Shown here: positions 1-53,793 of the stretch, one piece after another
How the letters are laid out: the number at the start of each line of letters is the position of its first letter
Position numbering within the stretch: position 1 is the first letter of the stretch
DNA from: an uncultured Verrucomicrobiota bacterium
GTDB lineage: Bacteria > Verrucomicrobiota > Verrucomicrobiia > Limisphaerales > UBA9464
DNA length: 53,793 bases
NCBI GenBank assembly: GCA_903854475.1
Contig: CAINWP010000247.1
Span: 1-53,793, forward strand
Reading direction: 5' to 3'
Program-made: the position numbers and the translations under genes
The notes under the pieces: model-generated
What the model was told of the DNA's origin: nothing
The model's input: the letters and a program-made list of their open reading frames with translations, nothing else
The model's database searches: none

Positions 1-2
1 AC

Positions 3-590
3 GGCGGCTTCGTCGGAGTCCGCGGCCAGTTCACGGAGCGGTTAGAGGGCTCGATTGGCGGCGGCTACGAGATTCGCGAATTTCCCGACATCCCGGGTGC
101 GTCTTTCTCCATCCCGGCCGCGAACATTTCGGTGAGCTATGCGTTTCGCGAGACGACTAAGTTCTCATTGGCATTTATTCGGCGCACTGACAACGCTGCC
201 CAGATTGCGCGTCAAGGCGTCACCTACGCTACGACGACGTTCAATGTCCAACAGGCGCTGGGTACTACCGGTTCTTGGTTGGCAACGGCGGGGGTGTCGT
301 ACCAAGGTGGCTCCTTTGATAGCCTGACGGGCTTCGGGGCTGCCTACGAGCCGATTGCCGGCACCACCTTGAGGTCGCTGAGTTTGCGCACCGTCGACTA
401 CAAGCGAGACGACTCCATGATGTCGCTCTCCGGTGGTATTTCCTACAGGCCGCGGCGCTGGCTGCAGTTTGGCCTCAACTACTCCTACGACAACTATTCC
501 GTCGATTATGCAGATGCCGGGTTGAAGGATGTGTTTTTACCCACTTACGATGCCCACCGAGTGATGGTGGGAGTGCAGATTGGATATTGA
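3..590 (+). CDS. Outer-membrane beta-barrel protein, C-terminal part (5' end outside window)
   Basis: The reading frame is open from the first bases of the window, so this is the C-terminal 195 residues of a longer protein. The visible part is a run of alternating polar and aromatic strands separated by short turns. It ends in an aromatic residue (…GVQIGY), the usual C-terminal signature of Gram-negative outer-membrane barrels. It lies 2 bases upstream of a Wza-like exporter and a Wzc-like kinase. That placement fits the barrel proteins found in exopolysaccharide and exosortase-type loci, but the specific role (porin-like secretion channel or anchor) is inference. The barrel fold is fairly clear; the family is not. 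Confidence 0.7.
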   Translation, partial: GGFVGVRGQFTERLEGSIGGGYEIREFPDIPGASFSIPAANISVSYAFRETTKFSLAFIRRTDNAAQIARQGVTYATTTFNVQQALGTTGSWLATAGVSYQGGSFDSLTGFGAAYEPIAGTTLRSLSLRTVDYKRDDSMMSLSGGISYRPRRWLQFGLNYSYDNYSVDYADAGLKDVFLPTYDAHRVMVGVQIGY

Positions 591-592
591 TT

Positions 593-1150
593 ATGAAATG
601 GCATTTTAACCTGTGTTTATCTTGTCTTTTGGCTGGGGGAATGGCCTTGGCCCAAGATTCTGTTCGCCCAATTCTCCCTGGAGATGTTCTGGTGATCAAT
701 GTCGCTGAAGAATTGGACATGAAGCAGAACCTCCGGGTACCCACGGATGGGAAGATCACCTACTGGCTCCTCGATCCGGTAATCGTGACCAACAAGACCG
801 TGGCCGAGGTGCGACAGATTCTCTACACGATGCTGGACAAAGACTATATCATCAAGCCGGCCATTTCGGTAGAGGTCTCCGAGTACGTGAAGCACTACAT
901 CAACATCACGGGCAGCTTCGTTATGCAGGGGCGTAAAGAGATCCCTGCTGAGCGCCCGATTGACATTATGGATGCTATCGCGCTGGGTGGGGGATTCAGC
1001 CCGCGGGCCGACAAAGACAAGATTATCCTCCGGCGCAAAGGGCAGGTGACCACCTATTCCAAGAAACAGTTGGACAAGGCCTACGCCACGGGTGAGCGGG
1101 TTTTGATCGAACCAGATGACACGCTAGAGGTTCGAGAGAGCATCCTTTAA
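593..1150 (+). CDS. Polysaccharide export protein (Wza/BexD-like, short form)
   Basis: A 185-residue exported protein. An N-terminal signal peptide ends near ALAQDS. It is followed by the polysaccharide export domain (GDVLVINVAEE…, with the typical 'P.DGKI.Y' stretch) and a SLBB-like segment (ITGSFVMQGRKEIP … ALGGGFSPRADKDKI). Such proteins form the periplasmic/outer-membrane channel for capsule or exopolysaccharide. It is much shorter than E. coli Wza (about 380 residues), having a single SLBB region and no clear lipobox cysteine. ATG 593 was preferred over the TTG at 587, which overlaps the upstream stop. It sits in an operon between the barrel protein and the tyrosine kinase. Confidence 0.85.
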   Translation: MKWHFNLCLSCLLAGGMALAQDSVRPILPGDVLVINVAEELDMKQNLRVPTDGKITYWLLDPVIVTNKTVAEVRQILYTMLDKDYIIKPAISVEVSEYVKHYINITGSFVMQGRKEIPAERPIDIMDAIALGGGFSPRADKDKIILRRKGQVTTYSKKQLDKAYATGERVLIEPDDTLEVRESIL

Positions 1151-1169
1151 TTTGTTTATTTAATTTACC

Positions 1170-3332
1170 ATGGAGGAGCAATTTCAATCCCAGCAGGGAA
1201 ACTCGATGAGCGGAGGAGATCCGTCCATCAATCTAAGGCAGTATTGGCATGTCATCCTTGAGCGTCGTTGGCTCATCGTGGCGACGTGGTCTGTCTGTAT
1301 TATCGCTGGCGTGCTGTACGCGTTTCAGGCGACTCCGATGTTTCGAGCCATCGCTCGGCTTCAAATCGATCCGGAGAACCAAGGCGTGCTGAACTTGAAT
1401 AGCTTGGCTCTGGGCAATTCGGATCAGAATTACCTGACGACGCAGTACCGAAATCTCGAAAGTCGCAGCCTGATGATTGAGGTGATGAACAAGCTCAAGC
1501 TCGAAACGGAGGATGAGCGATACGCCAAGGCCGTCGACAAGGTTACGGCCGTGAGCAAGGATATTAAGATTGTTCCGATCCGTCTGAGCCGGTTGGTGGA
1601 GGTTCAAGTGACGCATCCCAAGGGTGATCAGGCCCAACGGATCGCAGATACGATACTCCAAGTTTTCTTGCAGCAGAATTTGGATGACAAGAAGAACAAG
1701 GCGCTTCAGGGACTCAAAATCTTGGAACAGGAGGCCACAGGTAAGGAGGCCGAGTTGGAGGCTCTCCAAGGCAGGCTCCAGAAGTACCGCAAGGACAAGG
1801 GGATGGTTTCCTTGAAAGATGCGCAAAACATCGATGCCGCCACGATGCGCGATCTTAAGACCGCTTACGAAAACTTGCGTTCAACGGCCGACGTAGCGAA
1901 ACAGATAGCCCAGCAGGCCCAAGAGTGGTTGGCCGCTGGAAAAGACATCACCGACTTTGCTCCTCTGGCCAAGGATGAGCAGGTGGCCTTCTTGCGCAAA
2001 CAGGTCAACGAGAACAGCTCCAAGCTCGCCGGTCTCCGAACCAAATACCGTGAGCGGCATCCCAGAGTCATTCAGCCGGCAACCCAGTTGCAGGCCGATT
2101 CCCAGAAGCTACGCGATGAATCTGAGCGAGCCCTTCAAGGTATTTTTCAGATGGCCGAATTGGAGAAGAGTCGGGAAGTCGAGGCCCTGCGGAAATACAC
2201 GGAGTCGGTGGAGCGAGTGTTCGCCCTCGATGAGGCTAAGATTAGTTATGATATTATGGAGCAGCAGCTCAAGCGGGTTGAGGGCTTTTACCAGACCATC
2301 TTGACCAAGGCGAAAGACTTCGATATCGGAGCCAAAGATCTTCTTCAAAACATGAAGGTTCAGGATCCAGCCTTCGCGCCGCTCAAGGCCGTGAGTCCAA
2401 ATAAGCCCCTGATCTTTCTGGGCAGTGTCGTAGGCGGTCTTGCCGCGGCTCTGGGCTTGGCTCTGTTCTTCAACTTCCTCGACGATTCCATCAAGAGCCA
2501 GGAGGACGTGGAGAATATCCTGCACCTGCCGTTCTTGGGCTACATTCCCAACATCAAGTCGATCAGCGTCGTGGAGCGCGATCTTCAGTCTCACCTGCAT
2601 CCAACCTCCAGCCCGGCCGAAGGTTTCCGGACCCTGCGTGCGGCCATTTCGCTGGCCAAGAATGCCGATAAACTCCGGGTCGTGGCCTTCAGCAGTACGA
2701 TCCCTTCCGAGGGCAAATCCTTGGTGGCATCCAACTTCGCGATCGTCACCTCTCAGACTGGGCTCAAGACACTGTTGGTCGACGCAGATCTCCGCCGTCC
2801 GTCCGTTCACAAAGCCTTTCAGCTGCAGAGTCCGGTGGGTCTTTCCGCATATCTCGCGGGACGCACCGACAACATGAGCGAATTCGTTCATACCACCGAT
2901 ATTCCTAACCTCGACGTGATTTGCTGCGGTGCGGTGCCGCCGAACCCATCCGAGTTGATCGGATCCGCCCGTATGGTCCAGTTCCTCGAGGAGGCTTCGC
3001 GGCGCTATGATCGGGTGATTCTAGACTGCCCGCCGGTCTCTGCCGTTTCCGACCCCCTCATCGTGGGTGCTATGGCCGATGGCATGGTGTTCGTCACCAA
3101 GTTCAATAAGATCCGTCGCGAGCATGCGTTGCGGTCCGTGCAGCGGATTCAAGATTCGGGCATCCACTTGGTGGGTTTGGTGCTCAACAACATCGACTTC
3201 GAAGGCAAGGATTCGTACTACTACAGCTATCACTACTACCAGAACAAGTACTACTCCTCGCACTATCGTAACAAATCGTCTGATCAGCCTGCTGACAAGA
3301 AATCGGCTTCGGAGACGTCTAAATCCGCCTGA
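1170..3332 (+). CDS. Polysaccharide co-polymerase / tyrosine autokinase (Wzc-like BY-kinase)
   Basis: A 720-residue inner-membrane protein. An N-terminal Wzz domain has a first TM around residues 35-52, followed by a long periplasmic coiled coil (about 170-400) and a second TM preceded by the proline-containing PNKP motif (about 410-432). The cytoplasmic BY-kinase domain carries a Walker A of the form PSEGKS near 510-516, a Walker A' (LLVDADLRRP) near 534 and a Walker B (VILDCPP) near 616. The C-terminus has a dense tyrosine cluster at about 682-702, the expected autophosphorylation tail. It regulates chain length and export of the polysaccharide with the upstream Wza-like protein. ATG 1206 has a better Shine-Dalgarno-like AGGGA and is an alternative start. 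Confidence 0.93.
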   Translation: MEEQFQSQQGNSMSGGDPSINLRQYWHVILERRWLIVATWSVCIIAGVLYAFQATPMFRAIARLQIDPENQGVLNLNSLALGNSDQNYLTTQYRNLESRSLMIEVMNKLKLETEDERYAKAVDKVTAVSKDIKIVPIRLSRLVEVQVTHPKGDQAQRIADTILQVFLQQNLDDKKNKALQGLKILEQEATGKEAELEALQGRLQKYRKDKGMVSLKDAQNIDAATMRDLKTAYENLRSTADVAKQIAQQAQEWLAAGKDITDFAPLAKDEQVAFLRKQVNENSSKLAGLRTKYRERHPRVIQPATQLQADSQKLRDESERALQGIFQMAELEKSREVEALRKYTESVERVFALDEAKISYDIMEQQLKRVEGFYQTILTKAKDFDIGAKDLLQNMKVQDPAFAPLKAVSPNKPLIFLGSVVGGLAAALGLALFFNFLDDSIKSQEDVENILHLPFLGYIPNIKSISVVERDLQSHLHPTSSPAEGFRTLRAAISLAKNADKLRVVAFSSTIPSEGKSLVASNFAIVTSQTGLKTLLVDADLRRPSVHKAFQLQSPVGLSAYLAGRTDNMSEFVHTTDIPNLDVICCGAVPPNPSELIGSARMVQFLEEASRRYDRVILDCPPVSAVSDPLIVGAMADGMVFVTKFNKIRREHALRSVQRIQDSGIHLVGLVLNNIDFEGKDSYYYSYHYYQNKYYSSHYRNKSSDQPADKKSASETSKSA

Positions 3333-3360
3333 TCCGGTCGATTTATTTCGATTCAGACAA

Positions 3361-3390
3361 AACGGCGCGGATAACTCCGCGCCGTTTTTT
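3361..3390 (+). terminator. Strong intrinsic terminator after the polysaccharide operon
   Basis: A perfect 10-bp GC-rich stem (AACGGCGCGG pairing with CCGCGCCGTT), a 6-base loop and a run of T's. It lies 28 bases after the kinase stop codon and closes the plus-strand operon before the convergent FG-GAP gene. The 160 bases beyond it hold nothing I recognise. Confidence 0.92.
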
Positions 3391-3554
3391 GTCTATTGGA
3401 CAGGTTGGTCCAAAAACTCTGGCCCTCGGTATCTCCGCAACTGATTCTCCGGTTCGAGGCAGGCCTTGGCCTCCGAGAAGTATCCTTGAAGGGATTTGAA
3501 GGAAAAAATCACTCGACTGAGTCTCTGACTTACTGGAAAAAGCGAGGAACCGAA

Positions 3555-5477
3555 TTACTTCCTTCGGAGGAGTGTCGTTTGCTGGAGCGGTGCGGTGAAG
3601 GATTCCTCGTAGCCATCCGGCCATCGGATCCGTGCCTCGGAAATCTTGCTGCGTCCCAGGCCTATATTGATGGGCAGTTCGCTCTGCGAGAGGTAGCTCT
3701 TGGTGGGCATGACTTGACGCGAGATTCGGCGTCCATCCTCGGTGCGCAGGTGGATCCAGGCTCCGATGGCTTCAGGATTGCCGTCTCGCCCGATTAATTG
3801 CAGCCGGACCCAATGGTTTCCCAGGGCTTGGTCATTGCGGAGCAACAGCGGAGGTCCATGAATCTGGGTCATTACCACATCGAGGTCTCCATCCCGATCA
3901 AAATCTGCATACGCCGATCCGCGTCCTACGATGGGTTGGAAGAGGTCTTCACCCGCCTCGGCAGCCGTGGCGCTGATGAACGTTTGATTGCCTCCGCCGT
4001 TCCAGAAGAGTTGGGCTGGTTGCCTGTAGCGGACATTGGCCTGCACCTTCTCGATGTCATCTTCGATGTGTCCGTTGGTAGTCAGGACATCGAGCCGTCC
4101 ATCGAGGTCATAGTCGAAAAAGAAGAGTCCAAACTTGAGAAGCAATCGGCTCGCCGGTCCGAGGCCTTCCGTAATGGCCTCGTCAGCGAACACCAGGGTA
4201 TCTTTCGTCGGTTGAGCCACATAGAGGGCATTCATTTCATTGGCGAAATTGCCGATGGCGATCCCCAGCGCACGGTCAGGACGAAAACGTGCCGCGTCGA
4301 TGCCCATGGCCCCACGAGTTTGCCCGTAGGAGTCGAAGGCCACACCGCTCTGGGCACCCACCTCTTGAAAGGTACCATCGTGCCTATTGGTGAAGACGAA
4401 GTTCTGGACGGTGTCATTGGCCACCACGAGGTCCATCCATCCGTCGTCATTTAGATCGATCGGAGCCACGGCGAGGGTCTTGGCCATGGGAAGCCCCGTG
4501 GCTGGATTTCGGATGCGGAGACCACTTCGGGCAGAGATTTCAGTGAAATAGGGTAGGGCACCCGGTGCGCTAGGACCGTCATTCCGGTAGAGGGCGGGGA
4601 AGGTGCCGGGAAAGAGCCAGGGGCGCCCATAGGCGCGCCCCACACCCACAAGTTGGTTGTTCACCTCTCGATCCATTTGGGGCGACCACTCGACATAGTG
4701 CCCGACGAAGAGGTCTAAGTCGCCATCCCGATCGAGGTCAAACCAGGCCGCGGCCGTGGACCATCCGGAAGACGAGGCGGGCAAGCCGCTTTGGGCCGTG
4801 ATGTCTGCAAAATGTCCCTCTCCCAAATTCCGGAATAGGCGCACCCCACCGAGTCCGGTCAGCAACACATCGGTTCGGGAATCGCCATCCAGATCCCCGC
4901 AGGCCACCCCCATGCCATAAAACGGGACGTCCAAGCCCGATCCAGCGGTGATGTCGGTGAACCGAATGGGCCCACCGGGCGAGGTGTCGTTCCGATACAA
5001 GGCCGCAGTGGTTGAGTGGTTTGTTTGGGTTGACGCATCGGGCCACTCCGTTCCATTGACGAACAGGAGGTCTGCATCGCCATCTCCATCCAGATCGAAA
5101 CAAGCCACACCGCCCCCCAGCGTTTCGGGCAGGAGTTTGCTGCCCCGTGCTCCGTTGCTGTGGGTGAAGCGGATGCCGGCCTCGCGGGTGATGTCCGTGA
5201 ACCGGATAGATGGAGGTCGTGGGCCGCGACCGGAATCGTTGGCCACCGGACTCTGAATGGGGGAGAGCGCTGCCGTTGCAGCGACGGGTCGGCGTTGTAG
5301 CCACCAGACAGCCGCTGCCGCCACCACACAGAGAAGAATCAGGACGGCCAATGAACGGCGCAGGGCCTGAGTGATCACCTCATCCTCTGAACCAGGCGTT
5401 CGTCCGGGTTGGGGATTCAGGCGGGCCATGTCGGCACGCTGGGATGATCGCGGCCGTGTTTTCAAGCCCGGAACCAC
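3555..5477 (-). CDS. CRTAC1-type FG-GAP/VCBS propeller protein with ASPIC/UnbV domain
   Basis: A 640-residue protein. One TM or uncleaved signal segment lies at about 43-63. A seven-bladed propeller made of FG-GAP/VCBS repeats follows, with many calcium-loop motifs of the form D-x-D-x-D-G-x-x-D (for example DLDGDGDADL and DYDLDGRLDVL). The C-terminus is an ASPIC/UnbV domain (IGAWIHLRTEDGRRISRQV … IRWPDGYEE). Proteins of this family are exported or membrane-anchored, and their function is mostly unknown. The start is GTG; Met17 at 5429 is an alternative, and neither has a clear ribosome site. It converges on the polysaccharide operon and diverges from the squalene/phytoene synthase gene. Confidence 0.88.
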   Translation of the reverse strand: MVPGLKTRPRSSQRADMARLNPQPGRTPGSEDEVITQALRRSLAVLILLCVVAAAAVWWLQRRPVAATAALSPIQSPVANDSGRGPRPPSIRFTDITREAGIRFTHSNGARGSKLLPETLGGGVACFDLDGDGDADLLFVNGTEWPDASTQTNHSTTAALYRNDTSPGGPIRFTDITAGSGLDVPFYGMGVACGDLDGDSRTDVLLTGLGGVRLFRNLGEGHFADITAQSGLPASSSGWSTAAAWFDLDRDGDLDLFVGHYVEWSPQMDREVNNQLVGVGRAYGRPWLFPGTFPALYRNDGPSAPGALPYFTEISARSGLRIRNPATGLPMAKTLAVAPIDLNDDGWMDLVVANDTVQNFVFTNRHDGTFQEVGAQSGVAFDSYGQTRGAMGIDAARFRPDRALGIAIGNFANEMNALYVAQPTKDTLVFADEAITEGLGPASRLLLKFGLFFFDYDLDGRLDVLTTNGHIEDDIEKVQANVRYRQPAQLFWNGGGNQTFISATAAEAGEDLFQPIVGRGSAYADFDRDGDLDVVMTQIHGPPLLLRNDQALGNHWVRLQLIGRDGNPEAIGAWIHLRTEDGRRISRQVMPTKSYLSQSELPINIGLGRSKISEARIRWPDGYEESFTAPLQQTTLLRRK

Positions 5478-5628
5478 TGAGCGCCAATGGAAGTTTCACA
5501 TCGAACCTTCGGGTATCCTCAAACGGAGGGTCGGATGGATTCGGGTGACGGGTCGCAGCGGTGGCAGTCACGGAGCCTCAACCAAAATTAGGACACGTCC
5601 ATGACTGGTCATTCTTCATGGAGTCTGT

Positions 5629-6681
5629 TTGCCTTTCCTGACGATGTCCGGAGCCGTTGGTTCCTCAGTTTTGTTGACGACCCTCTTGAGGGATGTGTCC
5701 CGCTCGTTCTACCTGACTTTGAGGATCCTTCCCTCACGGGTGCGCGCTCCTATCGGTCTGGCGTATTTGTTGGCCCGTGCCACCGATACGTTGGCCGATG
5801 CCTCATCGGTCCCGGTGGCGGTTCGTCGAAGAGCTTTGGAATCGCTGCGAGACCGCATTCTTGATGGTCAGGCGGCACCGCCGCAATGGGCTGACTTCGA
5901 TACCAAAAGCCCAGAAGTCACTGCTGCTGAGCGCACGCTGTTGCACCGCATCCCCGAGGCCTTGGCGATTCTGGATCATTCCAAAGTCTGGCAGAAGGAC
6001 TGCATTCGCACGGTCTTGGAAACGATTGTGGGCGGTCAGATTTTGGACCTAGACCGCTTTGGCGAGATTCGGCCGGGAGAGGGTGTCGTAGCCCTGTCCA
6101 ATGCCGCGGCTCTGGATGACTACACTTATCGAGTGGCTGGTTGTGTGGGTGAATTCTGGACCCGCATTTGCCGCAGCCAACTTTTCCCTACGGCTGCACT
6201 GGATGATGCCGCATTTCAAGCCGATGGCATCCGCTTCGGTAAGGGCCTTCAGTTGATTAATATTTTGAGGGACCTGCCGAAGGATCTTCAGGCAGGCAGG
6301 TGTTATTTGCCGTGCGATGAGTTGGCTCGGGAGGGGCTTACGCCGGCGGATCTTCTGGATCCGGCGCTCGAAGACCGACTTCGCCCGGTGTATGATCAAT
6401 GGTTGTATCAGGCTGAGGAGCATTTGGCAGCCGGATGGAATTACGTCCGCAGCATTCCCTCCGATCAGCGTCGCGTTCGACTGGCCTGTGCATGGCCGAT
6501 CTTAATCGGTGTGCAAACGCTTCGGCGGCTTCGGCAGCCGGGCGTACTGGATGCCCGCCGCCGCGTTAAGATCTCGCGAGCGGATGTCCGGTCGATCCTG
6601 TGGGCGACGCTCTGGAGATTACCCTTTCAACGGAGTTGGGAGGGCCTGTTCGAGTCGATGAGGACTGCGCCTGTCTCCTGA
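5629..6681 (+). CDS. Squalene/phytoene synthase family protein
   Basis: A 350-residue head-to-head prenyl synthase. The substrate-binding SRSFYLTLRILP segment is at 24-35, the first Asp-rich motif DTLAD at 53-57, the Tyr/Gly segment YTYRVAGCVGEFW at about 165-177 and the second Asp motif NILRDLPKD at 211-219. All Mg-diphosphate ligands are present, so the enzyme should condense two FPP or GGPP. The sequence resembles bacterial squalene synthases, but product specificity cannot be read, and no cyclase or desaturase gene is adjacent to decide between hopanoid and carotenoid use. The TTG start at 629 (5629) has GGAG five bases upstream; ATG 5644 is the alternative. Confidence 0.88.
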   Translation: MPFLTMSGAVGSSVLLTTLLRDVSRSFYLTLRILPSRVRAPIGLAYLLARATDTLADASSVPVAVRRRALESLRDRILDGQAAPPQWADFDTKSPEVTAAERTLLHRIPEALAILDHSKVWQKDCIRTVLETIVGGQILDLDRFGEIRPGEGVVALSNAAALDDYTYRVAGCVGEFWTRICRSQLFPTAALDDAAFQADGIRFGKGLQLINILRDLPKDLQAGRCYLPCDELAREGLTPADLLDPALEDRLRPVYDQWLYQAEEHLAAGWNYVRSIPSDQRRVRLACAWPILIGVQTLRRLRQPGVLDARRRVKISRADVRSILWATLWRLPFQRSWEGLFESMRTAPVS

Positions 6682-6742
6682 CGACCGGAAAGCGGGAGTC
6701 CCGATTGGACGCCACGGCGACGGCAGGTAAGTGTAGAAGCAC

Positions 6743-7648
6743 ATGAGGGTCTTGATTACGGGTGCCACCGGATTTGTTGGACGAGCCGTTTGCGAGGCGG
6801 TGGTGCGTGAGGGGCATTCAGTGCGGCGCATGGCCCGCGGAAACCGCTCGCACTCATTGGAGCCTCAGAATAGTGCAATGGAGTGGGTGAGGGGTTCGGT
6901 GCTGTGTCCGAACGATCTCCGCCAAGGCATGCAGGGGTGTGATGCCGTCATTCACCTCGTCGGCATTATCGGCGAGATCGGCGACCAGACCTTTGAGCGG
7001 GTCCATCTGGAGGGAACACGCCGGGTTCTTGAAGCAGCACTGACTTCAGGCGTGCGCCGGATGATCCACATGAGTGCCTTGGGGACCCGGCCTGAGGCTG
7101 CTTCTCGGTACCATCAAACCAAGTGGGCTGCCGAGGAGGCGGTGAGGAGTTCTGGTTTGGACTGGACGGTGTTTCGGCCTTCGTTGATTTACGGGCCCGG
7201 TGATGGATTCGTAAACTTATTTGCCCGGATGAGTCGCTGGTCGCCGGTGTTGCCGGTGATCGGTCGGGGAACGTCCCTGTTGCAACCGGTGTCGGTCGAT
7301 TGCGTGGCCCGTGCGTTTGCGCGTGCGATTGATTCAAAAGCCGCCGTCCACCAGACCTACGACCTTTGCGGTCCCGACCGTCTCAATTTGCCGCAGGTCT
7401 TGCGGACCCTCCTGCGGGTCACCCGGCGTCACCGCATTATTGTGAGAATACCCCGGGCACTAGCCTGGTACCCGACCGCAGTCTTGGAGCAGATTTTTCC
7501 GCGAGTCCTCCGACGTCCGGCTCCCTTGAGTCGGGATCAGATTCTCATGCTGGAAGAGGACAATATTGGGAACCCCGAGGCGGCTGAGCGTGATTTCCAG
7601 ATCCCATCGGTTCCCTTTGCGAAGGGAGTCGGAGACTTTTTGCGCTGA
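6743..7648 (+). CDS. Complex I NDUFA9-like NAD(P)-binding SDR / epimerase
   Basis: A 301-residue atypical short-chain dehydrogenase. It has the N-terminal Rossmann motif GATGFVG (7-13) and Ser/Tyr-x3-Lys-type active-site residues (YHQTK, Tyr123 and Lys127), then FRPSLIYGPGD, typical of extended SDRs. The whole resembles the NDUFA9/YwnB-like group rather than a sugar-nucleotide epimerase. The substrate is unknown. It lies 61 bases after the squalene/phytoene synthase and may be cotranscribed. A role in isoprenoid modification is only suggested by position. It converges on trpC. Confidence 0.8.
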   Translation: MRVLITGATGFVGRAVCEAVVREGHSVRRMARGNRSHSLEPQNSAMEWVRGSVLCPNDLRQGMQGCDAVIHLVGIIGEIGDQTFERVHLEGTRRVLEAALTSGVRRMIHMSALGTRPEAASRYHQTKWAAEEAVRSSGLDWTVFRPSLIYGPGDGFVNLFARMSRWSPVLPVIGRGTSLLQPVSVDCVARAFARAIDSKAAVHQTYDLCGPDRLNLPQVLRTLLRVTRRHRIIVRIPRALAWYPTAVLEQIFPRVLRRPAPLSRDQILMLEEDNIGNPEAAERDFQIPSVPFAKGVGDFLR

Positions 7649-7688
7649 GGGGCTTCCGGCAGTCCCTGAAAAGGGTTGGCTGAGGTAT

Positions 7689-8495
7689 TCAGACACCGAT
7701 GAGTTCGGCAACTTTTGCCGAAACGTCGCCGCTCTTCATTAGCGATTCCCCGACGAGGATGGCATGGCAGCCGGCATTCCGGAGGCGATCGACATCCGCT
7801 CGTTGGTGAATTCCACTTTCTCCCACGAGAAGACGTCGAGTGGAGTCGGAGGCGGCGAAGAGTTTCTTGGCTAGAGTTTCCGTGGTCGCAAGATTCACTT
7901 GGAAGGTCTTGAGATCCCGATTGTTTACCCCTACGAGTCGGGCTCCGCAGCGCAGCGCTCGCTCGAGTTCCGTCTCGTCATGAACTTCGACCAGAGCGCT
8001 GAGTCCTGCTGCATCGGCCAGACTGTGGAAGTGCGACAACTGATCATCCGAGAGGATGGAAACAATGAGCAGGATCGCATCGGCTCCCCATTCAATGGCT
8101 TCAAGAATTTGCCGCTCATCGATAATGAAGTCCTTGCGAAGCAGCGGCAGTCCGACGGCCTCTCGGATGGCCTTGAGATATTCGAGCGATCCTTGGAAGA
8201 ACTGCTCGTCGGTGAGTACCGACAGACAGCTCGCTCCAGCTGCCTCATATTCTTTAGCGATCCGGACCGGATCAAAATTCGGGCAAATCACTCCCAGGCT
8301 AGGCGAGGCCTTTTTAACCTCTGCGATCAAAGCGATGTCTCCCTGACGTGGGGTGGCCAGAGCCGCCGTGAAGTCTCGGATCCCCGAGCCGCGCTGTTGG
8401 ATGGCCTGTCGAAGCTGCGAGGCGGCCACCGGTCCCGGAGGCAGCAAGTCCACTTCTACACGCTTCTGCGCGACAATGGTGTCGAGAATACTCAT
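7689..8495 (-). CDS. trpC: Indole-3-glycerol phosphate synthase
   Basis: A 268-residue TIM-barrel enzyme of tryptophan synthesis that closes CdRP to indole-3-glycerol phosphate. The characteristic motifs are in order: AEVKKASPS (catalytic Lys), LRKDFI, LVEVHDE, VGVNNRDL and LVGESGI with a terminal AILVGESLM. The length matches free-standing TrpC. It stands alone: no other trp gene is adjacent, so the pathway genes are scattered in this genome, and no leader peptide or attenuator is visible upstream. Confidence 0.96.
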   Translation of the reverse strand: MSILDTIVAQKRVEVDLLPPGPVAASQLRQAIQQRGSGIRDFTAALATPRQGDIALIAEVKKASPSLGVICPNFDPVRIAKEYEAAGASCLSVLTDEQFFQGSLEYLKAIREAVGLPLLRKDFIIDERQILEAIEWGADAILLIVSILSDDQLSHFHSLADAAGLSALVEVHDETELERALRCGARLVGVNNRDLKTFQVNLATTETLAKKLFAASDSTRRLLVGESGIHQRADVDRLRNAGCHAILVGESLMKSGDVSAKVAELIGV

Positions 8496-8600
8496 CGATG
8501 TTGAAAAGGTACCGGGGTTGGGGGTCTTGAATCACGCCCGAAGATCGTTCGAGTCGGGCGTGCGGTGGAGGGGGCCGTAGGACAGCTTGCGGTCTTGGGA

Positions 8601-9467
8601 TCACAGTCCTTGGAGCGCGCGAAGGGTCCAATCGGCTCGGTCTGCCGGATTCGCCCAATGGCGCATGTCCTGAATACGGCGACGATCTAGGTTTTCGACA
8701 TGCCCATCCACCATCCCGCTCACCGATCGCAGGTTGTAGCGCGGGTGCACATAACCCCACGCCTCAGGGCCGTCGTCCGAATTCCAATCCACGGCCCAGC
8801 GACGCGCATTCAGGTAGGGTGGTTTCACGACGTAATATCCAGGCACGATTCGGCCCTCGAAGGGGCCGCGGGCGGAGGTGAAAACGAGGAGTTCCGACGG
8901 ACGGGCTACCTCGGCGGTCTTGAGAACACAAAATCGCCCGAACCGATCAAAGGCCCGCTCCGTGGGCGGCAGTTCGACGTCATCTCCGCCGACAAAGACG
9001 GAATTAATGCCCTGAGAGGGAAACACCGAAGCGGCGTAGACTCCGAGGTCGGGGTCTTCCATGCGACGGAAGGTTTCTAAAGTGCGTCGGTTTTCATTCA
9101 GGTACATTACATCAAAACTTTTCCCCAGGTAGGGGGCGATCCGCCACGGGTATCGAGCGTTGATGGGATGATTGACCGGGTGTCCCTGAAAGTCGGTGGC
9201 GTTCAGCCCATAGCGGTAGCCGGGAAGCACCGAGTCGGAGTTGTCCTCAGCGTAGAGGCTCCAAGCAATGAGCAACTGACGAGACCCGGACATTTCATTG
9301 ACTTGTGAAGCTCGATAGCGGGCCTTGCCCAGCGCCGGTAGCAGCATGGCCGCTAAGAGGGCGATAATGCCGATGACCACCAGCAGCTCGATGAGGGTGA
9401 AGGCATGGAACTTCTTTCTCTGAAGAACAGAGGCGGTCCGGAAGTAGGATGGCGTAACGGTGCGCAT
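8601..9467 (-). CDS. Type II secretion/pseudopilin-like protein with prepilin N-terminus
   Basis: A 288-residue protein with a class III prepilin signal. A basic leader precedes a prepilin peptidase-like site (HAFTLIELLVV) and a hydrophobic stretch (IGIIALLAAMLLPAL) at about 22-45. This is followed by a globular domain and a tail with the motif VSGMVDGHVENL. The pattern is that of the large paralogous G-type families in Verrucomicrobiota and Planctomycetes (relatives of DUF1559, H-x9-DG). It is expected to be processed at the inner membrane and exposed in the periplasm. Its function is unknown; the family is usually present in many copies. Confidence 0.85.
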   Translation of the reverse strand: MRTVTPSYFRTASVLQRKKFHAFTLIELLVVIGIIALLAAMLLPALGKARYRASQVNEMSGSRQLLIAWSLYAEDNSDSVLPGYRYGLNATDFQGHPVNHPINARYPWRIAPYLGKSFDVMYLNENRRTLETFRRMEDPDLGVYAASVFPSQGINSVFVGGDDVELPPTERAFDRFGRFCVLKTAEVARPSELLVFTSARGPFEGRIVPGYYVVKPPYLNARRWAVDWNSDDGPEAWGYVHPRYNLRSVSGMVDGHVENLDRRRIQDMRHWANPADRADWTLRALQGL

Positions 9468-9640
9468 CGACTGCGGGACTGCAGACTAACCTCGAAATCC
9501 GCGGCGTCCAAGGCCACAGGTGACATACGGCGGAGTTGAATCGTTGTGGCGGGTCAAGGGCAGCACTCTTGACCGCTTGCCTCCAAGGCACTTCCGATCG
9601 AAGCTATGCCCAGTAACGAATTAAGTGCTGCACAGAAAAC

Positions 9641-9916
9641 ATGAAAACCACTGCTATTCTTGCCCTGATTGTCGCCGCCTGTTCTATGGTCAGCCTGCGC
9701 GCTGAAGACAAACCCAAAGCCAAGGCCTATCCGTTGGACAAGTGTTTGGTAACCGACGAGAAGTTTGAAGGATCCGGTATGGAAGCCTACGAGTTTGTCC
9801 ATAACGGTCAGACCATCAAACTCTGCTGCAAGAGCTGCCTTAAAGATTTTAAGAAGGACTCGGCCACCTACCTTAAGAAATTACCGAAGGCGAAGGGTAC
9901 GAAGACCGCTCAATGA
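9641..9916 (+). CDS. Small exported YHS/TRASH-like metal-binding protein
   Basis: A 91-residue protein with a signal peptide (MKTTAILALI…SLRAED). Its single domain has four cysteines (Cys35 in KCLVTDEKF, Cys62, Cys63 and Cys66 in LCCKSC) and a C-terminal DSATYLKKL. This closely follows the plan of YHS/TRASH-like domains ('CPVTGEKL … CC..C...F..DP..YL') that bind heavy metals. It would act in the periplasm, and the metal is unknown. Its stop codon overlaps the ATG of the alkyltransferase gene by 4 bases (ATGA). Confidence 0.75.
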   Translation: MKTTAILALIVAACSMVSLRAEDKPKAKAYPLDKCLVTDEKFEGSGMEAYEFVHNGQTIKLCCKSCLKDFKKDSATYLKKLPKAKGTKTAQ

Positions 9917-10578
9917 TCCCTGATAGAGGGGTGGTTGGAGGTAGTTCCCATTGTTTGCCGGGGTGGGATGTAAAACGACTTAGGGAACGGTTGGTGATCC
10001 CGTCGATTTCGGACTGCGATTCCGGTTCCGATGCGGTGGACCGAATCACGGAGCTGCCGGAGGTCTTGCCTCAGGACTGTTGTCGCGGTCGGGCTCAGAC
10101 CCCTTGGGGAATGAGTTGTTTGGTCTGGAGTCGGGGTTCGGTGTTTCAGTGGGAATTTGAAGATCCGTCGTTGGATTCTCGCCGTGGACCGTGGCTAGAT
10201 CAATGGATACCCAGCAATGACGTAGGTGCCCAAAAATGGGTGGACCATTATGTGGGCCGTAGGGTCGAGGGCGTAAAAAATTCTGTAAGGAGGGTTTCAG
10301 TGTCGGTGAGTGGAACACCCTTCCAGCGAGCGGTTTGGCGGGCGCTCCTTGAGGTTCCCCGCGGCTCACTGACTTCATACGGTCGATTGGCCATGGCAAT
10401 CGGCGCTCCAGGAGCAGCTCGAGCGGTGGGAGTTGCTTGCGGTGCCAATCGGGTGGCTCTTCTGGTTCCCTGCCACCGCGTCATTCGAGAATCCGGTGAA
10501 TTGAGCGGTTACCGTTGGGGAATGGATCGTAAAGTGCGCCTTTTGGCTGGGGAATTGGGAGGACAAGAGCCGTGGTGA
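9913..10578 (+). CDS. ogt: Methylated-DNA-[protein]-cysteine S-methyltransferase
   Basis: A 221-residue protein. The C-terminal half is the alkyltransferase domain: GTPFQRAVWRALLEVPRG (134-151) forms the helix-turn-helix region, and the active-site motif PCHRVI (186-191) contains the acceptor Cys187. It transfers alkyl groups from O6-alkylguanine to itself. The first 125 residues contain a divergent N-terminal domain (around TPWGMSCLVW) and a low-complexity start of about 50 residues. The true start could therefore be internal, although the ATGA overlap with the preceding gene favours translation from 9913. Confidence 0.9.
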   Translation: MIPDRGVVGGSSHCLPGWDVKRLRERLVIPSISDCDSGSDAVDRITELPEVLPQDCCRGRAQTPWGMSCLVWSRGSVFQWEFEDPSLDSRRGPWLDQWIPSNDVGAQKWVDHYVGRRVEGVKNSVRRVSVSVSGTPFQRAVWRALLEVPRGSLTSYGRLAMAIGAPGAARAVGVACGANRVALLVPCHRVIRESGELSGYRWGMDRKVRLLAGELGGQEPW

Positions 10579-10729
10579 ATTCTCAAATTTTCAGAGGCGT
10601 TTTTTTTAAGGTGCTCCCCGAGGACCGTGTTCTGCCAGAGTAAAACCCATTGGAAACAACGGGTCTTTTGATCGACTCCTTGACTCATCCCTTGCCAATC
10701 CTCGCGATGGTGTGCCATTTACCGCATCG

Positions 10730-11125
10730 ATGAAGTCTGCATCGCCTGTTGTTTGGGGCCTTTTGGCTGCGCTAGGTCTGGGTTGCGCTAGTTCCCAAAA
10801 CACCAATCTGACCTCGCGCTCGGCCGCGCCGTCACCCGAAGCCAACTATTTGTTCGAGACCACATTCCGGACGCATCGTCGTGGGGTGCAACCCGAGAAC
10901 GTGAAGGCCTGGGTCATGATGGGATTAAACTTGTATCCCATGCAGCCCGTTCCTAACACGGACAACCGATTTGAGGCATTGCTGCCGCTGCCGACAGATC
11001 GTTCTATCTTGCGGTACCGATACAAATTCCAGTTCACCTATCCTGGGGTGCTGGACAATCATATCAACAGTACCATGTCGCCGGAGTATGAACTCCAAGT
11101 GAAGTCGGGCGCCGCACGCGACTGA
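10730..11125 (+). CDS. Small lipoprotein of unknown function
   Basis: A 131-residue protein with a lipoprotein signal: MKSASP, a hydrophobic core and the lipobox LGLGC (Cys about 19) followed by ASSQ. The mature part has beta-rich segments (WVMMGLNLYPMQPVP, LRYRYKFQFTYPG), reminiscent of an immunoglobulin- or glycogen-binding-like sandwich, but I do not recognise a family. ATG 10730 was chosen over GTG 10712 because it gives a canonical signal peptide. It is followed by an 800-base gene-free, repeat-bearing stretch. Confidence 0.65.
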   Translation: MKSASPVVWGLLAALGLGCASSQNTNLTSRSAAPSPEANYLFETTFRTHRRGVQPENVKAWVMMGLNLYPMQPVPNTDNRFEALLPLPTDRSILRYRYKFQFTYPGVLDNHINSTMSPEYELQVKSGAARD

Positions 11126-11282
11126 CCCTTTACTCGGGTCTAGCGCAGTATCTTAAATAAGTCTTATTAAAATCAAACGACCGTGCCGTCTTCTGGGCAG
11201 GGTTCGTCCGAAGATTCCAGTCGAGCTCTCCCCTGAGTAACGGTCAGAACCCCACCGCCTGATCCAAGCGCCAAGAACGCCC

Positions 11283-11335
11283 AGTTTGCAGCAGGAACCT
11301 GCGATGTAGCCCGATGAGCCTCCGAGTCCGATCCT
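11283..11335 (+). repeat. Flanking long direct repeat, copy 1
   Basis: Starts AGTTTGCAGCAGG and ends GATGAGCCTCCGAGTCCGA + TCCT, immediately before the first hairpin unit. It matches 11570-11628 closely, with differences concentrated in the middle (GAACCTGCGATGTAG versus GCTCCGGCATGCAG). Confidence 0.85.
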
Positions 11336-11518
11336 AGGTAGGGACCGATCTCCGAGCGGTCCGTGTGTGCCGACCCTGCTCTTAGGTAGGGACCGATCTC
11401 CGAGCGGTCCGCGTGTGCCGACCAGGCTCTTGGGTAGGGACCGATCTCCGAGCGGTCCGCGTGTGCCGATCCTGCTCTTAGGTAGGGACCGATCTCCGAG
11501 CGGTCCGTCCCCACCGAC
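11336..11518 (-). repeat. Tandem array of a 48-base hairpin repeat (3 full units + 1 partial)
   Basis: Units begin at 11336, 11384, 11432 and 11480 with a period of exactly 48 bases; the fourth loses similarity after about 39 bases. On the minus strand each unit contains a 21-base hairpin with arms GGACCGCTC and GATCGGTCC around a GGA loop (one C·T mismatch), followed by CTACCT. On the plus strand the hairpins are at 11342-11362, 11390-11410, 11438-11458 and 11486-11506. The spacers between hairpins (CTACCTAAGAGC… type) are also nearly identical, so this is not a CRISPR array. Confidence 0.93.
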
Positions 11519-11520
11519 GC

Positions 11521-11546
11521 GGCGCTTTCGGAGAAATCGCCCTACC
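11521..11546 (+). repeat. Opposite-strand variant of the hairpin repeat
   Basis: A 21-base hairpin with arms GGCGCTTTC and GAAATCGCC around a GGA loop, followed by CTACC. It has the same length, loop, single C·T mismatch and 3' flank as the minus-strand units, but a different stem sequence and the opposite orientation. It directly abuts the last tandem unit. Confidence 0.8.
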
Positions 11547-11569
11547 TCGGAAACGCGTGGGTGAGGCCG

Positions 11570-11628
11570 AGTTTGCAGCAGGGCTCCGGCATGCAGCCCG
11601 ATGAGCCTCCGAGTCCGACCCTGCTCCG
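11570..11628 (+). repeat. Flanking long direct repeat, copy 2
   Basis: Second copy of the AGTTTGCAGCAGG … CCGATGAGCCTCCGAG element, again placed directly upstream of a hairpin unit (11629). The pair shows that the flank plus hairpin behaves as one duplicated block. Confidence 0.85.
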
Positions 11629-11667
11629 AGGTAGGGACCGATCTCCGAGCGGTCCGCCCCTGCCGAC
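11629..11667 (-). repeat. Detached fifth copy of the hairpin repeat
   Basis: The same AGGTAGGGACCG… unit as in the tandem array (hairpin 11635-11655), 110 bases downstream of the array. It is preceded by the second copy of the ~55-base flanking repeat. It diverges from the array unit after about 39 bases. Confidence 0.9.
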
Positions 11668-11927
11668 ATGTGTACGGCGACGATTATTTTATTAATCCCG
11701 TTGCCTAGAGAGAGAATCTTATCAAAGAAGTGGTGTTCTGAGAGTAGTTATTCCTCTCCTGACTTCACGGTGTCGACTTCCTCTCGAACGCCAGCAATGG
11801 CAGGAAGCTAACAAATTACTAAGGACAGACTAGCGAGAGTCAACTAGCCCGGAGATACTGTCCAATTCGGGATCTTTGATTCTGAGCTTCCGACCCTCCG
11901 CTATCGGGTTGAGTATTCAGGAGTGAA

Positions 11928-12965
11928 TCAGAACGAGAGTTCTAATTGGTCATCTTCGCTGAGCGCGTAGGCTTCCATCCCTTGGCGACGTAAGTGTCGG
12001 GCAAAATCGGCAGCGAAGCCGTGGAGTGTGAATACCCGCTGCGGTCGCACTTCATTCACGAATCGCAGGAGGTCCGGGAAGTCAGCATGATCGCTGAGAG
12101 CGAACCGTGGGTGGTTTTCGTCCGTCGATAGCCAACGGCGGTCCAATGCCCAACCACTGAGCGATGCGATTCGGAGGGGACCAATACTGGGTTGGGCTGA
12201 GAGCAGAGGTCGAGCAGTCGGCGTGATAATAACGTGGCCGCGTGCAGTCTCAGGATCTAGCAGCGTCCAGCGGGGAAACTGGTATCCTAGGTCTGCATAT
12301 ATTTCAGTCAGTCGGGCTGAGCTGGCGTGCAGTTGAATGGGAAGGTTGGCTTTGAGAAGCGAAATCAGAATCTCTTGTGCCTTACCCAAAGAGTAGCTGA
12401 TCAGCACCGGGGTGATTCCGGCATCAAGCGAGGTTCTGCAGAAGTGGAGTACTGACGCCAGCACCTCCTCCGTCGGCGGAAAGATGTACCGTGGACGCCC
12501 ATAGGTGGTTTCCATGACCAAAGTACGGGCATGCACCGGCTCGCAACGTTCGGAGCTCCGACCCTCCCGGAGTTTAAAATCTCCGGTGTAGAGCAGGGAA
12601 TCCCCATTGACCTCCAGTCGGGCCATGGCACTGCCCAAGACGTGCCCCGCCGGATGCAGGCTCAGGCCGAACGGCGTCTGAGTCGTCGATGACTCTAGAT
12701 CAGCGTGATGGAGGCACTCGTTGAATTCGAGCACCCGCTCCGTTCGGATTCCGGAAACCCGTGATCGCATTAGTCGGCGCGTAGGCTCGGTGAAGAGGAC
12801 CGCGGAATGGCGAGCCGTGTGATCTGCGTGGGCATGGCTGACGACAACCCACTCGCCCGTCCGGACCGGATGATGGGGATCCATCCATAGTCCGAGTTTG
12901 GGAAAATGAAGGCCACCGTCCCGGTATTTGAAATCCAATTCTGAAGCCACGGGATGGCCCGCCAT
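11928..12965 (-). CDS. Metallo-beta-lactamase/beta-CASP-type exonuclease (ligase-associated family)
   Basis: A 345-residue protein with the MBL motif HAHADH (44-49), GHVLGSAM, a TGDF metal ligand segment, METTYGRP typical of the CPSF73/Ysh1-like and ligase-associated exonuclease group, and late LSDHADF and TLHG histidine motifs. It is expected to be a zinc-dependent nuclease acting on DNA or RNA ends. No ATP-dependent ligase gene is next to it, so the 'ligase-associated' label rests on sequence style only. ATG 12965 was chosen: it lies 2 bases after the upstream stop, with GGAGGAG about 10 bases before it. The two minus-strand genes form an operon. Confidence 0.82.
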   Translation of the reverse strand: MAGHPVASELDFKYRDGGLHFPKLGLWMDPHHPVRTGEWVVVSHAHADHTARHSAVLFTEPTRRLMRSRVSGIRTERVLEFNECLHHADLESSTTQTPFGLSLHPAGHVLGSAMARLEVNGDSLLYTGDFKLREGRSSERCEPVHARTLVMETTYGRPRYIFPPTEEVLASVLHFCRTSLDAGITPVLISYSLGKAQEILISLLKANLPIQLHASSARLTEIYADLGYQFPRWTLLDPETARGHVIITPTARPLLSAQPSIGPLRIASLSGWALDRRWLSTDENHPRFALSDHADFPDLLRFVNEVRPQRVFTLHGFAADFARHLRRQGMEAYALSEDDQLELSF

Positions 12966-12967
12966 GT

Positions 12968-14209
12968 CTAGGAGACTCCTCCGGTACCCTTCACATCGAG
13001 ACAAAGGAGTTCACCCTTCCAGTTTCGGATGTACAAGCGTCCATTGAGGAGCACGGGTGTCGACCAGACTTTGCCTCGCGCAACTTGGGCACGAACCACC
13101 TCATGGTAGCCCGTGGGGTCGGCCTTGACGATGATCAATTCGCCGTTGCCCGTGACCCAGATCAGCTTGTCGTCAGCGGCGGTCAGCACACCTGTTTCAG
13201 CCTTCGGAGATTCCCATACAACCTTGCCGGTCGTGGCTTCGAGGCATTTGAGTCGCGCATTGCCATCTCCGCCATCGCCATCAATGCCATAGATGTGACC
13301 TCGGACCCCGATGGGTGCCTGCATGTGCGATCGGAGGGCCTGATTCTTCCAGAGTTCCTTGGCTCCAGATCCGGTGAATCGGATTCCGCAGGCTCCTGTG
13401 CCATAGCCAGACGTGAGGATCATAGTGTCGCCGATTACCACGGGGTCCGCAGCGTTGACGTCGTAGCGAGTTTTCCAAGAGTGACGCCAGAATTCATGAC
13501 CGCTCACCGGATCAACAACGATCACATGGCGAAGGCCAAAAATGGCCAAAGCCGGCTTTCCTTCTAGGGAAAAGGGAACTGGAGTGCCATAGCCGGCCGA
13601 GCCTTTTCCGCTCGTCCACGCCTCCTTGCCGGTAGCCTTATCCAGCGCCATTCCAGCATCGCCCGCATTGTACACGACCTTGTCTCCGGCGATGTGCGGT
13701 GCCCCAGCGAAGCCCCATTCGGGAACCTTTAAGCCGAGTTCCGATGCCAGATTTCGGGACCAGATAACGTTGCCCGACGAGGCCTCGAGGCAAAGAGCGG
13801 TGCCTGCTTTTGAAAGCGTATAAACCCGGCCACCATCGACCGTGGGCGTTCCAGAAGTGCCTCCCTCGTAATAGTGATCCGCGAGTTTCTCAGGATAGCT
13901 ATGGCGCCAAAGCTCTTTGCCGCTGCTGGCTTCCAGCGCCACAACACTGTCGATGCCACCCTCTTTCAGGCCATTGTGTCCCAAGGTGAAGAGTCTGCCT
14001 TCGACGAGGCTCATGGATGAGAATCCGGCTCCGACAGTGGCCTTCCAAACAGGGCGGGGTTGACCTCCTGGCCAATTGCCTAGCCACCCACTCTCTGCGG
14101 AGATGCCGGTTCCATCGGCGCCACGGAAGCGGGGCCAATCAGCGGCGGACACAGTTGAGGAGTGGATGGCTGTGACCACTGCAAGCCCATACAGACAGGA
14201 ACGCGTCAT
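12968..14209 (-). CDS. Exported PQQ-binding-like beta-propeller protein
   Basis: A 413-residue protein. A signal peptide starts at MTRSCLYG and ends near VSAADWP. Repeated propeller blades follow, with the WxxxxGxG pattern of PQQ_2 repeats (ALEASSGKELWRH, CLEASSGNVIWSR, CLEATTGKVVWES). The opening WPRFRGADGTGIS is the hallmark of the PQQ-like propeller proteins abundant in Planctomycetes and Verrucomicrobiota. No dehydrogenase active site is evident, and a structural or binding role is likely. The in-frame upstream start at 14254 would add 15 residues before the signal peptide, so ATG 14209 is preferred. Confidence 0.87.
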   Translation of the reverse strand: MTRSCLYGLAVVTAIHSSTVSAADWPRFRGADGTGISAESGWLGNWPGGQPRPVWKATVGAGFSSMSLVEGRLFTLGHNGLKEGGIDSVVALEASSGKELWRHSYPEKLADHYYEGGTSGTPTVDGGRVYTLSKAGTALCLEASSGNVIWSRNLASELGLKVPEWGFAGAPHIAGDKVVYNAGDAGMALDKATGKEAWTSGKGSAGYGTPVPFSLEGKPALAIFGLRHVIVVDPVSGHEFWRHSWKTRYDVNAADPVVIGDTMILTSGYGTGACGIRFTGSGAKELWKNQALRSHMQAPIGVRGHIYGIDGDGGDGNARLKCLEATTGKVVWESPKAETGVLTAADDKLIWVTGNGELIIVKADPTGYHEVVRAQVARGKVWSTPVLLNGRLYIRNWKGELLCLDVKGTGGVS

Positions 14210-14552
14210 TCCGCCGAAGTTAGTCCGAGGACAGGGATCGTCAATCCGTCTCAAGAGGATCGCATAGCTTAAAAATACAACGGACCGTCGAATGGACGAT
14301 CCTGTTTTTTCGAGCTCCTCGGATGGCTGATGAACAGCAAGCCGACGAGGTAGTGTTCTGCAACCGTTCGGCGGTCTCGCTTCTTTGACATCCAGTATGT
14401 CCGGGAGCGATCAGGCCGAAACGACTCAGCCGGGAATTTTTTGCAAAACAGGGGGTGTTTGGTGGGGAAAATTGATGCTATTCTAAAATAATTATTAAAA
14501 TAATAAAAAATCGCGTTGGCGTTTTTTTTTGGTTGACCATTAGCCACGTAGG
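14210..14552. promoter_or_regulatory. Divergent intergenic region with AT-rich promoter-like segment
   Basis: This 343-base gap separates two divergent genes. Near its right end is a markedly AT-rich stretch (14471-14512). Inside it TTGATG (14472-14477) and TAAAAT (14496-14501) are 18 bases apart, a plausible but unproven sigma-70 promoter for the response-regulator gene. A short imperfect hairpin followed by six T's lies near 14285-14310. No small ORF or RNA gene is convincing. Confidence 0.3.
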
Positions 14553-16007
14553 ATGAAAATTAAAGATGTGAGTATTGCAAAGGGCAACAATCGTATTCTG
14601 TTGGTAGAGGCGGATGATTCCATCCAGAGGATTGTTGCCTATCACCTCAAAAAAGCTGGCTTTGAGACGGAGTTTGCTGAGACCGGAGAGGCTGCGATCG
14701 CCCAGAGTCAGAATCCTCCGGCCTGCGCCGTGATCGATTTGATGATTCCCGGAACCTGTGGACTGTCCGTCCTGAAGCACTTCCGTGAACACTTCTTTCA
14801 GGTTCCGGTGATAGTCATGGCGGGGCGTGGCGAGGCCACTGACGGGTTGACGGCGATCCGATCCGGCGCCTTCGATTACGTGACAAAGCCTCTGGATGTG
14901 GGTGCATTCGTGGCCACTATATCTGCTGCGGTGCGAACCGGGCAGTCCCTCACTCAGCACGTCAGCGAGTTCCCGGGGCTCCGCGATACTCAATGGATCG
15001 GTCAATCGTCCTCGGCCCATATTTTGCGGGAAACAGCTTCGGCTCTTGGGGCGACACAGGCTGATGTGTTGATCACAGGGCCTGAGGGCTGCGGCAAACG
15101 CCTCTTTGCCCGCATGCTGCATCACGTGAGTGCTCGTTCCCGCGGTCCGTTGATCTCGGTCCATTGTGCCTCGATACCGGGAGACCTTCTGGGGGAGGAG
15201 TTGTTTGGTAAATCATCCGGGTCTAGTTCGGATAGCTTTGAAGAAACCCGCCGGTCCGGGCGAGTCCAAATGGCCGAAGGCGGAACTCTGATATTGTTGG
15301 ATGTTGGGGAAACCCCGCTGGCCCAGCAGGCATTGCTTTTGGAACTCCTGCAGAACCGCTGGATCCACCGTCAAGCCACGGGCACCTCTGTGCCGGTGAA
15401 TGTCCGCGTGATGGCCACCAGTCGCAGCGATTTGCGAGCTAAAGTAGAAGCGAAAGAATTTCGTGAGGACCTCTTTTATCGACTCAGTGCACTGACGGTT
15501 GAAATACCCTCGCTTAGGGAGCGCATCATCGACTTGCCTCTGCTCTCCGCAATCTTCCTTCAGCGCCTATCGATGGTGCGTTCTGGTATCATTCCACAGA
15601 TATCTAATGCTGCTTCAGGTATCCTCAAGAATTATTCTTGGCCTGGAAATATCCGTGAGTTGGAGTCCGTTCTCGATTGGGCCTACTTAAGTTCCGTGGG
15701 CGGTGAAATTCGTGTGGCGGATTTGCCACCTCGCCTTCTCCATCAGAGTGACCCAACGCAAATTCATCAGGGCGGTTTGGCAGTCCCTTATGTAGGAGGA
15801 ATGTCGATGGAGGCCTTAGAGAAGTTGGCCGTCCAACAGACTCTCGCTTTGTGTCAGGGCAACAAGGCTGCTGCCGCCCGGATCCTGGATGTCACCGAGA
15901 AGACCATCTACAACAAGTTGGCTCGGTTGGGATTGAAGGATAGTGATTCGGACGTCCCGGTCAAAGGCCTCAAGCGGGGTCGCAAGCCGAAGATTAGGAC
16001 GGCCTGA
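14553..16007 (+). CDS. NtrC-family response regulator with degenerate AAA+ domain
   Basis: A 484-residue protein. Its receiver domain (about 14-130) keeps the acidic pocket (E19, D21, D22), phospho-acceptor Asp62 and Lys112. The AAA+ domain follows with an intact Walker A (GPEGCGK, 176-182) and arginine region (FREDLFYRL), but GAFTGA is replaced by GSSSDS and the Walker B DE by LD (LILLDVGE). The C-terminal Fis-type helix-turn-helix (NKAAAARILDVTEKTIYNKL) is intact, with a basic RGRKPK tail. The overall plan is NtrC, but contact with sigma-54 is unlikely to be normal. It is a single gene with no adjacent kinase. Confidence 0.87.
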   Translation: MKIKDVSIAKGNNRILLVEADDSIQRIVAYHLKKAGFETEFAETGEAAIAQSQNPPACAVIDLMIPGTCGLSVLKHFREHFFQVPVIVMAGRGEATDGLTAIRSGAFDYVTKPLDVGAFVATISAAVRTGQSLTQHVSEFPGLRDTQWIGQSSSAHILRETASALGATQADVLITGPEGCGKRLFARMLHHVSARSRGPLISVHCASIPGDLLGEELFGKSSGSSSDSFEETRRSGRVQMAEGGTLILLDVGETPLAQQALLLELLQNRWIHRQATGTSVPVNVRVMATSRSDLRAKVEAKEFREDLFYRLSALTVEIPSLRERIIDLPLLSAIFLQRLSMVRSGIIPQISNAASGILKNYSWPGNIRELESVLDWAYLSSVGGEIRVADLPPRLLHQSDPTQIHQGGLAVPYVGGMSMEALEKLAVQQTLALCQGNKAAAARILDVTEKTIYNKLARLGLKDSDSDVPVKGLKRGRKPKIRTA

Positions 16008-16167
16008 AGCGCGGACGATTCGTCCGGTTTCTAGCCCATTTGCGCTTCGGTTGTTTCGTCAATCGTTTCGCCGCGGGACAATGCATCGTGGTTCGGCTTG
16101 TCGAAGGTCTTCCGGTCATCCTTCTGTAACCGATCAGATTTGTATTGGTGTACGGTCCCCTAAATAC

Positions 16168-16204
16168 AACAACCCTCCGGGCGCGGTGGCTCCGAAGGGC
16201 TGTT
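16168..16204. terminator. Hairpin between convergent genes, possible bidirectional terminator
   Basis: AACAACCCTCCGG pairs with CCGAAGGGCTGTT (13 positions, two mismatches) around an 11-base loop, followed by AAATTTT on the plus strand. It lies between the end of the regulator gene (plus) and the end of the oxidoreductase gene (minus). The U-tract is weak. Confidence 0.45.
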
Positions 16205-16254
16205 GAAATTTTGTACCTCAGAGAGGCTTCTAAGATTTCGGATTTTATTCCGGT

Positions 16255-17598
16255 TCAGACCAACATCTTGAACCACTTTGCGTCACCCGGTACGGCCACC
16301 GGATAGAACCCGTTGGCGTCAGCCTTAGACTTGCACTCGGAGTCCCAGCGAAGGTTCTCGAAGTCGTTCGGGGCCAGGATTACGTTGGAATTGAGCGCCT
16401 GCTCCCAAGTGATGGTCTTGCCCGTGTAAGTGGACATCCGCCCCATGATCGAGGTCAGTGATGACTTCGCGCCATTGAACGCCTCGTTGTACTCGGTGTT
16501 CTTGCGGATCGCGGCAAACAGGTCGTCATGTTCCTGCTGGTACGGATCGACCTGCTTCTCGCCCCGGTACCGCCAAGCATTGCCGCCGCCGGAGGGGGTG
16601 ATGGTGTGCCCGCTGATATTGCAGGAGCCCTTGGAGCCGACACACTGCTCTGAAACGTTGCTGTCGGCGCCGCGGATATGACGGCATTGGCTCAGAAGCG
16701 TGGTGCCATCGGCATAGGTGTATTCGAGGGCGTGGTGGTCGAAGATTTCGCCGTATTCTTTCTGGATGCGGACTTGGCGACCGCCCATGCCATGAGCCTT
16801 CACCGGATAGGCGTTCTTCACCCAATTGGCGACGTCCAAGTTGTGGATGTGCTGCTCGGTGATGTGGTCGCCGCACAGCCAATTGAAGTAGTACCAATTG
16901 CGCATCTGGTACTCGAGTTCTGTTTGCCCTTCCTTGCGCGGGTTGACCCAGACGCCACCGTCGTTCCAGTAGGCACGGACCAGGTAGATGTCGCCCAGAG
17001 CGCCGTCGTGCAGACGCTTCATGGTCTCCAGGTAGCCAGGTTGGTGATGACGCTGCAGGCCGACGCCGACCTTCAGGTTCTTTTTCTTGGCTTCTTCGGC
17101 TGCCGCGAGAACGCGGCGGACACCAGGACCATCGACGGCCACTGGTTTTTCCATGAACACGTTTTTACCTTGGCGAACAGCCTCCTCGAAATGCTGAGGG
17201 CGAAATCCTGGGGGCGTTGCCAGGACGACCACGTCGGCCAGTGCGATGGCCTTCTTGTAACCATCGAGACCGACGAACTGCCGGTCGGCCGGCACGTCGA
17301 CCTTGGCACCCTGGGAGGACTTCAGGCTGTTGAGGGCACCGGTCAGGCGATCCTGGAAGGCATCAGCCATGGCCACGAGCTTGACGCCCGGGACATTGAG
17401 GGCCTGGTTGGCGGCGCCGGAACCACGGCCGCCGCAACCGACGAGTGCAATCTTGATCTCGTCGCTGGCGGCACCGAACGCCAGGCGCTCGATGGCCAGG
17501 CTGCCGATCATGGCTCCGCCGAGGGCGGTGCTGGAGGTGGAGAGGAAACCGCGCCGGGTCAGAACCGAGGCGCTCGCTGAAGGAATGATTTGGCTCAT
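16255..17598 (-). CDS. Tat-exported Gfo/Idh/MocA family oxidoreductase
   Basis: A 447-residue protein. A twin-arginine signal (LTRRGFLS, Arg15-16) precedes an alanine-rich hydrophobic stretch. The Rossmann domain has VGCGGRGSGAAN near 53-64, and the Gfo/Idh motif EKPVAVDGPG, with the conserved Lys, follows at mid-protein. The C-terminal alpha/beta domain includes WNDGGVWVNPR and HIHNLDVANW, typical of the large PVC-group set of sugar dehydrogenase-like proteins. It would use NAD(P) in the periplasm after folded export. The substrate is unknown. Good start at ATG 17598. Confidence 0.93.
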   Translation of the reverse strand: MSQIIPSASASVLTRRGFLSTSSTALGGAMIGSLAIERLAFGAASDEIKIALVGCGGRGSGAANQALNVPGVKLVAMADAFQDRLTGALNSLKSSQGAKVDVPADRQFVGLDGYKKAIALADVVVLATPPGFRPQHFEEAVRQGKNVFMEKPVAVDGPGVRRVLAAAEEAKKKNLKVGVGLQRHHQPGYLETMKRLHDGALGDIYLVRAYWNDGGVWVNPRKEGQTELEYQMRNWYYFNWLCGDHITEQHIHNLDVANWVKNAYPVKAHGMGGRQVRIQKEYGEIFDHHALEYTYADGTTLLSQCRHIRGADSNVSEQCVGSKGSCNISGHTITPSGGGNAWRYRGEKQVDPYQQEHDDLFAAIRKNTEYNEAFNGAKSSLTSIMGRMSTYTGKTITWEQALNSNVILAPNDFENLRWDSECKSKADANGFYPVAVPGDAKWFKMLV

Positions 17599-17730
17599 GT
17601 CGTTGGAACGTTAAAAGGACTCCCGGTGCCCCCGCTCCTTCGGCCATTCATGGCTTTGGATTCGGGCGGGGACAGGATGGGAAGTCACGGGTGAATCTGT
17701 TCTAAATCTATCTCCCGTTCTGGGGTGGGA

Positions 17731-19323
17731 TCAACCGGAAGTTTGCGTCAGATCCGGCTTTGCATCGGTTTGATTCCTACGACGACGGAGAATTCCCAGG
17801 ATGTCGGAGGCCTCCCGAATACTCAGGAGTGTCGCTGCTAAAAAATACCCCGCTGAAGCCAGAGCAATAGGGACAAAGGTAGCTCCCATTCGGGCAGAAA
17901 GCCCTGCCTGTCCGATCCAGTGGTTCCAAATCCAAAAAGATGTCAGGGCTATGGCGGCGGCCACCAAACCGGCCAGGCTCATCCGTAGCACCGGAGCGAA
18001 CAGGGCTTGAAGGTCAAACTTTGGCTGCTTCCGCTTGAGGGCGTAGAAGAGAAAGAAGCACTGGATCGTTGCACTGGTCGAGTTGGCGATGGCCAGCCCC
18101 GCCTTCGGCATGAGGCTGATAGAGACGAAGGCGGCGATAAAATTAGCAGCGATGGCCGCCAGGCTAATGCGCATCGGAGTTTTGGTGTCTCCGAGGGCAT
18201 AAAAAGCCCGGGCCAACACATTATTTAGGGAAAACGCCATGAGGCTGGGGCTAAGGCAGAGCATCAGCAGTGTCACTTGCGTGGTCGATGCGGCCTGAAA
18301 CTGACCTCGCTCAAAGAGCAACCGTACGATCGGTTCGGAGAGGGTCAACAGGAGCACGAGCGGCAACAAGGTCAGAAAGATGAGTTGCTGCAGCCCCTCG
18401 GTCAGGGTGCTGCGGAACTCGGGAAATTTCTTTTCCACCGCGAGCGTGCTGAGTTCGGTTAGGAGCACCGTTGCCAGGGAAATACCCACGACTCCCTGGG
18501 GCAATTCCATCAAGCGCACGGCATAATTGTACGATGAGACGATTTCTCTGCCGTGCGTGTAGGCGAAGCTTTGACACAGAACCGTGTTAATCTGAAAAGC
18601 GGCGACGCCAATCACCGAGGGCCCCATTCGGCGGGCCACTTCACGGACGGCGGGTTCCTTCCAGGGGCTCAACCAGCGGAATTGGAACCCTTCCGAGACC
18701 AAAGAAGGTACCTGGAACGCCGCTTGGGCAAATCCAGCTACCACCACCCCAATGGCCAGGGCGAAGACCTGCTGGTGCAATTTGGCACCGAAGCGAGGGG
18801 CCAGCCACCAAACGGATGCCAGCATCGCTACATTCAACATGGTGGCCCCGAGGGCGGGCAGGAAGAAGTGGTTGCGGGCGTTGAGCATACCGATGAAACC
18901 GGCTGCCACGCAGACCAAGGGAAGATAAGGCAGCATCCATCGCATGAGCCGGAACATCAGCTCGGTGTGGATGTCGACGTTGGAGAACTGGATGAGCAGA
19001 GTCACTCCGACCAAAAGCACCGCGCAAATGGCCGTGCAGGCCAGGAACACGGCCCAAGTGCAAGCCAAGCCCACTCGCCAGGCCGCAGCTATGCCCTCCT
19101 TGCGCTCGGTCTCCTTAAAGACCGGGATGAATGCCGAGGACAGAGCTCCTTCTCCAAGAAGTCTGCGGAATAGATTGGGGATCTGGAAGGCCAGGAAGAA
19201 GGCGTCAGCCACCGTCCCGGTTCCCATGAAGGCAGCATAGGCCGATTCCCGAACAAACCCGAGAATCCGACTGAGCAGCGTTGCGGCACCGGCGGCACCC
19301 GACGAGGACAGCCAACGAGACAT
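17731..19323 (-). CDS. murJ: Lipid II flippase MurJ
   Basis: A 530-residue polytopic inner-membrane protein, the usual length for MurJ/MviN with 14 predicted TM helices. The N-terminus has the diagnostic LLSRILGFVRE, ADAFFLAFQIPNLFRRLLGEGALSSAFIP and a following ETERKEG loop. The middle has the LPQGVVGISLATVLLTELS motif. It flips lipid II across the inner membrane for peptidoglycan synthesis. The gene starts divergently from aroB, whose leader begins just beyond it, and follows the oxidoreductase gene on the same strand by a 130-base gap. Confidence 0.96.
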   Translation of the reverse strand: MSRWLSSSGAAGAATLLSRILGFVRESAYAAFMGTGTVADAFFLAFQIPNLFRRLLGEGALSSAFIPVFKETERKEGIAAAWRVGLACTWAVFLACTAICAVLLVGVTLLIQFSNVDIHTELMFRLMRWMLPYLPLVCVAAGFIGMLNARNHFFLPALGATMLNVAMLASVWWLAPRFGAKLHQQVFALAIGVVVAGFAQAAFQVPSLVSEGFQFRWLSPWKEPAVREVARRMGPSVIGVAAFQINTVLCQSFAYTHGREIVSSYNYAVRLMELPQGVVGISLATVLLTELSTLAVEKKFPEFRSTLTEGLQQLIFLTLLPLVLLLTLSEPIVRLLFERGQFQAASTTQVTLLMLCLSPSLMAFSLNNVLARAFYALGDTKTPMRISLAAIAANFIAAFVSISLMPKAGLAIANSTSATIQCFFLFYALKRKQPKFDLQALFAPVLRMSLAGLVAAAIALTSFWIWNHWIGQAGLSARMGATFVPIALASAGYFLAATLLSIREASDILGILRRRRNQTDAKPDLTQTSG

Positions 19324-19529
19324 GTGGCGGACAGCATCCTGCAGGCTGTGGAACGACCCAAGGGAAATTCAGGTGTCTTGGTGCCCATCGGGGTGAATTC
19401 TCGAACCATTGGCCTGGCCTGCACGGAACGTGGTGGATCAGTTTTTATTACTTCGGAATGGTTACGCTCATCGAATGCAGTGCCGACCGCCTTGCCTTCG
19501 GGGCCCGGATTAGTTCACCATCACCGTCC

Positions 19530-20621
19530 ATGCCAACTGTTCAGGTTCCGCTGGGGAACCGTTCCTATGAGATTCAAGTCGGGTCCCGCCTCATTGCGAC
19601 GCTGGGTGAGCGTTGCCGTCGTCTCAAGATTGGGACGAGGTGCGCGGTGATTACCGACACCAACGCGAGCAAGCACTATGGAGAGGCGGCTATTAAGTCT
19701 CTCAAGGTGGCTGGCTTCACCCCAACTCTCATCACGGTCGAGGCCGGTGAGTCGTCTAAGAGCCTATCCACTGTTCAGAAGTGCTACGATCAATTGGCCG
19801 CGCATCGAATTGAGCGGAAGAGCTTTCTGGTGGCCCTTGGCGGTGGAGTCGTAGGTGATCTGGCCGGTTTTGTGGCGGCGACCTACTTGCGTGGAATCGC
19901 TTTCGTGCAAGTGCCTACTACGCTCTTGTCACAAGTCGACAGTTCTGTTGGTGGCAAGGTTGGGGTGAACCTGAAGGCTGGCAAAAATCTGGTGGGGGCC
20001 TTCCATCAGCCGCGTCTGGTCCTTTGTGACCTGGACACTCTGTCCACGCTTCCCGATCGGGAGTTGCGTTCCGGCATCGCTGAGATCGTTAAGTACGGGG
20101 TGATCTATGATGCCGCCCTGTTCCAGCGGTTGGAGAAACAGTTGGATGGGCTGCTCGAGAAGCAGTCGCCGATATTGTCGGCCATCATCGCCCGATGCTG
20201 CACCATTAAGGCAGAGATCGTTTCACAAGACGAGACCGAGACAGGCTTGCGGGCAGCGCTGAATTTCGGGCACACCATTGGCCACGCAATCGAGAACTCT
20301 TCCGGCTACGGGAAATTCCTGCACGGTGAGGCGATTAGTATTGGCCAGGTGGCTGCGGCTCATTTGTCGGCCCGTCGGACGGGGCTTCCGGTGGTCGATG
20401 TTCAGCGCATCCAGAATTTGTTCGAGCGCCTCGGGTTGCCCACTTCGATCAAGCTGTCGGGAGATAAGCGCGACAAGTTGTTTTCAGCGATGCGCCTCGA
20501 CAAGAAGGTCAGTGCCGGTGAGATCCACTTCGTCTTGGCCGAGCGAATCGGCAAGGCAGTTTGGGGTCAGCGCGTTCCGGATGCTGAGGTCAATTGGGCC
20601 CTCGATCAGGTGAAGGGCTGA
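19530..20621 (+). CDS. aroB: 3-dehydroquinate synthase
   Basis: A 363-residue enzyme of the shikimate pathway converting DAHP to 3-dehydroquinate. The NAD/metal motifs are present: ALGGGVVGDLAGFVAATYLRG, VPTTLLSQVDSSVGGK, AEIVKYG and NFGHTIGHAIE. The frame extends upstream to 19281, but alignment with the family's usual N-terminus places the start at ATG 19530 (PTVQVPLGNRSYEI…). ATG 19458 is a possible alternative that would add 24 residues. The extra upstream codons are inside the murJ promoter/start region and are probably not translated. Confidence 0.95.
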   Translation: MPTVQVPLGNRSYEIQVGSRLIATLGERCRRLKIGTRCAVITDTNASKHYGEAAIKSLKVAGFTPTLITVEAGESSKSLSTVQKCYDQLAAHRIERKSFLVALGGGVVGDLAGFVAATYLRGIAFVQVPTTLLSQVDSSVGGKVGVNLKAGKNLVGAFHQPRLVLCDLDTLSTLPDRELRSGIAEIVKYGVIYDAALFQRLEKQLDGLLEKQSPILSAIIARCCTIKAEIVSQDETETGLRAALNFGHTIGHAIENSSGYGKFLHGEAISIGQVAAAHLSARRTGLPVVDVQRIQNLFERLGLPTSIKLSGDKRDKLFSAMRLDKKVSAGEIHFVLAERIGKAVWGQRVPDAEVNWALDQVKG

Positions 20622-20640
20622 CGGGCTGGAATGGACAGCG

Positions 20641-20672
20641 GGCTCTGGTGACAGTGATGGGTCACCTGAGCC
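20641..20672. terminator. Long hairpin between aroB and the acyltransferase gene
   Basis: GGCTCTGGTGAC pairs with GTCACCTGAGCC (12 positions, one mismatch) around an 8-base loop, 19 bases after the aroB stop. It has no clear U-tract on either side. The location between convergent genes suggests a transcript end or bidirectional terminator. Confidence 0.45.
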
Positions 20673-20768
20673 TTGATGGATCGAACCCTTCTTGGTTTTG
20701 TGTCGGCGAGGGTCAGGACCGATGTGTTTTATTCGGCCTTCGGTGGGCGATTGGCCTCTATTTCTGGA

Positions 20769-21452
20769 TCAGAGTTCAGCAATGCGCTCCATGATAGTGT
20801 CAGCGACCTCTTGGTAAATCGCCTTGAGTCGATCTTTGTCGCAGGTTTTTGCCTCGGCCCGCAACGATTCGAAGTAGAGCGGTTGACCCACCACCACTTG
20901 GAAACGCCCCCGACCTGGAAACCGTTGGTGCCGCCCCCAAGCCTCAAAGGTGCCGTGCAAGCGTATGGGGACAACAGGTGCCCCTGATTTGATGACTGTG
21001 AGACCGATGCCGGATCGCGCAGGCTTCAAATGACCGTCGTGGGTTCGGGTACCTTCGGGAAACAGGAGGATGGCTGCGCCATGGTTGAGTCGGTCCAAGA
21101 TTGCTTTCAATCCCGCACCCCCGCTTCCATCCCGGTTGACCGGAACAGCGTTCAATTTGCGTATGTACCAGCCGAGTATAGGTATCTGGAAGAGGGTGTC
21201 CCGGGCTAGGAAATTAACAGCCCGCGGAACCGAGCCACCAATCAGCGGTGGGTCCGCTAAACTCGCATGGTTGGAAGCCAAAATCACCGGACCGACCAGT
21301 GGGATATGCTCCACGTGTTTGACTTGAGTGCGGTAGATACCACGGGAGGCGATGCGTGATAACCACCAAGCAATCCGGTAAGTCAATGTCATCCGTGCGG
21401 CACGGATCTGTTCTTTCGGTAACCTTTTTGAAGGTGCTGGGGAAGATTCCAT
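20769..21452 (-). CDS. 1-acyl-glycerol-3-phosphate acyltransferase family protein (PlsC-like)
   Basis: A 227-residue protein with the acyltransferase motif I NHASLAD (His62, Asp67), motif III FPEGTRT (131-137) and a motif IV-like PVVPIRLHG. It transfers an acyl chain to lysophosphatidate or a related lipid at the inner membrane. The length fits short PlsC proteins. It begins 5 bases after the MBL gene stop and is likely cotranscribed with that gene, at the end of the run of minus-strand genes that follows the flagellar operon. Confidence 0.92.
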   Translation of the reverse strand: MESSPAPSKRLPKEQIRAARMTLTYRIAWWLSRIASRGIYRTQVKHVEHIPLVGPVILASNHASLADPPLIGGSVPRAVNFLARDTLFQIPILGWYIRKLNAVPVNRDGSGGAGLKAILDRLNHGAAILLFPEGTRTHDGHLKPARSGIGLTVIKSGAPVVPIRLHGTFEAWGRHQRFPGRGRFQVVVGQPLYFESLRAEAKTCDKDRLKAIYQEVADTIMERIAEL

Positions 21453-21457
21453 GATGC

Positions 21458-22240
21458 TCAGTCGAGCCGAACCCTCAGTCCATCCCAGGCCAACGAGACA
21501 CTCGAAGGCAATTCCGACTGGTTCTGATCGTGGTCGTAGTGATGGGTCAGGTGGGTCAGGTAGGTGATGTTAGCCCCGATGCGCCGGGCTGTAGTGAGAG
21601 CCTCGTCCAGACACATGTGGGTGGGGTGAGGTTCGGGCCGTAGCGCGTCGAGAACTGCCACCTGAACCCCCTGGGCGAAGGCCAAGGCAGGGGGTATTAC
21701 TTCCTTGCAGTCGCTGAAATAGGCCAGTCGTTTGACCCCTCTTTGTTCGAAGACCAGGCCCGTAGTGGTGATGCGGCCGTGGGGTAGTTGGAAAGGGGTC
21801 ACGAGCAAGTCCCCGATCTCGAAGGGACCGTCGATGACCGTGGGCTGCGGGTGGAAATAACTGAAGGGAATGGGATGGCCGCCAAAGGCGTAGTCGTACA
21901 CGCGGCGGAGAGATCGGAAGGTTTCTTCTGTGGCATACACCGGCAGCGGGCCTCCGCGGAGATCGCAGACGCGGCGACAGTCGTCCATTCCCATGATGTG
22001 GTCGGCATGGGCATGCGTGATGAGCACGGCATCCAAATAGCCGAGTTTTTCGCGCAGCATTTGGGTCCGGAAATCTGGAGTGGTGTCGATGACCAATCGA
22101 ACAGACGGAGTCTCGATGTAAATCGAGGCGCGGAGGCGATGATTCCTGGGGTTTGCTAGAAAGGCCTCTGGATACTCTTTTCCGATGATGGGAACCCCCT
22201 GGGAGGTGCCTGTGCCCAAGAAGCGGAATGCGAACGACAT
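21458..22240 (-). CDS. Metallo-beta-lactamase fold hydrolase (PhnP/cyclic-phosphodiesterase-like)
   Basis: A 260-residue protein. It starts [13 protein letters not shown], typical of the PhnP/GTPase-accessory MBL group, carries HAHADH at 76-81, and has a later SDCKE segment and an [11 protein letters not shown] metal-binding histidine cluster. It is probably a zinc-dependent phosphodiesterase or phosphohydrolase. The exact substrate (cyclic phosphate, RNA end) cannot be assigned. ATG 22240 gives the family's normal N-terminus; the in-frame upstream start at 22276 adds 12 extra residues. Confidence 0.85.
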
Positions 22241-22285
22241 TATCGGAGACTGCAAGTGGTCAGCCTCCGATGTCAAAGCCCGGCC

Positions 22286-23050
22286 TCAGGACTTTGATCG
22301 AGACTTAGAATTGGGTGAGGCTTTGCCGCGCTTGACTGGTTTTTCGGCTGTCCTGCGGCGGAAGTTCTGCAATTCGATGCTCCAAGTCTTGCTGCGGACC
22401 GGAACTACCGTTGGTTCTGCTGTGGGGAAACTTTCCATGGCAGAAAGCACGCCGGGAGAACCCACCATCAGTAAGGCGGAGGCGCGAGGAGGGTGAATGG
22501 CTGTGTCAGGGGCTCTTTCGGTTTGAACAGCAACCGGTCGCGGTGCGGATGGAGCGGGAACAGGCGGAGGAAGCGGGACTTGCATGGCTTTGTCCAGATG
22601 GACTCGCAGGTCGGAATTCTCGGCTTCGAGCAGCGCCTTCTTAAGATTCAACTCGGTGTGGTTCTGTTTGGCGGATTCGAGCTGAATCCGCAACTGGTCA
22701 CACTCTTCATGGGCTTTGCCTAGCGCCACTTCTAGGTGCATGCGCAATGCGGTTTCTCTAGCTACCTGCGCGCCCTGTTCGGCCATTTTCCCTCGCAGAT
22801 CTAACAATTCTTGCTGCAGAACCCAATGGCTGCTTTCCAGGATCTGGTTCCGCCCTTCCAGTCGGCTCTGTTCCGGAGAAGGGGGCATTGGGAGGGCAGG
22901 GGGATCTTTTGGATCGGGCTTTTGGGTTGTCGATCTGTTGACAAAGAAACCGTGAACCATTAGCGACCGAACGGCGATCCCAACACCCAGAAAACCAACA
23001 CCACCACCGAGAGAGGTCAGTAACCAAAATAGTTGAGGTGTTCCTTCCAT
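22286..23050 (-). CDS. Membrane-anchored coiled-coil protein next to flgK
   Basis: A 254-residue protein with one N-terminal TM segment (about 7-34), a Pro-rich linker, a long coiled coil (about 60-155) and a Pro/Ala-rich then strongly basic tail (KPVKRGKASPNSKSRSKS). I do not recognise a family. It starts 7 bases after the flgK stop on the same strand, so it is very likely in the flagellar operon. The place in the operon would fit a hook-junction or filament-assembly accessory protein, but this is inference. Confidence 0.6.
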   Translation of the reverse strand: MEGTPQLFWLLTSLGGGVGFLGVGIAVRSLMVHGFFVNRSTTQKPDPKDPPALPMPPSPEQSRLEGRNQILESSHWVLQQELLDLRGKMAEQGAQVARETALRMHLEVALGKAHEECDQLRIQLESAKQNHTELNLKKALLEAENSDLRVHLDKAMQVPLPPPVPAPSAPRPVAVQTERAPDTAIHPPRASALLMVGSPGVLSAMESFPTAEPTVVPVRSKTWSIELQNFRRRTAEKPVKRGKASPNSKSRSKS

Positions 23051-23057
23051 ACGAAAC

Positions 23058-24467
23058 CTACATCGAGAGGATGGTTTGGAACAGTTCGTTGACCGTTGAG
23101 ATGAGCTTGGCGGACGACTGATAAGCCCGTTGGTACTGGATCAGGGAAGACATTTCTTCGTCGAGGGATACACCTGAGACCCCTGCCCGCTGCTGCGTCA
23201 GCGTATGACTAATGATTTCCTGGTCGGCCAAGCGGTTGTTGATATTAGCCAACTCCTGACCGTATGTAGCCACTGCTTCGTTGTAATGCTGGGCTACGGT
23301 CATTTTTCCGAGACTATCCTGAGAGGCATCGAGCCACTTCAGAAGGTTGGCAGCGACGGTATTGTCTCCTTCATCGGTGTTGGCACTCAGTTGGATTTTG
23401 TGGGCATCACCCATCAGATCCTTGTTGACGGCGATGTTCGATGCGTCGGTTCCCGTGAAAAAATCCAAATTGGTGGAACCATCCAGACTGACTCCGAGCT
23501 TGTGCACGGAGTTTATCCCCTCAATTAGCTCGGTGGCCATGAGGTTGATTTTCTGACGCAGATCTTGAAGGACCGTGTCCCGGGCATCGACTAACCCTTG
23601 AATGGATCCTTGGCCGGTGAGCTTAGCCGAACTGTTCGAATCGGTGTTTTTGACCGAGACCTGAATGCCACCATCGGCATCCCGATCTCCCGCAAGATTG
23701 CCTACGACCAAGTTGTCTTTAATGACCACCACACCATTGATGGACACCGTGATCCGGTTCTGGTCGTCGAATTGGTTTTGTATCGAGCTGTAGCCACCTA
23801 ACTCCTCCAGACGCTTCTGTAAAGTATCCTTGGTAATGCCTCCTCCAGTGCCGCCGACCATGGTGTTGTCCATGGCGGCACGCGAGGTGAGGTCGATCAA
23901 TTGGTTGGCCTGCTTGATCCGATTGTTCAGGTCCATGTCCAGATCCGACCTGAGCGTTGTGAAGCGGTTATCGACCGAATTAAACTTGTCGGTCAGCTGA
24001 CTGGCCTTGAGCAGGAGCACCTGACGATCCGGTATCGAAGTCGGTGACACAGAGACAGCCTGGAGCGCATTGTAAAATTCTGAGAAACCGCTGGCGAGGG
24101 CCATCTGACCACCAAGATTCCGGGCGGCACTGTCAGCCTCGGGTGTGGCGCTTTGCCGGTCGATTTGCTGGCCCAACAGCACCTGGCCGATTTGCAGGGT
24201 GCGTTGGAAATTCTCGAGGTAAGACTTGTTGCTCGACTCTCGGATGAGTTGCTCATCCAGAATTGAATCACGCAGGGATTTGACCCCAACAACCTCGACC
24301 CCGGTACCGGCTCCCGTGGGATCACGCCGCGGTTCGACGATGACCCGCTGGCGAGCGTAGCCGGGGTTGTTGACGTTCGAAATATTGACGCCCGCTGTTT
24401 CGATCCCGGCCCGTGAGGCCAAGAGCGAGGATGACGCAATTTCGAGAGTGTTGAGGAGTCCGCCCAT
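23058..24467 (-). CDS. flgK: Flagellar hook-associated protein 1
   Basis: A 469-residue protein joining hook and filament. The N-terminal axial motif SSLLASRAGIETAGVNISNVNNPGYARQ and the C-terminal VSLDEEMSSLIQYQRAYQSSAKLISTVNELFQTIL are diagnostic of FlgK. The middle is variable. Its gene follows flgN by 9 bases. No flgL follows, unlike in many operons. Confidence 0.96.
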   Translation of the reverse strand: MGGLLNTLEIASSSLLASRAGIETAGVNISNVNNPGYARQRVIVEPRRDPTGAGTGVEVVGVKSLRDSILDEQLIRESSNKSYLENFQRTLQIGQVLLGQQIDRQSATPEADSAARNLGGQMALASGFSEFYNALQAVSVSPTSIPDRQVLLLKASQLTDKFNSVDNRFTTLRSDLDMDLNNRIKQANQLIDLTSRAAMDNTMVGGTGGGITKDTLQKRLEELGGYSSIQNQFDDQNRITVSINGVVVIKDNLVVGNLAGDRDADGGIQVSVKNTDSNSSAKLTGQGSIQGLVDARDTVLQDLRQKINLMATELIEGINSVHKLGVSLDGSTNLDFFTGTDASNIAVNKDLMGDAHKIQLSANTDEGDNTVAANLLKWLDASQDSLGKMTVAQHYNEAVATYGQELANINNRLADQEIISHTLTQQRAGVSGVSLDEEMSSLIQYQRAYQSSAKLISTVNELFQTILSM

Positions 24468-24476
24468 GGTTTTGGC

Positions 24477-24977
24477 TCATACGACCGCTTGCCATCGAGA
24501 GACCGGGTTTGCACTGGCGAAGGCTCGCTCTTTGCCCCGGGCTCCGTATGTGCGGCCGGTCGAAACCACACCAGACCGTTGCAGCACCTGTTGGGCCAAC
24601 TCGATGGATCGACCTAAAAGGAGTTGGTTTTGGCGGAAGGCCCTCTGACAGGAATCCATCACGGACTGTAAATGCAGAACGATTCGCTCGATTTCTTCGA
24701 CCTTGAACGCCGGTAATCGGGTATAGATTTCTAAGCGTCGGCCCGGCGGTGCGATCTGGTTTTGTTGTGCGAGTTGTTGCTGGGATTCCGTGCGGCGCCG
24801 GGTCAGGACAAACAATTGCTCAACGGCCTGTTGCTGAGCGGCTAAATTGCTGGTCAGTTCGACAAATTTCCTTTGAACCAGGAGTGTTTGCTGTTCATCG
24901 GTGATGCTAAGTAATCGCTCCGCGCACAAAGTCTCCGCAGCGAGTGAATCTTGCCAATCCTGTGGATCGAGGATCAC
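24477..24977 (-). CDS. flgN: FlgN-type flagellar export chaperone
   Basis: A 166-residue helical protein rich in Gln, Leu and Arg, with an amphipathic heptad pattern over about 10-140, as in FlgN. It directly precedes flgK, the usual client. The start overlaps the flgJ stop by 4 bases. FlgN keeps hook-junction proteins unfolded until export. Sequence similarity in this family is low, so context carries much of the assignment. The C-terminus (SANPVSRWQAVV) is less typical. Confidence 0.72.
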   Translation of the reverse strand: MILDPQDWQDSLAAETLCAERLLSITDEQQTLLVQRKFVELTSNLAAQQQAVEQLFVLTRRRTESQQQLAQQNQIAPPGRRLEIYTRLPAFKVEEIERIVLHLQSVMDSCQRAFRQNQLLLGRSIELAQQVLQRSGVVSTGRTYGARGKERAFASANPVSRWQAVV

Positions 24978-25315
24978 GGCAGCTGAGGTTGAAGTGCTTT
25001 TTCAGGGTGCGATTCAGCCCCTATTTGGAGAGCCAACTGTCTGGAGAGGGCTGCTTTCATACCCAACTGCCCGGATTGGCTAATCTGGTTGGCTACCATG
25101 TCGTGAGCCATGTCGCCATAGACTTCACCCACCAATTTGGCCTCGCCACTCTTGGCGGGCAGGATACTCGGGGGTTTGGCTGATTTGAGGATTTCCCGGA
25201 CCAACATCCCCTCGAATTGTCCGACGACTTGCTCGGCTCGGTGCTGTGGGGTTCCCGTCTTGGCAAGTCGCGACAATGTATTCGGGTCTACATTGCTCAA
25301 GAGGGTGGTGGTCAT
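24974..25315 (-). CDS. flgJ: Rod-binding protein, FlgJ N-terminal domain only
   Basis: A 113-residue protein with the conserved rod-capping core: AEQVVGQFEGMLVREILKSA and the following VYGDMAHDMVANQISQSGQLG. The muramidase domain of proteobacterial FlgJ is absent, as in many non-proteobacterial single-domain versions. It caps the growing rod in the periplasm. ATG 25315 gives the normal N-terminus; the in-frame upstream extension would overlap flgI. It lies between flgI and flgN, with the flgN start overlapping its stop. Confidence 0.87.
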   Translation of the reverse strand: MTTTLLSNVDPNTLSRLAKTGTPQHRAEQVVGQFEGMLVREILKSAKPPSILPAKSGEAKLVGEVYGDMAHDMVANQISQSGQLGMKAALSRQLALQIGAESHPEKALQPQLP

Positions 25316-25328
25316 AGTCTTTAAAAAA

Positions 25329-26468
25329 TTATCGGACCTGAAGTTCTGCCTGCAGTGCTCCCGCCTGCTTGAGCGACTGGAAAATGGCAACGATGTCGCG
25401 CGGACTGGCACCAATAGAATTGAGAGCCGCAGCCACCTTTTCTACGGTCGGCATTTCCGCGAAGGGGATGAGTCCTCCTTTGGCCTCGGTCACGTTCACG
25501 TCGGTGTTTGGAACAACGACTGTTTGTCCGTTGGGGGCTAGTGGGTTCGGTTGTGAAACCGTGCCGGACTGGGCGATGGACACGATCAGACTGCCGTGTG
25601 CAATCGCGCAACTCGACACGCGGACCCGTGAAGTGGCAACGATGGTTCCAGTCCGCTCATTCAGGATGACGCGGGCCGGGACATCCATCGTCACTTCTAT
25701 AGCCTGCACTTGAGCGATGAATTCAATGGGTAGGGACTGGTACTGGTCGGGCAACTCGATCATGAGAGTTCCTCCATCCACGGCCCGTGATGAATCCGGG
25801 AACTTCCGATTGATGGCCTCAGCCGTTCGAGCTGCCATCGTGAAATCAGGATCGTTGAGAACCAGTTGCATGGTGTTTTCCTGGAGCAGGGTCACCGGGA
25901 TCAATTTCTCGACCATGCCGCCTCCGATAATCTGTCCGCTGGTGGGGTGATTCTTGGTCACCGAGCTGCCGCCACCGCTGGCTGAGAATCCGCCAATGCT
26001 GATGGCCCCTTGAGCCACGGCATAAACTTTGCCGTCAGAACCAATGAGAGGGGTCTGCAACAGCACTCCGCCTTGAAGGGTCTTTGCATCACCCATCGCG
26101 CTGATTAGCACATCGATTTTCGAGCCCGACTTTGAGAAGGGCGGGATTTCGGCGGTGACAATAACGGCGGCTACATTCTTCGAGGTCACCCGAGGGGGAG
26201 GCACCACTAGGCCGAAGCGCTGCATCAAGTTGGCGATGGCCTGCTGAGTGTAGTTCGGGTTCTTGTCGCCGTCGCCGTTGATACCGGAAACGAGACCGTA
26301 GCCCATGAGTTGGTTGCCTCGGGCTCCGTGGAGAAATGCGATGTCCCGAATGCGGACGCCCCCGTAAGGTTGAGCGGACACGGGAAGGAAGGCCATCCAC
26401 AGAGCCACGGCCCAAGGAGTGCCGAGTCGGATCAAATTTTTCAAAATAGAGTGCTTGGGGTTAGGCAT
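25329..26468 (-). CDS. flgI: Flagellar P-ring protein
   Basis: A 379-residue periplasmic protein with a signal peptide ending near VSAQPYG, then the FlgI signature VRIRDIAFLHGARGNQLMGYGLVSGINGDGD and the internal VIVTAEIPPFSKSGSKIDVLISAMGDAKTLQGGVLLQTPL. It forms the P ring around the rod in the periplasm. The length and N-terminal segment match the family. The flgH stop lies 3 bases upstream of its start. Confidence 0.96.
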   Translation of the reverse strand: MPNPKHSILKNLIRLGTPWAVALWMAFLPVSAQPYGGVRIRDIAFLHGARGNQLMGYGLVSGINGDGDKNPNYTQQAIANLMQRFGLVVPPPRVTSKNVAAVIVTAEIPPFSKSGSKIDVLISAMGDAKTLQGGVLLQTPLIGSDGKVYAVAQGAISIGGFSASGGGSSVTKNHPTSGQIIGGGMVEKLIPVTLLQENTMQLVLNDPDFTMAARTAEAINRKFPDSSRAVDGGTLMIELPDQYQSLPIEFIAQVQAIEVTMDVPARVILNERTGTIVATSRVRVSSCAIAHGSLIVSIAQSGTVSQPNPLAPNGQTVVVPNTDVNVTEAKGGLIPFAEMPTVEKVAAALNSIGASPRDIVAIFQSLKQAGALQAELQVR

Positions 26469-26471
26469 CGA

Positions 26472-27080
26472 TCACATCGGGTTGACCTTGTCCCACACCT
26501 TGCCGAACCAACCGCGCTTCTGGCTGTCGTTGACCGAACCAGATCCGTCGAAGCGCAGGTTGAGATCGGCCAATTGGTGGCTCAGGATCGTATTTTCCGC
26601 GGTCACATCGACCCGTCGGACAGTGCCGCGCAGCACAATGGTTTGCCCCTCTCCTGAGAAGGAAGTGGAGCGACGTCCCTCGATCAGCAAGTTGCCGTTA
26701 GGCAGAGCATCCACCACGCGGACTGTGAACCGCGAATTGATGGAGTCCGAATTTTGAACTTGCCCGCCTCCGTTGAAGTCGGTTTTTGAGGAGGCGTTCA
26801 TCCCAGGAAACATTCCGCCCTTGGTCATGAACTTCATGTTCTCGGGCTTGAAGAGGAATTGGTTAATGCTCGCGTCAATGCTCGATTCCTTCTGGGTCTT
26901 CTTGGTCTGGTTCTTGGTGGCTGAGTTGTTTTCTTGAACGATGACCGAAAGCAAGTCACCCGCAGCCAAAGCTCTCCGATCGGCCAAGGGCGAGATCGAG
27001 GTTTCCGTCCACAGAGAATCGGCCGGTAGCCCACCGGTGCAGAGCACGATACTAACGAACCACAACGACAACCGTTTCAT
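26472..27080 (-). CDS. flgH: Flagellar L-ring protein
   Basis: A 202-residue protein with FlgH features: SLWTETSISPLADRRALAAGDLLSVIVQE near the N-terminus and the C-terminal NLLIEGRRSTSFSGEGQTIVLRGTVRRVDVTAENTI. It forms the L ring in the outer membrane. Unlike the usual FlgH lipoprotein, the N-terminus (SIVLCTGGLPADSLW) has no canonical lipobox: the residue before Cys14 is Leu. The start overlaps the flgA end by 29 bases. Confidence 0.93.
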   Translation of the reverse strand: MKRLSLWFVSIVLCTGGLPADSLWTETSISPLADRRALAAGDLLSVIVQENNSATKNQTKKTQKESSIDASINQFLFKPENMKFMTKGGMFPGMNASSKTDFNGGGQVQNSDSINSRFTVRVVDALPNGNLLIEGRRSTSFSGEGQTIVLRGTVRRVDVTAENTILSHQLADLNLRFDGSGSVNDSQKRGWFGKVWDKVNPM

Positions 27081-27774
27081 TGATGACCTTTCCTTTGAGT
27101 TCCACCGGTTTCAGAGCACTTCGAAGCTTCAGAGTTCCACCTTTGAAGCCATCCTCGAGGGCAATGGCCTGAAATTCGACCGAAAGAGCCCCGTCCTCGA
27201 GGCGAGCTGAGATGGTGTCACCTCGACGGATCGCGGGTCTGCGGCGCAGGGACCGTTCCATAAGAACTCCTCCGGCCGGAATCGGGGAGGACGTCATCCA
27301 ATCATCAGCGATCGGATCACCGGACCATGCCGACCCGGGGAGGCTTAAAACATCGAGCGACTGCTTTTGGAGAGAGTTGGCCGAAAGGACAACCTGGCTC
27401 GGTAGGGCGCTGTCGGTCACCCAGACTTCCCGGACCCATTTGACCCGAATGGGAATTGCTATGGAGGCGGCTACCTGACCATCGACCCGGATTTCAAACT
27501 GGGGATAAATGCGACGGTTCGGCTGCTGGATTTGTGTTGTCCACCGCAAGGTGGGTTCTCCGGGAGGTAGGGAAACTATGGGTAGGTTGCGCTCAAATTC
27601 CACAGTGAGCGTGCCATCTTGGATCTTCCAAAGGTTTCGCAGGGAGTTCTCCAGCAGTCCTGCCATTTCCTCCCCACTCATTGGATGCTGAGTACTGATA
27701 GAGGCGTTATCGGCCGCCAAGGCCAATGACACAGCGCTCAGCAGGCATCCGATTAGGAAGAGGGCTCGTTGCAT
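27052..27774 (-). CDS. flgA: P-ring assembly chaperone FlgA
   Basis: A 240-residue protein with a signal peptide (MQRALFLIG…ALAADN) and a C-terminal SAF domain (PAGGVLMERSLRRRPAIRRGDTISARLEDGALSVEFQAIALEDGFKG, with the VVVV-rich end) typical of FlgA, the periplasmic chaperone for FlgI. ATG 27774 was chosen; a TTG at 27789 overlaps the flgG stop. Its end overlaps flgH by 29 bases, which suggests coupling. Confidence 0.92.
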   Translation of the reverse strand: MQRALFLIGCLLSAVSLALAADNASISTQHPMSGEEMAGLLENSLRNLWKIQDGTLTVEFERNLPIVSLPPGEPTLRWTTQIQQPNRRIYPQFEIRVDGQVAASIAIPIRVKWVREVWVTDSALPSQVVLSANSLQKQSLDVLSLPGSAWSGDPIADDWMTSSPIPAGGVLMERSLRRRPAIRRGDTISARLEDGALSVEFQAIALEDGFKGGTLKLRSALKPVELKGKVINETVVVVVR

Positions 27775-27785
27775 GGTGATGGGTA

Positions 27786-28565
27786 TCAACGCTTGAGGTT
27801 GTTGCTCTGCTGCATCATCTCGTCCGCGGCGGAGATGGCCTTGGTGTTCACCTCGTAGGCCCGCTGGGCGATGATCATGTTCACCATTTCCTCGACGACT
27901 TTTACGTTCGAAAGCTCGAGGTACCCTTGGTTTACTTCGCCGAACCCATTTTCGCCCGGTTGTCCAGTCTCGGGCGCGCCAGAGGCGACGCTTTCGCGGT
28001 AGACGTTTCGGCCGATGGAGGTCAGGCCCGAGGGGTTGGGAAAGCGGGTGAGCTGCAGTCGGCTGGTTTGTGTGCCACCGGCGGTAGCGATGGTCACCTG
28101 ACCATTGTTGGCGATAGTCACTCCAGTGGTTCCGGACGGGACGGCCGGAAACCCGGTCACGGGGTATCCGTCACTGGTGACCACGGTGCCGGCTGAGGAG
28201 GTCTTGAATCCACCATCGCGGGTGTAGCCGCGGGTTCCATCGGGCAATGAGACCTCGAAGAAACCATCACCCATGATGGCCAAGTCCAATTTTTCACCGG
28301 TCTGGCTCATTTCGCCGTTGGTAAAGACACGGGCCGTGGCGACGGTTCGTGTTCCGTGTCCGACTTCGACACCGGCAGGCAGAGCGTTGCCCGCACCTTG
28401 TTCTGAGCCAGCCATACGGGTGGCCTGATAAAGAAGGTCTTGGAACTCGATCTTGCTCTTCTTGAAACCGGTGGTGTTCACGTTCGCCAAGTTGTTGGCG
28501 ATCACATCCAGGTTGTTCTGCTGTGCTTGCAGGCCGGAAGCGGAACTATAGAGGGCTCGGATCAT
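27786..28565 (-). CDS. flgG: Flagellar distal rod protein
   Basis: A 259-residue axial protein with the N-terminal MIRALYSSASGLQAQQNNLDVIANNLANVNTTGFKK and the C-terminal NVKVVEEMVNMIIAQRAYEVNTKAISAADEMMQQSNNLKR that define FlgG. The central FTRDG-like motif and length (260 in E. coli) are normal. It builds the distal rod and is exported without a cleaved signal. It follows flgF by 37 bases. Confidence 0.97.
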   Translation of the reverse strand: MIRALYSSASGLQAQQNNLDVIANNLANVNTTGFKKSKIEFQDLLYQATRMAGSEQGAGNALPAGVEVGHGTRTVATARVFTNGEMSQTGEKLDLAIMGDGFFEVSLPDGTRGYTRDGGFKTSSAGTVVTSDGYPVTGFPAVPSGTTGVTIANNGQVTIATAGGTQTSRLQLTRFPNPSGLTSIGRNVYRESVASGAPETGQPGENGFGEVNQGYLELSNVKVVEEMVNMIIAQRAYEVNTKAISAADEMMQQSNNLKR

Positions 28566-28602
28566 GGGAGTGTCAGAAAGTCGGTTGCGGTGAGATCAGG
28601 GG

Positions 28603-29349
28603 CTACTGGGGCGGAGTTCCGAGTTCCTGGATGGATCGGCCCATCCGCTCATCGGCCACCTGTAAGGCGCGCTGGTTGGCTTCGAAATGACGCATAGCCA
28701 AGAGCATGTTGCCCATTTCCTGGACAGAAGAGGTGTTGGCTCCCTCCAAGAATCCTGTTTGCACGGTGGTTCCGGTTGCGGGAGTTGTCTTCAAGTTAGC
28801 GGGAAGACGGTAGTAGCTCCCGCTGAGATGCTGGAGTTGGGTTGGGTCCGAAACTTCAACCAACTGAACTTGTCCCCGAGGGATTCCGCCTTGGGAAATT
28901 TCACCACGTGGCCCAAACGAAACCACTCCCGCTTGAGGATCGACGCGAACGGGGCCGGTGTCTCCGAGGACCGGATAACCTTCCTTCGTCATGAGGGCTC
29001 CTTGTCGGTCGACATGGAACTGACCATCTCGAGTGAAGGCGCGCCCGCCGCCAGGAGCCTGAACCGCGAAGAAACCAGGTCCCTCCAAGCCTAGGTCGGT
29101 CAAGGAGCCTGTGGGTTGAAGAGTTCCTTGGTTCCGATTCAGCCCAGCCCGCAACATGGGATAGGCGCTGCCAGCTTGAGAGTTGGAGGACGTGGGATTG
29201 GGGGAACCGGGTATGCGGAACTCTTCAAAGCCACCGACCTGAGCGCGGTATCCTGGAGAGGACTGCCCGGAAAGGTTTTGCGCCACCAAATCATGCCACT
29301 GCATGTTGGCCGTCATGGCCGCTGCTGCTTGATGGAGCGCGATGTTCAT
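28603..29349 (-). CDS. flgF: Flagellar proximal-rod protein FlgF-like
   Basis: A 248-residue FlgG-family axial protein. Its N-terminus aligns gap-free with the adjacent FlgG but is strongly diverged (MNIALHQAAAAMTANMQWHDLVAQNLSG). It keeps GPGFFAV, AFTRDGQFHVDRQG and the C-terminal NTSSVQEMGNMLLAMRHFEANQRALQ. Its place ahead of flgG supports FlgF. ATG 29349 was chosen because it matches the family start; GTG 29367 would add 6 residues. It begins the minus-strand flagellar operon. Confidence 0.82.
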   Translation of the reverse strand: MNIALHQAAAAMTANMQWHDLVAQNLSGQSSPGYRAQVGGFEEFRIPGSPNPTSSNSQAGSAYPMLRAGLNRNQGTLQPTGSLTDLGLEGPGFFAVQAPGGGRAFTRDGQFHVDRQGALMTKEGYPVLGDTGPVRVDPQAGVVSFGPRGEISQGGIPRGQVQLVEVSDPTQLQHLSGSYYRLPANLKTTPATGTTVQTGFLEGANTSSVQEMGNMLLAMRHFEANQRALQVADERMGRSIQELGTPPQ

Positions 29350-29362
29350 CCCGAGATATCGC

Positions 29363-29378
29363 AGCACTCAGTGTGCCA
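29363..29378 (-). promoter_or_regulatory. Sigma-54-like promoter (-24/-12) before flgF
   Basis: On the minus strand TGGCACACTGAGTGCT matches the -24/-12 consensus, with GG and GC exactly 12 bases apart. The predicted start of transcription (about 29352) is only 3 bases before the flgF ATG, so the transcript would be almost leaderless unless the real initiation differs. This makes the call tentative. Confidence 0.45.
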
Positions 29379-29394
29379 TCACTACACCGGCGAC

Positions 29395-29410
29395 TGGCAT
29401 GTAAGGTGCT
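29395..29410 (+). promoter_or_regulatory. Sigma-54-like promoter (-24/-12) of the plus-strand flagellar module
   Basis: TGGCATGTAAGGTGCT on the plus strand, with GG and GC 12 bases apart. The predicted start of transcription is near 29421, giving a leader of about 42 bases before ATG 29463. It is a divergent partner of the flgF-side element, 16 bases away. The AAGGTG here also looks like a Shine-Dalgarno for ATG 29418, but a sigma-54 reading would place transcription start after it. Confidence 0.5.
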
Positions 29411-29462
29411 GCGTTTTATGGGGGCAGAATTTGGATCCGTCCAAAATCAGCGCTCTCACGAC

Positions 29463-31265
29463 ATGATTACCAATCCTCAGGAAATGGGTCGACAAATGCT
29501 GGCTGAAGACTCAGGCGCTGTGCCGCCGGGTGCCACTGAACCCACGGGGGCTCAGTCCAAGCGCTGGGTCGACCAAGCTGAGGTTAAGGCGGCTTCCGGC
29601 GATCGTTTGGGCGCAATCCAAGATTTGGAGCAGGCGGTGACGGTGGAACCCAACTCCTTGTTCGTGCTACGAACTCTGGGAAGTCTCCTCATGGATGAAG
29701 GAAAACATTGGGAAGCCAAACAGCGGTTTCAGCAATTGCTAGATCAGCAGCCGGAATACTTGGAGGGGCGAATTCTTTCGGCGATCGCTAGCCTGAAGAT
29801 GGGGCGAATGGATGAATTTCAGTCGGAAACTGAGAAAGTATTAACCATCAACCCCCAGCAGCCGGATGCACTGCGTTGGCGAGCCCGGGTGGCCTTTGAC
29901 AACCAACTCTACGCCGAAGCTGGACAGTTCTACGTGCGGCTTGTTGACGCTGGTCACGCGGATGCTGATGTGCTGACCGCTCTGGGGGTTTGTTTGGCTC
30001 AAGGTGGGCAATGGAACATTGCAGCAGAGACGTTTGCCCGGGTCCAAGTGGCGCACGGCGGCGGGGAAGTGGCGCGTGAAAATCTGGGCGTCGCTCGTCA
30101 ACGCATGGGACGCCGCGGCGGAGCGGATGACCTGTCTGCACTGCTCGCCGAGGCGGATGCGGATTACAAATCAGGCCATCCAAGTCTGGCTTGTTGGGCT
30201 TGGACTGAGGTGCTCCGAATTCGTCCGCGGGACGACTCTTTGAGGCGTTCTTTAGTTTCGGTCCTATTGGAACAGCGGTGGACCAAGATGGCTCGTCCGC
30301 ATTTGGAGGAACTCTTCCGGTCTAACCCCTGGGACCCGTCGATCGGGACTTGGTTGGCGTTGGTTCTTTTCGAATCCGGGGACAAGCGGGGTGCGGTCAG
30401 TGCACTGGAAGGAGTTTTTGCGCTGGATCCGAGCTTTGATGAAGCACGCCGCTTGGAGGCTGATTTTTCTCTAAGAGAGGGACGGTATGAAGAGGGGCGT
30501 TGGTTAATTCAGCGCTTGCTCGACCGGAATCCAGGCGACTTCAGCCTGCTGCTTTCCCGGGGCATTTGCGCATTCCATCTGGGCCGTTGGGATGACGCTG
30601 TGACCAGCTTGGAAGCAGCCGCGGAGCTGCAACCCGCCAATGTTCAATTAAAGCAGAATTTGTCTGTAGCCCGAGAGCAGCAACGGGCGGCGGCCATGGC
30701 TCAGGTGGATTCGCATGTCCGTTCTGAGCTGGACCGCGCCGGCGAACTTCAGGCGCGTGGGCAGATCCGGGAGGCATTGGGTCGATTGGAGGCGTTGGCG
30801 GCACTTCGGCCAGAGTGGTCGGAGATCTGGGATTCGATCGGTTCTCTTCGGTATCTTAGCGGCGATGCACTGGGTTGCACTCGTGACTTGTCTCATGCCG
30901 TCCGTTTGGCCCCTGGATTGCCCGATACCCAGGTGCGATTGGCGATGGCTTATCGTGATTGCCAGAGGGAATCCGAGGCGCTGGCCGTATTGGAGCAGGT
31001 GGTGGCGGAGCATCCAGAACATGCGGCCGGATGGCGTTTGAAGGGGGACTTGCAGTTGGAATCCTCGCCCGAGCAGGCGTGCACGAGCTACGCAGCCTCG
31101 CTGCGAAGCAACGGTTGGCTTCCTGATGACCTCATTCGGTTGGGTTTGGCCAGTTTGCAGAGTAGAAAGTTCAATGAAGCCCGTTCGATTTTTCAAACGG
31201 TCCTGGCCATCCAACCGGGCCATCCGACGGCCCTCAAAGGCCTCGAACGGACACCAGTTTCCTAA
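29463..31265 (+). CDS. Large TPR-repeat protein, flagellar module
   Basis: A 600-residue, cytoplasmic-looking protein (no signal peptide) built of many tetratricopeptide repeats over about 45-590 (for example ALGVCLAQGGQWNIAAETFARVQ, LALVLFESGDKRGAVSALEGVF, DSIGSLRYLSGDALGCTRDLSHAV). It probably scaffolds other proteins. It is the first gene of a plus-strand run divergent from flgF. The start was set at ATG 29463 because the -24/-12 element lies over the earlier ATG 29418. Its function is unknown. Confidence 0.72.
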   Translation: MITNPQEMGRQMLAEDSGAVPPGATEPTGAQSKRWVDQAEVKAASGDRLGAIQDLEQAVTVEPNSLFVLRTLGSLLMDEGKHWEAKQRFQQLLDQQPEYLEGRILSAIASLKMGRMDEFQSETEKVLTINPQQPDALRWRARVAFDNQLYAEAGQFYVRLVDAGHADADVLTALGVCLAQGGQWNIAAETFARVQVAHGGGEVARENLGVARQRMGRRGGADDLSALLAEADADYKSGHPSLACWAWTEVLRIRPRDDSLRRSLVSVLLEQRWTKMARPHLEELFRSNPWDPSIGTWLALVLFESGDKRGAVSALEGVFALDPSFDEARRLEADFSLREGRYEEGRWLIQRLLDRNPGDFSLLLSRGICAFHLGRWDDAVTSLEAAAELQPANVQLKQNLSVAREQQRAAAMAQVDSHVRSELDRAGELQARGQIREALGRLEALAALRPEWSEIWDSIGSLRYLSGDALGCTRDLSHAVRLAPGLPDTQVRLAMAYRDCQRESEALAVLEQVVAEHPEHAAGWRLKGDLQLESSPEQACTSYAASLRSNGWLPDDLIRLGLASLQSRKFNEARSIFQTVLAIQPGHPTALKGLERTPVS

Positions 31266-31267
31266 TC

Positions 31268-32029
31268 ATGGCGTCACCTTCCGAAGAGATTAACCCCTTG
31301 GAGCAGCTTAGGGCTTTGCGCACCGAGGTGATTGACCGAGAGCGGACCCGCATGCGCGGACTGCTGGAGGAGGTGTCGACTTTGGAGCAGGAGACCGCTG
31401 GGGAAACCACGATTGCCGAAGTCAATGTTCCCACGGTGGAGGACTCTGATGCGGCTTCCGAGCGGAAGCCCCGAAAAGGTAAAGCAGCGCGACGTTCGGC
31501 TTCGCTCGAGGGCGAGGAGCTCAAGATTCGTTTGGGTACAGAGCTTCGGCGGCTCGTTGCTCAACAATGCCACACAGATGGCTGGTCGGTGAATGACTTG
31601 GTTTCATCGGTGCTTAGGTCGGCGTTGTCGGCTCGTTCACCGTCCATCTGGCATGGCGGCACTGCCTTAGCAACGGCTAACGTGTGCCGGTTTTGGCATC
31701 GTCACCCCATGGATACAGCCTTGAGGCTCACCTCCGATAAAGGCGTGTTCCTAATCACCACCAATCCGGCGAGCCCATTGTTCAAGCACTGGAAAGAGCA
31801 TTACACTCTTTTGGGAATGCCGGATTGTGACCGGATGGCTCGCCAGATGCGCCTGATCCAACTTCAGGAGTGGGTTCAATCGGTGGATGATTTTGATGTT
31901 GATGACTGGCGCAAACCTCTCTCAGAAGAGGATTACATGGTCACCCGGGCGGTGGTCTCTCAGCACGATCTTCCAGCCGATGCAGGCTTGCGGGATGACG
32001 AAACTAACAATTCTTCAAGTACCCAATGA
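31268..32029 (+). CDS. Unknown protein with ribbon-helix-helix-like segment
   Basis: A 253-residue soluble protein starting 2 bases after the TPR gene stop. Residues 1-80 are charged, coiled-coil-like and then basic (RKPRKGKAARR). Residues 85-120 (LKIRLGTELRRLVAQQCHTDGWSVNDLVSSVLRSAL) follow the strand-helix-helix pattern of Arc/MetJ-type DNA-binding domains. Residues 125-253 form an acidic domain with aromatic motifs (WHGGTALATANVCRFWHRH) that I do not recognise. DNA binding is inference. The stop overlaps the next gene (ATGA). Confidence 0.55.
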   Translation: MASPSEEINPLEQLRALRTEVIDRERTRMRGLLEEVSTLEQETAGETTIAEVNVPTVEDSDAASERKPRKGKAARRSASLEGEELKIRLGTELRRLVAQQCHTDGWSVNDLVSSVLRSALSARSPSIWHGGTALATANVCRFWHRHPMDTALRLTSDKGVFLITTNPASPLFKHWKEHYTLLGMPDCDRMARQMRLIQLQEWVQSVDDFDVDDWRKPLSEEDYMVTRAVVSQHDLPADAGLRDDETNNSSSTQ

Positions 32030-32592
32030 AGACTCCGATTTTCCTCCATCCAACGGCATCCTTCATGAAAGTCCTTACTCTTCCGGTTGCTCTCTCGTCC
32101 GTCTTCGTGCTTCTGGCCCTTCGAGTGGAGGGTGCTGAGCCAGCAGGATACCTGAGTCGCGTTGAGCGAGATCTTGGAAAGATTCGAGTGGAGATTCCAC
32201 CCAAGCCGCCCGTCCCGCCATTGGCGCCGCTCCCGCAGACCTATATTCCTGAACCTCAGTTCACGGCGGAGTTTTTGTCTGAATTAAAGACAAGTTCAGC
32301 CATGCATCGGACCAATTTCACCGTTCGGGCGGACACCAGTGAATCGAGCTATCTCCAGATACCCCCCTCCGTTTCGTCTCCCATAGATCCTGTCCCGGCC
32401 GGTGTCGGTAACGACCCAGAAAAATCGCGGCAGTTGCTCCGGTATTTTTTCAGCCAACTGAATCTGACTAATGGTGCGGCGGGTATGGCAGGCACCTCAG
32501 GAGTGCCCGTAAATATTGTCCTGCCGTTGCGTATGTCTTCCGGGGAATCCCCGGCTCGGGGCACAGGAAGGGCCACCTATGAATTGCGTTAA
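32026..32592 (+). CDS. Exported proline-rich protein of unknown function
   Basis: A 188-residue protein with an N-terminal signal-like segment (hydrophobic 14-35, VEGAEPAG) followed by a Pro-rich linker (IPPKPPVPPLAPLPQTYIPEP) and an otherwise featureless domain. Met14 (32065) would give a more conventional signal peptide; 32026 is kept because of the 4-base ATGA overlap with the previous gene. It is part of the flagellar module. No family recognised. Confidence 0.55.
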   Translation: MKTPIFLHPTASFMKVLTLPVALSSVFVLLALRVEGAEPAGYLSRVERDLGKIRVEIPPKPPVPPLAPLPQTYIPEPQFTAEFLSELKTSSAMHRTNFTVRADTSESSYLQIPPSVSSPIDPVPAGVGNDPEKSRQLLRYFFSQLNLTNGAAGMAGTSGVPVNIVLPLRMSSGESPARGTGRATYELR

Positions 32593-33889
32593 ACGATTTC
32601 TGGCGGCGACGCTCTTCGGAGTGGTGGCTTTAGCGGACTCCCAGACTCCAGCCGGAGATGTGGCCCATCCGAAGGCTCCAGCGGTAGCCGTAGAGTACGG
32701 ACTGGATCCCCGATTGGGGGCATTACCCACGGAAAATCTGCAGTTTAAGACCAACACCAATTACTTGTTGGATCAAAACAAGGCGGCGGAAGCGCGCTTT
32801 CAAAAACTGCGAGGGCTGGGGGCACGGACCAACTATTTAGAGGAATTTAGTCGGACGGTGGAAGCGGTGCTGAATTCCGATGCCTCGGAACGTATCAAGG
32901 AGGACACCCGGAAAATCACTCTTCTGGAGTTGGCTCATCAACGCGAGTTAGCAGCTGAAAAGGACCAGGCTGGTGGTCATCTGGAACGGGCTCTGCAGCT
33001 GTTGGCCGAATACGTCGAACGGTATTCCCGAGACGCGGCGGTGCCAGAAGTCTTATTGCGACAGGGGTATCTGCTGCGACGGCTTGACTTGAAGGATGAG
33101 GCGATTGAGAAATTCTACCTCGTGTTGAGGTCGGTACCGAGGATTGACGGTCGGAATATCGCCTACTCGCGGCGTCTGGTGATGATGGCGCAATCGGCTA
33201 TCGCTGACACCTGTGCCGATCTTGGGCGCCATGCCGAAGCTGCTGAGCTTTATGGGCGTATGCTTCAAACCAAATCGGAAGAACTCGAGGTCGAGACCGT
33301 TCGGATTAAGCAATTGCGCTCGCTGCGAGAATCGGCTGCTGACGGTATATTGGAGCGGCAGGCCCTGGGGTTTCTCGAGGATTTCCCGGACTCCGATTAC
33401 ATTCCCGAGGTTCGATATTTTTTGGCCCACTCCTTGAAACAGCAAAAGAAGCGTGACGCAGCTTTGGAGCAGTTTCAGCTTTTGTTGGAGGCGGTCGAGT
33501 TGGCACCACCCGATCGGTTGACGCGATGGATGCCTTGGAAACTCCGTGTCGGAAACGAGTTGGCCAATCAGTTCTACTTGGAGGGCGATTACCTTTCTTC
33601 TGTGTCGCTTTACCGCGCATTGGCGAAGTCAAACGCTGAGGGTCAAACCCGGCAGGCGTTCCAGTACCAAGTGGGTTTGTGCGAAGAGCGTTTGGGCCAA
33701 GTTGAGGATGCTATCAAGACGTATCAGCAGATCCTGGAAGCACCAACCACTCCGTCTGTCGGTTCCAACACCAATGCCAACGCCGTTCCCGTTCAAATCT
33801 TGCGGAACATGGCTACGCTGCGGATCTCGGTGCTGAGGACTGCCTCTCGGAAGGATCCGTCCCCTCGGATCCCTGGAGCTCAGCCTTGA
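32579..33889 (+). CDS. Exported TPR-repeat protein
   Basis: A 436-residue protein with a signal peptide (MNCVKRFLAATLFGVVALADS) and alpha-solenoid/TPR segments across about 110-400 (LLRQGYLLRRLDLKDEAIEKFYLVLRS, LAHSLKQQKKRDAALEQFQLLLEA, YQVGLCEERLGQVEDAIKTYQQILEA), as in periplasmic YbgF/BamD-like or outer-membrane assembly TPR proteins. ATG 32579 has an upstream AGGAAGG and overlaps the preceding gene by 14 bases. Presumably it binds partners in the periplasm; a specific role is unknown. Confidence 0.7.
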   Translation: MNCVKRFLAATLFGVVALADSQTPAGDVAHPKAPAVAVEYGLDPRLGALPTENLQFKTNTNYLLDQNKAAEARFQKLRGLGARTNYLEEFSRTVEAVLNSDASERIKEDTRKITLLELAHQRELAAEKDQAGGHLERALQLLAEYVERYSRDAAVPEVLLRQGYLLRRLDLKDEAIEKFYLVLRSVPRIDGRNIAYSRRLVMMAQSAIADTCADLGRHAEAAELYGRMLQTKSEELEVETVRIKQLRSLRESAADGILERQALGFLEDFPDSDYIPEVRYFLAHSLKQQKKRDAALEQFQLLLEAVELAPPDRLTRWMPWKLRVGNELANQFYLEGDYLSSVSLYRALAKSNAEGQTRQAFQYQVGLCEERLGQVEDAIKTYQQILEAPTTPSVGSNTNANAVPVQILRNMATLRISVLRTASRKDPSPRIPGAQP

Positions 33890-33897
33890 AACCAACC

Positions 33898-34293
33898 ATG
33901 TCTGCCGCCTTTGAGACCACGTTGGCTGCCTATCATCAGGTATGCCTCCAACTGGCTGACCTGTCCGAGGAAGAGGGGCGCGCCCTAGAGTCCGGAGTCA
34001 AGCCGCCGATCGTGGAGATTACACGCCGCCGCCGTGATTTGCTCCGAGAACTGGCCAGAACTCAGTCCGCCGTCAAGGCGGCCTCACCGGTTCCTTTTCC
34101 GGATCGACTGCGTCCGGCTCTGCAGGCCACGCTTGACTTGATACAGCGTTCAGTACGACTCGATCGGCAGAATGAACAGTGGATGCTCCGTCACCAAATG
34201 ATACCCGGCGATCTCGTCCCCAGCAGCGCAAGTCGGAGCCCGCAGCGGATTCGGTCTACCTACGGACTGAGAGCCGGGGGGATTGGGCCGTGA
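33898..34293 (+). CDS. Small helical protein, FlgN/FliT-like
   Basis: A 131-residue protein with heptad-rich helices over about 5-105 (FETTLAAYHQVCLQLADLSEEEG … EITRRRRDLLRELARTQSAV), a length and pattern like FlgN/FliT flagellar chaperones. The position, just before the sigma-54 activator in a flagellar module, agrees. Sequence is too divergent to be sure. The C-terminal 30 residues are basic and serine-rich. Its stop overlaps the GTG start of the activator. Confidence 0.5.
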   Translation: MSAAFETTLAAYHQVCLQLADLSEEEGRALESGVKPPIVEITRRRRDLLRELARTQSAVKAASPVPFPDRLRPALQATLDLIQRSVRLDRQNEQWMLRHQMIPGDLVPSSASRSPQRIRSTYGLRAGGIGP

Positions 34294-35846
34294 AGCTCAT
34301 TGAACGGGTTCTAGTGGTGGATCGCTCCGACTTGATCCGTCAGACTGTTGGCCGCGTCCTCCGGCCTAGAGGAGTCGCCGTGGCGGAGGCCGATTCCTTA
34401 TCGGCTGCCTGGGAGTACCTGGAGGCAGATCGATTCCAATTGCTCCTCGTCGGTGAAACCCTTCCGGACGGTTTATCTACCACGCTCATTCGAGAGTTGG
34501 CAGCCCGGATGGAGACTCCCTACATCGTCAGCATTTTGGACAAGGAGAGCAGCGATTTGAGTCAGCAGCATCGCCGTGCTGGGGCTCACGAGATCGTGGT
34601 CCGTCCATTTGCCGAGAGAGATCTGCGGGACTTCTTCGACCGGGCCCGCAAGTTTCTCGCTGCGCCGACCATTTTTCATGCGACTCCGGTGGCGCCGTTG
34701 GCCCCTACAATTCCCTCTCGAACCTCCAATCGAAGCTCCGTGAGCGGTGTCCAAGCAGGAGTCCAAATTTTGGGACGATCGCCCGCGACCCAATACTTGA
34801 GGGAGTATATCCGTCGGATCGCTCCCACTCAGACGACGGTGCTCATCCAGGGCGAAAGCGGCACAGGCAAAGAATTGGTGGCACGGGCACTGCACCAACA
34901 AAGTCCTCGGTCGGCCGGTCCATTCGTGAAGCTCAATTGTGCGGCTCTTCCGGAATCTTTGGTGGAGAGCGAACTCTTTGGCCACGAGCGTGGCGCCTTC
35001 ACGGGTGCCATTATTCGTCGTGAAGGACGATTCGGCATGGCCAATGGGGGAACGCTGCTTCTGGACGAAGTGAGCGAGGTATCTCTGGCTGTCCAATCCA
35101 AGCTGTTGCGGGTCATCCAAGAGCGGGAGTACGAGCGAGTCGGCGGCAACGAAACGCTGTCGGTCGATGTTCGGATTGTTGCTACCACCAATCGCAATTT
35201 GGAGGAATCGGTCGAACGAGGGGAATTCCGGGAGGATCTTTTCTTTCGATTGAATGTAGTTCCGGTCTACATGCCACCGCTTCGAGACCGGTTGTCCGAT
35301 GTTCCAATTCTTGCTGAGTATTTTCTCGAGGAATTCTGTCGCAAGCACAGTAAACCGATCCTGGGTTTTACGAAAGAGGCAATGGATTGGCTGAAACAGC
35401 ACTCTTGGCCTGGGAACATCCGGGAGCTGCAGAACATGATTGAACGAGGTGTTGTTGCCAGCGGTGATGGCCCCGTGGATCTCGACAGTCTGAGTGCCTT
35501 TCGTAGCCAGTTTTCAGAAAAACCTCCTGTCCGAAAGTTGTCGCCACAGGCGCGGATGAACGGAAGCGAGGTAAAGTCTGTTTCTACGCTCGGTGAATTG
35601 CCTTTGGCGCCGCCTCAGCGTTCGGGGCCGCCGTCAGGGCGGTATTCCCAAGCCAACGGTAACGGTGAGCGCATCGGATTGGAGTCATCGGGTTCGAACC
35701 TGCTTCGATCGCTGGCCGAGGTGGAGTCCGATCACATTCAGCGGGTTCTCGATCACTGCAAGCAGGACTTGATGGCTGCAGCCCGGATTTTGAGGATCAC
35801 AGTGCCGGCCCTTCAGAAGCGATTGCCGCAGAGGGAGGGTTCTTAG
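34290..35846 (+). CDS. Sigma-54 activator with phosphorylation-dead receiver (FlrC/FlgR/FleQ-like)
   Basis: A 518-residue enhancer-binding protein. The N-terminal receiver-like domain (about 5-120) has only part of the acidic pocket, Gly55 where the phospho-Asp should be (LLVGETLPDG) and Arg105 in place of the conserved Lys. The AAA+ domain is fully canonical: Walker A GESGTGK (188-194), GAFTGA (235-240), Walker B LLLDE (D259, E260) and FREDLFFRL. The C-terminal Fis-type helix-turn-helix is present (HCKQDLMAAARILRITVPALQKRL). It probably turns on sigma-54-dependent flagellar genes. GTG 34290 overlaps the previous stop and follows a G-rich stretch. Confidence 0.9.
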   Translation: MKLIERVLVVDRSDLIRQTVGRVLRPRGVAVAEADSLSAAWEYLEADRFQLLLVGETLPDGLSTTLIRELAARMETPYIVSILDKESSDLSQQHRRAGAHEIVVRPFAERDLRDFFDRARKFLAAPTIFHATPVAPLAPTIPSRTSNRSSVSGVQAGVQILGRSPATQYLREYIRRIAPTQTTVLIQGESGTGKELVARALHQQSPRSAGPFVKLNCAALPESLVESELFGHERGAFTGAIIRREGRFGMANGGTLLLDEVSEVSLAVQSKLLRVIQEREYERVGGNETLSVDVRIVATTNRNLEESVERGEFREDLFFRLNVVPVYMPPLRDRLSDVPILAEYFLEEFCRKHSKPILGFTKEAMDWLKQHSWPGNIRELQNMIERGVVASGDGPVDLDSLSAFRSQFSEKPPVRKLSPQARMNGSEVKSVSTLGELPLAPPQRSGPPSGRYSQANGNGERIGLESSGSNLLRSLAEVESDHIQRVLDHCKQDLMAAARILRITVPALQKRLPQREGS

Positions 35847-35915
35847 CCCCATTTGTTTTCGTCCTGGGACGGAATGTGAGACGGAGAGAAAGTTGAGTGC
35901 CACCGATTCAAAAGC

Positions 35916-37643
35916 ATGCAGGACGTTAATACACTTCTGACCGACATTGGCAGAATTGCCCATAGTTCGGTGCGCCGGAGAGTGTTCTGGTACAACTATG
36001 TCAAGTTGACTGTGGGAATGTTAGTCCTCGCGGTGTTGATTTTCTGGCCGGTCTTCCAGCGGGCCCGCAAGGCGGACCGTATCCAACTGACTCGAATCTT
36101 CGACGATCGACGGCAGGTGATGGAGAAGCATTTCGGCCGAGTGACCCGTCTCTTTGAGTTGGTAACTCTCGCGTCGACGGTGGAATCACGAAAATCCACA
36201 ATTCAGTTGATCCGTGAGCTGGATCGATACCCCGGAATCGTGGCGCTTGGATTGGCGGGTTTTCACGATGGAGTCCAACAAGTAGATCCCGCCAGCTTGG
36301 CGGTTACGATTGATGACTCGGTATTTGCGGCGATCTCCAAGGACCCGGCGTTTCAAGAGACTCTTTTGGAAACCGCGCGAACGGGTTCCAACCGTGTATC
36401 AAAGATTTTTTGGTATGGTCCTTCCGATGATGATGCCGAGCGGGCCTATTTTGTGTTCGTAACTTCAGGTCCGAATCTTTTGGAGGGTGAAACCGGCAGC
36501 CCGTCTAGAGTGTTGTTCGCGGTCATTAATCTGAAGCGTTTGCTTGTCCATACGGGTCGGCCTGCAAGCCTCAACATGGTTAACATTCATTTATCTAACA
36601 AAGATTCCTCTGAACCCTCTATTAGAATGGAGCGGGTGGTGGAGTTGAAGAAGGTACCCAAAAAACAGTTGCTTGAAGTGCGCGCTGAGGACCCCGCTGA
36701 TACCCTAAGCCATATTGAAGGGCTACGACTGCTGGAGTTGGACAACTTGGAGAACGACCTGATCCCAGATGAACCTTTGGGATCCGGGAAGATCGGCTAT
36801 TTGCGGTTACTAGATTTCCCCAATCGGGAATTTAAGATAAACGTACTGTTGAAGAAGTCATTCCTCAAGGCGAGTGCGGTCCGGGCTCTGGTGGTAGCTC
36901 TCCCCTACTATGTTCTCCAGATTCTTATCACCAGTTTTTTAATGGTCCTAATGTGGACGGTGTTTTCTGCGAGCCGGAGTCAGATGAGGGAACTAGCCGA
37001 GGCGCAAGGTACGATTGCACGATTGAACCTCCACCGAACTCTGGTGCAGCAGGAGTTGCACGATCATATCATCCAGAATCTCACCCTGTTGGGAGTCCAA
37101 GTGGCCACGAGCCGTATCGATGATGTGGATGGTTTTAAGAGGACTCGGGACACAATCCTCCAGCAGTTGGATTACTTGCGGAGGGAATTGCGGCGACTGC
37201 TGGTCGAGGGCACTGAGCGTCTGCAGTCCTTCGAGGAGATGTCGGTGCAGCTCCAGAGCATTTGCAAGCACATGGAGAAGCAATTCAATGTCCGCTGCCA
37301 GTTGACGACGTCAAACAATGATGGTCTGAGCCTGCATCCGGAAGTTCTGTTCCGTACCTGCCGGTTCGCGGAAGAGTTGGTAGGGAATGCTATCCGACAT
37401 GGACGTGCCCGTAACATTAGCATGAGAGTTGAATGCATCTCATCGCCGCCATCCTTGTTTTTGCGGGTCTTGGATGACGGGTGCGGATTCGATCCCGCCA
37501 ACTATTCCGCAGGTTTCGGTCTCCAGAGCATGATTGCCTTCACCCGCCGTTCCCGTGGTCAAATCCGTATCGAACGACGAGATTTGAAGGGTATGTTCAT
37601 CGAACTAACGGTTCCTGTGAAGTCGTTGCCTGTCCTGGGCTGA
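35916..37643 (+). CDS. Membrane histidine kinase, HisKA_3 (NarX/DegS-type)
   Basis: A 575-residue sensor kinase. TM1 is about 28-46 and TM2 about 322-350, enclosing a periplasmic domain of some 275 residues with no recognised fold. The HisKA_3 helix has ELHDHIIQNL with the phospho-acceptor His382. The HATPase_c domain has the N box EELVGNAIRHG (about 487), DDGCGFD (about 518) and GFGLQSM. It autophosphorylates and should pass phosphate to the next gene's receiver. The upstream gap from the activator is 69 bases. The ligand is unknown. Confidence 0.92.
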   Translation: MQDVNTLLTDIGRIAHSSVRRRVFWYNYVKLTVGMLVLAVLIFWPVFQRARKADRIQLTRIFDDRRQVMEKHFGRVTRLFELVTLASTVESRKSTIQLIRELDRYPGIVALGLAGFHDGVQQVDPASLAVTIDDSVFAAISKDPAFQETLLETARTGSNRVSKIFWYGPSDDDAERAYFVFVTSGPNLLEGETGSPSRVLFAVINLKRLLVHTGRPASLNMVNIHLSNKDSSEPSIRMERVVELKKVPKKQLLEVRAEDPADTLSHIEGLRLLELDNLENDLIPDEPLGSGKIGYLRLLDFPNREFKINVLLKKSFLKASAVRALVVALPYYVLQILITSFLMVLMWTVFSASRSQMRELAEAQGTIARLNLHRTLVQQELHDHIIQNLTLLGVQVATSRIDDVDGFKRTRDTILQQLDYLRRELRRLLVEGTERLQSFEEMSVQLQSICKHMEKQFNVRCQLTTSNNDGLSLHPEVLFRTCRFAEELVGNAIRHGRARNISMRVECISSPPSLFLRVLDDGCGFDPANYSAGFGLQSMIAFTRRSRGQIRIERRDLKGMFIELTVPVKSLPVLG

Positions 37644-37667
37644 AACATTCTAAAAAGTTCTTAAATA

Positions 37668-38075
37668 ATGAAAATTGCCTTCCTAGATGACCATCCCCAA
37701 CTCGCCGAAGCCATTGCTGGGGCCGTCGCCTCGGCCATTCCGGGTACTCAGGTGGCTTGCTACAGCCACTGGTCTGAGTTGGAGCCGACCTTGGTGCTAG
37801 AGCAGTATGACCTTCTGTTCTTAGATATGCGACTCGAGGACTGCCTTGGCGCTGAATTGATTAGCCCTATTCAAGAATTGAGTCCCAAGACCCGTATCGT
37901 CTTGCTCTCGGCCTTCGCTCAAAACGATCTCCTCATTAAATGCCTTAACTTAGGCATCGCGGGCTATATATCCAAGACCAGCCCTATCGAAACGCTGCTA
38001 AAAGCAGTCACTACCGTCGCTGAGGGCGGAACCTTTTTTGATGCGAACATCAATCTCGATCAAGAGTCCCGCTGA
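37668..38075 (+). CDS. Stand-alone response-regulator receiver
   Basis: A 135-residue single-domain receiver with the acidic pair Asp7/Asp8 (FLDDHP), phospho-acceptor Asp53 (LFLDMRLED) and Lys103 (YISKTSP). It resembles the receiver of NarL/FixJ-type regulators paired with HisKA_3 kinases, but the LuxR-type output helix-turn-helix is absent. It ends soon after the receiver. It lies 24 bases after the kinase. The output is probably through protein-protein contact. Confidence 0.9.
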   Translation: MKIAFLDDHPQLAEAIAGAVASAIPGTQVACYSHWSELEPTLVLEQYDLLFLDMRLEDCLGAELISPIQELSPKTRIVLLSAFAQNDLLIKCLNLGIAGYISKTSPIETLLKAVTTVAEGGTFFDANINLDQESR

Positions 38076-38106
38076 GTTGACCTGATAGATCATCACCTTT
38101 CCCAAT

Positions 38107-39372
38107 ATGAGTGACAATTCGACATTTCGGATCCTTCTGATCGCCGAGGACCCTTTGATTGGGTCGATTCTCCGCGACCAACTCCAGAGTCTCTCCCATT
38201 CGGTGAGTCTCCATGCCTCACCCGGTGAAGGGCTTGCCGACGCACAGCAGCAGAGTTTCCCGCTGGTGATCGTCGATGATCAAATAGCTGGAAACGACAG
38301 TATCAAATTGCTTCAGGAATTGGCCAAGTTGCGTCCTGGGATGAACCGTATCCTGCTCACTTCCGGACGCGACATGAACGGCGTGATGGAGGCTCGGCGA
38401 TCGGGATTGATCTTCCGTTACCTGACCAAACCGTGGATGCGAGACGAGGTTGCCATGGCGGTGGACAACGCCTTGGCAAATTCGGTCCAGCGGTCTGAGA
38501 TTGACGCCCTGCGTGCCCGGAATCAGTTGCTCAATCAGCAGTTGAGTGATGCCGTGAGAGGCGGGGGCTCACCGGACGGAGGAAACGTTGCATCGTTACC
38601 CGGCGAACCTCCATCTGCACCGGTTGCGGGAGGAGCTTCCGTGGACATGGCTATTGAGATGTCCATCCAGATGCTGAGTGTGTTTCATCCCAATTTGGGT
38701 AATGCCAGTCTTCGGGCAGTAGCTATCTGCCGGACCATTGGTGAATTGATGGAGCTTCCGCCCACCGAATTGCCCCGCCTGCTGTGGGCGGCAGCCTTGT
38801 ATGATATCGGCATGCTCAGCGTGGATCGCAGCATCGTGCGACGTTGGTTACGGGACACGGCCAAATGCACCGACGAGGAGTTGGCATTGATTCGCCACCA
38901 CCCCGAGATTGCGGAGGGAGTGCTCAAGAGTTTTCCTGCGTTGGCGAGCGCAGCGGAGATTGTTCGTCATCATCACGAGGCCTTCGATGGCACGGGATAT
39001 CCCGATGGGCTCAAGGGTGAGACCATTCCCCAGTTGGCTCGGATTCTCGCCCCGGTGATTCACTTCTGCCATCGCAATGGATCGACGACCCAAATCCTCA
39101 ACGAGTTGGAGAGTCTTTCGGACAAGCAATTTGATCCGATGGCCGTCCGCCTTTTGGCCAAGGCGTTGCCGATGACCCAAATCCCGCGGGGTGAGCGGGA
39201 GTTACTCTTGATTGAACTGAAGGCCGGCATGGTTTTGGGACGCGATTTGTTCAACGCTGGGGGGCATTTGCTGTTGCCCAAGGGTCGTGAACTCAAGGAT
39301 TCCGACATCAACCGGATCATTTCTATCAACCGCGTCACACCGCTCACACCGTTTGTGTTGGTTTATTGCTAA
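38107..39372 (+). CDS. Response regulator with degenerate HD-GYP domain
   Basis: A 421-residue protein. The receiver domain (about 5-125) is intact (D57/D58, Lys108 in YLTKPW), followed by a linker and an HD-GYP domain. HHPEIAEG (264-271), RHHHEAFDGTGYPDG (287-301) and GLKGE are present. The metal-binding HDxGK, however, reads YDIGM (232-236), and the last Asp of the RIxxxxD segment is Ile318. Normal HD-GYP domains hydrolyse cyclic di-GMP; here two or more metal ligands are lost, so activity is doubtful. It ends the flagellar module. Confidence 0.87.
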   Translation: MSDNSTFRILLIAEDPLIGSILRDQLQSLSHSVSLHASPGEGLADAQQQSFPLVIVDDQIAGNDSIKLLQELAKLRPGMNRILLTSGRDMNGVMEARRSGLIFRYLTKPWMRDEVAMAVDNALANSVQRSEIDALRARNQLLNQQLSDAVRGGGSPDGGNVASLPGEPPSAPVAGGASVDMAIEMSIQMLSVFHPNLGNASLRAVAICRTIGELMELPPTELPRLLWAAALYDIGMLSVDRSIVRRWLRDTAKCTDEELALIRHHPEIAEGVLKSFPALASAAEIVRHHHEAFDGTGYPDGLKGETIPQLARILAPVIHFCHRNGSTTQILNELESLSDKQFDPMAVRLLAKALPMTQIPRGERELLLIELKAGMVLGRDLFNAGGHLLLPKGRELKDSDINRIISINRVTPLTPFVLVYC

Positions 39373-39381
39373 ACATCAACG

Positions 39382-39407
39382 AGTGCGTTGGATCGGTTGC
39401 ACGCACT
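39382..39407 (+). terminator. Possible terminator after the flagellar module
   Basis: AGTGCGT pairs perfectly with ACGCACT around a 12-base loop, 9 bases after the HD-GYP stop. The following T-tract is poor, so this is only a candidate. Confidence 0.35.
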
Positions 39408-39536
39408 GAAACTTCTTCCGCAAGGGCTGTGTTCTGGTTCGCAGACACCTGAACCGTGTCGTTCCGTTCAGCGCCTGTCTTTTGCGGGATGTGCTCGGAT
39501 TCAGTTTCGACGTGAATCCTCCGATGGGATCGGCGT

Positions 39537-42500
39537 ATGCGATCCTTTTGGAGTGATGGGATTCAGAAGTTTGGGCTGTGTGCCTGTTTAATGTTTGGGA
39601 CCTTCGTGATGGAGGCTCAAACTCGCAACCGATCCTTGGTGGCTTGGGGTGAGAACCTGCTAGGGCTTAACCGCCCTCCCGAACTGCCAGCAGGGATCGT
39701 GGCCAGCGATGTCGAGGCGGTGACGGCCGGGGAGTTGGTCAGTGGACTGACTCTCAGGCCCGGGATTCTCGTGGGTGGTACCAATTATGTCGGGAGCCGA
39801 CTGATTTTGAGAGGGCCCGAATTGCTGACTGGAAACAGCAATGGGGTCATTAGTTACGGTGTGGGAGTCTTGGACTACACCGACCAGACTGCCTGGAATG
39901 AGGCATTGCAGGATGCCTCTGGCCGAATGGGCATGAACCGGGTTGCCTTTGGATATCTTTTCGGAGCGGTTCTCCGCAAGCCAACCAATGCGCCTTCTCC
40001 ATTGGTTTCGGGGCGATTCAGGGATCAGTTCCTTGGCGATCTGGCGTTTTTTGGCGACCGGATCACCGCCGATCTGCCGGCCACCGATGTCGATGCGTCC
40101 GGTGGATTTGTCTCTGTGGTGGTAGGTCCCACCCATGCGGTGGCGCTGCGGGCGGACGGATCGGTTTCGGCATTTGGTGGGGAAAATCTTTTCGGGGAAC
40201 GATTCATCCCCTCGGGAGTGACGGGGGCCGTGGAGGTGGCAGCGGGTGAGTTTTTCAGCGCGGCGCTCCTGGCCACGGGGCAAGTCATCGTCTGGGGATC
40301 GGACGCCTCGGGAGTCGTCAACGTGCCGCCTTCCGTGAGCAACGTGGTGTCGCTGCGTGCGGGAGCCGCGCATCTCGTGGCCTTGCGAGCGGACGGAACG
40401 GTGGTGGCCTGGGGAAATCCGGCGGACGGCCGTACCACGGTTCCTGTCGGTCTCAACCGCGTGACCCGGATTGCTGCGGGTCGGGCCCACTCATTGGCCC
40501 TGCGTGACGACGGAACGGTGGTGGCTTGGGGCTACAATGGGTCGGGGCAGACTTCAGTACCTGTAGGCTTGGCCAATGTCGTGGATATCGCGGCCGGTGG
40601 GCAACACAACCTGGTGCTTGTTTCTCGTGAGAAACCGCTTTTAGAACCGTTGATCTTTCAGGAGAACTCAACTGAGGGGGTGCGTGATTTCAATCCGAAC
40701 AGCGACTACACCGACCGAGGTCGTACGCTCAGTGTGCGGGCAAGTCTCCAAAATGGAGCGCCTCCGGTGCAGTTTCGCTGGCGCCGCAATGGATCCCTGA
40801 TCCCTGGAGCGACCAATTCTCAACTGACAGTTGTGGTGCCCAATTCGGAACCTGGGGCTTTTCGGATCGACCTTGAGGTGGTCAATGCATTTGGAAGTGA
40901 CCTGAAGTCTGCCACGGTGCGGTTGGCGGATATTCCGGCCGAGGTGGTGGTCGAGCCAGTGGCTTGGACAGCGGGAGTCCCGCCCGGGGTCACGACACTG
41001 GGCCAGTCTGCGGCGGGAGTTTTCCTGGGTGTTGACAATGCCGGTAGCCTGTTGGCCTTTCGCGTGCGGGCGAAGGGCGATCCGGTTCCACGGGTGATGG
41101 TCTACACTGCTCTCAGCGGCGAGGCGGTGCTTTCGGTGGACATCCCCATCACCAATGCTTCGGCAACCATCCAGGGATCTGCGGTCGCCGTGAGTTCCCG
41201 ACCACTGACAGTGTCCCAGAGCGGGGGATACCTGGTGGTGCTGTCCAACTCCTTGGGAAAATCCATCACTAACCGTGTTGCTTTGGAAATTTATCCCGAA
41301 CTCCAGGCACCCAGCGTCTCCTCCGCCATTTCTGAAAATGCAGCGGTTCCTTTTTACTTAGGGCCGGTCCCAGCTGGTTCCACCAATGTCGTGTTGTCGG
41401 TGATTTCCAGCCATGGGCCTGGTTTGGTTTACAATTGGCTGAAGGACGGGGTGAAGATAACTCGTGGCACCAACTCGACGTTGAGCCTCACCAATTTCAG
41501 TTTTTCCCAGATTGGAACTTACTCGGTCCGGTTGAGCAATCCTCTGACGGGCTCCAGCCAGCTTGTTGATCGCCCCCGGGGCATCAGCCTGTCGACGGGC
41601 TTCACTCCGGTACTTCCTATTACAGTCGCGCTTTCCCGCACCAATCTGGCTGGACCGGCAGGTTCCTCTGCATCGATGGACATTCAACTCACTGGGGCCC
41701 TGCACGGGCGAGTCCAGTTGCAGCGGTGGGACGATGTGTTGGGATGGACGGATGCAAGTGCGTCATTCCCTTTAGTGGCACCTGCGTTGCCCGCAGCGTG
41801 GGCTATTGATGGGACCTACGAACTGGACGTTTCCAGCGGCGGTGGGCGGGCATCGTTCTCGGTGGGGACAGCAAGTCTGAGTCCAGCACTCAGTGGGAGT
41901 TACCGGATTCGGGTCGTTCAGTTGGCCTCCGTCGGCGGCACAGAGCTCACGGGTAGCGAGCAGGTGTCTCTGTTCCAGGTCTCGGTGACATCGGTTGCTC
42001 AAATCTTCCTTCCGGGCACAGAGCCCGGGCCCGTGGAGGGTGGGGGTACCTGGGTTTCGGGACTATCGGCCGGAGTGGACATGACGCTCGCAGCGGCTGC
42101 CTATTCCACGGTGGATCTCTCCGCGTACCTCTCCGTGTCGGGATTCCCGGCCCCCGTCTTCCGCTGGGAGCGGCAAAGCGAGCCCGCTTCCGGCTCGGTG
42201 CCCGCGAAGTACCAGAGCATTTCGTCGGCCACTAATTCACCGCGGCTACTGGTGAGCGCCCTAGCCACCAACGCAGGAATTTATCGGGTCATCGCCACCA
42301 ATTCCGTCAGTGGAGTGGGCGGTGTTTCCAAGACGATTAGACTCCGAGTCGATCGTGTGCTGCGCATGCCGGCTGAAACTTTGGCCGCGCCGGGTGGGGC
42401 TGTTGAGATTCCTATTTTATTGTTGGGATTCGGAGACGAATCGGCGGTGTCGTTCACTTTGGAGGCCCAGACTCCCTATCTTATGACGGATAACTCTACC

Positions 42501-43898
42501 GTGACTCTGACGTTGGATTCATTGATCTCTCCCATCGCCTCTATTAGCTATCGACGTGAAGGATCCGTGGTGACAGCGCCGGCCAACGGAGGCGGAGGCA
42601 GTAATCGGTTTAAGCTCCAGGTGTTAATCTCCCGGAATGATCCCTCGGTGGGCTTTCCACGAGGCACTAACACGATTGCGCGCCTCGCGTTTCAAGCCCA
42701 GACGCTTGGGGCCATCGACATCATTCGAAATCTGGGTACTTCGGGCGTGGTGGTAGTACCGCCTCTGGAGGTTCCCGTGCGGATCCTCAAGGATTCGCAG
42801 TTGGTTGCGGCGGACAAGGATCTCTCGTTCCGCGTCGCCTTCACGAATGCCACTCTTGCTTCAATGGTTTCGGAGGGAGGGCAGGTGGCAGTGCTGGCCG
42901 ACTCCATGGAGGGGGATGTGAATGGTACTGGCTCGGTGGATGTTCTCGACATCACAGCGATCGCCTCTGTGCTGGCTTCTTCGGTTGCAGACACAAATTT
43001 GGTGGTTCGACGTCGCATGGACTGTGCTCCCAAGGCCAGCTCTGGGGATTGGTTCATTAATTTGGCGGACCTGGTTCAGGTGGCTCGCTTCGTGGCGAAA
43101 CTCGATCCCCTTCAGCCGGCGGAAGACCCGAGGACCGGCGGGCCGGGTTATTCGCTCAACGGCAGCCAGCAACCCAGCCTCTCCAAGTCGTTAGCACGGC
43201 CGAAGCTGGCGGAACCCATCCGATCCATTGGGTTTGGTTGGAGTGACTTGGTGACAGGTCAGGAAGCGTGGGTACCCGTGATGCTCGACGGGGTCGGTAA
43301 TGAAAACGCCTTCGCCTTCAATGTTGAATTCGACGCCCAGGCTCTCGAGTTCACAGGTCTCAAGACGCCTCTGGGAACGGCTTATATCGAAAACCGATCG
43401 AGCGCCGCGCTGGGACGCATCGGGGCGGTGCTATGGAAACCCGCCGGTCAGTCGGCTCCGGTCGGTTTGTCGACGCTGGTTGAGGTGGGATTCCGCGTCC
43501 GGGCTCCCGGCGGAACCACCGAATTGCGATTCGGGGCAAAGCCGGTCGATTCGCTCATTGCCACGGTCGATGCCCAGCCCGTTCAGCGAGTTCAGTACGC
43601 ATCGAGTCAATTGAGCATTGGACAGCGCCGTCGAGTGCTCGGCGGTCGGGTGGTGGGCCAGACGCTGTCCGGTTCGGAGTGGCGCATCGAGCTGCAGGCC
43701 TTGGATTCCGGCGGTCAGGCGGTGTCCGCTCGTGATCGTCGGCTTCGCGTGCGGACCTCCGATCGATTGGAGTCTCCCTCGGCTCAGTGGCTGGACTCAG
43801 GACTGAAGACCGAGGTAACCCCCGCGGGGACTGTTCGGATCCCGGTATCTCTGGATCCGGCGCGCGCCACGGGGTTTTTCCGCCTGGTTGAAGAGTGA
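39537..43898 (+). CDS. Giant exported protein with RCC1, Ig-like, cohesin-like and dockerin-like regions
   Basis: A 1453-residue protein. A hydrophobic N-terminal segment (FGLCACLMFGTFVMEAQ) suggests export. RCC1-like blades lie at about 190-360 (HLVALRADGTVVAWGN repeated). Ig-like domains follow at about 375-940 (VQFRWRRNGSLIPGATN, YNWLKDGVKITRG). A cohesin-like region is at about 945-1098. A dockerin-like double loop is at about 1124-1190 (DVNGTGSVDVLDITAIA and DWFINLADLVQVARFV). A second cohesin-like region is at about 1235-1361. It ends FFRLVEE, a common ending in this phylum. Probably a surface or secreted adhesin-like protein. Confidence 0.78.
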   Translation: MRSFWSDGIQKFGLCACLMFGTFVMEAQTRNRSLVAWGENLLGLNRPPELPAGIVASDVEAVTAGELVSGLTLRPGILVGGTNYVGSRLILRGPELLTGNSNGVISYGVGVLDYTDQTAWNEALQDASGRMGMNRVAFGYLFGAVLRKPTNAPSPLVSGRFRDQFLGDLAFFGDRITADLPATDVDASGGFVSVVVGPTHAVALRADGSVSAFGGENLFGERFIPSGVTGAVEVAAGEFFSAALLATGQVIVWGSDASGVVNVPPSVSNVVSLRAGAAHLVALRADGTVVAWGNPADGRTTVPVGLNRVTRIAAGRAHSLALRDDGTVVAWGYNGSGQTSVPVGLANVVDIAAGGQHNLVLVSREKPLLEPLIFQENSTEGVRDFNPNSDYTDRGRTLSVRASLQNGAPPVQFRWRRNGSLIPGATNSQLTVVVPNSEPGAFRIDLEVVNAFGSDLKSATVRLADIPAEVVVEPVAWTAGVPPGVTTLGQSAAGVFLGVDNAGSLLAFRVRAKGDPVPRVMVYTALSGEAVLSVDIPITNASATIQGSAVAVSSRPLTVSQSGGYLVVLSNSLGKSITNRVALEIYPELQAPSVSSAISENAAVPFYLGPVPAGSTNVVLSVISSHGPGLVYNWLKDGVKITRGTNSTLSLTNFSFSQIGTYSVRLSNPLTGSSQLVDRPRGISLSTGFTPVLPITVALSRTNLAGPAGSSASMDIQLTGALHGRVQLQRWDDVLGWTDASASFPLVAPALPAAWAIDGTYELDVSSGGGRASFSVGTASLSPALSGSYRIRVVQLASVGGTELTGSEQVSLFQVSVTSVAQIFLPGTEPGPVEGGGTWVSGLSAGVDMTLAAAAYSTVDLSAYLSVSGFPAPVFRWERQSEPASGSVPAKYQSISSATNSPRLLVSALATNAGIYRVIATNSVSGVGGVSKTIRLRVDRVLRMPAETLAAPGGAVEIPILLLGFGDESAVSFTLEAQTPYLMTDNSTVTLTLDSLISPIASISYRREGSVVTAPANGGGGSNRFKLQVLISRNDPSVGFPRGTNTIARLAFQAQTLGAIDIIRNLGTSGVVVVPPLEVPVRILKDSQLVAADKDLSFRVAFTNATLASMVSEGGQVAVLADSMEGDVNGTGSVDVLDITAIASVLASSVADTNLVVRRRMDCAPKASSGDWFINLADLVQVARFVAKLDPLQPAEDPRTGGPGYSLNGSQQPSLSKSLARPKLAEPIRSIGFGWSDLVTGQEAWVPVMLDGVGNENAFAFNVEFDAQALEFTGLKTPLGTAYIENRSSAALGRIGAVLWKPAGQSAPVGLSTLVEVGFRVRAPGGTTELRFGAKPVDSLIATVDAQPVQRVQYASSQLSIGQRRRVLGGRVVGQTLSGSEWRIELQALDSGGQAVSARDRRLRVRTSDRLESPSAQWLDSGLKTEVTPAGTVRIPVSLDPARATGFFRLVEE

Positions 43899-44052
43899 GG
43901 CTGGGGTGCCGAGTGAGTGCGGCCCCTCCACCCGCAGTGAGGTTTCGTGCAGGCTTTGGAATTGAGAGCGTTATTGGCAGAGAGGGGCAGGGCCAACAGA
44001 TTCATGAACGTTACTTGCTGGGGGGGCACCCCGCAGGGCAGGTTGTGGCATC

Positions 44053-44817
44053 ATGACGAGAGCGTTGCCGCGTTTCTGGGGCTGGAGCCAACTCCAACAC
44101 AGTCTAGTCTGCTGGGTCCTCCTGGGTTTTCTGGGGAGCCTAGGAGTGTTGGGTGAAAGTGAGCAACAGCGGCTCAGTCGAGTCTATGAGCAGGTGCGCA
44201 GTGAGTATTTGAAGTCACCCGGTCGCCCGGCCTTGGCTTGGCCGTTGGCACGGGCCTGTTTCGATCGGGCCGAGGGACTCACATCGCGACCGGTTCGCAG
44301 TGCCTTGGCCAAGGAGGGGGCCGAAGCCTGTCGCCTTGCTTTGAAGGAATCCCCGGCAGATGCGGCCTGCCTCTATTATTTGGGTCTGAATTTGGGAGTC
44401 CTCGCCCAGACACAACCGCTTCGAGCTCTGGGATTGGTCCGGGAGATGGAAACCCAGTGGCAGGCGTGTCAGCTTCTGGATCCCGGTTTCGATCACGCCG
44501 GTGCAGACCGTTCTCTGGGGATGCTGTATGAGCAGTGTCCGTCAGCACCGCTGGGAGTTGGGAGTCGCAGCAAGGCTCGATTTCATTTGGCCCGGGCCGT
44601 TCAGTTGGCTCCGGACCATCCGGAAAATCGCATTCTGTGGATTGAATTTCTCGTCCAACGCAATGAGAACGCGGCCGCGGTCGAAGAGTTCAAGAGCCTC
44701 AAAGGAATCTTGCCTGATGCTCGGATTCGTCTCAGTGGCAGCGATTGGGAAGCGACCTGGAAAACTTGGGAGGCCCGGATGACAGCCCTTCAGTCGCGCT
44801 TGGGGGTTCACCTGTGA
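44053..44817 (+). CDS. Exported TPR-like protein of unknown function
   Basis: A 254-residue protein with a signal-like N-terminus (hydrophobic 18-34) and helical repeats in the middle and C-terminal half (ACRLALKESPADAACLYYLGLNLG, ARFHLARAVQLAPDHPENRI). It starts at ATG 44053 with an upstream hydrophilic stretch. The repeats are TPR-like. It is placed ahead of the phosphoesterase, and a second TPR protein follows that enzyme. No specific family. Confidence 0.6.
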   Translation: MTRALPRFWGWSQLQHSLVCWVLLGFLGSLGVLGESEQQRLSRVYEQVRSEYLKSPGRPALAWPLARACFDRAEGLTSRPVRSALAKEGAEACRLALKESPADAACLYYLGLNLGVLAQTQPLRALGLVREMETQWQACQLLDPGFDHAGADRSLGMLYEQCPSAPLGVGSRSKARFHLARAVQLAPDHPENRILWIEFLVQRNENAAAVEEFKSLKGILPDARIRLSGSDWEATWKTWEARMTALQSRLGVHL

Positions 44818-44852
44818 GTATCCTTGCGAATTCTGTTAGCTGGAATTGGATC

Positions 44853-47093
44853 ATGAAGAAGAATCTCACCTACCGAATCGTACGGCAGGGTTTTGCACTC
44901 GTTGCGAAATTGCCATCGCCCCACTTAGCTAGGGTGGCTCGGTGGGATCCGTCGTTATGGATGCGCCGTCATCCGCAAGGGCTTCGTTCGTCGCTCGTTA
45001 CAGCCCTGCAACCCGCCCGATCCTCGCTCACGCTTCGTTTTGTGAAAGAATTTACCGCCCCATCACTGTTCTCCCAACTGACGCGTTCCGGTCTAGGCCG
45101 GTGGGCACGATGGCTATGGTTGTTGGCCGTTTCGGTGCCTGCCTTGGCTCAAAACCCTCACCGGCCGTTCACTCGGTTGCCGTATCTTCAGGGAAGTAGT
45201 CCGACGCAAATTCACGTGTTGTGGCGCACCGAAGGCCCCATCCAACCGGTGGTCCGGTGGGGTACGCGTCCGGATCGGCTCGACCAGACGGTTCCTCTCG
45301 CCGCCATTGTCACCCGGGCCAGTCTTGGGACCAATGGACAACCAATGCTCCCTCAGTGGCAGAGCCTGCGGACTCCCGAGAATCTCTCCCTGCCCAAGCT
45401 CCATAGCGCTCCCATCGGAACCTTTCAGTACGAAGCCCACATCGAGGGGCTCTCCCCGGACACGGTTTACTACTACGGGGTTTTCAATGGCTCGGAACGA
45501 CTCACCGCAGAATCGCCCGAGCAGCGGTTTCAGACCCAACCCCAACCGGGAACAGTGCGTCCCTACCGCTTCTGGGTCTTAGGCGACAGCGGGACCGGGA
45601 GGGAAGCCCAGCGAGCGGTTCATGAGGGTATGCAGGCGTGGGTGAAACAGGATGGGCGGCCGTTGGATTTCTGGATCCATGTGGGCGACATGGCCTATGG
45701 AACCGGCCGTGATGTTGAATTCCAGAGCCGTTTCTTCGAGTCGTATCAAACGACCCTCCGTAATTCGGTTTGCTGGCCGGCCATGGGGAATCACGAGGGG
45801 CATACGTCCAAGGGAAGCACGGGTATCGGGCCGTATTACGACGCTTATTGGGTGCCGACTCGGGCGGAGTCCGGCGGGTTGGCCTCCGGTACTGAAGCCT
45901 ACTATTCTTTTGATCACGGCAACATTCACTTCATTTGCCTCGATTCTCACGATTTGGACCGCAAACCCAGCGGGGCGATGGCCAAGTGGCTCAAGGCGGA
46001 TTTGGAAAAGGCCAAGGCGGAGTGGTTGATCGCTTTCTGGCATCATCCTCCCTACACGAAGGGGAGTCACGACAGCGACAAAGAGGCCGACCTGATCGAG
46101 GTGCGTCATCATCTCCTTCCCATCCTAGAATCGGGTGGCGTGGACCTTGTGCTCACCGGGCATTCCCATATTTACGAGCGATCGATGCTCATGGATGGTG
46201 CGTATTCTACCAATGCTACCGTGGCCGAGAATTTTATTTTGGACGACGGCGATGGGGATCCGCGAGGCGATGGTGCGTATCGGAAGGGGACTGGATTGCG
46301 CCCTCATGAGGGTGCCGTTCAGGTGGTGGCCGGACATTCGGGCGCCAGCCTGGGGCGGGTAGGAACCTCACCGGTGATGCGTCGTACCCTGGTCGAGCAC
46401 GGATCGCTTTTGGTGGATGTGGAAGGGGATACTCTGGTGGGAAGAATGATTAATCGAGAGGGCGTCGAGCGCGATCGGTTTAGTCTGGTCAAGCGGGGGG
46501 CTCCGTTGGTGCGTCGGTTGTCGTTGCCTTGGCAGCCACCCGAATACAAGGCCCCCGAAAAGGCAACCAAGTCGCCCTACCCGCCGCCGCTCGACCATGC
46601 GGTGCTCATCCCTGCGGGGGCCGAATGGAGGGCGTTGTCCGGAGCTCACCCACAGGGCTCCTTATGGACTCAACCTGGATTCGACGACTCCACTTGGTTG
46701 CTGGCCAAGGCTCCGTTCAACTCGGGGCGCGGGCGCCTTCTGGGGGAGGGCCGGGCGTCCAAGGAGGGTCGACCCTCACTGTATGTGCGTCGTCAATTCA
46801 CCGTGACCCAAGCCGACGCGGTGACGGAGTTGGGGCTCTGGGTGGATTATGCGGACGGCATCATCGTGTACCTCAATGGGCAGGAGGTGACGCGAGTGAA
46901 CGTAGGACGCAGTTCCGGGCGCAACGCACAAGGTATCAAACTGCGCGAGGATTCGGGTGCCGTGTACGTGCCGCTCGGCTCGATTGCGCGTTTCTTGGTG
47001 GATGGCGTCAACGTCCTGGCCATTGAATGCCACGCCCACAGTGAAGGGGCCATCGACTTTGGGTTGAATCCCGCGCTGTGGATGGAGGATTGA
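44853..47093 (+). CDS. Exported purple-acid-phosphatase-like metallophosphoesterase
   Basis: From 44853 the protein has 746 residues. The metallophosphoesterase ligands are in order: GDSGTG (about 244), GDMAYG (about 277), GNHEGH (about 312), WHHPPY (about 396) and GHSHIYERS (about 435). An N-terminal fn3-like domain of the PAP family precedes them (IHVLWRTEGPIQPVVRWGT). The last ~150 residues form a jelly-roll-like domain (VYLNGQEVTRVNVG). The signal peptide (LWLLAVSVPALAQ) begins 80 residues after this ATG, so the start may really be ATG 44958, GTG 45042, or the GTG 44814 overlapping the previous stop. Confidence 0.85.
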   Translation: MKKNLTYRIVRQGFALVAKLPSPHLARVARWDPSLWMRRHPQGLRSSLVTALQPARSSLTLRFVKEFTAPSLFSQLTRSGLGRWARWLWLLAVSVPALAQNPHRPFTRLPYLQGSSPTQIHVLWRTEGPIQPVVRWGTRPDRLDQTVPLAAIVTRASLGTNGQPMLPQWQSLRTPENLSLPKLHSAPIGTFQYEAHIEGLSPDTVYYYGVFNGSERLTAESPEQRFQTQPQPGTVRPYRFWVLGDSGTGREAQRAVHEGMQAWVKQDGRPLDFWIHVGDMAYGTGRDVEFQSRFFESYQTTLRNSVCWPAMGNHEGHTSKGSTGIGPYYDAYWVPTRAESGGLASGTEAYYSFDHGNIHFICLDSHDLDRKPSGAMAKWLKADLEKAKAEWLIAFWHHPPYTKGSHDSDKEADLIEVRHHLLPILESGGVDLVLTGHSHIYERSMLMDGAYSTNATVAENFILDDGDGDPRGDGAYRKGTGLRPHEGAVQVVAGHSGASLGRVGTSPVMRRTLVEHGSLLVDVEGDTLVGRMINREGVERDRFSLVKRGAPLVRRLSLPWQPPEYKAPEKATKSPYPPPLDHAVLIPAGAEWRALSGAHPQGSLWTQPGFDDSTWLLAKAPFNSGRGRLLGEGRASKEGRPSLYVRRQFTVTQADAVTELGLWVDYADGIIVYLNGQEVTRVNVGRSSGRNAQGIKLREDSGAVYVPLGSIARFLVDGVNVLAIECHAHSEGAIDFGLNPALWMED

Positions 47094-48061
47094 TGGCGTT
47101 GATAGGCAGGCGAATTCGCTCGAGTCTCCTGTGTGCAATTCTCTGCCTGGGAGTCGCCCGCGCGCATGACAGCCCTGAGCACCAAATCGAGGCTCTGTCG
47201 GAGCGGTTGATCCGAGACGGGGACAGTGCAGACGTCCTTTTGGAGCGGGCCATTGAATACCGGGTTCTGGGGAAACTGAAGGAGGCTGCCCGAGACCTCC
47301 AGCGGGCGGTTCGGCTCGCACCTGGCGATTCACTGGTGCTTCTCGAATTGGCCCAAATTGAACTCCAGCGGGGACGAGTGACCGAGGCCCTGCTTTGGGT
47401 TCGGAGGGCGCTTCAGGTGCCGGGATTGGCCACTGGAGAGCGGGCGGCAATTCTGATGATCCGCAGTCACTGTCGAGCGGCGCAGGGCTCCAAGCTGGAA
47501 GCCTTGGACGATTGTTCCGAGGCCCTGAGGTGGAATCCGCAGCTCATTTCGGCGTACCTGGAGCGCAGTTCTTGGCAGCAGCGTCTCCACCGGCCTCATG
47601 AACGAATCCTCGGCCTCGAAGAAGGAATCCGGCGAACTGGTGCGGGCCTTCTGGTGGTAGAGCGGATTGAAGCGTTACTCGATGAGGGACAGTGGCAGCA
47701 GGCGCTCGAGGCGATTGAGCCGGAATTGACGTCCTCGCGCCTTCAAGGGACGTGGAAGATTCGTCGAGCCCGGGCGCTCAAGGGGTTGAGTCGGCGGACT
47801 GAAGCGGAGCGTGATCTCCAGAGCGCCCTCGAAGAGATCGAGTTGCGGATGCCGCGCGTGGTGAAGGATTCCTCGCTGCTAATGGATCGGGCCCTCGCTC
47901 GGGAGTTGCTCGGCCAGACGGAGGCGGCCATCCACGATTACAAACTGGCCGCGGGTTGCGGAGGTGGGGATGAGGCGGTGGAGGCCGGCCGGCGTTTGCG
48001 TAGAACTCTTCGGAGATGGCCGCCGTGGGAATGGCATGTTCAAGCCGGGCTCAAGCACTAA
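47093..48061 (+). CDS. Exported TPR protein
   Basis: A 322-residue protein with a signal peptide (RSSLLCAILCLGVARAHDS) and TPR helices throughout (LLERAIEYRVLGKLKEAARDLQRAVRLAPGDS, LLELAQIELQRGRVTEALLWVRRALQ, ALARELLGQTEAAIHDYKLAAGCG). ATG 47093 overlaps the TGA of the phosphoesterase by one base, so translation is probably coupled. It probably presents partner proteins in the periplasm. Its specific function is unknown. Confidence 0.7.
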   Translation: MALIGRRIRSSLLCAILCLGVARAHDSPEHQIEALSERLIRDGDSADVLLERAIEYRVLGKLKEAARDLQRAVRLAPGDSLVLLELAQIELQRGRVTEALLWVRRALQVPGLATGERAAILMIRSHCRAAQGSKLEALDDCSEALRWNPQLISAYLERSSWQQRLHRPHERILGLEEGIRRTGAGLLVVERIEALLDEGQWQQALEAIEPELTSSRLQGTWKIRRARALKGLSRRTEAERDLQSALEEIELRMPRVVKDSSLLMDRALARELLGQTEAAIHDYKLAAGCGGGDEAVEAGRRLRRTLRRWPPWEWHVQAGLKH

Positions 48062-48212
48062 GAGGTTTTTGGTGGCATCGTCGGCGTCGTTTTTTTTCAC
48101 CCGCCGCTGTGGGTCTCGGATTCTAGGTTTTTTGTTCAGGTGGTTGACGCTTCCGTGGTTCGTGCTGACTTTCTTTCAATACCGACGGGCCGCATGCCGT
48201 CGGCTTTGAAGC

Positions 48213-50585
48213 ATGCCGAAGCGTTTATCCATCCTGCTGTTGCTTGCCGTCGTCCTTTCAGTGGGACTCGGTGCGGCCAAGCCACCGGCCTCTCCAAGTC
48301 TGCGAGTGGATCGCAAGGTGGCTGAAGTCCAACTCAACGAGACCGTCTTGCCGGTTCTTCGAGAATACTGCTGGGATTGCCACGGAGACAGTGAGGCCAA
48401 GGGCGGTGTGAATTTCGACGCACACACGAATTTGATGGCGGTCTTGCGCGATCGGGGAACTTGGGAACGTGTCATTCAGACGGTGCGTTCCGGCGAAATG
48501 CCTCCCAAGAAGAAGAAGGCTCAGCCCAACACGGAGGTGCGAACCCATCTGGTCGGTTGGATTGAGCGGACACTCTTTCCGATCGATCCCTCCCGTCCGG
48601 ACCCCGGCCGTGTGACGTTGCGCAGATTGAATCGGGTGGAATACAACAACACGGTTCGCGACCTGTTCGGCATCGATTTTCAACCGGCCGACGACTTCCC
48701 TCAAGATGATGTGGGGTACGGCTTTGATAACATTGGGGACGTGCTGTCTATGCCGCCGATCCTGCTCGAGAAGTACCTCAACGCAGCGGAGGCGGTTTTG
48801 GATCGATCGATAGTCACCGGCCCCCTGACCCCGAAGGCTCGACGGTTTTCTCCGTCGCAAATCCAGGGACACGTTGGCGGTGGCGCCTTGGCGACACTTT
48901 CCGCCCAAGGTGAGATGTTCGTTGAGTACGAAGCTCCGGTGCCGGGCGACTACGTGTTCAAGGTTCAAGCCTACGGTGATCAGGCGGGGGATCAAAAGGT
49001 GCAGATGGCCTTGCGAGCCGACGGGAGTGATCTTGAGACCATCGAGGTGCGCCGAGGTCGTGGAAACCCCAAGTTGCATGAGCATCAGATGGTTTTGAAA
49101 CCCGGGAATCACCGTCTATCGGTCGCCTTCCTGAATGACTTTTATCGTCAGACTGAGCTGTTGAAGACCAATGCTCAGGGGAAGACCTACACTGAAAAGA
49201 AAATCGAGGATCGCAACCTGCAGGTGGAATTCATCGAAGTGACAGGGCCCTTCTCAGAGGCCGTGCCGCCGTTGCATGCCTTGCACCGTAAGGTTTTCTT
49301 CAAGGCCCCGGGACCTCAGACGACCAATCAGGTGGCCCGAGAGATTCTTCAACGAGTGACGGATCGGGCCTACCGGCGATCGGCGACACCGGCCGAGTTG
49401 GACGGATTAATGCGCCTTTTTGGTCAGGCTCGTGAGTCGGGCGATGGTTTCGAGGCAGCCGTCAAGCAGGCACTGATGGCCGTCTTGATTTCGCCGCATT
49501 TTCTCTTTCGCGGGGAGATTCAAAGCAATCCCGATAACCCCCATGAATCTCACCGGGTTTCCGAGTACGCCCTGGCCTCGCGGTTGTCCTATTTTCTCTG
49601 GAGCACCATGCCCGATGACGAGTTGTTCCGTTTGGCGGGCCAGGGTCGGTTGCGTCGCAATTTGGTGGGACAGGTGAAACGAATGCTCGCCGATCCCAAG
49701 TCACGGGCCTTGGTCGACAACTTCGCCGGACAATGGATGCAGTTGCGGACCCTCGACATCGTCTCCCCGGACGAAAAACTCTTTCCTGGATTCGATGCCC
49801 CCTTGCGAGCGGCTCTCCGCCGGGAGACCGAGTCGCTCTTTGAGCATGTGCTACGGAAGGATCGCCCCATTACAGAGTTTCTCACCGCCGACTACACCTT
49901 CGTCAACGAACCGCTGGCTCGGCATTATGGTATTTCCGGAGTCCACGGCCCCGACTTTGTCCGCGTTTCTTTGAAGGGGACCGGTCGAAGTGGTGTGCTA
50001 ACCCACGCCAGCATTCTAACTCTTACCTCAAACCCTAACCGAACCTCTCCGGTCAAGCGCGGCAAATGGATCCTGGATAACATTCTCGCATCGCCGCCGC
50101 CGCCCCCGCCCCCGGGGGTCCCTGCGCTCGAATCCAAGGAGACCCATGGCACCTTGAGGCAGCGGATGGATGCGCATCGCGACAATGCCATGTGTGCGTC
50201 CTGTCACGCCAAGATGGACCCTCTGGGGTTCGCCTTTGAGCACTTTGACGCCGTTGGGCGGTTCCGGGAAAAAGACGGCGATGAGGTGGTCGACACACGG
50301 GGTGAACTGGTTTCCGGTGAACGATTCGCTGATCATGTCGAGCTGAGTCGTGTGTTGTCAGACTCCCGGCAGGCAGACTTCGTTCGCTGTGTCAGCGAGA
50401 AGATGCTGACCTATGCGTTGGGACGTGGTCTGGAGTATTATGATCGTCCTGCGCTGGTTGCCATGGATACCCAACTCAGGAAGAAGAACCTGCGGTTTTC
50501 GGCCCTAATTCAAGCGGTGGTGGAAAGTGTTCCTTTCCAATACCGACGGGGTGATGGCGATCCGCTGTTAGTCGAGAAACCCTGA
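48213..50585 (+). CDS. DUF1592/DUF1588-type PVC surface protein with haem motifs
   Basis: A 790-residue protein with a signal peptide (SILLLLAVVLSVGLGAAK) and a first CxxCH haem site (CWDCH, Cys53-His57). The DUF1587-like opening (RLNRVEYNNTVRDLFGID), DUF1595, DUF1592 (ASRLSYFLWSTMPDDEL), DUF1588 (proline-rich ASPPPPPPPGVP and a second CASCH near 661) and DUF1585 (CVSEKMLTYALGR) regions follow in the usual order. The family is the planctomycete/verrucomicrobial cytochrome-like surface proteins, of unproven function, possibly in polysaccharide or sulfate metabolism. The DUF1552 partner usually found downstream is not present. Confidence 0.92.
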   Translation: MPKRLSILLLLAVVLSVGLGAAKPPASPSLRVDRKVAEVQLNETVLPVLREYCWDCHGDSEAKGGVNFDAHTNLMAVLRDRGTWERVIQTVRSGEMPPKKKKAQPNTEVRTHLVGWIERTLFPIDPSRPDPGRVTLRRLNRVEYNNTVRDLFGIDFQPADDFPQDDVGYGFDNIGDVLSMPPILLEKYLNAAEAVLDRSIVTGPLTPKARRFSPSQIQGHVGGGALATLSAQGEMFVEYEAPVPGDYVFKVQAYGDQAGDQKVQMALRADGSDLETIEVRRGRGNPKLHEHQMVLKPGNHRLSVAFLNDFYRQTELLKTNAQGKTYTEKKIEDRNLQVEFIEVTGPFSEAVPPLHALHRKVFFKAPGPQTTNQVAREILQRVTDRAYRRSATPAELDGLMRLFGQARESGDGFEAAVKQALMAVLISPHFLFRGEIQSNPDNPHESHRVSEYALASRLSYFLWSTMPDDELFRLAGQGRLRRNLVGQVKRMLADPKSRALVDNFAGQWMQLRTLDIVSPDEKLFPGFDAPLRAALRRETESLFEHVLRKDRPITEFLTADYTFVNEPLARHYGISGVHGPDFVRVSLKGTGRSGVLTHASILTLTSNPNRTSPVKRGKWILDNILASPPPPPPPGVPALESKETHGTLRQRMDAHRDNAMCASCHAKMDPLGFAFEHFDAVGRFREKDGDEVVDTRGELVSGERFADHVELSRVLSDSRQADFVRCVSEKMLTYALGRGLEYYDRPALVAMDTQLRKKNLRFSALIQAVVESVPFQYRRGDGDPLLVEKP

Positions 50586-50830
50586 CTGCAGCCCTGGGAT
50601 GAAGGCTCCTGCTATTCCAGGGAGCCGATGGCCGTGACATAAAGTGTGTGTGGGCCTAATTATCTCTCAATATTTGATAGATCGGCATTGTGGATGCTAA
50701 GGCAACAGGCGCCGCACGATTATTTTCGAGTGGATCAGGTTTTTTAAAACACTCTGAAGTGACAATTGCGTAATAATCGGGCGACAGTTTGAAAGTGCGC
50801 CACGGGGCGTGAATTGAAAACTACGAGGCG

Positions 50831-51694
50831 ATGGCTCAGGATAACATGCAGCTGCAGCGGTGGGAATTGAAGTACATCATTCCCGAGGAAGTCGCGCTGG
50901 CTCTTCGTGAGTTCGTCTCTTCCTATTTGGAGATCGATGAGTATGGGGCCCACCGACCCAACCTGTCCTATTCGATCCACAATCTCTACCTCGATTCTGA
51001 GGACCTTCGGATTTATTGGGGCACGATCAACGGCAACAAGAATCGCTTCAAACTCCGATTGAGGTTTTACGCCGATAACCCTGACCCTGAGGCACCCGTC
51101 TTCTTCGAAATTAAGCGTCGGATGAATGAGGCCATCCTCAAACAGCGCTGTGGCGTTCAGCGATCGGTGGTGGAGGCGGTCTTGGGAGGGCAATTGCCCG
51201 AGGTGGTGGGGTTGCTGAGTCAAGATGCTCGGCAATTGGGAGCAATCCAGCGGTTTATTGAATTGTCCTGTGAACTGAGGGCCTACCCGGTTGCTCATGT
51301 CGCCTATGATCGGGAAGCTTGGATTAGCCCCCATGACAATTCAGTCCGCGTGACGTTTGATCGGAATGTGCTCATCTCCCCAGAGTTCAGCGCTCGCTTC
51401 ACCTCCGAGATGGATAATCCCTCGTCAGTCTTTGGCGATGGGGTGATCTTGGAGCTCAAGTTTACCGGTCGATTTCCGGACTGGTTTGGTGAGATGGTTC
51501 GGGTCTTTGGTCTCCGACAGGGATCCGCTTCCAAGTATGCGGATGGCATCGCAGTAAAAGGGGAGCACCACTTTCTGCGGAACATGGGTATGGGTGGCAA
51601 AAACTTCGAGGTTGGGCTGGCGGCCGAGCGCAAACAGGCGCGACTATCCCGCCTCGCGCGATTGCTGGATGAAACCAGCATTTCACGAAAATGA
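50831..51694 (+). CDS. VTC-domain polyphosphate polymerase-like protein
   Basis: A 287-residue protein with the CYTH/VTC tunnel fold signature: QLQRWELKYIIP near the N-terminus, SIHNLYLDSEDLRIYW, RFKLRLRFYAD, FFEIKRRMNE and the late ILELKFTGRFPDW, with the alternating basic residues expected to bind polyphosphate. The VTC domain of yeast Vtc4 polymerises polyphosphate; bacterial homologues are less studied. It overlaps the next gene by 4 bases (ATGA). The 245 bases before it show no clear promoter or RNA. Confidence 0.88.
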   Translation: MAQDNMQLQRWELKYIIPEEVALALREFVSSYLEIDEYGAHRPNLSYSIHNLYLDSEDLRIYWGTINGNKNRFKLRLRFYADNPDPEAPVFFEIKRRMNEAILKQRCGVQRSVVEAVLGGQLPEVVGLLSQDARQLGAIQRFIELSCELRAYPVAHVAYDREAWISPHDNSVRVTFDRNVLISPEFSARFTSEMDNPSSVFGDGVILELKFTGRFPDWFGEMVRVFGLRQGSASKYADGIAVKGEHHFLRNMGMGGKNFEVGLAAERKQARLSRLARLLDETSISRK

Positions 51695-52383
51695 ATCTTT
51701 CCGACCTGATTCTCAGAGGTGATTTTGGAACCGCTCAGGATGACCTAAGTGGTATTCTCTTGGGCCTACTGATTGCCTTCCTCTGTGGGCATGTCGTGGC
51801 TTGGGTGTACATGGCATGTCACTCGGGGCTCAGTTATTCCCGCTCATTCGTCAATTCGTTGATCGTTCTTTGCGTGATCGTCGCGCTGGTGATGGCGGTG
51901 ATGTTCAACAATTTGCTGATGGCCTTTGGAATGATGGCCGTCTTCGCGGTGGTGCGATTCCGCAACATCCTCCGCGACACCCTAGATACCACCTACATCT
52001 TGGCCAGCATCAGCACCGGTATGGCTGCCGGTACACGCAAATTTAGTACAGCGATCTTGGGCTGTCTGATCTTTGCCCTGGTCATGCTCTACTTGCACTG
52101 GACCTCCTTTGGTGCCCGTCACCGTTACGATTTGATTCTCAACCTTCATTGGGGACGGCCGCTGGACGAGTTACCTCGCTTGATGGATTTGCTGGCCCGC
52201 CATGGGCGTCGCAATCAGTTGGCCAGCCAACGGGCTGGAGGGACTTCTGATGGTGCCGACCTTTCCTACCGCATTCTTCTCAGGGATGCTTCGCGCTCCG
52301 GAGAATTGGTGTCGGAACTCAAGGCGTTTCCCGGCGTTTCCCGGGTGACCAGCCTTAAGGCAGAGGAAGAATCTGAAATGTAA
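51691..52383 (+). CDS. DUF4956 membrane protein
   Basis: A 230-residue protein with about four TM helices in the first 130 residues, including the conserved FAVVRFRNILRDTLDTTYILASISTGMAAG loop typical of DUF4956, and a cytoplasmic domain with an ACT-like end (LSYRILLRDASRSGELVSELKAFPGVSRVTSLK). DUF4956 is often encoded next to VTC-domain genes. A polyphosphate- or membrane-linked role is inferred from that pairing. Confidence 0.88.
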   Translation: MNLSDLILRGDFGTAQDDLSGILLGLLIAFLCGHVVAWVYMACHSGLSYSRSFVNSLIVLCVIVALVMAVMFNNLLMAFGMMAVFAVVRFRNILRDTLDTTYILASISTGMAAGTRKFSTAILGCLIFALVMLYLHWTSFGARHRYDLILNLHWGRPLDELPRLMDLLARHGRRNQLASQRAGGTSDGADLSYRILLRDASRSGELVSELKAFPGVSRVTSLKAEEESEM

Positions 52384-52387
52384 TCGA

Positions 52388-53554
52388 ATGCAGGACCAAC
52401 CCAAATCGAGTTCGGAAAGTGCTTTGACGCCGATTCCGACGCCGGCTGGAACTTTGTTTCGGGAGTTTCGAATTCAGGCTTTTCCTTATATCGCCTTCGT
52501 GTTGGTGGTTGGATTAACCGTTTGGCTTTGGCGCGGTTATGTGGGGCCGTCTACTTGGGTGGGAGAGGTTGAGTCGGTGCGTGGCGTGGTGTCCAGCGTA
52601 GGTCCGGGTCGCTTGGCTCAACTGCAAGTGGATGCATTGCAACGGGTAACGGCGGGCCAAGTTTTGGCGCGGGTCATCACTGTCGAACCCCGCATTTTGG
52701 AAGCACAGATTTCTCTGAGTAAGGCTCGGATCGACCTAATCCGTGCGGGTACCGATTCGGATCTGCGAAAGCAGAACAGTCGGGTCAATCTGGAGAGCCT
52801 CCGCCTCGACTGGATGTCCAAGCGTGTCGATTGGCTTTCGGCCAAAGCGCGAAGCGCCTACCGACAACTCGAGCTCGCTCGTATCGAAAAACTGCGATCT
52901 GGGGTTCCCAACGGTGGTGCTGCCGGATCTTTGCCAGTGCTGAGCCAGAACGATCTCGATATTTCACACCGTGATACCGCCATCGAAGAGTCCACCGTAA
53001 TGGAATTGGAGCAGCTGGTGGCACAAATTGGCGCGACTATTCAGCAACTGTCGGCCCACCGAATCGAGGGTCAAGATTCGTCATCCACCTCGGCTGCCAT
53101 TGAGGTGGAATCCAAGAATCTCGACCTGTTGGAGTCACAGATGATGCCGATCGAACTCGTGGCGCCCTTTGATGGCGTTGTGAGCGTGGTGCATCGCTGG
53201 AGCGGAGAGACCATTCAAGCCGGCGAGCCGATTTTGACTGTTTCCCAAGAGAAGCCTTCACGGGTTGTGGCGTTCATTCGGCAGCCCATCCAAATCCAGG
53301 CCCAGCTCGGGATGAAGGTAGAAGTCAGGGCTCGCGGTGGAAGACGAGAAATGGGTGTCGGTGAAGTCCTGCGAGTCGGATCTCAATTAGAACCCATTTC
53401 GTCGACGCTCTTGCCCAGAACTTCCGGTCTGCCTTCAGGCGGTAGTTCCGGGGGCAGTGCAACCGAAAATGGGCTTCCAGTTCTGGTGTCCTTGCCGGCG
53501 AACCTCACGCTGTATCCGGGAGAGGTCGTAGATTTGCGGGTTGTGATTCCCTGA
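52388..53554 (+). CDS. HlyD-type membrane fusion / efflux adaptor
   Basis: A 388-residue protein with one N-terminal TM (about 32-50), a lipoyl/barrel-sandwich half (VSSVGPGRLAQLQVDALQRVTAGQVLARV), a long coiled-coil hairpin (about 100-225), the second sandwich half (PIELVAPFDGVVSVVHRWSGETIQAGEPIL) and a beta-barrel domain. Such adaptors bridge an inner-membrane transporter and an outer-membrane channel. It starts 4 bases after the DUF4956 stop. No transporter follows before the window end, so its partner is unknown. Confidence 0.87.
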   Translation: MQDQPKSSSESALTPIPTPAGTLFREFRIQAFPYIAFVLVVGLTVWLWRGYVGPSTWVGEVESVRGVVSSVGPGRLAQLQVDALQRVTAGQVLARVITVEPRILEAQISLSKARIDLIRAGTDSDLRKQNSRVNLESLRLDWMSKRVDWLSAKARSAYRQLELARIEKLRSGVPNGGAAGSLPVLSQNDLDISHRDTAIEESTVMELEQLVAQIGATIQQLSAHRIEGQDSSSTSAAIEVESKNLDLLESQMMPIELVAPFDGVVSVVHRWSGETIQAGEPILTVSQEKPSRVVAFIRQPIQIQAQLGMKVEVRARGGRREMGVGEVLRVGSQLEPISSTLLPRTSGLPSGGSSGGSATENGLPVLVSLPANLTLYPGEVVDLRVVIP

Positions 53555-53560
53555 AGCGCG

Positions 53561-53752
53561 TTACGATCGGAGCTCTGGAATCATCACCGATCTAAGTCGT
53601 TGAACTGTCGCGCTCTCCAAAACCATCCAGCCACCCTCCGCTTCCAACATGTACCTCAGTCGGGGCCCAGGTTCACTGAGGGAAGCCTCAGCGGAACGAT
53701 TCCATTGGATTTGGATTGATTGTGCTGGCTGCATCTTCTTTCGCAAGAGCAT
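53561..53752 (-). CDS. Possible small gene, convergent with the adaptor gene
   Basis: A 63-residue frame bounded by an in-frame stop at 53759-53761. It starts MLLRKKMQPAQ and ends VMIPELRS, has a mixed but amphipathic composition, and shows no recognised domain. It lies 6 bases from the adaptor stop on the other strand. It may be chance, but it is the only frame in this end region. Confidence 0.25.
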   Translation of the reverse strand: MLLRKKMQPAQSIQIQWNRSAEASLSEPGPRLRYMLEAEGGWMVLESATVQRLRSVMIPELRS

Positions 53753-53793
53753 CGCTGGCTAAGGCTGTGGGACGCCTCTGGATATCGCCGATG

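Follow-up and report, generated by a model that had tools for sequence, protein, structure and literature searches.

GTAG-tagged hairpins in an uncultured Verrucomicrobiota genome: a probable RAYT-linked REP family with one array inside an IS630-derived relic

GTAG REPs, RAYTs and REPtrons are already known, and the verrucomicrobium Opitutus terrae is described as rich in GTAG repeats (PMC3733652). For TnpA_REP, the GTAG and the irregularities of the stem are reported to matter for the recognition of single-stranded DNA (PMC8266576). MITEs derived from IS630 elements are likewise known, with RUP of Streptococcus pneumoniae and the Correia elements as examples (PMC2817692, PMC3049150). These papers and those cited below are represented here by excerpts, and our comparisons with published systems extend as far as those excerpts. 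Here we describe hairpins from an uncultured Verrucomicrobiota bacterium, starting from a cluster in one stretch of 53,793 nucleotides (contig C247; the window). We consider it highly probable that these hairpins are GTAG-tagged REPs of the RAYT-mobilised kind, with two subtypes, A and B, arranged in a BIME, and that the array in the window lies inside a relic of an IS630 element. Such a family is ordinary in kind; as far as our searches show, the lineage and the combination of REPs with an IS630 element are new. Among the matches listed, a search of the open-access literature returned no recognised account of this family or of REP arrays inside IS630 relics.

The cluster comprises six imperfect hairpins between 11338 and 11655. 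Five are of type A, GTAG-GGACCGATC-TCC-GAGCGGTCC, and lie on the plus strand at 11338–11362 (with the GTAG tag at its left), 11386–11410, 11434–11458, 11482–11506 and 11631–11655; the sixth, of type B, GTAG-GGCGATTTC-TCC-GAAAGCGCC, lies on the minus strand at 11521–11545. Written as repeats, GGTAGGGACCGATCTCCGAGCGGTCC recurs at 11337–11362, 11385–11410, 11433–11458, 11481–11506 and 11630–11655, and the reverse complement of GGTAGGGCGATTTCTCCGAAAGCGCC occupies 11521–11546. GTAG precedes all six hairpins. Each is a 25-nt unit with a nine-position stem and a 3-nt loop, and eight of the nine positions are paired in both types. Read on the GTAG strand, the one mismatch is A.G (C.T on the opposite strand); it falls at position 7 in A and at position 5 in B, and stem positions 3, 4 and 6 are changed on both sides between the two types with pairing kept. 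A GTAG tag and a palindrome of about 25 nt with a stem mismatch are also found in the y and z REPs of Escherichia coli (PMC8266576) and in the GTAG families (PMC3733652). A loose hairpin pattern matched nine times in the window (these six and three unrelated matches), compared with a mean of 0.69 and a maximum of 3 in 100 shuffles.

Type A copies 1–4 are spaced exactly 48 bp apart and sit in four head-to-tail units, one hairpin per unit (11332–11523, plus strand). The type B hairpin is inverted relative to type A, and the pair that it forms with copy 4 has its GTAG tags outermost; copy 5 stands at the junction with the right end of the enclosing insertion. A 57-bp spacer segment, D2, occurs on the plus strand at 11279–11335 and again at 11566–11622 (84% identity), and is also found beside hairpins at other loci. 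The first-pass annotation of this DNA had reported six hairpins, five on one strand and one on the other, four of them in a 48-base tandem array, and a nine-position stem in which a C·T mismatch moves between positions 5 and 7 and positions 3, 4 and 6 change as pairs. All of this is correct, and the array is in exact register. The GTAG lead, the 57-bp repeat and the larger IS630-derived insertion are features of the cluster beyond that description.

The genome of origin, a 4.44-Mb draft in 340 contigs and 97% complete, contains 203 type A-like copies (117 + 86; 26-mer, up to three mismatches) and 340 matches to a degenerate A/B pattern (184 + 156), with none in the reversed control of either search. 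The possibility that the genome holds no other copies, or copies with pairing that is not conserved, was checked and is not borne out. The same A/B pattern is abundant in seven other genomes of the genus (G001, 101 matches; G002, 153; G005, 44; G007, 66; G011, 147; G012, 17; G017, 56) and yields 0–5 matches in each of the remaining 11 genomes of the genus searched, which makes the family patchy. Elsewhere in the taxonomic family to which this genus belongs, the other genera gave 0–3 matches to the pattern with at most one mismatch, not above the reversed control. A broader frame, GTAGGG-N5-TCTCCGA-N5-CC, in which pairing of the two N5 blocks was not required, is found in 63 of 387 genomes across the phylum, that of the window included (17 matches in G176, for example), with 0 or 1 match per genome in the reversed control.

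The exact type A 25-mer is present in at least 70 stretches of public draft genomes, mostly labelled as Verrucomicrobia MAGs, some of them from named lakes or ponds. With this finding, uncultured Verrucomicrobia gain a REP family linked to a RAYT, several of the matching MAGs coming from lakes or ponds by their labels. A few of the carriers are labelled Neomarinimicrobiota, Akkermansia muciniphila or Akkermansiaceae (L130, L131, L140, L149 and L156), labels that look wrong for carriers of this repeat. A viral origin of the hairpins is unsupported, as an exact scan of viral contigs with one 25-mer gave no match.

The first-pass annotation had taken the paired changes between A and B as a sign of selection on structure. 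We examined 57 of 91 distinct hairpins, namely those led by GTAG, a set that includes some chance matches from other genera and that derives from a search pattern fixing four of the nine stem pairs. In these, 79.9% of cells are paired compared with 65.2% after shuffling, and the covariation score is 0.311 compared with 0.113; neither value was reached in any of 500 shuffles, and slid structures are only 21.6–42.5% paired. Two of five covariation measures were not above the shuffles, namely pairs changed on both sides (223 of 500) and further pair types (68 of 500). Pairs are broken in many of the single-copy variants, which makes decay the source of much of the variation among hairpins. A type B variant with a compensated change from T-A to G-C occurs in eight sequence contexts, which are perhaps related by descent. 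The strongest covariation evidence is the phylum-wide frame with its varied, paired stems: at the loci fetched from other genera, 19 of 27 distinct block pairs are base-paired at four or more of five positions, compared with 13% for shuffled partners.

A transposase of the expected kind is encoded by a sibling genome. Contig C68 of G011 (locus L430) carries a RAYT of 166 aa (NF047646, 85.8 bits; cut-off 80) for which the nearest solved structure is TnpA_REP 4ER8 (E 6.7e-06). Hairpins A, B and A lie at 1080, 1151 and 1238 of this locus, the gene runs from 1405, and a further A and B follow at 1902 and 2021; among these five, the A at 1080 and both of the B hairpins are variants. This arrangement, a RAYT flanked by A and B hairpins, is REPtron organisation, and the enzyme presumably acts on both types. 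The stop codon of the gene is the TAG in the GTAG of the downstream hairpin (1902–1926).

RAYTs that exceed the NF047646 cut-off are found in 4 of 19 genomes of the genus. In other genera, 30 RAYT loci were drawn from 22 genomes selected because they contain the hairpin frame, and four of these loci (L405, L411, L425 and, with a variant loop, L399) have hairpins of this type to either side, compared with none of 600 shuffled loci; a fifth flanked locus, L397, was found through the hairpin search itself. A scan of 23 RAYT loci, counted by hand and without a shuffled control, placed GTAG- or GTGG-led hairpins on both sides in 19, on one side in two and on neither in two. Likeness to the G011 RAYT does not sort loop types: L424, L412, L421 and L416 equal L405 in likeness and have other loops. 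In L405 (G448, 1258–2019), the open frame of the RAYT reads through the flanking REP hairpins on both sides. The frame GTAGGG-stem-TCTCCGA-stem'-CC, with many stems and several RAYT partners, provides a ready set for the study of RAYT/REP co-evolution.

Of the options raised in the first-pass annotation, the REP/BIME one is upheld by the GTAG tag, the hundreds of copies, the inverted A/B pairs and arrays, the covariation across the phylum and the flanked RAYT of a sibling. The REPtrons of E. coli and of the GTAG families likewise have copies in the hundreds, inverted dimers that combine two subtypes, and a RAYT with the same hairpins on its flanks (PMC8266576, PMC3733652). In contrast to those families as they are presented in the same sources, the hairpins described here come from another lineage, have other stems and in some clusters lie in IS630 relics; Opitutus terrae is among the published GTAG families.

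That annotation had also stated that no RAYT lies in the window, and had proposed a search for one elsewhere in the genome. None was seen in the part of the window examined, and the genome-wide NF047646 search listed no match on contig C247. The wider search had a divided outcome: the draft itself yielded no cognate RAYT (best match on C222 with 74.7 bits, below the cut-off), but the sibling G011 has the flanked gene. The C222 match, a RAYT-like frame of 152 aa at 281–655 (L433/L442), has hairpins of a different GTAG family (GTAGGGATCGAGTCCTCTCGGTCC with its relatives) to either side. A screen with PF01797 (Y1_Tnp) had found eight matches in the genome of origin, none near hairpins, and 57 Y1 loci in eight hairpin-rich genomes, none with these hairpins in the fetched flanks. 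This pointed to a hairpin family without any RAYT, a reading overturned by the NF047646 match in G011; because that model found a flanked RAYT, the negative result of the PF01797 screen reflects a failure of sensitivity.

Assembly may also have played a part. No contig below about 3 kb was among those seen in the draft, so a RAYT enclosed by arrays could be missing from it. Contigs of this draft often end in or near arrays, and a RAYT gene between two arrays could drop out of such a draft. In the hairpin-rich genomes, several Y1 transposase genes (L035, L276, L279, L281, L282 and L285) run off contig ends, which suggests that multi-copy elements are lost from drafts. A tentative possibility is that the cognate RAYT has gone from the species of the window and that the REP arrays now spread inside IS630-derived MITEs. 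If so, two unrelated transposases, one of the HUH tyrosine and one of the DDE type, would serve a single repeat family, and new intergenic sites would receive hairpin arrays as ready-made clusters.

The cluster lies in a MITE-like, IS630-derived insertion (11140–11847, plus strand) between TA at 11141–11142 and TA at 11845–11846. On its left is a gene for a protein of 137 aa (10712–11125, plus strand), with a 65–96% identical protein in 11 relatives; on its right, and convergent with it, is a gene for a metallo-hydrolase with an RMMBL domain (11928–13004, minus strand; orthologues in relatives), in which Pfam RMMBL scores above its cut-off and the beta-lactamase domains below theirs. The insertion is absent in 11 of 11 relatives that have both neighbours on one contig (G001, G002, G003, G005, G007, G010, G011, G012, G015, G016 and G017, with one neighbour partial in two), and their spacers are without these hairpins. 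Relative to its closest relatives, the window has about 704 extra bases, from 11140 to about 11847.

The left end of the insertion (11140–11282) combines a terminal inverted repeat with roughly the first 28 codons of an IS630 transposase gene that has decayed; the hairpin array, about 110 bp and a degraded IS630-type right terminus follow (right end, 11668–11847, in which the terminal part resembles an intact IS end). The segment 11202–11282 is 74% identical over 27 residues to the transposase of an intact IS630 element. An intact relative of 1170 bp is present in L191 (G016), where it encodes a transposase of 369 aa (NF033545, 258.7 bits, cut-off 100; PF13358) and exists without REPs. Terminal repeats of the CTAGTGCAGTGTCTC type are found in the L191 element and in relic copies; those of the window are degraded at the right terminus. 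The ~110 bp in 11668–11790 recur in relics and have no match to an Rfam family or to the end of the IS630 transposase gene.

Counting the window, the genome of origin has 18 matches to the left end and 14 to the right end, and the ends also occur in some relatives. IS630 ends number 31 in this genome and 1–9 in G001, G002, G005, G007, G011, G016 and G017, with none in other members of the genus. Of the 14 right ends, eight have a common junction with a type A hairpin, always at the same short distance; in one the nearest hairpin is of type B, and the remaining five are shorter and joined differently. Three more right ends adjoin a type A hairpin (C157, C176 and C179). The DNA behind the right ends differs in all 14 (by eye), and this, with the shared junction and the right ends adjoining type A, indicates that REP-bearing copies dispersed as units, which an IS630 transposase may have moved in trans. 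Left junctions differ, with a residue of the transposase gene of 28 to 104 codons where tblastn detects one. Six left ends and seven right ends, near-identical within each set, extend to the edge of their contigs, and the interior of the element is therefore missing from this draft. TA is present on both sides at the window but is not conserved in the relatives shown, and a duplication of the TA target is therefore suggested at C51 only, where the empty relative L139 has a single CTAG at the site of the element and the right TA of the element is now TT.

Several known elements resemble this insertion. Like RUP and the Correia elements, it has IS630-type terminal repeats, a TA/CTAG site, an incomplete transposase gene and many scattered copies; unlike them, as the excerpted sources describe them (PMC2817692, PMC3049150), it carries a REP/BIME array and ~110 bp as cargo. 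A tandem array inside a MITE is shared with the minisatellite-bearing MITE of Porphyromonas gingivalis, for which the opening of the abstract mentions no REP hairpins or RAYT (PMC4596501). GTAG-15 of Anabaena variabilis similarly has REP dimers inside a larger repeated inverted-repeat sequence, but in the excerpted description no REP-free copy of its outer palindrome was found, whereas the outer IS630 relative described here is also found REP-free, in L191 (PMC3733652). The relics are a concrete case of a DDE transposon that carries REP arrays, with the possibility that REPs spread without a RAYT in the same genome.

The insertion raises the question of whether the hairpins are no more than components of an IS630-derived MITE family, spread by the IS630 transposase and not by a RAYT. 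The type A junction common to eight of the 14 right ends fits this explanation, as does the presence of IS630 ends in seven of eight hairpin-rich genomes. However, among 19 whole clusters (from the hairpin search, on contigs as far as C184 with 400 bp of contig to either side, counted by hand), four lie in IS630 relics, and IS630 ends are missing within 400 bp of the other 15. G012 is without any IS630 end but has 17 hairpins. The hairpins are therefore independent of these ends. The RAYTs of G011 and other genera, flanked by hairpins of this type, also speak against it. As the sole explanation it is contradicted, and we regard it as very unlikely, although it is right for a minority of copies.

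A second alternative holds that the hairpins are RNA elements, terminators or mRNA-stabilising hairpins, under selection between genes. The cluster in the window is intergenic and sits between two convergent genes, and known REPs are, in the excerpted source, mostly downstream of genes and in many cases plausibly transcribed (PMC3733652). Placement of the other loci comes from crude ORF calls only, which put sampled clusters between gene pairs in other orientations as well. The insertion with its hairpins is absent from the 11 relatives. No match to Rfam was found in the window at the gathering threshold, or in 11100–11900 up to E 1, and a curated RNA family is accordingly unsupported. The fold of the hairpins as RNA is unremarkable (z −0.90 to −1.49), whereas as DNA the GTAG strand folds better than its shuffles (z −2.67 for A and −2.42 for B) and better than the strand opposite (z −1.25 and −1.42). 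The structured-RNA option of the first-pass annotation is thus not favoured, and the RNA alternative as a whole seems to us highly improbable. The DNA fold of the GTAG strand would fit recognition of single-stranded DNA as in TnpA_REP.

We give negligible weight to the idea that the 48-bp array is a coding repeat, specifying repeats of 16 aa within a minus-strand open frame (113 aa, 11173–11514): the frame spans the array and 48 is a multiple of 3, but hairpin units at G001 C65 are spaced by 68, 68 and 70 bp, the frame extends, in antisense, into the left end of the IS630 element, and relatives lack the insertion as a whole. The frame is very likely spurious.

Under the preferred reading, in which the hairpins are RAYT-mobilised REPs, a RAYT would recognise a single-stranded hairpin with a 5' GTAG and an A.G-mismatched stem and would have moved REP units around the genome, where local arrays would then have grown and shrunk through tandem duplication. 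An IS630-family element enclosing such an array would have lost most of its transposase gene and, with its REP cargo, would have inserted at TA between the two convergent genes, which it may affect. In a sample of 66 clusters counted by hand, hairpins occur in both orientations in 43 and as head-to-tail neighbours in 25; the sample is limited to hairpins in which GG follows GTAG, contains a few isolated matches probably due to chance and mixes in clusters fetched for their IS630 ends. Unit numbers differ at one orthologous locus: at C120, type A units 48 bp apart number one in the genome of origin, two in G001 and four in G011, with no units in G005 and G017. A comparison of ten stand-alone or array loci with four relatives (one locus without a usable alignment) showed several clusters conserved in place and no clean empty site with a defined insertion unit.

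Two further observations concern the surroundings of these arrays. At L304 (C103 of the genome of origin, 1444–1606), an IS630 left end begins roughly at the point expected for the CTAG that leads the next 48-bp unit, which would fit a landing of the IS within a REP array. The genus also has a second REP family, GTAGGCCGCGTGxCCTCACGCGGC; it flanks another RAYT, one that scores above the cut-off, in G003 (L429), G005 (L431) and G001 (L432), and similar hairpins flank a RAYT in another family (L410).
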